Assembly (NCBI RefSeq): GCF_000174415.1
Contig: NZ_ACJM01000022.1
Location: forward strand, 1-37,395
Direction of reading: 5' to 3'
From: Dethiobacter alkaliphilus AHT 1
GTDB taxonomy: Bacteria; Bacillota; Dethiobacteria; Dethiobacterales; Dethiobacteraceae
Length of the DNA stretch: 37,395 nt
The notes under the pieces were generated by a model. It made no database searches and was not told the origin of the DNA. It was given only the letters and a program-made list of their open reading frames with translations. Below, piece by piece: positions 1-37,395 of this stretch; positions within the stretch are counted from its first letter, which is position 1; the number at the start of each line of letters is the position of its first letter. Position numbers and translations under genes: made by a program.

Positions 1-25
1 AAAAAGTGAAAGAGGTCTTTTTTTT

Positions 26-1720
26 ATGGAAATGTTCCGCAAAGAAATTGTTCGGTTGCTGTCTGAGCAGCTACCGTTGGACAAGCAGCAAATAGCCAAT
101 GACCTGGAAACGCCGCCTACCCCGGAAATGGGCGATTTTGCTTTTCCCTGCTTTAAGCTGGCCAAAGAATTAAGAAATGCACCGCCCAAAATTGCCGCGG
201 AATTGGCGGAAAAACTGCCGGCAAGTGAGTTGTTTGACCGGGTGGAAGCACGCGGCCCTTATATTAATTTTTTCTGTGACCGAAAAATGCTGGCCCAGCT
301 TACCCTGGATGAAGTGCAGACAGAGAGGGAAAAATTCGGCCAACGCAAGTCCGGCAGCGGCCAGACCGTAGTCATTGACTTTTCCGCACCTAATATTGCC
401 AAACCCTTTGGAGTGGGCCATCTGCGCTCCACTGTTATTGGCAACTCTCTGTACCGCATCCATGAAGCATTGGGATATAAAAGTGTGGGAATTAACCACC
501 TGGGTGACTGGGGCACGCAGTTTGGAAAGCTGATTGTGGCCTATCTTAAATGGGGTGACGATACCCGCCTGGAGGAGGATCCCATCACCTATCTTTATGA
601 GCTTTATGTCCGTTTTCACCGGGAAGCGGAAGAAAAACCGGCTCTGGATGAAGAAGCCCGCGCCTGGTTTAAAAAGCTGGAAGACGGCGATGAACAGGCG
701 CGTCAGCTATGGCAGCGGTTTCGCGACCTGAGCCTGGCGGAATTCAAGAGGATCTACAACATCCTTGGTGTTCATTTTGATTCCTATCAGGGCGAGAGTT
801 ACTATAACGAAATGCTGGATGACACGGTCCGGGAAGTGGAAACAAAAGGCCTGACGGAAGTCTCTGAAGGTGCCTTAATAGTTAACCTGGAAGACAGCAA
901 CATGCCACCCTGTCTGTTGCGCAAGCAGGATGGCGCCACCCTGTATGCCACCAGGGATTTGTGTGCCGCAATTTATCGGCACCAGATGCATGACTTCTCC
1001 AAAATGCTGTATGTGGTGGGTGCTGATCAAGCCCTGCATTTTCAGCAGGTTTTTGCCGTTTTAAAAAAGCTGGGCTATGAATGGGCCGAAAACTGTACTC
1101 ATGTACCCTTTGGCCTGATTCGCTTTAAAGAAGGTAAGATGTCCACCCGTCAGGGTACACTGATCTTTTTGGAGGATGTATTAAACCGGGCCACCGAGCT
1201 GGCGCACCAGATTATTCAGGAAAAGAACCCCCAATTGGAAAACAAGTATGAAGTGGCTAAAAAGGTGGGGATAGGTGCGGTTATATTTGGCGACTTAAGT
1301 AACGACCGGGTAAAAAACATAGAGTTTGACTGGGACAAGGTGTTGGATTTTTCCGGAGAAACAGCTCCCTACATCCAATACTCCCACGCCCGCATCTGCA
1401 GTATCCTGCGCAAAGCGGCAGCGTGGCCTGCTCCTTTTGATGCCACCCTGCTGGTTTCCGACGAAGAACAGCTGGTGTTGGGGACCATCGCCCGCTTCTC
1501 CGATGCCATTGCCCGGGCTGCAGATACTTTAAAGCCATCGGTTTTGGCCCGTTATCTGCTGGATTTAGCCGCCGCCTTTAACCGTTTTTATCATCAGTGT
1601 CCTGTTCTAAATGCGGAAGATGATATCCGCAATGCCCGGCTGGCTTTAATTGATGCCGTGCGTCAGGTCCTGGTAAACGGCCTGTATCTGTTGGGGATTG
1701 AAGCACCGGAAGAAATGTAG
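26..1720 (+). CDS. argS: Arginyl-tRNA synthetase
   Basis: Class I aminoacyl-tRNA synthetase that charges tRNA-Arg with arginine in the cytoplasm. The 564-residue product has the usual length. It opens with the ArgRS N-terminal domain (about 1-85). The HIGH-like signature appears as GHLRS near residue 131, after the typical APNIAKPFGVGHL segment. A KMSK-like loop (KMSTRQG) lies near 370, and the C-terminal DALR anticodon-binding domain follows (about 440-564, ending in LLGIEAPEEM). The ATG at 26 follows an AGAGGT ribosome site; a second in-frame ATG at 32 is possible. The gene is followed by a strong hairpin terminator. The window begins only 25 bases upstream, so its promoter is not visible. 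Identification is by recognised motifs and full-length similarity to the family. Confidence 0.97.
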   Translation: MEMFRKEIVRLLSEQLPLDKQQIANDLETPPTPEMGDFAFPCFKLAKELRNAPPKIAAELAEKLPASELFDRVEARGPYINFFCDRKMLAQLTLDEVQTEREKFGQRKSGSGQTVVIDFSAPNIAKPFGVGHLRSTVIGNSLYRIHEALGYKSVGINHLGDWGTQFGKLIVAYLKWGDDTRLEEDPITYLYELYVRFHREAEEKPALDEEARAWFKKLEDGDEQARQLWQRFRDLSLAEFKRIYNILGVHFDSYQGESYYNEMLDDTVREVETKGLTEVSEGALIVNLEDSNMPPCLLRKQDGATLYATRDLCAAIYRHQMHDFSKMLYVVGADQALHFQQVFAVLKKLGYEWAENCTHVPFGLIRFKEGKMSTRQGTLIFLEDVLNRATELAHQIIQEKNPQLENKYEVAKKVGIGAVIFGDLSNDRVKNIEFDWDKVLDFSGETAPYIQYSHARICSILRKAAAWPAPFDATLLVSDEEQLVLGTIARFSDAIARAADTLKPSVLARYLLDLAAAFNRFYHQCPVLNAEDDIRNARLALIDAVRQVLVNGLYLLGIEAPEEM

Positions 1721-1734
1721 CACATACAATTAAT

Positions 1735-1772
1735 AAGAACTCCTGTCAAAAGAGGCAGGAGTTCTTTGTTTT
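1735..1772 (+). terminator. Rho-independent terminator after argS
   Basis: Inverted repeat AAGAACTCCTG (1735-1745) / CAGGAGTTCTT (1756-1766), followed by a T-rich run. It lies between the converging argS and UPF0016 genes and, read on the other strand, could serve both. Confidence 0.85.
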
Positions 1773-1827
1773 AAATTTTAACGCAGTTTGCTAAGCTGCT
1801 AAGGTAGCTTCAACAAGCGTATTTTTC

Positions 1828-2388
1828 TTAAAATATTGCACTATACAGCATGGCGGCGCCAAAGAAGAAGAATAAAGCAGCGCTGACAATTTTTATTGTC
1901 CGGCCCGGCAGCCGGGTGAGGTAGCGGGACCCCAGATACGCCGCCGCCCCGTGGTTAACAAACTGAGCTGCCATAGCTCCCAGGAATACGGGAATGGGCG
2001 TTCCGTAAGCAGCGGTCAGAGCAATTACCGTTAATTGTGTTTTATCACCCAACTCTGCCAGAAAAATCATGGCAAATGTCTGGGTAGCCACCCCATGCCG
2101 GGGCTCCTCCACTTCTCCGTCGGGAGTTTCCTGTCTGAACACCATCCAGGTTCCCACGGCAAAAAAGAACAGGGCGCTGGCAATCAGGATGGTGGTTTCC
2201 GGCAGAAGATCAGCCATAAAATCCCCCAAAGCTGCCGCCAGGGCGGTAAGGGCCGCCAAAGCCCCCAAGGCGCCGGCTACCACCTGCCGAGGCGGGAAAC
2301 GGGTGGAAAGGGTCAGTGTAACCAACTGCGATTTATCACCCAGCTCGGCCAATAATATTGCCAAAAAAGTAACAAAGAAAGCAATCAT
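1828..2388 (-). CDS. UPF0016/GDT1 (TMEM165) family membrane cation transporter
   Basis: Small integral membrane protein of the GDT1/TMEM165 family. Members characterised elsewhere export Mn2+ or exchange Ca2+/Mn2+. The product (about 187 residues) has the family's internal duplication: two hydrophobic halves, each opening with an E-L-G-D-K-[ST]-Q motif (ELGDKSQ near residue 16, ELGDKTQ near residue 113), which form the predicted cation site. Six or so membrane spans are visible. I start it at the ATG at 2388 because that places the first motif in its usual position and follows GGGGTGA; the frame stays open upstream to 2454, but that extension is hydrophilic and unlike the family. The gene runs opposite to argS and divergent from serS. 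The transported ion is inferred from the family only. Confidence 0.9.
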   Translation of the reverse strand: MIAFFVTFLAILLAELGDKSQLVTLTLSTRFPPRQVVAGALGALAALTALAAALGDFMADLLPETTILIASALFFFAVGTWMVFRQETPDGEVEEPRHGVATQTFAMIFLAELGDKTQLTVIALTAAYGTPIPVFLGAMAAQFVNHGAAAYLGSRYLTRLPGRTIKIVSAALFFFFGAAMLYSAIF

Positions 2389-2448
2389 TATATTTTCACC
2401 CCGTCTAAAATGCTGGATTTTATTATAACACAAAGAATTCTTCCTAAC

Positions 2449-2477
2449 TTGCATTTTTCCAAAAACGCGGGTATACT
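2449..2477 (+). promoter_or_regulatory. Sigma-A type promoter of the serS T-box leader
   Basis: TTGCAT (2449-2454) and TATACT (2472-2477) separated by 17 bases. Transcription would start near 2484, just before the T-box leader. Confidence 0.75.
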
Positions 2478-2483
2478 ATTAAT

Positions 2484-2715
2484 ACATCATATGGAAATAG
2501 CCGATGAAAGGTAAAAGTAGCCTGACTGCATGTTTTCAGAGAACCGGTGGTTGGTGCAAACCGGGAACACGGCAGGTGAATTCCGACCTGGAGGTGGGCG
2601 GGGATTAACCCGTCCCGTGGTGCATGTTGCGCACATTGAGGGGGCCAATATTTTTGGTCAACCAGGGTGGTACCGCGAGAAAACTCGTCCCTGCAGGGAG
2701 GAGTTATTTTTGTGT
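2484..2715 (+). promoter_or_regulatory. T-box riboswitch leader of serS (tRNA-Ser sensing)
   Basis: The conserved T-box core AGGGTGGTACCGCG is at 2664-2677. A terminator hairpin follows (arms within 2684-2703, centred on the palindrome TCCCTGCAGGGA) with a T-rich tail to about 2712. The upstream 180 bases fold as the long Stem I region. A TCC triplet at 2582-2584, in the context AATTCCGACC, is the likely serine specifier; this placement is an inference. Uncharged tRNA-Ser would pair with the specifier and the T-box bulge, favour the antiterminator and switch on serS. Confidence 0.93.
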
Positions 2716-2743
2716 TTGTCACGAAACATAAAGGAGGTAAAAA

Positions 2744-4024
2744 ATGCTGGATTTAAAGTTTGTCCGGGATAATCTGGATGTGGTCCGAAAAGCCCTTGAT
2801 GATAAGGGAGAGGAAGCGGCCATCGATCAATTTGCTGAAGTGGATGAAAAACGCCGCAGTCTTTTGCATGAAGTGGAGCAGTTAAAGCAGAAGCGAAATA
2901 AGGTCTCGGAGCAGGTAGCACAGATGAAGCGCTCCGGTGAAGATGCTTCCGGTGTCATTGAAGAAATGCGTGCCGTATCGCAAAAAATTAAAGAAATGGA
3001 TAACGATGTGCGCAATGTGGATGATGAACTGCAGCAGATTCTGCTTACCCTGCCTAATATTCCCCACAAAGATGTGCCGGTGGGCCAGACGGAGGAGGAA
3101 AACGTGGCGGTGCGCCATTTTGGCGAACCAACCACTTTTGATTTTGAAGCAAAGCCCCACTGGGATATCGCAGCCAACCTGGATATTATAGATTTTGAAC
3201 GGGCCGGTAAAGTGACCGGTACCCGCTTTGCATTCTACAAAGGCCAGGGAGCACAACTGGAGCGGGCATTAATTAACTTCATGCTTGATCTTCACATCAC
3301 AGAGCATGGCTATACGGAAATCTTCCCACCGTTTATGGTGCACCGCGAGAGCATGGTGGGCACAGGCCAGCTGCCTAAATTTGAAGAAGATGCCTTCAGG
3401 GTAGCCGACACCGATTATTTTTTGATTCCCACCGCCGAAGTGCCGGTGACCAACCTGCATCGGGAAGAGATTTTTACAGAAGAAGACCTGCCCAAACACT
3501 ACGTGGCCTATAGCGCGTGTTTTCGCGCAGAGGCAGGGGCCCATGGCCGCGATACCCGCGGACTGATTCGCCAGCACCAGTTCAACAAGGTGGAACTGGT
3601 TAAATTTGCCCGACCTCAAGACTCCATGCAGGAGTTGGAGACTCTCACCGCCAATGCGGAAGAAATATTAAAAAGACTGGGACTGCCCTACCAGACCATG
3701 TTAATGTGCACCGCAGATTTGGGCTTTGCGGCGGCAAAAAAATATGATCTGGAGGTTTGGCTGCCTGCCTACAACACCTACAGAGAAATCTCTTCCTGCA
3801 GTAACTTCGGCGATTTCCAGGCCCGCCGTGCCGGCATTCGTTTCCGCCCCGCCCAGGGAGGCAAAGCGGAATTTGTGCATACGTTAAACGGTTCCGGTGT
3901 TGCCGTGGGCCGCACTGTGGCCGCTATTCTGGAGAACTACCAGCAGGAAGACGGCACCGTTCTGATTCCTGAACCGCTGCGCCCGTATATGCCCGGCCTG
4001 AAAAGCGACTACATCGGCAAGTAA
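2744..4024 (+). CDS. serS: Seryl-tRNA synthetase
   Basis: Class II aminoacyl-tRNA synthetase that charges serine onto tRNA-Ser (and onto tRNA-Sec where present). The 426-residue product has the usual bacterial length. An N-terminal long antiparallel coiled coil (about residues 27-105, rich in E/K/Q), which binds the tRNA variable arm, is followed by the catalytic domain. Class II motif 2 is around the FRAEAG...[14 protein letters not shown] segment, and motif 3 is at [16 protein letters not shown] near the C-terminus. The ATG at 2744 follows AAAGGAGGT at an ideal distance. Expression should be set by the T-box leader directly upstream. An MscS gene starts 18 bases after the stop. Confidence 0.97.
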
Positions 4025-4042
4025 TCTTACACAGTAACATCT

Positions 4043-5179
4043 ATGCAGCCAGAAGATTTAAACGGGGTGTTTGCAATAGATATAACTGAAGTGTTTGAAA
4101 TAGAAATAGCCGAAGTTTTTGAAACGGTGGACAGCAGCTTACTGTTAGCCATCGGCATCTTAGCCGGAGGTTTTCTTCTTGGGCTATTGATTGATACGCT
4201 GCTATTGGGAAGGATGCTGGCAAAAGCGAAGCAGGATGAAAAAGAAGGCAGGACCTCTTTGCTAAAGGCCTTGAGGGGATTCACAACGTTCTGGTTTACT
4301 GCCGCCGGGCTCTATTTTGCTTTGTTGTATGCGCCGCTCCAACAGCAGGTTTCGGAGGCGGCGTCGGGGGCGCTGCAGGTGCTGGTGGCCATTTCCATTA
4401 CATTATCATTGACTCTGTTTGTCTCCAATGTGGTTACAACGGCCCTGAGTCGCTACACCAGCAGCGTGGAGGGTGTTCTGCCCTCTACCACGCTTTTGTT
4501 CAACGTAACCCGTACCGTTATTTTCGTCATTGGTGGTTTGGTGGCTCTAAATACACTGGGAATTTCGGTTGTTCCGATTCTGACCGCGCTTGGTGTGGGC
4601 GGGTTGGCTTTGGCCCTGGCCTTACAGGACACGCTCTCTAATCTGTTTGCCGGATTGCAGATTTTGGCGTCACGGCAGATACGTCTGGGAGACTATATAC
4701 AACTGGAAAGCGGAGAGGAAGGGTATGTTGCCGATCTGACATGGCGCAACACCACCATCCGTGCCATGGCAAACAATATGTTGATAATTCCGAACTCAAA
4801 AGTAGCGGCAAACCGTATAACCAATTTTAATCTGCCGAGTAAAGAGATGTCGGTGCTGGTTGAAGTTGGGGTCAATTACGCCAGTGATTTGGAAAAAGTT
4901 GAAGAAGTAACTCTTGATGTGGCGCGTCAGACCATACAGGAAGTGGAAGGGGCCCAAAAGGATTTTGATCCGTTAATACTATACCGTTCTTTCGGCGAGT
5001 CAAGCATTAACTTTATAGTAATCCTACGGGCTAATGAATTTGTCAAGCAGTTTGCTTTAGTCCATGAATTTGTTAAAAGGCTGCATCAGCGCTACAATCA
5101 AGAAAAGATAAACATTCCTTTCCCGATTCGCACTGTGTACCTAAAACAACAGCAGGACAGTCAGATAACAATGAAATAA
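4043..5179 (+). CDS. MscS-family mechanosensitive ion channel
   Basis: Small-conductance mechanosensitive channel-type protein, 378 residues, in the cytoplasmic membrane. Hydrophobic spans near 32-55, 76-98, 110-130 and 150-190 lead into the family's pore helix, rich in Gly/Ala (LTALGVGGLALALALQDTL...NLFAG). The beta domain follows (GDYIQLESGEEGYVADLTWRNTTIR...IIPNSKVAANRITNF), then an alpha/beta C-terminal domain. The N-terminus before the first span is acidic and carries a near-repeat (EVFEIEIAEVFET). No good ribosome site precedes the ATG at 4043, which lies 18 bases after serS, so translational coupling or a different start is possible. It is less similar to the two MscS paralogues at 30.7-33.1 kb than they are to each other. 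Confidence 0.92.
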   Translation: MQPEDLNGVFAIDITEVFEIEIAEVFETVDSSLLLAIGILAGGFLLGLLIDTLLLGRMLAKAKQDEKEGRTSLLKALRGFTTFWFTAAGLYFALLYAPLQQQVSEAASGALQVLVAISITLSLTLFVSNVVTTALSRYTSSVEGVLPSTTLLFNVTRTVIFVIGGLVALNTLGISVVPILTALGVGGLALALALQDTLSNLFAGLQILASRQIRLGDYIQLESGEEGYVADLTWRNTTIRAMANNMLIIPNSKVAANRITNFNLPSKEMSVLVEVGVNYASDLEKVEEVTLDVARQTIQEVEGAQKDFDPLILYRSFGESSINFIVILRANEFVKQFALVHEFVKRLHQRYNQEKINIPFPIRTVYLKQQQDSQITMK

Positions 5180-5261
5180 AAAACAAATAAATCAAATCCA
5201 GGGACAGGCCCTTCCATGGGAAACAATAACAAAGCAGTTATCTATAGGCATAGAGCAATCA

Positions 5262-5290
5262 TTGACAAGGTTTTTGCTGTATGTTATACT
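5262..5290 (+). promoter_or_regulatory. Promoter of the tRNA-Ser pair
   Basis: TTGACA (5262-5267), a 17-base spacer and TATACT (5285-5290) end 13 bases before the first tRNA. Confidence 0.85.
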
Positions 5291-5303
5291 TAATCTTGCG
5301 TTC

Positions 5304-5390
5304 GGAGGGGTGTCCGAGCGGTTTAAGGAGCTGGTCTTGAAAACCAGTGACTCGAAAGAGCCGTGGGTTCGAATCCCACCCCCTCCGCCA
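5304..5390 (+). tRNA. tRNA-Ser (anticodon TGA)
   Basis: Acceptor stem GGAGGGG pairs with CCCCTCC. The anticodon arm is CTGGT-CTTGAAA-ACCAG with anticodon TGA at 5338-5340. A long class II variable arm is typical of serine tRNAs, the T-loop is GTTCGAATC, and CCA is encoded (5388-5390). It is read from the promoter at 5262. Confidence 0.97.
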
Positions 5391-5425
5391 TCTATATCAG
5401 GCGGAGTCCCAACAACACCAGTTAC

Positions 5426-5521
5426 GGAGAGATGGCCGAGTCGGTCGAAGGCGGTCGCCTGCTAAGCGATTAAGCGGGACTAAAACCCGCTTCGAGGGTT
5501 CGAATCCCTCTCTCTCCGCCA
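5426..5521 (+). tRNA. tRNA-Ser (anticodon GCT)
   Basis: Acceptor GGAGAGA pairs with TCTCTCC. The anticodon loop CTGCTAA contains GCT at 5461-5463. A long variable arm is built on AGCGGG...CCCGCT. CCA is encoded, ending at 5521. It lies 35 bases after tRNA-Ser(TGA) and is probably co-transcribed with it. Confidence 0.96.
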
Positions 5522-5535
5522 TATACTTAAAAGAG

Positions 5536-5566
5536 CAGGATCACGGACAGTCGTGATCCTGTTTTA
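5536..5566 (+). terminator. Terminator of the tRNA-Ser pair
   Basis: CAGGATCACG (5536-5545) / CGTGATCCTG (5552-5561) with a six-base loop, followed by TTTTAA. Confidence 0.85.
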
Positions 5567-5616
5567 ATGTCCGGCAGCTTGTGAAAAAAAACATGTCCCA
5601 ATTTTCAAAAAACGGG

Positions 5617-5645
5617 TTGACATTATAAATGGGACATGGCATAAT
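5617..5645 (+). promoter_or_regulatory. Promoter of structured RNA 1
   Basis: TTGACA (5617-5622), a 17-base spacer and CATAAT (5640-5645). The predicted start near 5652 is the first base of the RNA's closing helix. An inverted repeat, ATGTCCCA (5593-5600) / TGGGACAT (5630-5637), brackets the -35 box, and its right arm lies inside the spacer. This is a possible operator. Confidence 0.8.
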
Positions 5646-5651
5646 GTAGTT

Positions 5652-5893
5652 ACCAGATTCCGAGAGGCATAAGCAACCCGAAGCCCGGTGACGGCGCAGA
5701 GTGAAGTATCACGCAGTGAGAAAAACTGGTGTCCGTGTAGATTGGGTGGAAAGTGAAGTGTGTTACGGTTTACCGAGGAGAAATCCAAAGACGCTGTTCA
5801 CACGGAGCAAGGACGATTGTACCAGCGTTAGCGTAGAGTACTGCGCGACGATTGGAAGTCCATACGGGTTAGTGAAGGTCTGTTGGAATCTGG
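5652..5893 (+). ncRNA. Standalone structured RNA 1, family unassigned
   Basis: About 242 bases with no credible reading frame. They are closed end to end by a perfect nine-pair helix: CCAGATTCC (5653-5661) with GGAATCTGG (5885-5893). Internally, several short helices are visible, for example TCAC-GCA-GTGA and GTGTG paired with CACAC around a CGGTTTACCG hairpin. A promoter fires at its first base and a strong terminator follows. A second copy of the architecture lies at 6020-6273 and shares AGATYCCGAGAG at the 5' end and GAAGGYCTGTTGG before the 3' closing strand. It is not tmRNA, RNase P, SRP or 6S RNA by the hallmarks I know. A known large clostridial class such as raiA RNA remains possible; I cannot confirm it from memory. 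Confidence 0.72.
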
Positions 5894-5912
5894 TTCTGTT
5901 TTGTCCCAGCCA

Positions 5913-5940
5913 CCGCAAGCACAGCTTGCGGTTTTTCTTT
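5913..5940 (+). terminator. Terminator of structured RNA 1
   Basis: CCGCAAGC (5913-5920), loop ACA, GCTTGCGG (5924-5931), then TTTTCTTT. A canonical intrinsic terminator 20 bases after the closing helix. Confidence 0.92.
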
Positions 5941-5984
5941 TTGTCAGCACGAAAAAATAAATTCAAAATATTCAGAAAATTATC

Positions 5985-6013
5985 TTGACAGAGCAACACT
6001 CCTGTGCGATAAT
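5985..6013 (+). promoter_or_regulatory. Promoter of structured RNA 2
   Basis: TTGACA (5985-5990), a 17-base spacer and GATAAT (6008-6013), with a predicted start near 6020 at the foot of the RNA's closing helix. Confidence 0.82.
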
Positions 6014-6019
6014 AAAGAC

Positions 6020-6273
6020 AAGCCAGATCCCGAGAGACAAGACGGGGCCTGACGACGAACCAAAAAGCGCGTGAGAGCCACATTGAGTGGATAAAGCGCA
6101 AGCTTTAAGGAGAGTCGTTGCGGCAGCGGAAAATATAACAGAAAGTTATATGGACTGGGTCGCAAAGGTACGGATTAGCCATAAGCCGGAACCCGCGTAA
6201 GCGGTAAACTCGCAAGGTTGTTGCGGTGGCGATTCGTAACCACAGGTGTCGGAAGGCCTGTTGGGGTTTGGCT
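6020..6273 (+). ncRNA. Standalone structured RNA 2, sister of RNA 1
   Basis: About 254 bases, same plan as RNA 1. The closing helix pairs AGCCAGATCCC (6021-6031) with GGGGTTTGGCT (6263-6273); positions that differ from RNA 1 are kept paired through G-U changes. The shared boxes AGATCCCGAGAG and GGAAGGCCTGTTGG flank a different interior. That interior has clear hairpins: AAGC-GCAA-GCTT and CCGC-GTAA-GCGG with GNRA loops, CCAC-ATTGA-GTGG, and ATATAAC/GTTATAT around GAAA. It has its own promoter but no T-tract hairpin of its own. It runs into the 3' end of hpt on the opposite strand; its last base overlaps the hpt stop codon. Confidence 0.72.
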
Positions 6274-6803
6274 TATTCCTTTTCCGCCGTAAGTGAGTAA
6301 ATGTCCCACAGGTTACGGTATTGTTCATGATAGTCCAGTCCGTAGCCCACCGCGTAAATATTGGGCAGCTCAAATCCCTGATAATCGATGGGCACTTTGG
6401 CTATACGCCGTGCCGGAATATTTAATAGTGTGCAAACCCGCAATCCCGCTGGATCGCGGGTTTTTAAGTTGCGGATTAAATAATTCAGGCTAAGGCCGGT
6501 ATCCACAATGTCTTCAATGATCAGCACTTCCCGGTTGGCAATGGAGGAGTCCAGGTCCTTTGTAATCCGCACAATCCCCAGGGGATCAGCCTCCTGGTCG
6601 TAGCTGGAGATGGCCATAAAATCCAGTGTATGAGGGACAGACATGGCCCGGGTTAAATCTACGGCAAAATAGATGCTGCCACGCAGCACACAGATAAGTA
6701 CCGGTTCTTTGTCACGGTAATCACGAGATATCTCTTCCCCCAATTGGAGAATACGCTCTGCTATTTGCTCCCGGTTTAATACCGGCTCCAGTTTATGGGT
6801 CAT
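6273..6803 (-). CDS. hpt: Hypoxanthine phosphoribosyltransferase
   Basis: Type I phosphoribosyltransferase of purine salvage, converting hypoxanthine (often guanine too) plus PRPP to IMP/GMP. The 176-residue product has the usual length. The PRPP-binding signature is VLIIEDIVDTGLSL (about residues 95-108). CVLRGSIYFAVDL supplies the loop I region and DYHEQYRNL the conserved C-terminal segment (GLDYxExYRNL). The ATG at 6803 follows GGGAGGAAATT. It starts 12 bases after the kinase-like gene, so the two form an operon read leftward from about 7780. It converges with structured RNA 2, and no separate terminator for the operon is visible. Confidence 0.96.
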   Translation of the reverse strand: MTHKLEPVLNREQIAERILQLGEEISRDYRDKEPVLICVLRGSIYFAVDLTRAMSVPHTLDFMAISSYDQEADPLGIVRITKDLDSSIANREVLIIEDIVDTGLSLNYLIRNLKTRDPAGLRVCTLLNIPARRIAKVPIDYQGFELPNIYAVGYGLDYHEQYRNLWDIYSLTAEKE

Positions 6804-6815
6804 AATTTCCTCCCG

Positions 6816-7754
6816 TTACTGTGGCTTATCAATACCAAAGGAATCCAGAATATGATGTAAATCTTTATTATAGATTATTTTTACTTTCACGCCGGGGTAT
6901 AATTCCTGCAGCCGACGTGCTTTTTTGTTCTTTTTCCAGACCAGCTTCTGCCGCTGTGTGGTCAACTCCACGTACAAATTCTGATCGGGCAGATAAAAGT
7001 CCGGGGAAAAAGCTTCCGTCACATTGCCCTCGCTGTCCCACTGCAGTGGAAATGTGCGCGGTTCATATTCCCAGGAAATATTATAAAAATCCAGAAAGCG
7101 GGCAAACTCTTCCTCGCTGGGATGCATAAAACGGATATCGGAGTAAGTGTCCCCCTCGTTGTCGCTTTGCTGCTTAGAGCGCGTTTTTACCGTCTGTCTG
7201 TCCTGAAAAGCTTTTATCGCCTGAACTGCCAGTATGGCGGCGCCCTCGGGCATAAGAGTGCCGGTGTTTAGCGTCAGGTCATAAAGGTCCATGTCCAGCC
7301 AGGGATGGTCAAATACCTGGCGCAAAAACCGTTTTTTACGCCGGTCATGCTCCCGCACCAGTTTGCTTGCCGGCTTACGGGTCAGGTCATTAATTTCACG
7401 GATCCATTGTACCCGTTGTTTAAATGGAGCATGGATAAAAATGTGGAATGCGTCCGGATGATTACGAAACAGAAACTGCCCACCGCGCCCCACCAGAATG
7501 AAAGATTCTTTTTTGGCCAACTCAATCAGGTATTCATGCAGCGCGGTCAGGTAAAAGCGGCGGCGTTTTTCCGCATCCTCGCCTTTGGCCACCTGTTCAT
7601 CAAACTGAATTAAATGAGGAGGCAGGCCCATTTCCTGTAGGGCATCAATAATAGCATTGCGGTCAACGAGCCGATATCCCAGTTCATTGGCCACATGCTC
7701 CGCCAACATCTCGCCACCGGCACCAAACTGCCTGGAAATCGTAATTACCGTCAC
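6816..7754 (-). CDS. Cytidylate-kinase-like protein fused to a PD-(D/E)XK-type domain
   Basis: A 312-residue protein with two parts. Residues 1-185 match the cytidylate-kinase-like family: an N-terminal ITISRQFGAGG loop at about 5-14 in place of a strict Walker A, then GYRLVDRNAI and VGRGGQFL. Residues 208-300 look like a restriction-endonuclease-type fold: an EYEPRTFPL strand, then SPDFYLPDQ (D252) and YVELT (E263). The lysine expected two residues after E263 is Thr265, so nuclease activity may be lost, or K270 may substitute. A charged linker (about 188-206) joins the halves. Translation starts at GTG (7754) after GGAGG. It is transcribed with hpt, which suggests a nucleotide-related role, but the substrate is unknown. 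Confidence 0.78.
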   Translation of the reverse strand: MTVITISRQFGAGGEMLAEHVANELGYRLVDRNAIIDALQEMGLPPHLIQFDEQVAKGEDAEKRRRFYLTALHEYLIELAKKESFILVGRGGQFLFRNHPDAFHIFIHAPFKQRVQWIREINDLTRKPASKLVREHDRRKKRFLRQVFDHPWLDMDLYDLTLNTGTLMPEGAAILAVQAIKAFQDRQTVKTRSKQQSDNEGDTYSDIRFMHPSEEEFARFLDFYNISWEYEPRTFPLQWDSEGNVTEAFSPDFYLPDQNLYVELTTQRQKLVWKKNKKARRLQELYPGVKVKIIYNKDLHHILDSFGIDKPQ

Positions 7755-7784
7755 AAAATAACCTCCAGCTAACCTTATAGTAAA

Positions 7785-7814
7785 ATTATATCATTTTTAC
7801 GGTAAAAGTGGTAA
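7785..7814 (-). promoter_or_regulatory. Promoter of the kinase-like gene and hpt
   Basis: On the minus strand, TATAAT (7790-7785) with a weak TTACCA (7814-7809) 18 bases upstream. It lies about 30 bases before the GTG start. Confidence 0.5.
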
Positions 7815-7860
7815 CAATAGTCATCTTCTTTTCCCTGCAAAGATAAATAAGCAGGCACAC

Positions 7861-7886
7861 ATAAAAAAAGCCAACTAAGTGTTGGC
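7861..7886 (-). terminator. Terminator of the M23 peptidase/bactofilin operon
   Basis: Read on the minus strand: GCCAAC, loop ACTTA, GTTGGC, then a long T run (7869-7861). The hairpin covers the bactofilin stop codon. The A run on the other side makes it potentially bidirectional. Confidence 0.88.
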
Positions 7887-8258
7887 TTTTTTCTGTACTT
7901 CTTTTCGTTCCGGTGCACGCTGCATAGAGCAGTTTCCGGTCAGCATTGCACCATCAGCCACATGGAGAGTATGAACGCTTACATCTCCTTCCACAACGCC
8001 CGTTGTCAACATTTCCAGTTTACCGCTGGCTTCAATATTGCCGACAACTCTGCCTGCCACCTGGATGTTATGGCCTTTCACGTTAGCCTGGATAACCGCA
8101 CCTTCTCCGATGATAATATCGCTGTCAATGTGCACTTCACCTTCCACGCCGCCATCGATGCGAACAGGGCTGTTGCCCTTCAGTGTACCTGCTATCATGG
8201 TTTCCTTTCCGATGACGGTAAGGATTTTATCTTCTTTGATTACTTTCTTACGCTTCAT
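7875..8258 (-). CDS. Bactofilin (polymer-forming cytoskeletal protein)
   Basis: 127-residue bactofilin (DUF583), a right-handed beta-helix protein that self-assembles into non-nucleotide filaments and often scaffolds cell-wall enzymes. The central region shows the family's repeating short hydrophobic strands with periodic Gly and Val (for example VRIDGGVEGEVHIDSDIIIGEGAVIQANVKG, then VAGRVVGNIEASGKLEM). Charged tails flank it, as usual (MKRKKVIKEDK at the start, EVQKKANT at the end). Its ATG overlaps the stop of the M23 peptidase gene by four bases (ATGA), so the two are translationally coupled. Bactofilin next to an M23 peptidase is a recurring pair in shape determination, which supports a joint cell-envelope role. 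Confidence 0.94.
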   Translation of the reverse strand: MKRKKVIKEDKILTVIGKETMIAGTLKGNSPVRIDGGVEGEVHIDSDIIIGEGAVIQANVKGHNIQVAGRVVGNIEASGKLEMLTTGVVEGDVSVHTLHVADGAMLTGNCSMQRAPERKEVQKKANT

Positions 8259-9130
8259 AGCCGGGGTGCCTCCGTTTCTATCATTTTAAGCGGATCAATA
8301 GGGGAACCGTTTTTATGGATTTCAAAATGCAGGTGTGGCCCGGTGGAATAGCCGGTATTACCAACCTGGCCTATTATCTGTCCCTTTTCAACCCGGTCAC
8401 CCGCCTGTACTTCAAAACTACGCAGGTGTGCGTAATGGGTGGAATATGTGCCATGGTCAATAATCACCAGATTCCCATACCCTCCCTGGAAACGGGCCCG
8501 TACCACTCTGCCTGCAGCTGCAGCCAGTACCGGCTTTCCAAAATTCCCCCCTCCTATATCGATGCCGCTATGGAAGGTATTGCGTCCGGTAAATGGAGAG
8601 GAGCGCCAACCAAAGGGAGATGTGATACGTCCCTGGGTAGGCATAATATTAGGGGTAACCTCTAATTTTTCTCTGACCGTAGCCACATCTTCCAACAGGA
8701 GCTCCATCTCCTGTGATTTTACAGGGATCCTTTCCTTTAAGTAGCCCAGCGTTTGCTCCGCATCATCTGCTACAGCAGGGGGGGCGGAGTTTTCTTCCAG
8801 GGAAGCTGCAGAAGGCATGATTTCCGAGACAAAGCCGCGCACATCCTCACTCAGCTCCTCCAGTTCTTCCATCTGGCCAATGAGGTTAACCAGTTTATCT
8901 TCCATCTCATCAAGCTCTGCCTGCAGCTGAATGTTTTCTTCCGTAACCAGAGGCATTTTTGCTGCAACTTCACCCAGTTTGCGGTTTGTGTGCAGCGTTG
9001 TGCCAATGGCAAGCAGGATAAGAATAGTTGCCGCCATGGCAAGGTAGACAGACTTTCCGGAAATATTGAAGTTTATCGGGGCATTTCTGCCTTTGGAAAC
9101 AATCATAATGGTAAAAGTACGGTTCTTCAT
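8255..9130 (-). CDS. Membrane-anchored M23 family metallopeptidase
   Basis: 291-residue peptidoglycan endopeptidase of the LytM/M23 class. A short cytoplasmic tail precedes one membrane span (about residues 27-46). An acidic coiled coil follows (about 60-100), then a Pro/Ala linker, then the catalytic domain (165-280). The zinc and catalytic signatures are intact: HSGID (H187, D191), THYAHL (H232) and HLHFE (H266, H268), so it should be active rather than an EnvC/NlpD-type activator. The ATG at 9130 follows ACAGGAGA. It overlaps bactofilin by four bases, and the bactofilin filament could position it in the wall. It is divergent from the redox fusion gene across a 234-base spacer. Confidence 0.93.
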   Translation of the reverse strand: MKNRTFTIMIVSKGRNAPINFNISGKSVYLAMAATILILLAIGTTLHTNRKLGEVAAKMPLVTEENIQLQAELDEMEDKLVNLIGQMEELEELSEDVRGFVSEIMPSAASLEENSAPPAVADDAEQTLGYLKERIPVKSQEMELLLEDVATVREKLEVTPNIMPTQGRITSPFGWRSSPFTGRNTFHSGIDIGGGNFGKPVLAAAAGRVVRARFQGGYGNLVIIDHGTYSTHYAHLRSFEVQAGDRVEKGQIIGQVGNTGYSTGPHLHFEIHKNGSPIDPLKMIETEAPRL

Positions 9131-9284
9131 ATCAATCTCCTGTTAAAGCTTTTTAGACAAGCACTGAGGCAACAAGTCACAAATTCGCCAAGAAGTGACA
9201 AATACCTTTATTAAAATTTGGAAATAAGTCGAAGGGCTTAGCCGTACTGGGACTTTTTGCCTTAATAAAGTTATAAAAAACCAT

Positions 9285-9313
9285 TTGACAATTCAGCTTA
9301 TATCCTTTATTAT
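9285..9313 (+). promoter_or_regulatory. Promoter of the redox fusion gene
   Basis: TTGACA (9285-9290), a 17-base spacer and TATTAT (9308-9313). The start is expected near 9320, a few bases before the CsoR-like palindrome. Confidence 0.82.
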
Positions 9314-9324
9314 TAACACAAGAC

Positions 9325-9341
9325 ATACCCCCCTAGGGTAT
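9325..9341 (+). promoter_or_regulatory. CsoR/CstR-type operator
   Basis: The near-palindrome ATACCCCCCTAGGGTAT matches the GC-tract-centred, AT-flanked operators bound by the CsoR/CstR/FrmR repressor family (Cu(I), sulfane sulfur and formaldehyde sensors). It lies just downstream of the predicted start and before the AAGGAGGAAG ribosome site, where a bound tetramer would block transcription. No CsoR-family gene is in this window. Confidence 0.72.
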
Positions 9342-9364
9342 AGGATTGAGAAGGAGGAAGTATT

Positions 9365-10846
9365 ATGAAACGTCCTAATTATTTTATTAAAACCGAAAGA
9401 GCCTTTTCCGGCGTAAGGAAATCTGCCTGGATTGTAACTTTAGCAGTAGCCATAGGTGGTCAGTTTTACCCCCGCCTGGGGCTTCTGGTTCCTTTTATGG
9501 CTGCATTAATCGGTATGAGCTTTTTGAAGGGGAGGCACTGGTGTGGAAACTACTGTCCCCATGGTAGCTTCTTTGACTTTCTGTTGCTACCGATAAGCAG
9601 AAACAAGAAAATCCCCACTCTTTTAATTTCTAAAATCACCGTGGTTCTGTTTTTCCTGTTTTTTATGTTTAACCTTTCAAGACGCTTTTGGACAGTATTT
9701 CAAAATATCGCCAACATCTCTCTGTTAGACAGTGTGGGCATGATATTTTCAACCACCTATTTAATGGTACTGATTGTGGGAGGCCTTCTGGCAGTTTTAA
9801 TTACTCCCAGAACATGGTGCCAGTTTTGTCCCATGGGTACTATCCAGACTTTATCCTATAAGCTGGGTAAAGCCATAGGGTTGGCACAGTCGCAGGATGA
9901 AAAAGTCACTGTAGAACATGCAGATCTGTGCCACTCCTGCGGAAAGTGCGCCCGGGTCTGCCCCATGCAGCTGACCCCTTATAAAGAGTTTGAAGAAAAC
10001 AATAACCAGTTTAACGACGAACGGTGCATCAAGTGCAGCACCTGTGTTGAAAACTGTCCCGCCGGCATTCTTTCGCTGTCCACAGCCAAGCAGGCTGATG
10101 AGTTAAAGGAAAAAGCAGATCTCGACGGTTTTCAGGAAAGCGCATACTACAAAGGCGAAATCAAAGAAGTAAGAGAGCTTAAGCAGGATATCAAAGAGTA
10201 CACCATTAAATTACTGGCACCCGCCAAAATGAACTTAACGCCGGGACAGTTCATCTTAATTAAAATAGATGACGATTTATCCAGAGCCTATACCATTTCT
10301 TCGGCCAACAAAGAAGGGACGCAAATCAGCATAACCGTCAAAAGGCTGGAGGATGGCTACGGTACCAATCTTCTCTTTGATAAATTTAAAGAGGGTGACC
10401 GTGTAGAGATAAAGGGCCCCATGGGCAAAGAGCTGCGCATCGACCACAAAAAGAAGAAACTCCTCTTTGTAGCCAACGGTATCGGCATCACCCCATTTGT
10501 GGCCGCCGCACAAAACCTATTGGAATACAGAGACACGTACAACTTCGATGGAGACATTACCCTCCTGTATGGTGTGAGGTATGAGGATGACTTAATTTAT
10601 GACGATCTTTTCACCAGATTAGCCCGTAAACATCCAAATTTCCACTATTATAAAACCCTCTCCCGCCAGGACAGCATTAACGCCAGAAAAGGTTACGTAA
10701 CAAACATTCTAAATGAAATCGAAATAGATGCAGATACCACCGTCTATATCTGCGGTACAAAAGCCATGGCCCAAGATATTCAGAAAATCCTCCTGGAAAA
10801 AGGTATCCCGCAAGAATCCATCAGCTACGAAGACTTTGCAGCCTAA
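9365..10846 (+). CDS. NapH-type membrane polyferredoxin fused to a ferredoxin-NAD(P) reductase domain
   Basis: 493-residue electron-transfer fusion. Residues 1-165 form a NapH/CcoG-like membrane module with several spans and two CP motifs facing the cytoplasm: CGNYCP (C60, C64) and CQFCP (C152, C155). Residues 189-231 hold two complete [4Fe-4S] ferredoxin motifs (C189/192/195/199 and C221/224/227/231). Residues 262-493 are an FNR-type flavin/NAD(P)H module with RAYTISS (307-313), which binds the flavin, GIGITPF (372-378), which binds the nucleotide, and a terminal CGTKAM. The arrangement implies electrons moving between NAD(P)H and a membrane or periplasmic partner. ATG 9365 follows AAGGAGGAAG. 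The CsoR-like operator suggests induction by copper or reactive sulfur species. Its partner is not in the window. Confidence 0.88.
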   Translation: MKRPNYFIKTERAFSGVRKSAWIVTLAVAIGGQFYPRLGLLVPFMAALIGMSFLKGRHWCGNYCPHGSFFDFLLLPISRNKKIPTLLISKITVVLFFLFFMFNLSRRFWTVFQNIANISLLDSVGMIFSTTYLMVLIVGGLLAVLITPRTWCQFCPMGTIQTLSYKLGKAIGLAQSQDEKVTVEHADLCHSCGKCARVCPMQLTPYKEFEENNNQFNDERCIKCSTCVENCPAGILSLSTAKQADELKEKADLDGFQESAYYKGEIKEVRELKQDIKEYTIKLLAPAKMNLTPGQFILIKIDDDLSRAYTISSANKEGTQISITVKRLEDGYGTNLLFDKFKEGDRVEIKGPMGKELRIDHKKKKLLFVANGIGITPFVAAAQNLLEYRDTYNFDGDITLLYGVRYEDDLIYDDLFTRLARKHPNFHYYKTLSRQDSINARKGYVTNILNEIEIDADTTVYICGTKAMAQDIQKILLEKGIPQESISYEDFAA

Positions 10847-10851
10847 CAGCA

Positions 10852-10879
10852 AATGGCCGGACCACAGGGTCCGGCCATT
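10852..10879 (+). terminator. Strong hairpin after the redox fusion gene
   Basis: AATGGCCGGACC (10852-10863) / GGTCCGGCCATT (10868-10879) with a four-base loop. No T-tract follows (CTGTTG), so its role as an intrinsic terminator is uncertain; it may protect the mRNA end. Confidence 0.5.
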
Positions 10880-11037
10880 CTGTTGCCGGGCAAACTGGAA
10901 AACCGCCCTCAAGAATGTTATAATAATACTAAAGCCGGAAAGACAAATTGTCCAAGACTATCTTAAACTAACAAAAAATACATTTGCCAAAAGACTTGCA
11001 TTTTTAAAGGGCGTATGTTACTATAATATAGTCTTAC

Positions 11038-11114
11038 GCGCCCGTAGCTCAGCCGGATAGAGTAACTGACTACGAATCAGGAGGTCGGAGGTTCGAATCC
11101 TCCCGGGCGCGCCA
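11038..11114 (+). tRNA. tRNA-Arg (anticodon ACG)
   Basis: 77 bases with encoded CCA. Acceptor GCGCCCG pairs with CGGGCGC. The anticodon loop CTACGAA has ACG at 11072-11074, the substrate for A34-to-inosine editing by TadA, whose gene starts 69 bases downstream. The outermost anticodon-stem pair looks like an A-G mismatch. A TATAAT at 11022-11027 lies just upstream, with a candidate TTGCAT at 10996 at a wide 20-base spacing. Confidence 0.96.
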
Positions 11115-11126
11115 TTTAAAGTATAC

Positions 11127-11155
11127 AATGCCAATGCATAAGCATTGGCATTTAT
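11127..11155 (+). terminator. Hairpin between tRNA-Arg and tadA
   Basis: AATGCCAATGC (11127-11137), loop ATAA, GCATTGGCATT (11142-11152), then TAT. The T-tail is weak, so partial read-through into tadA is plausible. Confidence 0.6.
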
Positions 11156-11182
11156 CAATACTAAAGGTTTTGAGGGATACCT

Positions 11183-11659
11183 GTGACAGATCAGGACTTC
11201 ATGCGTGAAGCACTAAAGGAAGCACAGCTTGCCTTTGAGAAAGGCGAGATACCCATCGGTGCAGTTTTAGTCCGAGACGGCAACATCATTGCCCGTGACC
11301 ATAACCGCCGCGAAGAACTGGATGATCCCACCGCCCATGCGGAGATCTTGGTATTACGGGAAGCAGGCCGTACCTTAGGAGGTTGGCGCCTACCCAATAC
11401 CACCCTCTATGTCACCATAGAACCCTGCCCCATGTGTGCCGGAGGCCTGGTCCAGGCCCGCGTAGCCCGTGTCGTCTACGGAGCCGCCGACATCAAAGCC
11501 GGCGCCGTCCACTCCCTCTACACTGTCACCGAAGATGAGCGGTTAAACCACCGCCTGGAAGTAACCGGCGGAGTCCTGGCCGAAGAATGCGCAGACATAA
11601 TGCGCACCTTCTTTCGCAGCCGCCGCAAAAAGGGGACGGACCTTTTTTTGCAAAACTAA
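11183..11659 (+). CDS. tadA: tRNA adenosine(34) deaminase
   Basis: 158-residue zinc deaminase converting A34 of tRNA-Arg(ACG) to inosine so one tRNA reads CGU, CGC and CGA. The cytidine-deaminase-fold signatures are complete: TAHAEI (H52 zinc ligand, E54 proton shuttle) and PCPMCAGGL (C82, C85 zinc ligands). DPTAHAEILVLREAG and the KAGAVHSLY region are typical of TadA rather than free-base deaminases. Translation begins at GTG 11183 after GAGGGAT. The gene directly follows the gene for its own substrate tRNA and precedes tRNA-Ser(CGA) by 13 bases, so mature tRNA-Ser may be processed from the tadA transcript. Confidence 0.95.
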   Translation: MTDQDFMREALKEAQLAFEKGEIPIGAVLVRDGNIIARDHNRREELDDPTAHAEILVLREAGRTLGGWRLPNTTLYVTIEPCPMCAGGLVQARVARVVYGAADIKAGAVHSLYTVTEDERLNHRLEVTGGVLAEECADIMRTFFRSRRKKGTDLFLQN

Positions 11660-11672
11660 CTCAATAATATTC

Positions 11673-11762
11673 GGAGAGATGGCCGAGTCCGGTTGAAGGC
11701 GCACGACTCGAAACCGTGTGACGGGTAACTGTCCGTGGGTTCGAATCCCACTCTCTCCGCCA
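11673..11762 (+). tRNA. tRNA-Ser (anticodon CGA)
   Basis: Acceptor GGAGAGA pairs with TCTCTCC. The anticodon loop CTCGAAA has CGA at 11709-11711. A long variable arm is present and CCA is encoded at 11760-11762. An A-C mismatch closes the anticodon stem. Very similar acceptor and T arms to tRNA-Ser(GCT) at 5426. Confidence 0.95.
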
Positions 11763-11770
11763 AAAAAATT

Positions 11771-11800
11771 AGCACCCAGTTTGGGGTGCTTCTTTAATTT
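11771..11800 (+). terminator. Terminator after tRNA-Ser(CGA)
   Basis: AGCACCC (11771-11777) / GGGTGCT (11784-11790), followed by TCTTTAATTT. Confidence 0.8.
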
Positions 11801-11912
11801 GAGAGTAAACCTTGATGAATGAATTGTATTTAAAGCATATAAAACTATTCTTACTTCTTATTGCAAGAAATATGAATAGTGGATACAATATAAATAAAAA
11901 GGGAGTGAGGTT

Positions 11913-12170
11913 ATGAGCAAATTTGTAAGCCCTACGGTACGCGGGCAAGTTACAATCCCTACAGATGTACGAAAAAAGCTTCAAATAACGCCAAAGACTA
12001 AATTTAAGGTCTATGTTGAGGACAATAAGGTTGTTTTTGAACCTGTTTCAACAATTGACTTATTGCTTCGTGATTTGGAAAATGAGGCCCGTGCAAAAGG
12101 TTATACAAGAGAGGAACTTGAAAAGGAAATTGATACAGTCAGAGAAAAGCTGATGAACGAGTTATACTAA
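11913..12170 (+). CDS. AbrB/MazE-like antitoxin
   Basis: 85-residue swapped-hairpin DNA-binding protein. The N-terminal half (residues 1-45) carries the AbrB/SpoVT signature: SPTVRGQVTIPTDVRKKLQITPKTKFKVY, then VVFEPV. The acidic helical C-terminal half (LLLRDLENEARAKGYTREELEKEID) is typical of the toxin-binding arm. ATG 11913 follows GGGAGTGAGG. The PIN gene starts two bases after its stop, the standard antitoxin-first order; the antitoxin probably binds and inhibits the PIN protein and represses the pair. The block is more A/T-rich than its flanks and sits beside a tRNA gene, consistent with acquisition. Confidence 0.88.
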   Translation: MSKFVSPTVRGQVTIPTDVRKKLQITPKTKFKVYVEDNKVVFEPVSTIDLLLRDLENEARAKGYTREELEKEIDTVREKLMNELY

Positions 12171-12171
12171 A

Positions 12172-12585
12172 ATGAAAAGGATTATGTTGGATACAAACAT
12201 TCTTATCTCCGGCATCATATTTTCGGGAGTTGAGCGTAAACTGATTAATGTTTGCTGTTCAAGGGGGCATATCATAGTTATGAGCGAGTATATCATCAGC
12301 GAAGCGAATGCTGTTTTAAAGCGCAAATTCCCTGGCAAAGAATTTTTGCTCGATGTTTTACTAAATAAACTGGAAGTTGAAGTTATCAATATGCCGATGT
12401 CTTCAACGGTTGAAAAAGCCAGGAAATTGATTCGTGACCCTAAAGATGCAGCAATACTGGCATCCGCAATTGATGGAAAACCAGAAATTTTTGTAAGTGG
12501 AGATCTTGACTTCTATACTTCTGAGGTTGGTTCGGTGGTAAATGTAATTAGCACAAGAGATGCCTTGGCTCTTCTAAATGAATGA
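12172..12585 (+). CDS. PIN-domain toxin (putative RNase)
   Basis: 137-residue PIN-domain protein of the group often annotated as PIN-family toxin component. The acidic active-site set is visible: D7 in MLDTNILISG, E in YIISEANAVLK (about residue 44), then DPKDAAILASA and SGDLDF near 85-110, which should coordinate Mg2+/Mn2+ for RNA cleavage. The expected action is ribonuclease toxicity relieved by the upstream AbrB-like protein. The gene appears intact. The target RNA cannot be read from sequence. Confidence 0.88.
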   Translation: MKRIMLDTNILISGIIFSGVERKLINVCCSRGHIIVMSEYIISEANAVLKRKFPGKEFLLDVLLNKLEVEVINMPMSSTVEKARKLIRDPKDAAILASAIDGKPEIFVSGDLDFYTSEVGSVVNVISTRDALALLNE

Positions 12586-12755
12586 AACTTTAATCGAAGA
12601 CCAAACTGAGACAATTTTTGGATTTTCTCCTGCTGTTAGCAGAGGTGTGTTCCTAAGAGAATTTGATACGATTTTTTGTAAAAAAAGTTTAATAAGAAGG
12701 AATTAACATTTTTTTTTTCGAATACGATTTTACAAATAAATATTTGCGGAAGATT
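12586..12755. other. A/T-rich spacer upstream of the glycine riboswitch
   Basis: No gene seen. It should contain the gcv promoter, but the boxes are ambiguous: TTGATA (12663-12668) with TTTAAT (12688-12693) at 19 bases is one weak option. ATACGATTTT occurs twice (about 12666 and 12722). Confidence 0.4.
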
Positions 12756-12998
12756 CTAATGGGAGAGACCCCATAAAGAGGGGCACCAAAGATGCAATCT
12801 GCTTGGGCCAGGCAGCCGGCAGAGAATATTTCAGGTAAAAGAACCATTAGGTGAAGCAGCTATGGAGAGCTCTTGTTTATTTTAAAACAAGGCACCAAAG
12901 GGGTAATCCCTATTTAGGGAGTATTCTCTCAGGTAAAAGGACAGGGAAAACAGCCGTTTTTTTAAAACAGTTGTTTTTTCTGTCCTTATATTTTTTTT
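12756..12998 (+). promoter_or_regulatory. Tandem glycine riboswitch with intrinsic terminator
   Basis: Two glycine aptamers in series. Aptamer 1 is closed by CTAATGG (12756-12762) / CCATTAG (12844-12850) and contains GGGAGAGACC, GGCACCAAAG and the CAGGTAAAAG box. Aptamer 2 (about 12853-12940) contains GGAGAGCTC, GGCACCAAAGGGGTAATCCC and TCTCTCAGGTAAAAGG. A long expression-platform hairpin follows (GGACAG at 12939 to CTGTCC at 12985, nearly fully paired) with a T-rich run to 12998. Glycine binding would favour read-through into a glycine-using operon. The natural target, gcvT, is now separated from it by an insertion sequence. Confidence 0.96.
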
Positions 12999-13004
12999 AA
13001 GGTA

Positions 13005-13134
13005 TTGACACTCCACACGGCTAAAGCCGTGGGATTCTTGAGTGGTTAAACCGAAGTGCATTTCTGCTATCGGAGTATGACCTCAAGTTATGGGCTAAGC
13101 CAGTAGCCCGTCCTAGACCAGAACATATAGCTGT
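13005..13134 (-). ncRNA. Predicted omega-RNA (reRNA) of TnpB
   Basis: In IS605-type elements the TnpB guide RNA comes from the 3' end of tnpB plus the right end and continues into flanking DNA as the guide. Here the right end (13134 to 13005, minus strand) holds the expected hairpin. The guide would be read from the host flank beginning TACCTTAAAAAAAATA (13004 downward). Boundaries are inferred by position only; the scaffold probably begins inside tnpB. Confidence 0.45.
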
Positions 13135-14232
13135 CTATGCTGGCAGACTATGACCATCTGCCACAGTTGCAGATATAATATTTATCGCACCCACTCGATC
13201 CCGATGTGCAATAAATCCGCAACCGCACTGATAATTTCTATCTTTGGCTTTGTTGAGTGCACAGCATTGTGGGCATTTTTGACTGGTGTGTTTTGGATCT
13301 ACGAATTTTACCTTCATACCGGCTAATGTTGCTTTGTATTCGATATACTGAGCCAAGCGATAAAAAGACCAGTTGTGCAAATTCTTTTCGTTTTTACGGC
13401 TTGTTCTTGCCGTCTGGCGAATACCAGAGAGTTTTTCCAGGTGAATGGTTCCCACATTATGTTCTTTGGCAAAGTTAATAATCTGGCGACTTACTTTATG
13501 ATCTTGATCTTTCATCCAGCGTTGTTCTTTATCGTGGCGCTTGCGAATGGCTGATAGTTTTTTAAGCTGGCCGAGTTTTCTTCGTGTTGAACGATGTTTA
13601 CGCTTAATGAATTTGTTTTGTCTGCCATTACCAAAGAACTTCGTCTTACCACCTTCCACAACGGCAACGGCAGGAATCTTAAGGCCTACGTCCACACCCA
13701 TTGTTTTGTCGGCATCCGTATGTTCTTCTACAGCGTCTACAGCAATCTGTGCAATATATTTTCCTGATTTCTCTGTGATACGTAGACTACCCAGCTTACC
13801 CGTTAGTTTATTTAGTTGATACTCTGTTAAAACTGCATTGACGGCAATCCGCTTTGATTTACCATCTAACCAAACGGGGAAAGAAAGGATATTACTTTGC
13901 AGTGAATAGTTTTGATTATTCCATATCGATACCGGTTTCTTTAGAATCGGCACCTTGATCTCCCTTTGGTTTTCAGGCTCTAATCGGTCATTAGCAATAC
14001 GTTGTTTTTTGTACTTTACAAAGATGCTTCTTGCATCCTGTATAGCCTGATTCTTTAAAGCGCTGGGAAGAAATGCTTTTACGTCCTTACTGGAATATTT
14101 CAGATTCTCATCCGCCTCAACGTATTCTGAGACAATCTGATTAACGAGCCGGATATATTCGTTTTTTGTTGCAGAGATTAAGTCAGCCTGTTTTTTTGTA
14201 GGCTGCAGTTTAATCTTGACGGTGATTTGCAT
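13135..14232 (-). CDS. tnpB: TnpB RNA-guided endonuclease of IS605 type
   Basis: 365-residue TnpB, ancestor-type relative of Cas12. The RuvC catalytic triad is complete: GVDVGLK (D181), IHLEKLSG (E266) and AHRDRVGA (D345). A zinc ribbon precedes the last Asp (CPQC at 320-323, CGC at 336-338). The N-terminal half is basic, as expected for guide-RNA binding. TnpB would cut DNA that matches its guide next to the TTTAC/TTAC-type motif and thereby promote retention of the element. The ATG at 14232 follows GGGTGATAACT; a GTG at 14241 overlapping the tnpA stop is the alternative start. Length and motifs indicate a functional gene. It reads against the gcv operon. Confidence 0.93.
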   Translation of the reverse strand: MQITVKIKLQPTKKQADLISATKNEYIRLVNQIVSEYVEADENLKYSSKDVKAFLPSALKNQAIQDARSIFVKYKKQRIANDRLEPENQREIKVPILKKPVSIWNNQNYSLQSNILSFPVWLDGKSKRIAVNAVLTEYQLNKLTGKLGSLRITEKSGKYIAQIAVDAVEEHTDADKTMGVDVGLKIPAVAVVEGGKTKFFGNGRQNKFIKRKHRSTRRKLGQLKKLSAIRKRHDKEQRWMKDQDHKVSRQIINFAKEHNVGTIHLEKLSGIRQTARTSRKNEKNLHNWSFYRLAQYIEYKATLAGMKVKFVDPKHTSQKCPQCCALNKAKDRNYQCGCGFIAHRDRVGAINIISATVADGHSLPA

Positions 14233-14237
14233 AGTTA

Positions 14238-14642
14238 TCACCCACTTTTCTTTTGTTCCGCAATATACCGCTCAATAGTCTCACTTGCAACGTTTCCTGC
14301 GGTTGAACAAAAAAATGACCGTGTCCACAGGCTAGGCAAGTGGTTTAAATGTTTAAATTCTTGCCGCAATAACCTCGATGTTATCCCTTTCACTTTTGCC
14401 ATAATAGCTGAAGGGCTTAAAACGGGCAGTGTGTTTACGAACAAGTGAACATGGTCCGGCATAACTTCTAAAGCGACTAGGATGATTTCGTGTTCATCGC
14501 ATACCTGTTGAAGAATTTCCCTAAACCTTTTGTCTACATCGCCTTTCAGAACTTTGCGCCTATACCTTGGACAAAAAACAAAATGATAGTTAATTAAGGA
14601 AACAGTGGTGGTTGTTCTTCTATATTCCTGTGTCATACTCAT
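14238..14642 (-). CDS. tnpA: TnpA Y1 (HUH) transposase of IS200/IS605
   Basis: 134-residue single-strand transposase. The HUH metal-binding motif is H64-V-H66 within MPDHVHLFVN. The nucleophilic tyrosine is Y126 in ETIERYIAEQ on the C-terminal helix. The opening NYHFVFCPRYRRK and the SAIMAKVKGITSRLLR segment are typical of the family. The enzyme excises and inserts a circular single-stranded form beside a short target (TTAC class), acting preferentially on the lagging strand. It is upstream of and overlaps or abuts tnpB, in the same orientation. It is full length, so the element may still move. Confidence 0.95.
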   Translation of the reverse strand: MSMTQEYRRTTTTVSLINYHFVFCPRYRRKVLKGDVDKRFREILQQVCDEHEIILVALEVMPDHVHLFVNTLPVLSPSAIMAKVKGITSRLLRQEFKHLNHLPSLWTRSFFCSTAGNVASETIERYIAEQKKSG

Positions 14643-14767
14643 ATTTTATCAGTACGCTTCAATGACTGCAATAAGAAATATAAAGACTTCCAAGATATGG
14701 AGTATCCTTCATCCCACGATTAAAACCGTGGGCTTTCGGCTAAGCTTCTGTAAAGGAGGTGAATTGT

Positions 14768-15874
14768 GTGAGTGAACCTAAAAAAACCCCTCTGTATGAC
14801 CTTCATGTAGAGCTAAAAGCTAAGGTTGTTGACTTTAATGGTTGGCTTCTCCCGGTCCAATACCATGGGATAATTGCTGAAGTTCATGCTACCAGAGAAA
14901 AGGCAGGACTTTTTGATGTATCTCATATGGGGGAAATTATGGTAGAAGGTAAAAATGCAGAAGAATTTCTGCAGAGAGTCTTGACTAATGACGTTTCAAA
15001 GCTAAAGGATAACAAAATAATTTATAGTCCCGTATGTTATCCTCACGGAGGTACCGTAGATGACATATTAGTCTATCGCTACAATAAAGAAAAATATCTC
15101 CTGGTTGTAAATGCCGGGAATACATCAAAAGATTTCGAGTGGTTTCAAGATAACCTGACAGAGGGAGTGAGTTTAAAAAACATCTCCCCTGAAATAGCTC
15201 AGCTAGCCCTACAAGGGCCAAACAGCCAAAAAATACTCCAGGAAATAACTAAAACTCAGTTAGACAATATAATGTATTATGGTTTTGTTTCTAAGAGTGA
15301 AGTAGCCGGCATTAACTGTATTATTTCTCGCACCGGGTATACTGGTGAAGATGGTTTTGAGTTATATTGTCCTGTCGAAGATGCTACTTACCTTTGGAGA
15401 GCTTTGTTTGACGCCAGTGAAAAAACTCAGGGAGATTTGGTGCCGGTAGGATTGGGAGCCCGAGATGTCCTACGCTTTGAAGCGGCCCTACCTCTTTACG
15501 GTCATGAGCTATCAAAAGACATCACCCCCTTAGAAGCTGGGCTTAACAGATTTGTCTCTTTTGACAAGGAGGTTGGCTTCATAGGCAAAGAGGCACTACT
15601 CAAGCAAAAGGAAGAAGGCATAAAAAGAAAAGTTATGGGGCTGGAAATGCTGGAGCGCGGAATCCCCCGGGAGGGTTATAAAATAAAAAAAGGAGAGGAG
15701 GAAATAGGCTGGGTAAGCAGCGGGTCTTTGTCTCCCACCTTAGATAAGTATTTAGGGATGGCCTTCTTGGATGTTGACAAAGCTAAAGTAGGAGACGAGG
15801 TTCTAGTAGCTATTCGTAAACGAGAATACAGAGCCCGGGTAGTAAAACTACCATTTTATAGGAGGGATAAATGA
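14768..15874 (+). CDS. gcvT: Aminomethyltransferase (glycine cleavage T protein)
   Basis: 368-residue T protein. It releases ammonia from the aminomethyl-lipoyl arm of GcvH and passes the one-carbon unit to tetrahydrofolate. Family hallmarks include the opening TPLYDLHVELKAKVVDFNGW, the FDVSHMGE segment near residue 50, ISRTGYTGEDGFELY and GARDVLRFEAALPLYGHEL in the folate-binding core, and the C-terminal barrel (KVMGLEM...GWVSSGSLSP). I start it at GTG 14768, eight bases after AAAGGAGG; an in-frame GTG at 14759 overlaps that ribosome site. The gene lies 18 bases after the insertion sequence. Its stop overlaps the gcvH start by four bases. Confidence 0.97.
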   Translation: MSEPKKTPLYDLHVELKAKVVDFNGWLLPVQYHGIIAEVHATREKAGLFDVSHMGEIMVEGKNAEEFLQRVLTNDVSKLKDNKIIYSPVCYPHGGTVDDILVYRYNKEKYLLVVNAGNTSKDFEWFQDNLTEGVSLKNISPEIAQLALQGPNSQKILQEITKTQLDNIMYYGFVSKSEVAGINCIISRTGYTGEDGFELYCPVEDATYLWRALFDASEKTQGDLVPVGLGARDVLRFEAALPLYGHELSKDITPLEAGLNRFVSFDKEVGFIGKEALLKQKEEGIKRKVMGLEMLERGIPREGYKIKKGEEEIGWVSSGSLSPTLDKYLGMAFLDVDKAKVGDEVLVAIRKREYRARVVKLPFYRRDK

Positions 15875-16275
15875 TGAATTGGGAATTTCGTGAAGGTTTA
15901 AAGTACAGTAAGGATCATGAATGGGTGCGGGTAGATGAAGGTAACTTGGTGATTGTGGGCATAACTGATTATGCCCAGCATAAATTAGGCGATGTTGTCT
16001 TCGTAGAGCTTCCGGAGGTTGATGATGAAGTAAAAGCTGGAGAAAGTATGGGAGTTATCGAATCGGTAAAGGCGGTAGCCGATGTCTTTTCTGCTATTGA
16101 CGGTGTTGTTACTGAAGTAAACGAAGACCTCCTTGACCAGCCGGAGCTTCTTAACCAGGAGCCCTTTGAAGGTGGTTGGATTGCTAAAATAGAGCTGAGC
16201 AATGAAGGGCAGCTTAATGAGTTATTGGATATGGAGGGATATAAAGAGTTTATCCGCCAGGAGGAGGAAGGATAA
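15871..16275 (+). CDS. gcvH: Glycine cleavage H protein
   Basis: 134-residue lipoyl carrier that shuttles the aminomethyl group between P, T and L proteins. The lipoylated lysine is K67 in GVIESVKAVAD. The flanking KYSKDHEWVRV and GDVVFVELPEV strands are typical of the family. The ATG at 15871 is preceded by GGAGGGATAA and overlaps the gcvT stop (ATGA); a second ATG follows at once. The C-terminus is slightly longer than in minimal H proteins. It is the substrate for the lipM/lipS1/lipS2 products encoded further down the same operon. Confidence 0.97.
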   Translation: MMNWEFREGLKYSKDHEWVRVDEGNLVIVGITDYAQHKLGDVVFVELPEVDDEVKAGESMGVIESVKAVADVFSAIDGVVTEVNEDLLDQPELLNQEPFEGGWIAKIELSNEGQLNELLDMEGYKEFIRQEEEG

Positions 16276-17628
16276 ATGAAAGGTGCCAACTTTCTTTCAT
16301 TAACTGTAGAAGAGCGCCGGGAGATGCTTGAATATATAGGCGTAGATTCTGTTGAAGAACTCTTTAATGATATTCCAAAAGATCTTAAGCTGCAAAAAGA
16401 ACTAGACTTGCCTCCTGCTCTCTCCGAAGAGGAAGCTTTAAAATACTTAAGAAATATGGCTGGCAAAAACAAAAACCTCCAGGACTGCGTTTCTTTCCTG
16501 GGGGGAGGAGTTTATGATCATTTCATCCCCAGTATAGTAAAACATGTGACGGGGCGCAGTGAATTTTATACAGCCTATACTCCTTATCAGGCGGAAATAA
16601 GCCAAGGGGTTTTACAGGCAATTTTTGAATATCAGACAATGATTTGTCAGCTAACCGGAATGGAAGCTGCAAATGCCTCCATGTATGATGGAGCTACAGC
16701 TCTGGCTGAAGGGGCAGTAATGGCCTGTGCTGCCACCCGGAGAAACAAAGTGTTGGTTTCTCAATCTGTGAACCCCTTTTATCGTAAAGTTTTAGAGGGT
16801 TATTTCTCTACCCGGGGCCTGTTACTGGAAGAGGTGCCGATAAAAGAAGGTCAAACAGCGATTGAAAAATTAGAGAAAGCAGTAACTAAGGATATCGCTG
16901 CTTTAGTAGTGCAGACCCCTAACTTTTTTGGCTTGCTGGAAGCAGGCTTAGATAAGGCTGCAGAGATACTACACAAAAATAAAGCCCTATTAGTAACAGC
17001 GGTAGACCCTCTTTCTCTACCTCTGGTGCAAGCTCCGGCAGAGTATGGAGCGGATATAGTTGTGGGTGAAGGCCAGGGGCTAGGTAACACCCCATCCTTT
17101 GGAGGCCCTCTCCTTGGCTTCTTTGCTACCCGAGAGAAACTAATACGGCGGATGCCGGGACGTGTTGTGGGAGAAACGGTAGACAATGAAGGGAAAAGAG
17201 GCTTTGTCTTAACTCTGCAGACCAGAGAACAGCACATACGCCGGGAAAGAGCTACTTCAAACATTTGCTCAAACCAGGCCTTAAATGCCCTGGCTGCCAC
17301 CGTTTATATGGCGGCTATGGGGCCCAAGGGGATGCGGGAAGTGTCGGAGCAATGCTTAAAGAAATCTGCTTACGCCAGAGACAAAATAACTTCCCTTGCC
17401 GGGTATGACTTAGCTTTTGATGGGACCTACTTTAAAGAGTTTGCAGTAAAAATGCCTAAAGACGCAGACGAGATAAACTCTCATTTATTAAAGCAAGATA
17501 TATTAGGGGGAGTAGATTTAGCTCCTTACTATCCTAATTTAAAAAATCATATGCTTCTTTGTGTAACTGAAAAAAGAACTAAAGAAGAAATCGACGCATT
17601 AACGGCGGGATTGGAGGGGTTAAAGTGA
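16276..17628 (+). CDS. gcvPA: Glycine dehydrogenase (decarboxylating) subunit 1
   Basis: 450-residue N-terminal half of the split P protein, the PLP enzyme that decarboxylates glycine and loads the remaining aminomethyl group onto lipoyl-GcvH. Split P proteins are usual in Bacillota. Typical segments are [17 protein letters not shown] (near 75-90), the [18 protein letters not shown] run, and [20 protein letters not shown]. The ATG abuts the gcvH stop, with GAGGAGGAAGG upstream. The subunit must pair with the gcvPB product, which carries the PLP lysine and overlaps it by four bases. Confidence 0.97.
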
Positions 17629-19079
17629 AAAAGCTTCTTTTTGAAATGGGCCGTCCGGGAAGGAAAGGATATTCACTGCCACAACTAGATGTTCCTGATC
17701 GCTCTGTTGATGAACTGCTTCCGGCAAAGATGCAGCGAAAAGCACCCCTTGATATGCCGGAACTTTCAGAAGGAGAAGTTATAAGGCACTATACAGAACT
17801 TTCAACTCGCAACCACGGAGTTGACTCCGGATTCTATCCCTTAGGATCGTGCACTATGAAGTATAATCCAAAGGTAAATGAGGAAGTTGCCGGAATGCCG
17901 GGTTTTGCTTTAGTTCATCCTCTGCAGGATCAATCTACCATACAGGGAGCTTTAGAGCTTTTATATAAAACAGAAAAAGAATTAAAAGAGGTCACGGGAA
18001 TGGACAGATTAACTTTTCAGCCTGTGGCCGGAGCTCATGGTGAATTAACGGGCCTGATGGTGATTCAGGCTTACCATAGAGCAAAAGGAGAAGAGAGAAC
18101 TAAAGTATTGGTGCCGGATTCCGCTCATGGCACAAATCCTGCCACAGCTACCATGGCTGGTTATGATGTAGTTCAGATTCCCTCAAATGAACAAGGCTTA
18201 GTAGATGTAAAAGCATTAAAAGAGGCTTTAGATGAAAAGGTAGCAGCTCTGATGCTAACAAACCCAAACACTTTAGGTCTTTTTGAGGAAGAAATCTTAG
18301 AAATCTCTAAAGCTGTTCATGAAGTTGGTGGACTCCTATATTATGACGGTGCAAATTTAAACGCTATCATGGGTTACGCCCGCCCTGGAGATATGGGTTT
18401 TGATGTAGTTCACTTAAATTTACACAAAACCTTTGCTACTCCTCATGGTTCCGGCGGCCCGGGGAGCGGTCCTATTGGGGTGAAAGAAAAACTGACACCT
18501 TTTCTTCCGGTACCCTTAGTTGAAAAAGACGGAGCGGATTACTATCTAAACTATGAGCTACCTCAAAGCATTGGTAAAGTTCATGGCTTTTATGGGAACT
18601 TTGGTGTAGTAGTAAAAGCATATACTTACTTAAGAATGATGGGAAAAGAAGGGCTTAAGCAGGCAAGTGCCGATGCTGTATTAAATGCTAACTACCTTAT
18701 GGAGCGTCTTAAGAAAACCTATTACTTGCCCTATGATAGGGTTTGTAAACACGAGTTTGTTTTATCGGCTCGGGAGCAAAAGAAGAAAGGGGCCGGGGCC
18801 GGGGATATTGCTAAAGCCTTATTAGATTATGGCTACCATCCCCCCACAGTTTACTTCCCTCTTATAGTAGAAGATGCTCTCATGGTAGAGCCAACAGAGA
18901 CAGAAGGAAAAGAAACTCTGGATGGCTTTGCCTCAACCATGGAAGAAATAGCAGAAGCTATCAATAAAGACCCTGAAAAAATAAAAAGTGCTCCGCATAC
19001 CACTGTGGTGGGAAGATTAAATGAAGTAAAGGCCGCTCGAGAACCCAGGCTACGCTGGAAAAGAGATGATTTAAAATGA
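17625..19079 (+). CDS. gcvPB: Glycine dehydrogenase (decarboxylating) subunit 2
   Basis: 484-residue C-terminal half of the split P protein. It carries the PLP Schiff-base lysine, near K268 in [18 protein letters not shown]. Other signatures are [21 protein letters not shown] near the N-terminus and [18 protein letters not shown]. It forms a heterotetramer with GcvPA. The ATG lies inside the end of gcvPA (ATGA-type overlap), and the stop overlaps the next gene by four bases, so the operon is tightly coupled. The length is standard for the family. Confidence 0.97.
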
Positions 19080-19945
19080 CCACAGCTTCTTTGGCGGGCC
19101 TCCTGGAGGAAGCCTTTGAGGTCCGCCAAGCTAATTTTTCTAAAGAAATTGAATTTGTCTATCCCCAGAATACGCTCCCTTTAAGGTCTACAGGAGAAAA
19201 CTGTTTATTAAACTGTTCTCACTGTGGCGGGCATTACCTTAAAGGCATGAAACCCTTAGAAGAAGCCTGGCAAAAAGAGGGGGAGGGTAAAAAAAGCTTT
19301 CTGTTAAGCGGTAGTTGTGATAAAGAGGGACAGGTACCTCACTTAAAAAGGTGGGAAGAAATAAAGCTTCTTTCTTCAAGGGGCTCTTTGAATTTTCACT
19401 CGGGATTAGTCGGCGAAAAAGAGGCAGAAAAGATTGGCAGTTTAGCATCTGTTGTTTCCTTTGATTTTATAGTAGATCAAGAAACCATAGATAATGTTTA
19501 CGGCTTAGGGGTATCTCCGCAAAGATATATTTCGTCATACAGGTACTTGAAAAAATATGTTAAAGTGGTACCGCACCTTTGTATCGGCCTTAATAAGGGT
19601 GAAATAAAAGGGGAATATAAGGCCTTGGAGACTTTAAAGGAAGAAGGGGCCGAGGCATTAAGCTTTATAGTTTTTCGCCCCACGAAAAACACAGACTTTG
19701 CTAAGTTTCCTCCCCCACCTTTAGAAGAAGTTGCTAAACTTATTGCAAAAGCTCGTACAATGTTTCCAACCAGTCCCATTTATTTAGGCTGTATGCGTCC
19801 GGGAGGACGCTATCGGGGAGAACTGGATACCTTAGCCCTAAGAGCAGGAGTAAATAAAATTGTCCATCCCAGCCCTCCTGCCAGAAAAATGGCTGAAGAA
19901 CTGGGGCTGGTAGTAAGACGGGGAGAGGAGTGCTGTTCGTTATGA
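19076..19945 (+). CDS. lipS1: Radical SAM protein, LipS1-like half of a two-protein lipoyl synthase
   Basis: 289-residue radical SAM enzyme with a CX3CX2C cluster motif (C43, C47, C50 in [12 protein letters not shown]) and further cysteines for auxiliary clusters (SGSC near 82, LGC near 243, CC at the C-terminus). Proteins of this kind were often labelled biotin-synthase-like. The LipS1/LipS2 pair of Thermococcus kodakarensis has been shown to act together as a lipoyl synthase distinct from LipA. Its place between gcvPB and an octanoyltransferase gene, with no LipA in the operon, fits sulfur insertion into octanoyl-GcvH. Assignment of S1 versus S2 between this gene and the next is tentative. 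Start and stop both overlap neighbours by four bases. Confidence 0.75.
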
Positions 19946-20937
19946 TACGGATTTCAGCAGGAACAGCTGCTTGTATGAAATTAAAAAAAATTAAGACTGA
20001 TGTTCACCCTACCACTGCTTACCTGCTTTTAGGGGAGGGGTGTGTAATGAACTGCTCCTTTTGCCCGCAAAGCCGTACCAGCTCCGGAGGGGCTAGTCGT
20101 TTGGGTAGAGTAACCTGGCCTTCTTTTACCAGGGAAGACTTGAAGGAAGGCCTAAAGGAGGCAGAAGGCAACAATATAAAGAGAGTTTGCCTTCAAGGGG
20201 TTAGGCAAGGGGATAAACAGGAATCTCTTTTGAGAACTATCAAGGAGATTAAAAATAATTCATCCCTGCCTCTTTGTATCTCTGCCTGGATTAAAAAACC
20301 CCAAGAGGCAGAAGAGCTTTTTGCTGCCGGGGCCGACAGGTTAAGTATTGCCCTGGATGTGGTTAACCCTGATGCCTATAAAGATATAAAAGGAGGTTCA
20401 TATAAAGAGCGCCTCCAACTTCTTCTTAACTGTGCCCGCAGGTGGCCGGGAAAAATCAGTACTCACATTATTATTGGTGTGGGCGAGACAGAGGAAGAAA
20501 CAGTAGCTATTTTTGATAAACTGATAAAAGAAAATGTTACTATAGCTCTTTTTGCCTTTACCCCCATAAAGGGAACTCCTTTGGGCAGTTCTGCACCACC
20601 GAAGATAGAAAGGTATCGTCGCATGCAGGCAGCTCTCTATTTATTAAAAAATAAAGTTATTGATTATGCAGCCATGAATTTTAAGAAAGGCGTTTTAACG
20701 GGTTATGGAGTGCCCATAAGTGATTTACGAGAATATTTAAAGGGCGGCTCAGCCTTTTTGACCAGCGGTTGCCCTGATTGTAACCGCCCCTTTTACAATG
20801 AAAGCCCCGGCAGTGTTTTATATAATTATCCCCGGCCTTTAACATTAGAGGAAGAGGAAGCTGCCGTCGATTGTGTGCTTGCCGGCTTAGAGGAAGGGGG
20901 AAATGAAGTTGCAGGAAACCTGGCGTTTAATTCATGA
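19942..20937 (+). CDS. lipS2: Radical SAM protein, LipS2-like half of a two-protein lipoyl synthase
   Basis: 331-residue radical SAM enzyme. The cluster motif is C34, C38, C41 in GCVMNCSFCPQSR. IGVGETEEETVA supplies the typical mid-barrel strand. A C-terminal pair, TSGCPDCNRPFYNE, probably holds an auxiliary cluster, the sulfur donor in lipoyl synthases. I start it at ATG 19942, which overlaps the stop of the previous gene (ATGA) behind GGAGAGGAG; a GTG at 19930 and an ATG at 19975 are alternatives. With the preceding gene it should add two sulfurs to C6 and C8 of octanoyl-GcvH. The function is inferred from family resemblance and operon context. Confidence 0.76.
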   Translation: MIRISAGTAACMKLKKIKTDVHPTTAYLLLGEGCVMNCSFCPQSRTSSGGASRLGRVTWPSFTREDLKEGLKEAEGNNIKRVCLQGVRQGDKQESLLRTIKEIKNNSSLPLCISAWIKKPQEAEELFAAGADRLSIALDVVNPDAYKDIKGGSYKERLQLLLNCARRWPGKISTHIIIGVGETEEETVAIFDKLIKENVTIALFAFTPIKGTPLGSSAPPKIERYRRMQAALYLLKNKVIDYAAMNFKKGVLTGYGVPISDLREYLKGGSAFLTSGCPDCNRPFYNESPGSVLYNYPRPLTLEEEEAAVDCVLAGLEEGGNEVAGNLAFNS

Positions 20938-21667
20938 TTCACCACTACCAGGGAAAATTAACATGAAAAGAGATTTAGACCTTTTAAAAGAAGTTTGTGA
21001 AGGTCGATCAAAGCCTGTCCTCCGTTTTTATAGCTGGTCACCTCCGGCTTTATCTTTAGGTTTTTTTCAAAAAGCAGAAGAGATAGTAGATATAGAAGCC
21101 TGCCGACAACTGGGGATAGATATAGTGAGGCGACCTACAGGGGGTCGGGCGTTACTTCACCACAGAGAGCTGACATACAGTGTGATTGTTCCTGAAGGGC
21201 ATCCCCTTATTCCTAAAAGTGTCTTAGAATCATATAAGCTATTAAGCCAGGGTATTATTAGCGGTCTTGGTGCTCTGGGCATAAAAGCAGATTTAGCCCC
21301 TAGCCAGGGTAGAGGTAAGGGACTGGCCCCCGGGGCCTGCTTTGATAGTCCCTCTGCTTATGAAATTCAAATCTTAGGTAAAAAAGTAGTAGGCAGTGCT
21401 CAGGTACGGCGGCGGGGAGGACTGCTGCAGCATGGTTCAATATTACAAGAGCTTCCCGTTGACCTGTACCGGCAGATTTTAAAGCCCTGTGGGGACGCTT
21501 TCTCTTTAGACTCTTTAGAGAAAAAAGCTGCCGGGTTAAAAGATCTTGGCTTTAAAATAGCAGATGATGAGTTAGCCTGTGAAATTAAAAAAGGTTTCTC
21601 TGAAATATTCCATGTAAAATTCATTGCAGGAAAGGAGGAAGCAAAAGAATGGAGCACTATCAACTAG
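20903..21667 (+). CDS. lipM: Octanoyl transferase, LipM type
   Basis: 254-residue member of the biotin/lipoate ligase-like fold. RRPTGGRALLHHRELTYSV and GKKVVGSAQVRRRGGLLQHGSIL are the conserved lipoyl-binding segments. A cysteine in ACFDSPSAYEI (C146) matches the acyl-intermediate cysteine of LipM, which moves octanoate from acyl carrier protein to GcvH; ATP-dependent lipoate ligases lack it. The ATG at 20903 follows GGAAGGGGG and overlaps the end of lipS2 by 35 bases. Its 3' end overlaps lpd by 19. A lipoate-salvage ligase is the alternative, but the Cys and the lipS1/S2 neighbours favour LipM. Confidence 0.86.
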   Translation: MKLQETWRLIHDSPLPGKINMKRDLDLLKEVCEGRSKPVLRFYSWSPPALSLGFFQKAEEIVDIEACRQLGIDIVRRPTGGRALLHHRELTYSVIVPEGHPLIPKSVLESYKLLSQGIISGLGALGIKADLAPSQGRGKGLAPGACFDSPSAYEIQILGKKVVGSAQVRRRGGLLQHGSILQELPVDLYRQILKPCGDAFSLDSLEKKAAGLKDLGFKIADDELACEIKKGFSEIFHVKFIAGKEEAKEWSTIN

Positions 21668-23046
21668 CAGTAATAGGGGGCGGGCCGGGAGGGTATACTG
21701 CTGCTCTGCGGGGATCTGCTTTAGGTCTAAAAACAATTTTAGTGGAGCGAGATGCTTTAGGGGGTACATGCCTTAACTACGGATGTATTCCTACTAAGGT
21801 ATTAACAAACAGTGCCGGACTATTTAAAAAAATCAAGGGAGCAGAGGACTTTGGTATAGAAACCCAGGGCCTGTCCTTTTCATTTTCTAAAATTCAAGAA
21901 AGAAAAAAGTATGTTATAGATAAGTTAGTGCAAGGGGTAGATGGCCTTCTTAAAGGAGCTAAAGTAGATGTTTTTTCCGGAGAAGGACGCCTTGTCACGC
22001 CAACTAAGCTTGAACTTAAAAGAGACTCTGGAGAAGTTATAGAAGTATCTGTAGAAAAGGTTATCCTGGCAACAGGCAGTCAAGAGGTTAAGCTTCCCTT
22101 AGAAGGCATGGATCTTCCCGGCGTGCTAACCTCTAAAGAGGCCCTTAGCCTGGAGGAAGTGCCTAAAAATTTAACCATCATTGGCGGTGGTGTAATCGGC
22201 ATGGAAATGGCCTCTGTTTTTGCCTCTTTTGGCTCCTCCGTTACAGTTGTAGAGCTTCTGCCCCGTATTCTGCCAACAGTAGATGCGGAAATGTCCAGGC
22301 GTTTGACTCCTCTGCTGCGAAAGCAGGGAATAAATATAATGACAAAAACAAAGCTTGAAGGAATTAAAGAACGTGACGGCGGCCTTGCCGTGAAAGTTAC
22401 TACCCGGAAAGGGGAAGAAAGACTTTCTGCCGATACGGTCTTGATTTCTGTGGGACGCAGACCTGACTTCGGTGGACAGGATTTAGACTCTTTAGGAATA
22501 GAATACGATAAAACAGGGATTAAAGTGAATGAAAATATGGAGACAACTGTCCCCGGTATATATGCCGTAGGAGATGTGGCATCGTCGGGTCACCTTTTAG
22601 CCCATGTAGCTACCCATCAAGGGGTGATAGCCGCAGAAAATGTTGCCGGAGCTAATGAAGTTTATAAAGAGGAAGCCGTACCTGCCTGCATATTTACCTC
22701 CCCGGAGCTGGCTTCTGTAGGCTTAACAGAAGAGGAAGCAAAGGAGAAGGGCTACAAATTAAAAATAGGGAAGTTTCCCTTTACAGCCAATGGCAAAGCC
22801 TTTATTCAAGGGGAGTCAGAAGGAAGCGTTAAAATAATTGCCGATGAAGAATTGGGAACTATTCTGGGAGTACATATATTAGGGCCCCATGCCTCAGATC
22901 TTATCCAGGAAGGTACTGTGGCAGTAGCAAACAAAGTAACAGCACATAACCTGGCCGATATTATTCACCCTCACCCTACTTTATGTGAGGCTACCTGGGA
23001 GGCAGCCATGTCTATCAGCAAAAGCCCAATTCACATCCGCAAATGA
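21649..23046 (+). CDS. lpdA: Dihydrolipoyl dehydrogenase (glycine cleavage L protein)
   Basis: 465-residue flavoprotein disulfide reductase that reoxidises dihydrolipoyl-GcvH with NAD+. The FAD-binding GGGPGGYTAA lies at residues 10-19. The redox-active disulfide is C41/C46 in GGTCLNYGC. The NAD-binding motif is IGGGVIGMEMAS, and the catalytic dyad is in HPHPTLCEATWEAA at the C-terminus. The ATG at 21649 follows AAAGGAGG inside the end of lipM. As the last gene before a terminator it completes a T-H-PA-PB-lipoylation-L operon, so this E3 probably serves glycine cleavage rather than a pyruvate complex. Confidence 0.96.
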   Translation: MEHYQLAVIGGGPGGYTAALRGSALGLKTILVERDALGGTCLNYGCIPTKVLTNSAGLFKKIKGAEDFGIETQGLSFSFSKIQERKKYVIDKLVQGVDGLLKGAKVDVFSGEGRLVTPTKLELKRDSGEVIEVSVEKVILATGSQEVKLPLEGMDLPGVLTSKEALSLEEVPKNLTIIGGGVIGMEMASVFASFGSSVTVVELLPRILPTVDAEMSRRLTPLLRKQGINIMTKTKLEGIKERDGGLAVKVTTRKGEERLSADTVLISVGRRPDFGGQDLDSLGIEYDKTGIKVNENMETTVPGIYAVGDVASSGHLLAHVATHQGVIAAENVAGANEVYKEEAVPACIFTSPELASVGLTEEEAKEKGYKLKIGKFPFTANGKAFIQGESEGSVKIIADEELGTILGVHILGPHASDLIQEGTVAVANKVTAHNLADIIHPHPTLCEATWEAAMSISKSPIHIRK

Positions 23047-23082
23047 GACCAGGCCCGCGTAGCAGGGGTAGTATACATTTTA

Positions 23083-23124
23083 AAGAAACTACAGTATTTA
23101 TTAGGTGCTGTAGTTTCTTATTTT
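23083..23124 (+). terminator. Terminator of the gcv operon
   Basis: AAGAAACTACAG (23083-23094) / CTGTAGTTTCTT (23108-23119), followed by ATTTTG. Confidence 0.85.
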
Positions 23125-23257
23125 GCCGACCTAGTTATGATTAATGAGTAAACTTGGGTCTGTTGACACTTTTTTGCACTAACGTAGCCAGCGAATAAGC
23201 AGTTTTCTCAGCGTTAATGCTATTAAATATAAACCAATATATTTGAAAGGAAATTAG

Positions 23258-24229
23258 ATGCGTAGGAAAAAGTCCTTTTATAAAGTTGCGATGGTGACTG
23301 TAGTAATTTTGTCCTTGGTGTTTCTAGGAGCTTATGGATATTTCGGTCAAATGAACCAACCTGAAAAAGAACAAAGAATTGAGCGCAATGACCCCTTGAC
23401 CGGCTATTGGTCAAAAATAGGGGACGGCGGAATTGTGGCGGAGATACCCCTTTCAGAAAGACAAGATAACAGGGTTCCCCCGATAGAGGAAGAGCCTGCA
23501 CCTGTTGAGGAAGAAACACCTGAAGAAGTTAACAGAAAGAATACGCAAGAATCAGCAGTGGTGCCGCAAAATAACAAAAAGCTAAATAATACCAATGTTA
23601 TTTTCATTTGGACCGACGGGCAAAACTTAAAAGCTGTGAACGTGATGTCTATAAATGAAGAAAGCAAAAAGGGAGTAGTTGTAGCAGTGCCCCTTTTTGC
23701 AAAAATAGAACAAAATAGTTATTTAAGAATAGAGGAGGGGAGGGCTTATACTACAGTAGGCCAGGTCTTTTATGTGAAGGGAAAGGCCGGCTTTATCAGC
23801 CTTATTGAAGAAAGAATGGGCATAGAAATTGACAGTTATGTCTTAATTGACCAATCCTCTTTTGAAAAAATCAGTGACATCATGGGAGATATAGATATTC
23901 AGGGGGAAATGGTTTCTATAGCTGATGCCTTTGAACAGACCAGAACGGGAGAGAGAACCGATGAGCAGCCGGTAGTTGACGCTGTGGTAAAAGCAGTTAT
24001 ATGCCCCAGCACTTTGGTAAAAATACCTCAAGTGATTTGGGTTCTGACCCGGGAGGTTGATACAAACCTGGGAAGAGAACAAATCATGGCCATTTATCGT
24101 CAGACCAGAAATACAGCAAACATACAAAAAAGGGCACTACCCGGTAAAGAGTATATAACCGACGGTGAAAAGCTTAGGAATGTACCGGAGTATGCCTGGA
24201 AAAATATATTCTGGAATCTTACCAATTAG
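23258..24229 (+). CDS. Divergent LCP (LytR-CpsA-Psr)-like membrane protein
   Basis: 323-residue protein: a basic N-terminus, one membrane span (about 10-28), a Glu/Pro-rich linker (about 70-105), then an extracellular domain resembling LCP phosphotransferases. That domain follows the family order: NVIFIWTDGQ (usual NILLLGVD), NVMSINEESKKGVVVAVPLFAK (usual SINPKTKKVSLLSIPRDT), then FISLIEERMGIEIDSYVLIDQSSFEKISDIMGDIDI. The arginine-aspartate motif after the SIP strand is replaced by LFAK, so it probably lacks standard teichoic-acid ligase activity and may bind polyprenyl lipids or act structurally. ATG 23258 follows GAAAGGAAA. It is flanked by terminators and appears monocistronic. Confidence 0.72.
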   Translation: MRRKKSFYKVAMVTVVILSLVFLGAYGYFGQMNQPEKEQRIERNDPLTGYWSKIGDGGIVAEIPLSERQDNRVPPIEEEPAPVEEETPEEVNRKNTQESAVVPQNNKKLNNTNVIFIWTDGQNLKAVNVMSINEESKKGVVVAVPLFAKIEQNSYLRIEEGRAYTTVGQVFYVKGKAGFISLIEERMGIEIDSYVLIDQSSFEKISDIMGDIDIQGEMVSIADAFEQTRTGERTDEQPVVDAVVKAVICPSTLVKIPQVIWVLTREVDTNLGREQIMAIYRQTRNTANIQKRALPGKEYITDGEKLRNVPEYAWKNIFWNLTN

Positions 24230-24250
24230 CGGCATCCCTTAATAATAGCT

Positions 24251-24282
24251 ACTGCAGCGTTTTTGGACGCTGCAGTTTTTAT
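24251..24282 (+). terminator. Terminator after the LCP-like gene
   Basis: ACTGCAGCGT (24251-24260) / ACGCTGCAGT (24267-24276), followed by TTTTATAT. It stands between converging genes. Confidence 0.88.
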
Positions 24283-24294
24283 ATATGCCCACAG

Positions 24295-24741
24295 TTAATG
24301 TATGGGCGTTGACGTGTTGTTGTCCAAGTGGTTCATAAGTTCTTTTAGAATAGATAGGTGCATAGTGTCTTCGTGTAGAATATCAGTTAGCAGGTTCTTG
24401 CTATTTTGGTCAAGATCCCCTTTGACAATTTCTTCAGCTTTTTCAATTCCTCGTTTCTGCCCCACATAAGCATCTTTGATGATGGAAGCAAGATCTTTTT
24501 TGTGCAGGCTTTTCAGGGTAAGCATAAATTCAGCCATCATGGGAGGGTCGTTAGCAGGACGACCGCCGAGATTTTGTATCTGTTCCGCAATTTTGACTGC
24601 ATGAAGCTTGTGGTCCTGTTGAATTTTTTGCAACGTTTTCTTTATGGTGCTGTCCTCAACCTGTTCCATAAAATGTTCATAAGACTGAATGGCCATGTGT
24701 TCTCCCATCAGCAGTGTGTTTAATTCCGTGATAGACTCGAT
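24295..24741 (-). CDS. Ferritin-like (DUF2383/rubrerythrin-type) helical protein, possible AUC start
   Basis: Four-helix-bundle protein of the ferritin-like superfamily, about 137-148 residues. Metal-ligand type E and H residues are spaced along the helices (GEHMAIQSYEHF, QQDHKLHAVKI, YVGQKRGIEKAEEI, LHEDTMHLSILKEL). Such proteins are common in Clostridia, and their substrate is usually unknown. The first ATG (24708) has no ribosome site. In the same frame, a perfect AAGGAGG (24756-24750) sits eight bases before an ATC at 24741. The added peptide (IESITELNTLL) continues the first helix as relatives would. I therefore give 24741 as the likely start, with 24708 as the conservative one; a single-base change from ATG would also explain it. 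Confidence 0.7.
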   Translation of the reverse strand: MESITELNTLLMGEHMAIQSYEHFMEQVEDSTIKKTLQKIQQDHKLHAVKIAEQIQNLGGRPANDPPMMAEFMLTLKSLHKKDLASIIKDAYVGQKRGIEKAEEIVKGDLDQNSKNLLTDILHEDTMHLSILKELMNHLDNNTSTPIH

Positions 24742-24943
24742 GGTTATATCCTCCTTAGTAGTGTTTGGGAAAAAATTGCTCTAGGGCTCTGTAAGTAGTA
24801 TTTGTATAGCAGCCCTTTTCAAAACGGATTTATAGTGCAGATTGCAAAATGATGTTTGATAAATGTTCAGAACCTTGGTTTACAATTAGTTTAGAACAAA
24901 ATGAACAAGATGCTAAATTTGCTTGGGGCAAAGGAGTGGTTTG

Positions 24944-27190
24944 GTGAACCAGGAAGAGAGTAATTTACAAACTAATAGAAAACTTTTGAATTTCGGTGCC
25001 GTTAAGCGGTTGTTTAGTCTGGGGCGGGGGGCCTGGCGCGGCGCGTCGTTTGCTGTGGTGCTGGTTACTCTTGTGGTCTGGTTTGCAATAATTTTCAGCA
25101 GTCCCCCGGCCAGCATGCAAAACTGGATCGTAACTATGGGGTTTGCGCTGGTGGCGGCGGCATTATCGCTGCTTTTGGGACAGCTGATAGTTTCTGTTCT
25201 TAATAAGTTTCAAAAAGTACCGGAGTTATATCGCTGGGTTCTGGTGGGTTCAGTGTTTTTGCTATTTAATTTGCTGATGCCGGGATTTCGTCAGCTATTT
25301 AATGTTTTAATTATAATAATTTATGTATTGATTGTCTCTTCTTTGCTGGGAGCCGGGATTGGCGGTTTGAAGAGCGCCGGTGAAAAGACCGGACAGCGCA
25401 GAGTTGTTTTAACGGCGCTGCTGTTGGGCAGTATTGGGGTCGTTGTTGCTGTTTTCTGGGCGTTTTGGCCCGGCTCTCCCCATGAGGTGGCTTGGTCCGG
25501 CTTTGCAGAAAGTGGAGTCAGGCCTTTGGCTGTGGAAAATCCGGCAGAGGAGGGCCCGTACTCTGTACGAACTCTGACTTACGGCAGTGGAGTGGATCAG
25601 CGTCGCTCTGAATATGGTGCAGATGTGGATATTCAGACTGATTCTGTAGATGTTTCTCCCATGGTAAAAGGGGGTGGGGGAATTACCGGTTGGTTGCGCC
25701 AGAATTACTGGGGCTTTGATCTCTCTAATGTCCCTTTAAATGCCCGGGTTTGGTACCCGGAGGGGGAAGGTCCTTTCCCCTTAGTTTTGGTGGTACACGG
25801 TAACCACAGCATGGATGCTTTTTCCGATCCGGGTTATGATTATCTGGGTGAGCTTTTGGCCAGTCGCGGCTATATCGTTTCCTCTGTGGACCAGAACTTT
25901 TTAAATGGAGTAGGTATGCTTGAAGCAGTTCTGGGAGGGCTGGTAGAAGAAAATGATGCCAGAGGTTACCTTCTGTTGCAGCACCTGGGGTTATGGCATG
26001 AGTGGAATGAATCCCAAAACCATTACTTTAGCGGGAAGGTGGCTACGGAAAAAATTGCTCTGATTGGTCACTCCCGTGGTGGTGAAGCCGCCGCCATCGC
26101 CGCTGCTTTTAATGATTTGCCTGTTCATCCAGACAACGCTGCAATATCCTTTGATTTTGGTTTTGATATTGGCGCTGTCATCGCCATTGCGCCATCTGAT
26201 GGCCAGTACCGCCCCCGCCGCATGGGTACTCCTTTAGAAGACATTAACTATCTTGTTATGCAGGGCTCTGTGGACAGTGATGTGCGGTCTTTTGCAGGAT
26301 CAAGGCAGTATGACCGGGTTAGGTTTTCCCCGGATTACCAGGGGTTTAAAGCGGCAGTTTATCTTCATAATGCCAACCACGGTCAGTTTAATACCCGCTG
26401 GGGTAAGATAGATTTCTCTGCCGGGCGCTGGTTTTTAAATCTTTCACAGATTATGTCAGCGGCTGAGCAGGAAACGGCGGCCAAAGTATTTATCAGTGCT
26501 TTCCTGGAAGCTTCATTACACGGTGAGCAGGAGTATGAGCGGCTTTTTGAAAATCCCCTGTCCGGGAAGAATTGGCTGCCAAAGACGGTTTATCTTTCAC
26601 AGTATCAAAGTTCAGACACCATAGCTCTGGCATCTTTTGACGAAGGTCTTAATCTTGAGAGTGCCACGCTTCCGGGTGCGAAGCTTAGCGGTGCTAACCT
26701 GACCATTTGGCGGGAGGAGCCCCCGGCTCTGGGCACGGATCAGCGCCGGGATACGGTCAGTGTCCGTCTGGGCTGGGATCAGGATCTGAAAGGGATCGGT
26801 TCATATAGTATGGAGCTGCCTGCGGGCTTTACTCTGGATGAAAGGGGAATGTTGACTTTTGCTCTGGCCAACATTTCCCAGAATAATTCTGTAGACCTCA
26901 CTGTCACGCTAACGGATAAGGCTGGCCAGGAAGCCTCACTACCCCTTAGCCATTTGGTCTCTCTGCCGCCTGCACTTCCTTACCGGATGTATAAGTTTCC
27001 GCTGCAGGTGGCCTTTGAGGCAGAGCCGGTATTTACCACCTATGCTTTTGAGTTAGAGGACTTTTGGGCAGAAAACGATAAGCTTAATTTGTCCGGACTA
27101 AAAACAATCGATTTCATCTTCGACATAACTCCAGCAGGGGATATCTATTTGGATGACTTGGGCATTCGGCCTGGTTATGCTACTGAATAG
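24944..27190 (+). CDS. Membrane-anchored alpha/beta hydrolase with C-terminal beta-sandwich
   Basis: 748-residue three-part protein. The first ~180 residues contain about five membrane spans. A serine-hydrolase domain follows (about 280-530) with an oxyanion LVLVVHGNHS strand, the nucleophile elbow GHSRGGEA and a candidate catalytic histidine in NANHGQFN; an Asp from the VMQGSVDSDV region may complete the triad. The last ~180 residues look like a jelly-roll/carbohydrate-binding-like sandwich (LTFALANIS, ...TTYAFELEDFW, IDFIFDITPAGDIYLDDLGI). The hydrolase probably acts outside the cell on an ester or polymer; the substrate is unknown. The start is GTG 24944, eight bases after AAAGGAG; TTG 24923 and 24941 are less likely. 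A DinB-like gene follows after 16 bases. Confidence 0.8.
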   Translation: MNQEESNLQTNRKLLNFGAVKRLFSLGRGAWRGASFAVVLVTLVVWFAIIFSSPPASMQNWIVTMGFALVAAALSLLLGQLIVSVLNKFQKVPELYRWVLVGSVFLLFNLLMPGFRQLFNVLIIIIYVLIVSSLLGAGIGGLKSAGEKTGQRRVVLTALLLGSIGVVVAVFWAFWPGSPHEVAWSGFAESGVRPLAVENPAEEGPYSVRTLTYGSGVDQRRSEYGADVDIQTDSVDVSPMVKGGGGITGWLRQNYWGFDLSNVPLNARVWYPEGEGPFPLVLVVHGNHSMDAFSDPGYDYLGELLASRGYIVSSVDQNFLNGVGMLEAVLGGLVEENDARGYLLLQHLGLWHEWNESQNHYFSGKVATEKIALIGHSRGGEAAAIAAAFNDLPVHPDNAAISFDFGFDIGAVIAIAPSDGQYRPRRMGTPLEDINYLVMQGSVDSDVRSFAGSRQYDRVRFSPDYQGFKAAVYLHNANHGQFNTRWGKIDFSAGRWFLNLSQIMSAAEQETAAKVFISAFLEASLHGEQEYERLFENPLSGKNWLPKTVYLSQYQSSDTIALASFDEGLNLESATLPGAKLSGANLTIWREEPPALGTDQRRDTVSVRLGWDQDLKGIGSYSMELPAGFTLDERGMLTFALANISQNNSVDLTVTLTDKAGQEASLPLSHLVSLPPALPYRMYKFPLQVAFEAEPVFTTYAFELEDFWAENDKLNLSGLKTIDFIFDITPAGDIYLDDLGIRPGYATE

Positions 27191-27206
27191 TTGGTGAGGG
27201 ATAATT

Positions 27207-27767
27207 ATGGGAAACATTACTGATCAGTACCTGGCTATCTTAGAGCAGCAACGGGAAGAGATGTTTCAAACATTAGAAAAGGTAGATGAGAACTTAATCT
27301 GGCAGAGGCCAAAGCCGGGGAAGTGGTCAATTGGCGAGCAGATAGATCATTTGCGGGCCATTACCAAGTTTATGCGGCGCTTTATTGCTGTTTTGTGGCC
27401 TCTGCTTTTTTTGATGGGCTGGATTCGAAGAAATAAGAGCTATGATGCAGAAATGGATGACGTTTATGAGCGGCCCGGCTTTCCAATGAATGTTGGGTGG
27501 TTATGGCCGCCGAAATACAAGCCTGAAAACCCTGTTTCTGTTGCTGTTCTAAAGCAAGCTTTGGGGGAAGAGCATGATAATGTTAAATCGTTTTACAGGA
27601 ATAAACCGGAGCATATCCTGGGTAACGCTTTGGTATACGATCCGGCCATTGGTTGGCTAAACATGCTGCAGGTTTTAAGAGTAGGGATCCATCATGATGC
27701 TCATCATTACAAAGTCATCAAGGGTATCTTAGAAAGTTTGGAAAAGCCAGAAAGTGAGGGAAGCTAA
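27207..27767 (+). CDS. DinB-like four-helix metalloprotein
   Basis: 186-residue DinB/DUF664-type protein. The family's histidine ligands are visible: EQIDHLRAI (about residue 48) and the C-terminal HHDAHHYKVIKG (about 165-170). WSIGEQIDHL is the usual first-helix end. A hydrophobic stretch (RRFIAVLWPLLFLMGWI, about 63-80) is unusual for a soluble DinB and could touch the membrane. DinB-fold enzymes include thiol-dependent transferases (bacillithiol or mycothiol type), but this one's activity is not known. ATG 27207 follows GGTGAGGG. It probably shares a transcript with the hydrolase gene. Confidence 0.82.
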   Translation: MGNITDQYLAILEQQREEMFQTLEKVDENLIWQRPKPGKWSIGEQIDHLRAITKFMRRFIAVLWPLLFLMGWIRRNKSYDAEMDDVYERPGFPMNVGWLWPPKYKPENPVSVAVLKQALGEEHDNVKSFYRNKPEHILGNALVYDPAIGWLNMLQVLRVGIHHDAHHYKVIKGILESLEKPESEGS

Positions 27768-27850
27768 CCTTACGAGAGGTTCATTAGCACTAACTGCGAT
27801 GTGGTAATCTTGAGCTAGAAAGTCATACCCGGCAAGAAAGAGGGATTGTC

Positions 27851-27922
27851 ATGACGTCTGATATGATTAAGGTGAGGTATAAAGGGCAGGTTACCATACC
27901 TCAGTATCTTGGGCATGATTAA
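27851..27922 (+). pseudogene. Remnant of an AbrB-type antitoxin gene
   Basis: A 23-codon frame encoding MTSDMIKVRYKGQVTIPQ, then a few residues and a stop. The VRYKGQVTIPQ stretch is the hallmark first hairpin of AbrB/MazE-like antitoxins; the rest of the domain (IRKKLGIKEGD and onward) is missing, with only YLGHD left. The intact relative at 11913 has RGQVTIP at the same place. I read it as a decayed antitoxin start; no PIN gene follows. A real micropeptide is possible but less likely. Confidence 0.55.
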
Positions 27923-28019
27923 AAAATATTATGAATTTTCAGAATAATTGCAGGAGCCAAGTGCAGGGTGGAGAAGTAGTTTACATAGCTAAGTTCCACT
28001 AAGATAGGAGGGAATATTT

Positions 28020-28526
28020 ATGAAAAGCGAGGAACTGCGCAATCTTCAGGCTCCGCTTAAGGAAAAGTACCGGGAAGATTCAGGGGCGGCAATGGTTACC
28101 TTGCGTGCCGTGGGGGCTTTGGGTCAGGGGGTAACCTGTCGTGTTGATACGGGCCAGGGGCTGGTGGAGGCGGGACTGCATCCTGCCACCGGAGGGACCG
28201 GCCTGGCGGCCTGCTCCGGAGATATGCTGCTGGAGGCTTTAGTGGCCTGTGCCGGAGTAACGCTGCAGGCGGTGGCAACTGCGCTGGAAATAGAATTGAA
28301 GGATGCAACCATTACCGCGGAAGGAGATCTTGACTTTAGGGGGACTCTGGGAGTTTCCAAAGAGGTTCCGGTAGGGTTTAAAAATATTCGCCTTAATTTT
28401 GACTTGGATACCGATGCCACAGAGGAGCAGATTGCTACACTGATTCGTCTGACAGACCGTTATTGTGTGATTAAGCAAACCTTGGTTAATTCCCCTGAGA
28501 TGGACATACTGCATACTGTTAAGTAG
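28020..28526 (+). CDS. OsmC-family protein
   Basis: 168-residue OsmC/Ohr-fold protein. The two cysteines characteristic of the peroxide-reducing family are present: one in LLEALVACAGVTLQ (about residue 77) and one in TDRYCVIKQTL (about 150). Family members reduce organic or fatty-acid peroxides using a small thiol or lipoyl partner. Since an Lpd and a lipoylation system are encoded nearby, lipoyl-dependent reduction is conceivable, but this is only a suggestion. ATG 28020 follows AGGAGGGAA. It has its own terminator. Confidence 0.9.
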   Translation: MKSEELRNLQAPLKEKYREDSGAAMVTLRAVGALGQGVTCRVDTGQGLVEAGLHPATGGTGLAACSGDMLLEALVACAGVTLQAVATALEIELKDATITAEGDLDFRGTLGVSKEVPVGFKNIRLNFDLDTDATEEQIATLIRLTDRYCVIKQTLVNSPEMDILHTVK

Positions 28527-28532
28527 AAAATA

Positions 28533-28564
28533 ACGGGAGAGCTTGAGGCTCTCCCGTTTAATTT
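28533..28564 (+). terminator. Terminator after the OsmC gene
   Basis: ACGGGAGAGC (28533-28542) / GCTCTCCCGT (28548-28557), followed by TTAATTT. Confidence 0.85.
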
Positions 28565-28639
28565 ATGTGCTAAATGATAACCGAATTGCAGCGATTGCAT
28601 ATATTGTAGTAGCGACAAAGCTGCAAGGAGGTGATATCT

Positions 28640-29215
28640 TTGAGTGATGAAAAAAATACACGCGCCATGCATCCCGTTTCACCGGCGCAGGTGCCGCGTC
28701 CGCCAAAGAAATGTGACGGCCAGTTTTATACTGTGCGACCCACAGATACGCTCTTTAGTATTGCCCGTAAGTTCAGCGTAACGGTTGAAGCTATTCTTGC
28801 CGCCAACCCCCAGATTGTTAATCCCAATATCATTTTTGTAGGCCAGGTAATCTGCATCCCCGAAGTTCTTCCAGAGCCCAACGACGTTGCGGAACTGCGG
28901 GTGCTTACTCTGAGGATTTTATCCGAAGACAGGGAGCCCCTGCCTGTAGTGGACGGAGCTGTGCAGCTAAATGCCCGGGTTATTGTCCGGGCCACATTTA
29001 GCCGTCCTGTTTTTCGTGCTTTCTTTTTTTTAGAGCCCACGGGCACTGAAACCTGCGAGTTAGCCAGACTGATTGGCATAGACTGTCCCGGTGAAAAGGT
29101 TGCCGAGATTCTGTGGCAGGTGCCCGCAGGCACTTTGGGAAGAGTTTTTGTTGTGGGCTGCATTAACAGCCGTTGTGCAAAGTCTGAGGAAATTTTGGTT
29201 GTAAGAAACGGATAA
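28640..29215 (+). CDS. LysM-domain protein
   Basis: About 191 residues with one LysM motif (roughly 27-74: YTVRPTDTLFSIARKFSVTVEAILAANP, ending VGQVICIP), a peptidoglycan/chitin-binding fold. A C-terminal beta-rich domain follows (REPLPVVDGAVQLNARVIVRATF... then ILWQVPAGTLGRVFVVGCINSRCAKSEEI), which I do not recognise. No signal peptide is seen, as in many spore-associated LysM proteins (SafA/SpoVID-like roles); spore coat location is a guess. The start is TTG 28640, eight bases after AAGGAGG; an in-frame GTG at 28631 overlaps that ribosome site. Confidence 0.82.
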   Translation: MSDEKNTRAMHPVSPAQVPRPPKKCDGQFYTVRPTDTLFSIARKFSVTVEAILAANPQIVNPNIIFVGQVICIPEVLPEPNDVAELRVLTLRILSEDREPLPVVDGAVQLNARVIVRATFSRPVFRAFFFLEPTGTETCELARLIGIDCPGEKVAEILWQVPAGTLGRVFVVGCINSRCAKSEEILVVRNG

Positions 29216-29216
29216 A

Positions 29217-29242
29217 GTACCACGGACAATGGTCCGTGGTAC
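29217..29242 (+). repeat. Perfect 11-base inverted repeat after the LysM gene
   Basis: GTACCACGGAC (29217-29227) / GTCCGTGGTAC (29232-29242) with loop AATG. There is no T-tract, and a separate terminator lies 30 bases on. Confidence 0.6.
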
Positions 29243-29271
29243 ATATCGGCTGCCTTCTCAATTCCGGTTAG

Positions 29272-29300
29272 CGGGCACCTAATGGGTGTCCGTTTCTTCA
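29272..29300 (+). terminator. Terminator after the LysM gene
   Basis: CGGGCACC (29272-29279) / GGTGTCCG (29285-29292) with one G-U pair, followed by TTTCTTC. Confidence 0.7.
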
Positions 29301-29317
29301 TGATTTATTAATTCAAA

Positions 29318-29346
29318 TTGGGTGTGAACACCGTAAAATTTAGAAT
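29318..29346 (+). promoter_or_regulatory. Candidate promoter of the baeRF gene
   Basis: TTGGGT (29318-29323), a 17-base spacer and TAGAAT (29341-29346). The -35 box is weak. Confidence 0.45.
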
Positions 29347-29415
29347 AAGAGAGTGTCGGAGTTGCCTAGTGGGACAAGGGTGAGTGCGAAACTAGTCAGA
29401 AGTGAGGTGTTTTCT

Positions 29416-30573
29416 TTGGACATACTGACCAGAGATGAAATGGAAGCATTATCCCAACACAGAGGGCAGGGGCCTGCCATCTCTATATATGTGCCTACGC
29501 ATATTTTTGGCGAAGATATTAAGCAGGGCCCCATTATGTTGAAGTCTTTAATCAGCGAGGCAGAAGAGCAGTTGATTGCCAGGGGGGTTCGTCCGCACCA
29601 GAGAAAGAAGTTACTGGAGTTGCCCTCCAGATTGGTTGAGGACAGTCTCTTTTGGAGTTACCAGAGTGAAGGGCTGGCTTTCTTCCTCTCCCAGGATATT
29701 TCCCGTTATTACAGGCTGCCTGTGCGGTTTCAAAAGATGGCGATGGTGACGGACAGCTTTTATATTAAGCCGGTCTTACCTCTATACACCAAGGATGGTC
29801 AATTCAGCATTCTGGCAATTAGTCAGAAAAATGCGCGCCTGCTCATGTGTACCAGGGATTTTGTAGAAGAAGTTGACCTGGGCAAAGAAGTGGCGGAGTT
29901 TGAAAAAGATATTGAATTGCAATTTCCCGAGACAAATATACAGTTTCACACCGGATCCCCTCGCCAGGGTGGGGGACGTTCAGCTGTGTTCTTCAGCCAC
30001 GGTGGGGAGATTGATAAGGTGCTGCATGAAAAGCTGTTGCGTTATTTCCGTTTAATTGACCGCAGGTTGCAGGACATACTGAGTCGGGATGACATTCCGT
30101 TGGTTTTGGCCTGTGTAGACCATCTGGTTCCCCTGTACCGGGAAGCCGGTAAATACCCGCAGCTTATGGACGAAGCCATAAAAGGGAATCCGGAAAACAG
30201 CAGTGCAAAGGAGCTGCATAAGAAGGCGTGGGCCATTGTGGAGCCCTATTTTAAAAGCAGGCAGGAGGAAGCCAGGGCGCGGTACGCAGAGCAGAAGGGA
30301 ACAGGCAAGGTAACCGCCGATATTAAAGAAATTGTCCCTGCTTCTTATCACGGCAGAGTGGATACTCTTTTTGTAGCTTTAGGCAAGAAAGAGTGGGGCA
30401 GGTTTGATCCGGAGAAAAATGAGATTGAGTTGGCAGAAGAGCCTGCCAACGGCAGCAGAGAACTGCTGGATTTTGCAGCGGTGCAAACCTTTATGAAAAA
30501 CGGAACGGTCTACGCTGTGGACCCTGCCGAGATGCCGGATTCGGAACCGGTAGCAGCGGTTCTGCGTTACTAG
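29416..30573 (+). CDS. baeRF-family (bacterial/archaeal eRF1-like) protein
   Basis: 385-residue protein of the baeRF group, bacterial relatives of the archaeo-eukaryotic release factor eRF1 that are suspected to act on stalled ribosomes or stress. Typical features are the start AISIYVPTHIFGEDIKQGPIMLKSLISEAE (near residues 22-50), LVEDSLFWSYQSEGLAFFLSQD, FYIKPVLPLYTKDGQFSILAIS, and the eRF1-domain-3-like end with DFAAVQTFMKNGTVYAVDP. I could not find a clear GGQ tripeptide, so peptide release activity is doubtful. I start it at TTG 29416, six bases after GAGGTG; the frame is open from GTG 29353, but that leader lacks a ribosome site. The exact baeRF subfamily is not assigned. Confidence 0.8.
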   Translation: MDILTRDEMEALSQHRGQGPAISIYVPTHIFGEDIKQGPIMLKSLISEAEEQLIARGVRPHQRKKLLELPSRLVEDSLFWSYQSEGLAFFLSQDISRYYRLPVRFQKMAMVTDSFYIKPVLPLYTKDGQFSILAISQKNARLLMCTRDFVEEVDLGKEVAEFEKDIELQFPETNIQFHTGSPRQGGGRSAVFFSHGGEIDKVLHEKLLRYFRLIDRRLQDILSRDDIPLVLACVDHLVPLYREAGKYPQLMDEAIKGNPENSSAKELHKKAWAIVEPYFKSRQEEARARYAEQKGTGKVTADIKEIVPASYHGRVDTLFVALGKKEWGRFDPEKNEIELAEEPANGSRELLDFAAVQTFMKNGTVYAVDPAEMPDSEPVAAVLRY

Positions 30574-30590
30574 AATATGTTGCCGGCAGA

Positions 30591-30617
30591 AAAAGGGCCC
30601 TTTGCAGGGCCTTTTTT
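30591..30617 (+). terminator. Terminator after the baeRF gene
   Basis: AAAAAGGGCCC and GGGCCTTTTT arms with a TTTGCA loop and a seven-T tail; one G is bulged. Confidence 0.85.
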
Positions 30618-30691
30618 TGTGTGCAGGGGAGGAAATCATGACGCCTTTCGTTAACACTATATTGCGGGAATAAATTATTTGGAGGCGCTTA

Positions 30692-31786
30692 ATGTTGGAG
30701 GAGTTTATTGACAATGTGGTGGGTTGGTTTCAGATTTATGAAACCAGCGGAATATGGGGCGAAATTGTTACTGCCGGTATTATTTTTATTGTTTTTTTAT
30801 TGGCCCGGGGCCTGTTTACCCAGGTTGTTTTCAGGACAATTTTGAGGCTTACCCGTAGAACTAAGACGGAAATGGACACAAAGGTACTTCTTGCTTTTCA
30901 GGGACCTCTGAAAACTTTGTTTCTTGTTGTGGGCCTGTATCTGTCCTTGCTTGCCCTGCCTTTGGCAGACCGGCATTATCTGATGTTGTATCCTATTTAC
31001 CGATCCCTGTTCATTTATTTTGTGGCCTGGGGTTTCTACAACCTGACCGACAGTGAAAACTTTCGGGAAATCTGTGATAAGTACTGCGTGGATCAGATTC
31101 TGGTTGATTTTTTCACCAAGGTGCTCCGGGTGCTGGTGGTTATTTTAGCTTCAGTAATGATTGTACAGGCTTGGGGCTTTAACGTGGAAGGGTTTTTGGC
31201 CGGCATCGGCCTGGGTGGTCTGGCCTTTGCTCTGGCGGCCCAGGATACTGCCGCCAATGTATTTGGTGGCATAATGATTATTATGGACAAGCCGTTTTCT
31301 GTGGGTGACTGGATTGAGACCTCCAGCGTGGAGGGTACTGTGGAAGAGATGACTTTTAGGAGCACCAAGGTAAGAACTTTTGCTCATGCTCTTGTTTCAG
31401 TCCCCAATTCGGTGATAGCCAACCAGGCGCTGACCAACTGGACCCGGATGGGCAAACGGCGTATCACCTATCATCTGGGTGTTACCTATACCACGCCGCG
31501 TGAAAAGCTGAAAAGCTGTGTGGAAAGGATAAGGGAGATGCTGGAAAATCATCCCGAGTTGCATAAGGATACAATCTTTGTCCGCTTTGATAAATTTAGC
31601 GACAGCAGCCTGGACATCTTTCTTTACTTTTTTACCAGCACAACCAACTGGGCAGAGTTCCTCAGGGTTAAAGAGGATGTAAACTTTAAGATTATGGAGA
31701 TTTTGGAGGAAGAACAGGTGTCGGTGGCATTTCCCAGCCGCAGTATATATTTTGAAAATCAGCTTAGTACCCAGACGGAGGCATAA
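30692..31786 (+). CDS. MscS-family channel, tandem paralogue A
   Basis: 364-residue small-conductance mechanosensitive-channel-type protein. Four hydrophobic segments (about 25-50, 70-95, 100-118, 140-160) precede the pore helix (FLAGIGLGGLAFALAAQDTAANVFGG). The beta domain (GDWIETSSVEGTVEEMTFRSTKVRTF... VPNSVIANQALTNW) and the mixed C-terminal vestibule end in FPSRSIYFEN. ATG 30692 follows GGAGGCGC. The next gene is a close paralogue in the same orientation, each with its own terminator, so they may be expressed separately. The expected function is release of osmolytes or ions on hypo-osmotic shock, or ion homeostasis. Confidence 0.93.
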   Translation: MLEEFIDNVVGWFQIYETSGIWGEIVTAGIIFIVFLLARGLFTQVVFRTILRLTRRTKTEMDTKVLLAFQGPLKTLFLVVGLYLSLLALPLADRHYLMLYPIYRSLFIYFVAWGFYNLTDSENFREICDKYCVDQILVDFFTKVLRVLVVILASVMIVQAWGFNVEGFLAGIGLGGLAFALAAQDTAANVFGGIMIIMDKPFSVGDWIETSSVEGTVEEMTFRSTKVRTFAHALVSVPNSVIANQALTNWTRMGKRRITYHLGVTYTTPREKLKSCVERIREMLENHPELHKDTIFVRFDKFSDSSLDIFLYFFTSTTNWAEFLRVKEDVNFKIMEILEEEQVSVAFPSRSIYFENQLSTQTEA

Positions 31787-31792
31787 CCCAAT

Positions 31793-31830
31793 AACGCCTG
31801 CTGCAGTTTTTGCAGCAGGCGTTGTTTATA
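31793..31830 (+). terminator. Terminator between the MscS paralogues
   Basis: AACGCCTGCTGCA (31793-31805) / TGCAGCAGGCGTT (31811-31823) with a five-base loop, followed by GTTTATA. Confidence 0.85.
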
Positions 31831-31991
31831 CCGGAAAATATACCCTTGGCAATTTGGGACCTGCTAAGGAAACCGGTGTCGAACCACGCGCGCAGGAGGT
31901 GAATAAGCGTGCCTTTCTTATGAAAACTTTGTGCTAAGATGTTACCTCGGACAATATGTATTATAAAAATCATGTCTGAGGAGAGAAACGT

Positions 31992-33095
31992 GTGGAAGAG
32001 AGGATGATGGAAGAGTTTAGCGCTACCGTAGACAGGTGGTCCTTGCTTTATGAATGGACCGGACCCTGGCGGGAATATATTACCGCTGCATTGGTGTTTC
32101 TCTTTTTTCTGGCTTTGCGCGGGTTTATTACCCGCTTCATTTTCAGTGCAATTTTGAAACTGGCCAATAAAAGCAAATTGGTAATTGACGGCAAGATTAT
32201 CCTGGCTTTTCAGGATCCCCTAAAAGCTCTCATCCTTGTTATCGGTATTTACCTGTCTTTGCTGGCCCTGCCTCTGGCCGAACGTCATTATCTGATGTTA
32301 TACCCAATTTATCGGACCCTGTTTATTTATTTTCTGGCTTGGGGCCTTTATAATCTGATCGACGGCAAAAATTACTGGTCCATCAGTGAAAAGTACCATA
32401 TTGACCGGATTTTAATTGACTTTTTTACCAAAGTTCTCAGGGTCCTGATAGTAGTTTTGGCTGCGGTGATGATTGTGCAGACCTGGGACTATAATGTGGA
32501 AGGTTTTTTGGCCGGTCTGGGCCTGGGGGGCCTGGCCTTTGCCCTGGCGGCGCAGGATACGGTCTCCAATATTTTTGGTGGCATTATGATTATTATGGAT
32601 AAGCCTTTTTCCGAAGGGGACTGGATAGAAACCTCCAGCGTGGAGGGCACCGTGGAGGAGATGACGTTTAGGAGTACCAAGGTACGAACCTTTGCCCATG
32701 CCCTTGTTTCAGTGCCCAATTCCATGATTGCCAATGAAGCGCTGACCAATTGGACCCGGATGGGTAAGCGGCGCATCACCTACCATTTGGGCGTCACATA
32801 TACCACCCCTGCTGAAAAGTTAAAGAATTGTGTGGAGCAAATCAGAGTAATGCTTGAGAATCATCCTGATGTACATCAGGGCACAATCTTTGTGCGCTTT
32901 GATAAATTTAGTGACAGCAGCCTGGACATCTTCCTGTACTTTTTTACCAACACAACGGTATGGGGCGAATATCTTGGAGTAAAAGAAGATGTGAACTTTA
33001 AAATCATGGATATTTTAGAAGCGGAAGGGGTGTCTATTGCCTTTCCCAGTCAAAGTATATATTTTGAAAATACCCTTAGTACTGAAACAGAATGA
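31992..33095 (+). CDS. MscS-family channel, tandem paralogue B
   Basis: 367-residue duplicate of the upstream channel. The pore helix through the beta domain is almost identical (for example GDWIETSSVEGTVEEMTFRSTKVRTFAHALVSVPNS), while the N-terminal spans and loop (KLANKSKLVIDGKIILAFQDP versus RLTRRTKTEMDTKVLLAFQGP in paralogue A) have diverged. It starts at GTG 31992 after GAGGAG; alignment with paralogue A would also allow the ATG at 32007. The 160-base gap upstream holds a terminator, a strong ribosome site at 31894 that heads only very short frames, and TATTAT as a possible -10 box. Confidence 0.92.
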   Translation: MEERMMEEFSATVDRWSLLYEWTGPWREYITAALVFLFFLALRGFITRFIFSAILKLANKSKLVIDGKIILAFQDPLKALILVIGIYLSLLALPLAERHYLMLYPIYRTLFIYFLAWGLYNLIDGKNYWSISEKYHIDRILIDFFTKVLRVLIVVLAAVMIVQTWDYNVEGFLAGLGLGGLAFALAAQDTVSNIFGGIMIIMDKPFSEGDWIETSSVEGTVEEMTFRSTKVRTFAHALVSVPNSMIANEALTNWTRMGKRRITYHLGVTYTTPAEKLKNCVEQIRVMLENHPDVHQGTIFVRFDKFSDSSLDIFLYFFTNTTVWGEYLGVKEDVNFKIMDILEAEGVSIAFPSQSIYFENTLSTETE

Positions 33096-33124
33096 AAAAC
33101 CGCCTGCGCGTGCAGCGGTTTTTT
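33096..33124 (+). terminator. Terminator after MscS paralogue B
   Basis: AAAACCGC (33096-33103) / GCGGTTTT (33115-33122) around a GC-rich inner stem, followed by TT. Confidence 0.8.
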
Positions 33125-33208
33125 CTCTGCTTTGTAAAAAAGAGCGGTTTGGCAATGTTACATTTTCATTAAAAAGCGCCCTGATACGGCGCTAGAGGGC
33201 TAAAATTG

Positions 33209-33237
33209 TTGACTGACTTTCTCAATTCCCATAGACT
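33209..33237 (+). promoter_or_regulatory. Promoter of the TAXI-TRAP operon
   Basis: TTGACT (33209-33214), a 17-base spacer and TAGACT (33232-33237), about 40 bases before the start codon. A small AGCGCC/GGCGCT hairpin (33175-33193) lies just upstream. Confidence 0.68.
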
Positions 33238-33277
33238 TTACATATAAAGTTTGTGCTTGAGCATTGGGGGGTCTGCA

Positions 33278-34261
33278 ATGAGTGAGGAAAAAAACGTAGA
33301 CAATGGCAATAAAAAACATTCAACTAAGCTGATATCCCTGGTAGTTGCTATTGTGTTGGTGGGCATTGTCCTGGGCTACAATCTGCTGCGGGACCAGAGG
33401 CCGCAGTTAATGGTTATTGCCACAGGAAGCCCGGGGGGAGCCTATTATCCGTTGGGGGGCGCAATGGGTGAGGTTATTAGCAGAAACCTGGAAGGTGTGC
33501 GCCTAGATGCGGAATCAACAAATGCGTCTGTGGAAAATATCCGGCTGGTTGGTAACGGTGAATCTGATTTGGGAATGACCACCGAAAATGCCGCCTATAA
33601 AGGGGTTCGGGGAGAATATCCTTATGACCGTGAATATCCGGTGCAGGCACTCTTTCAGATGTATTCTGCTCCGTTGCATATTATTGCCGCAGGTGACAGT
33701 GGTATTGAGACCATGGAGGATATGGCCGGTAAGCGTGTATCCATCGATGCGCCGGGCAGCGGGACAGAAGATATGGCCCGGACCGTGCTTGAGGAATTGG
33801 GATTATGGGATGAAGTGAATGTGGTGAATTACGGGCAGCAGGATGCGGCCGCCGCTTTGCGCGACGGTAACATCGATGCGGTTTTCTGGAATATTGCAGC
33901 TCCCGCCGGTGTGGTGCTGGAGGTGGGTGCTACACAGACCCTGCGCTTTATTCCTCTTACCGACAATGAAATGGAAACCGTTATGGCAGAGCATCCTTAC
34001 TTTGAGCAGGATATCATTCCGGCCAACACTTATAACGACCAGGATGAGGATGTTGCAGTTCTTTCGGTGAGCAATACCATTATTGTTCATGAAGACATGG
34101 ATGAAGAGTTGGCTTATGAAATAACCAGAACTATTTTTGAAAATCTGGACAGGCTCATTGAGGTTCACAGTATTGCGCAAAACATCTCCCACGAGACGGC
34201 TCTGGAGACGCATATTGATGTGCATTCCGGTGCTGAGCGTTATTTTGCAGAGAGTGAGTGA
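33278..34261 (+). CDS. TAXI-family TRAP transporter substrate-binding protein
   Basis: 327-residue TAXI (TRAP-associated extracytoplasmic immunogenic) binding protein. A single N-terminal span (about residues 18-38), with no lipobox cysteine, should anchor it outside the membrane. The mature part opens with the family's IATGSPGGAYYPLGGAMGEVI. AGKRVSIDAPGSGTE and the later NIDAVFWNIAAPAGVVLE region are also characteristic. It captures a solute, often a dicarboxylate or amino acid for this group, and hands it to the fused permease that follows after 11 bases. The start is ATG 33278 behind GGGGGG; upstream in-frame codons lack a ribosome site. The substrate is unknown. Confidence 0.92.
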   Translation: MSEEKNVDNGNKKHSTKLISLVVAIVLVGIVLGYNLLRDQRPQLMVIATGSPGGAYYPLGGAMGEVISRNLEGVRLDAESTNASVENIRLVGNGESDLGMTTENAAYKGVRGEYPYDREYPVQALFQMYSAPLHIIAAGDSGIETMEDMAGKRVSIDAPGSGTEDMARTVLEELGLWDEVNVVNYGQQDAAAALRDGNIDAVFWNIAAPAGVVLEVGATQTLRFIPLTDNEMETVMAEHPYFEQDIIPANTYNDQDEDVAVLSVSNTIIVHEDMDEELAYEITRTIFENLDRLIEVHSIAQNISHETALETHIDVHSGAERYFAESE

Positions 34262-34272
34262 GGGGGAGAATA

Positions 34273-36264
34273 ATGGCTGAAAATGATAAAAAGAATCCCA
34301 AGAAGGTCTTAAATGAACTGGAAAAACGCCGCGAATTAAAGGGCTGGATCTCTAAAGTGGCCGGCGCCGTTGCCATTCTTGCAGCCCTTTTTCATCTCTA
34401 TACCGCCGGCGGAGGACAGTTGTTTGCGCTTTCACAAAGAGCTATCCATCTGGCTTTTATTGGCTTTTTAGGATTTTTATATTACCCGTTTGTGCCAAAG
34501 CAAGATGACAGGGTGCCTGTATATGATATGATTCTAAGCCTGGCTGTGGTGGGGTTGGCTGCTTATGTACTTTTGAGCATTGACCAACTTGGCTACCGGG
34601 CCGGGGAACCCATTGTCACCGACTGGGTTTTTGGTATATTCATGACTTTACTGGTGCTGGAACTAACTCGCAGGGTGGTGGGTAATGCCCTGACGCTGAT
34701 TGCGGCGGTGTTTTTGCTGTATGCATACCTGGGTCCCTATATGCCCGGGGTACTTATTCATAAGGGGTACTCGCTGGAGCGGATTTTTTCTTACCTGTAC
34801 CTTTCGCTGGATGGGATTTTCGGCATTCCACTGGGCGTTTCCGCCGATTTCATCTTCCTATTTATTTTGCTGGGTACATTTCTGGACAAGTCGGGAGCGG
34901 GACAATATTTCATTGATATGGCTTATGCTCTTACCGGCTGGAGTAAAGGGGGCCCGGCCAAAGCGTCAATTCTGGCCAGCGGCCTGTTGGGCAGTATTAC
35001 CGGAAGTTCTGTGGCAAATGCGGTAACAACCGGCACATTCACTGTGCCTTTGATGAAAAAGGTCAAATACAGTGGCGACTTTGCCGCCGGGGTGGTGGCC
35101 GCAGCGTCCACAGGCGGACAGCTGATGCCCCCCATTATGGGAGCAGCTGCCTTCATTATGGCAGAATTTTTAGGGGTGGCGTTTATTGAAATTGCCCGTG
35201 CTGCCCTGGTTCCCGCAGTGATGTATTTTCTCTCCCTTATATTGATGACCCACTTTCGGGCCGGGCGGTTGGGCTTAAAACCCATTCCCAAAGACGAAGT
35301 GCCGGATTTCTGGCCCACCTTTAAAAGCGGGGTGCATTTATTGCTCCCGCTGGTGGCACTGGTGGTTCTGCTTGTTCAGGGTGCTTCCCCGCAAAGGTCT
35401 GTTTTTACCGCCATTGTGCTGATGGTACCGGTAATTTTGTTGGAGAGACTATATATCAGTTTTATTAAGGAAGAAAAGAGATCGGCAAGTGACGTTAAAG
35501 AAACGCTGCTAGGCGTGGGCGGCAAAGTAATCGATTCTTTCAAGGAAGGAACGGTCAAAGCTATTCAGGTTGCTGTGGCCTGCGCGTGTGCCGGTATCAT
35601 AGTCGGTACTGTTACCATGACCGGTCTGGGCCTGAAACTGGCCGGCTACATTGAACTCTATGCGGCAGGTGTTCTGCTTTATGGTTTACTTTTAACTATG
35701 ATAGCTTCTCTGGTTTTAGGTATTGGCCTCCCCACCACGGCCAAGTATATTGTGTTGGCTACGCTGGTGGCCCCGGCGTTGGAAAGAATGGATGTGGGCT
35801 CCATTATTGGCGCCCATCTCTTTATCCTTTACTTTGCCACCGATGCTGATATCACGCCGCCGGTTTCCCTTACCGCTTATGCCACAGCTGGACTGGCCGG
35901 GGCAGAGCCTCTAAAAGCAAGTATTGAGGCTTTTAAGCTGGGACTTTCAGCGTATTTGATTCCATTTATGTTTATCTATGATCCGGCGCTTATTCTGGAA
36001 GGCGATCCCTTGTTTATTACTGTGGCACTGGCCACGGCGGTTGTGGGCATCATAGCCTTTTCCGCTTCTATTCAGGGTTTTTTCCTGGACAACCTGAATA
36101 TCCTGGAACGACTCTTTTTTGCCGCGGGAGCGCTTAGCCTTATCTATCCCGGTCTGTTGACAGATGGCGTCGGTGTAGCAATCCTTGGTGTGATTTTTGG
36201 CTTTCACTGGATAAAATTCAAAAAGAGTGGAGAGAAAGAACAATCAGCCGAAGCCTCGGCATGA
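34273..36264 (+). CDS. TAXI-TRAP transporter fused permease
   Basis: 663-residue membrane protein combining the small (DctQ-like) and large (DctM-like) TRAP subunits. After a basic cytoplasmic tail (KKNPKKVLNELEKRRELKGW) come about four spans, then the large-subunit core. The core has the family segments SGAGQYFIDMAYALTG, SGLLGSITGSSVANAVTTGTFTVPLMKK, STGGQLMPPIMGAAAFIMAEFLG and GIGLPTTAKYIVLATLVAPAL. Transport is expected to be driven by Na+ (or H+), with substrate delivered by the binding protein upstream. ATG 34273 follows GGGGGAG; a GTG at 34258 overlaps the previous stop. The end is marked by a terminator. Confidence 0.94.
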   Translation: MAENDKKNPKKVLNELEKRRELKGWISKVAGAVAILAALFHLYTAGGGQLFALSQRAIHLAFIGFLGFLYYPFVPKQDDRVPVYDMILSLAVVGLAAYVLLSIDQLGYRAGEPIVTDWVFGIFMTLLVLELTRRVVGNALTLIAAVFLLYAYLGPYMPGVLIHKGYSLERIFSYLYLSLDGIFGIPLGVSADFIFLFILLGTFLDKSGAGQYFIDMAYALTGWSKGGPAKASILASGLLGSITGSSVANAVTTGTFTVPLMKKVKYSGDFAAGVVAAASTGGQLMPPIMGAAAFIMAEFLGVAFIEIARAALVPAVMYFLSLILMTHFRAGRLGLKPIPKDEVPDFWPTFKSGVHLLLPLVALVVLLVQGASPQRSVFTAIVLMVPVILLERLYISFIKEEKRSASDVKETLLGVGGKVIDSFKEGTVKAIQVAVACACAGIIVGTVTMTGLGLKLAGYIELYAAGVLLYGLLLTMIASLVLGIGLPTTAKYIVLATLVAPALERMDVGSIIGAHLFILYFATDADITPPVSLTAYATAGLAGAEPLKASIEAFKLGLSAYLIPFMFIYDPALILEGDPLFITVALATAVVGIIAFSASIQGFFLDNLNILERLFFAAGALSLIYPGLLTDGVGVAILGVIFGFHWIKFKKSGEKEQSAEASA

Positions 36265-36268
36265 ATTA

Positions 36269-36301
36269 AAAACCGCTTCGGCTATTAGCCGGAGCGGTTT
36301 T
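36269..36301 (+). terminator. Terminator after the TRAP operon
   Basis: AAAACCGCTTCGGCT (36269-36283) / AGCCGGAGCGGTTTT (36287-36301) with loop ATT and one T-G pair. Confidence 0.85.
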
Positions 36302-36428
36302 ACTAAAAATAAGAAAAATATTGCCAGCTGTACAAGTACCTGCTATTATCTAGGTTAATTGGATTTACCGGAGCGGGTAAGTATTTTTCCAGTGCTGTCC
36401 GGTAAAAATTGTACAGAGGTGAAAAATA

Positions 36429-37061
36429 TTGCCCATGGTATTAATTATTCTGGTCATCAATATAGTCTATATTTCGTTGCTGACCGTGCGAACCATGTTT
36501 TTGCTAAAGGGAAAACGTTATCACGCTTCATTAATCAGTGCGGCGGAAGCATTTGTATTCGTTTTGGGCATTGGCCTGGTTATTGAAAACCTGGGTGAAA
36601 TCCAGAACCTGATTGCTTATGCCGCCGGCTTTGCCATTGGAATTCTGGTGGGAACCCGCATCGAAGAATATCTGGCCCTGGGTTACGTGACGGTGAAAGT
36701 AATCAGCAAGCACACCGATTACCCCTTTGCCCAGATGTTAAGGGATAAAGGATTTGGAATTACTTCCTGGCTGGGAGAAGGCAGGGATGGTAAAAGATTG
36801 GTGATGGAAATACTCACTTCCCGTAAAAATCAGCGGGATTTGTACAATCATATTGTGGCCTACGATCCCGAGGCGTTTGTGATATCCCACGAGCCACAGC
36901 ATTTTCGGGGCGGTTTTTGGGTCAAGAAGCTGCGCAATTATTACCAATTGCAGGGCGAGGAGCAGCTACCCCCAGCAGAGGAGATTTTGCCCGGTATGGA
37001 CCCGCAGGCAGTGGAAGAGATTCAACAGGCCGAGGACATTAATCTGGATAAATATGAATAA
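36429..37061 (+). CDS. DUF2179 (YebE/UPF0316-type) membrane protein
   Basis: 210-residue protein of the family annotated DUF2179/DUF5698. It has three N-terminal spans (about 3-22, 38-55, 63-80), including the conserved TVRTMFLLKGK loop and YAAGFAIGILVGTRIEEYLALG. A cytoplasmic DUF2179 domain follows (about 90-165: DYPFAQMLRDKGFGITSWLGEGRDGKR...MEILTSRKNQRDLYNHIVAYDPEAFVIS). An acidic tail (165-210) ends it. The function is unknown. The TTG at 36429 has a good GAGGTG seven bases upstream and is my start; an ATG at 36435 is possible. It converges on citrate synthase. Confidence 0.88.
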   Translation: MPMVLIILVINIVYISLLTVRTMFLLKGKRYHASLISAAEAFVFVLGIGLVIENLGEIQNLIAYAAGFAIGILVGTRIEEYLALGYVTVKVISKHTDYPFAQMLRDKGFGITSWLGEGRDGKRLVMEILTSRKNQRDLYNHIVAYDPEAFVISHEPQHFRGGFWVKKLRNYYQLQGEEQLPPAEEILPGMDPQAVEEIQQAEDINLDKYE

Positions 37062-37082
37062 GAGGCTCGCAAGAGCCTCTTA
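37059..37082. terminator. Bidirectional terminator between DUF2179 gene and gltA
   Basis: TAAGAGGCTC (37059-37068) / GAGCCTCTTA (37073-37082) with loop GCAA. The arm overlaps the DUF2179 stop codon and lies five bases from the gltA stop on the other strand; the T-tracts are short. Confidence 0.65.
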
Positions 37083-37086
37083 TCAG

Positions 37087-37395
37087 TTATCTGTTTTTGA
37101 TGGGGATATAGGTTTTGTCAAACTCTCCGGTATAGATAGCCCGGGGACGGAAAATACGGTTGTTTTGCAGGTACTCAATGGTTCTGGCTGTCCATCCTGC
37201 CACTCTGCTTACGGCAAAAATAGGAGTAAACAGGTAAGGCGGAATCCCCAGAGCACTATAGACTAGGCCGGAATAAAAGTCTACATTGGGAAAGATTTTT
37301 TTACCGTCTCCCAAACGGGAAATCATAACCTGCTCCAGCTTGGCAGCAACTTTATACAATTCCATATGTTCAGGGTGTTCTTGGGCAAGTTGTTT
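37087..37395 (-). CDS. gltA: Citrate synthase, C-terminal part (runs off the window)
   Basis: 103 visible C-terminal residues of citrate synthase, the enzyme that condenses oxaloacetate with acetyl-CoA. FPNVDFYSGLVYSALGIPPYLFTPIFAVSRVAGWTA matches the family's C-terminal active-site region, including the catalytic Asp after NV and the substrate-binding Arg in AVSR. RIFRPRAIYTGEF is the usual end. The frame is open to base 37395, so start and N-terminus lie beyond the window. Confidence 0.95.
   Translation of the reverse strand, partial: KQLAQEHPEHMELYKVAAKLEQVMISRLGDGKKIFPNVDFYSGLVYSALGIPPYLFTPIFAVSRVAGWTARTIEYLQNNRIFRPRAIYTGEFDKTYIPIKNR

Follow-up and report, generated by a model that had tools for sequence, protein, structure and literature searches.

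A conserved CsoR/CstR-type operator before a NapH-ferredoxin-reductase fusion gene of Dethiobacter alkaliphilus, and the thiol and Fe-S regulon predicted from it

The DNA analysed here, referred to as the window, comprises 37,395 nucleotides of Dethiobacter alkaliphilus AHT 1 (contig NZ_ACJM01000022.1). It contains a gene for a membrane iron-sulfur protein fused to a ferredoxin and a flavin reductase (P0001), preceded by a promoter and a palindrome. The following features were recognised.

9285..9290, + strand: -35 box TTGACA, read in the sequence
9308..9313, + strand: -10 box TATTAT, separated from the -35 box by a 17-nt spacer, read in the sequence
9325..9341, no strand assigned: predicted CsoR/CstR-family operator ATACCCCCCTAGGGTAT (ATACCC-CCCTA-GGGTAT), from sequence, conservation and statistics
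9351..9357, + strand: ribosome-binding site (Shine-Dalgarno) AAGGAGG, read in the sequence
9365..10846, + strand: fusion of a NapH-like membrane 4Fe-4S protein, a 2x[4Fe-4S] ferredoxin and an FAD/NAD(P)H reductase, 493 aa (P0001), from domain searches
9494..9910 (approximate), + strand: NapH-like part with the motifs CGNYCPHG and CQFCPMG, from Fer4_5 and from motifs read in the translation
9914..10072, + strand: ferredoxin part, CHSCGKCARVCP / CIKCSTCVENCP, from Fer4_10 (residues 184-232) and Fer4 (216-236)
10157..10843, + strand: reductase part, FAD-binding at residues 265-355 and NAD-binding at 368-474, from domain searches

The palindrome consists of 17 bases, with 6-bp arms (ATACCC and GGGTAT) around a 5-bp centre. 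It begins 11 nt past the -10 box, covering about +5 to +21, and the ATG of the fusion gene follows at 9365. When up to three mismatches are allowed, it is the sole copy in the window, where 0.11 would be expected. Operators of the CsoR family are recognised at target promoters as a pseudo-palindrome TAC...GTA around a G/C run, and the site at 9325-9341 has this form. On the - strand, divergent from the fusion gene, the window carries genes for an M23 peptidase and a bactofilin (7875-9130), with roughly 150 bp between the start of the M23 gene and the -35 box of the fusion gene. At 11913-12585, an AbrB/MazE-like antitoxin is followed by a PIN-domain toxin-like protein.

The Pfam domains of the fusion protein are Fer4_5, found in two stretches of which the best covers residues 44-84, a Fer4 pair, FAD_binding_6 and NAD_binding_1. 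The initial annotation had described a NapH-ferredoxin-reductase fusion behind a palindrome lying between a TTGACA-17-TATTAT promoter and a ribosome site, and both the gene and the layout at 9285-9357 were borne out. The Fer4_5 motifs and the two 4Fe-4S ferredoxin clusters place the protein among the membrane ferredoxins of the NapH/NosR type. Since it scores 59.7 bits against the NapH subfamily model TIGR02163, which has a cut-off of 213, it is regarded as a relative of NapH and not as NapH itself. Like the NapH, NosR and CcoG polyferredoxins, it combines CX2-3CP-type motifs in its membrane part with a pair of 4Fe-4S ferredoxin clusters; unlike them, it continues into an FAD/NAD(P)H reductase at the C-terminus. 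None of the genes immediately around the fusion gene was recognised as nap, nos or cbb3. Its orthologues occur in two forms, full fusions and NapH-only proteins of about 250 aa, and their neighbours include genes resembling CoA-disulfide reductase (L040, L084, L097).

Conservation of the palindrome was assessed in 78 non-redundant upstream regions of orthologues, each of 120 nt, against the expectation from dinucleotide shuffles. The initial annotation had named lack of such conservation as evidence against an operator. A perfect ATACC-N7-GGTAT (10/10) is present in 20 of the 78 regions (0.02 expected), and 30 regions match at 9 or more of the 10 positions (0.64 expected). The conserved sites lie almost always 22-38 nt 5' of the start codon, before orthologues as low as 47% identity. 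They are kept upstream of fusion and NapH-only proteins alike, well past close kin. Some soda-lake Clostridiales carry the variant CCACCCCC..GGGGTGG at the equivalent position. A palindrome arisen by chance and without function is refuted by this conservation, as well as by the enrichment in genomes and the proximity to csoR genes described below; no point in its favour was found, and its probability is negligible.

In the D. alkaliphilus genome, exact ATACCC-N5-GGGTAT occurs three times, compared with none for the reversed control, and all three sites lie just 3' of a TTGACA promoter and just 5' of a gene. Twenty-five genomes chosen around the orthologues contain 45 exact sites vs 3 in the control. 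A second set comprised 200 relatives selected independently of the site, again with the reversed pattern as control. The 148 genomes with a CsoR-family gene hold 191 sites (25 in the control), and the 52 genomes that lack such a gene hold 16 (4 in the control). Presence of the site is associated with presence of CsoR (Fisher p 8e-7, a value that is not a strict probability, as the genomes are related). In addition, 24 of 75 listed sites have a csoR gene no more than 5 kb away, where 0.4 would be expected. The assignment of this palindrome class to the CsoR family, proposed in the initial annotation, is well supported by both the enrichment and the proximity, and 9325-9341 is confirmed, on sequence comparison, as a conserved CsoR/CstR-type operator. 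Other searches gave less. The looser TACCC-N3-7-GGGTA matched 19 times in the genome against 16 in the control and is uninformative alone. The hits of an 18-mer resembling the copper sites belonged to two types of site and were mostly chance matches, although the copA site was among them. A few sites fall within coding regions or 5' of unrelated genes (L182, L183, L188, L224), as expected by chance.

The palindrome could also act in the leader RNA, as a hairpin that stabilises the 5' end or controls translation. The leader is indeed able to form a short hairpin at the palindrome. However, its fold equals that of shuffled sequences (z 0.08), and the sites accompany CsoR genes. Moreover, in the promoters of glutaredoxin-like genes of other genomes the palindrome is located between the -35 and -10 boxes and is therefore untranscribed there. 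On the shuffle value and these untranscribed sites, the RNA explanation was rejected as very improbable.

The initial annotation had proposed a search for CsoR-family genes in the genome, their absence being its other refuting condition, and two were found (PF02583), named here L001 and L002. L002 adjoins copZ, and its leader carries ATATCCCCCCGGAGGGGGGTGG. The leader of copA carries TACCCCCTAGGGGGGGGAT after TTGACA-TATAAT. Both are G/C-rich sites of another form than ATACCC-N5-GGGTAT. L001, on contig C6, is found in the order csoR-mgtE-[site ATACCCCGAGGAGGTAT]-ccdA-tlpA, where the ccdA promoter reads TTGACA-17-GATAAT. A one-mismatch site lies 5' of ccdA in the same gene order in five further loci (L235, L236, L237, L238 and L240, although mgtE was not seen between csoR and ccdA in L240). 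The linkage csoR-mgtE-[site]-ccdA in six genomes is that expected of a cognate repressor. As a separate observation, the order csoR-mgtE-ccdA-tlpA is conserved in several relatives, with a magnesium transporter gene in the middle (L241:4500-6901). In a tree of the family, whose short alignment leaves the deep branches weak, L001 and its orthologues form a clade of their own, apart from the copper clade that includes L002 and M. tuberculosis CsoR.

The genes directly behind the sites indicate what such a repressor would control, regulon membership being predicted from site position only. In D. alkaliphilus, the sites precede the fusion gene, ccdA-tlpA and a 62-aa ferredoxin gene with a TrkA_C-domain membrane protein encoded after it (L195 / G000:C3:25921). 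Another ATACCC site precedes a HesB-like selenoprotein with an in-frame TGA, GGFGUGG (PF01521; L011:1551-1850, G000:C5). An FmdB-type zinc ribbon stands behind a weaker site with one arm mismatch. A near-consensus site lies before a gene with an in-frame TGA (RFSRUGAGTAVG), whose product is a small protein anchored in the membrane (L229:1554-1970; G000:C2:136322-136738). Homologues of this protein have a Cys-rich GGCGGCG at the TGA position, and it is possibly a new selenoprotein or else a broken gene. The sites in other genomes precede further HesB-like proteins with TGA in at least six genomes (L191, L194, L210, L213, L218, L220), glutaredoxin-like CPYC proteins (L184-L187, L189-L191, L208), DsrE (L206, L207) and CoA-disulfide reductase (L204, L219, related L222), in one case with a rhodanese domain. 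CcdA (L192), ferredoxins (L200, L201, L217) and FmdB (L199, L203, L223) are also found there. Thiol, sulfur or Fe-S genes make up the majority directly behind the sites, and CstR is likewise a regulator of sulfane-sulfur or thiol genes. No sqr, persulfide dioxygenase or tauE genes were seen behind the sites. In the Tissierellia, the DsrE-like and glutaredoxin-like genes occur as single genes under ATACCC sites (L206, L207, L184-L191).

The identity of the inducer has to be weighed against copper. In this explanation L002, or a Cu-sensing L001, would repress the fusion gene, which would serve in copper handling, e.g., by reducing Cu(II), a function proposed for CcoG, or by repairing copper-damaged Fe-S clusters. 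The C-H-C Cu(I) triad is present in both L001 and L002, and the closest match of L001 in the PDB is a copper CsoR. The local copA leader has TACCCCC-TAGGG in common with the window site, and cross-binding by L002 is possible because of the resemblance of TACCCCCTAGGGGGGGGAT to this site. In many other Bacillota, the identical ATACCC-N5-GGGTAT precedes copA or csoR-copZ and is accompanied by a copper-type CsoR (L258-L272), so that the palindrome alone cannot tell sulfur from copper. For the same reason, an earlier reading of the palindrome as a sulfur signal in its own right was given up. Across these loci, copper and sulfur repressors have one operator class in common. On the other hand, no ATACCC-N5-GGGTAT site precedes a copper gene in the D. 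alkaliphilus genome, where csoR-copZ and copA have the different sites described above. The site before the fusion gene is kept in two genomes, G004 and G017 (98-99% complete), which have an L001-type CsoR only and no copper-type one. Repressors devoid of the copper-ligand histidine accompany the same targets in other lineages. A copper operator is thus an unlikely second choice.

These His-less counterparts bear on the sensing chemistry. L001 has the arrangement C-x24-H-x3-C, with two cysteines 29 residues apart, corresponding to the x and z positions of CstR. At the y position CstR lacks a histidine, and L001 has one, so that L001 is called CstR-like in its targets and is not filed as CstR. 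The counterpart clade of the Tissierellia has C-Y-C, with Tyr for His, in 6 of 7 members, and a separate copper CsoR follows copZ. In the Syntrophomonadaceae, a C-F-C repressor, with Phe for the copper-ligand His, is encoded directly 3' of the fusion gene; often no other CsoR-family gene was found. It groups with 7mq1 (C-N-C; 57 bits vs 44 for copper CsoR 4m1p), which we take to be the S. pneumoniae CstR, named csoR in the PDB record. The y position is thus Asn in 7mq1 and His in L001. Operator and targets are kept even where the histidine is lost; it is thus dispensable, a point in favour of sensing via the two cysteines.

If L001 worked like InrS, RcnR or FrmR, the inducer might instead be formaldehyde or a metal other than copper (Ni, Co, Zn). 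InrS ranks second among the PDB matches of L001, and mgtE directly 3' of csoR could hint at a divalent metal. Nevertheless, L001 falls far below the curated cut-offs for FrmR (53.8 bits, cut-off 133) and RcnR (48.8 bits, cut-off 138), and no nickel, cobalt or formaldehyde genes were seen behind the sites; this possibility is improbable. Formaldehyde, one of the signals listed in the initial annotation, is unsupported, and a formaldehyde sensor was rejected on the FrmR score and the genes behind the sites. For the window operator, sequence evidence favours thiol or sulfane sulfur as the most likely inducer and copper as a less likely second.

Linkage to L001, the content of the regulon, the different local copper sites and the His-less counterparts are the reasons for a sulfur reading of the window. 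The site at 9325-9341 is probably (a probability of about two in three) the operator of a CsoR-family repressor, likely L001 acting in a CstR-like manner, that governs the fusion gene together with a thiol and Fe-S regulon. L001, the non-copper paralogue and most likely repressor, would bind just 3' of the -10 box and block transcription of the fusion gene. Persulfide, polysulfide or another thiol oxidant would modify its two conserved cysteines, and L001 would leave the DNA. The fusion gene would then be expressed along with the ferredoxin, the HesB-like selenoprotein, CcdA-TlpA and the FmdB zinc ribbon. The induced NapH-FNR protein may carry NAD(P)H electrons to the membrane via FAD and the 4Fe-4S clusters; the most plausible purpose would be removal of sulfane sulfur or repair of oxidised thiols or clusters.

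Several known systems resemble the one predicted here. In Streptomyces coelicolor, ScCsoR (SCO0620) binds ATACC-n6-GGTAT, an operator of the same class and one base shorter, and is released by polysulfide via Cys37 and Cys66, two cysteines 29 residues apart as in L001 (PMC7533328). ScCsoR targets a persulfide dioxygenase, a rhodanese and a sulfite transporter (PMC7533328), whereas in the present anaerobes the sites precede genes for Fe-S proteins, selenoproteins and thiol-redox proteins. The Enterococcus faecalis CstR controls a CoA-persulfide reductase (PMC9405070), and sites in relatives of D. alkaliphilus precede a CoA-disulfide reductase-rhodanese. Staphylococcus aureus has a persulfide-sensing CstR beside a separate copper CsoR, a pair comparable to L001 and L002; its CstR is thought to govern a single operon directly (PMC5480029), whereas the sites here are scattered over single genes, including those for NapH-FNR and the HesB-like selenoprotein. 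YrkD of Bacillus licheniformis is grouped with CstR as a persulfide-sensing CsoR paralogue (PMC9918477). In Thermus thermophilus, the second CsoR paralogue, TTHA1953, is also of the non-copper kind and governs sulfur and redox genes that are dispersed; the two paralogues have non-overlapping sites, and the copper CsoR does not bind those of TTHA1953 (PMC10318464). TTHA1953 differs in its operator, TACNNTACNNNNGTANNGTA, which has no G/C run, and in having Sox genes as targets (PMC10318464). The copper CsoR-copZA systems of Bacillota have the same 17-bp palindrome class at their promoters, but their targets are copA and copZ, and the copper sites of D. alkaliphilus differ.

The operator class is known; the regulon and its link to a NapH fusion appear to be new. 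The literature searched, outside which lay subscription journals and RegPrecise, contained nothing relevant on NapH with CsoR or on this set of target genes. A shared operator would give a testable role, in reactive-sulfur or thiol stress, to NapH-FNR fusions and HesB-like selenoproteins, two families that have had no clear role so far. It would also describe a CsoR-family regulon spread over single genes, as opposed to the usual one operon, and provide concrete candidate genes for polysulfide handling in polysulfide-respiring anaerobes. D. alkaliphilus AHT1 reduces and disproportionates sulfur and polysulfide, and its genome paper reported no psr and left sulfur reduction unexplained (PMC5609068). 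An anaerobe exposed to polysulfide is a setting that fits the sulfur reading. A more speculative and rather doubtful extension is that anaerobic Bacillota widely share a sulfane-sulfur regulon, so far undescribed and run by CsoR paralogues, in which the NAD(P)H-driven NapH-FNR and the HesB-like selenoprotein act as polysulfide or persulfide reductants. If true, the polysulfide-reducing machinery so far missing from the account of D. alkaliphilus would include NapH-FNR.
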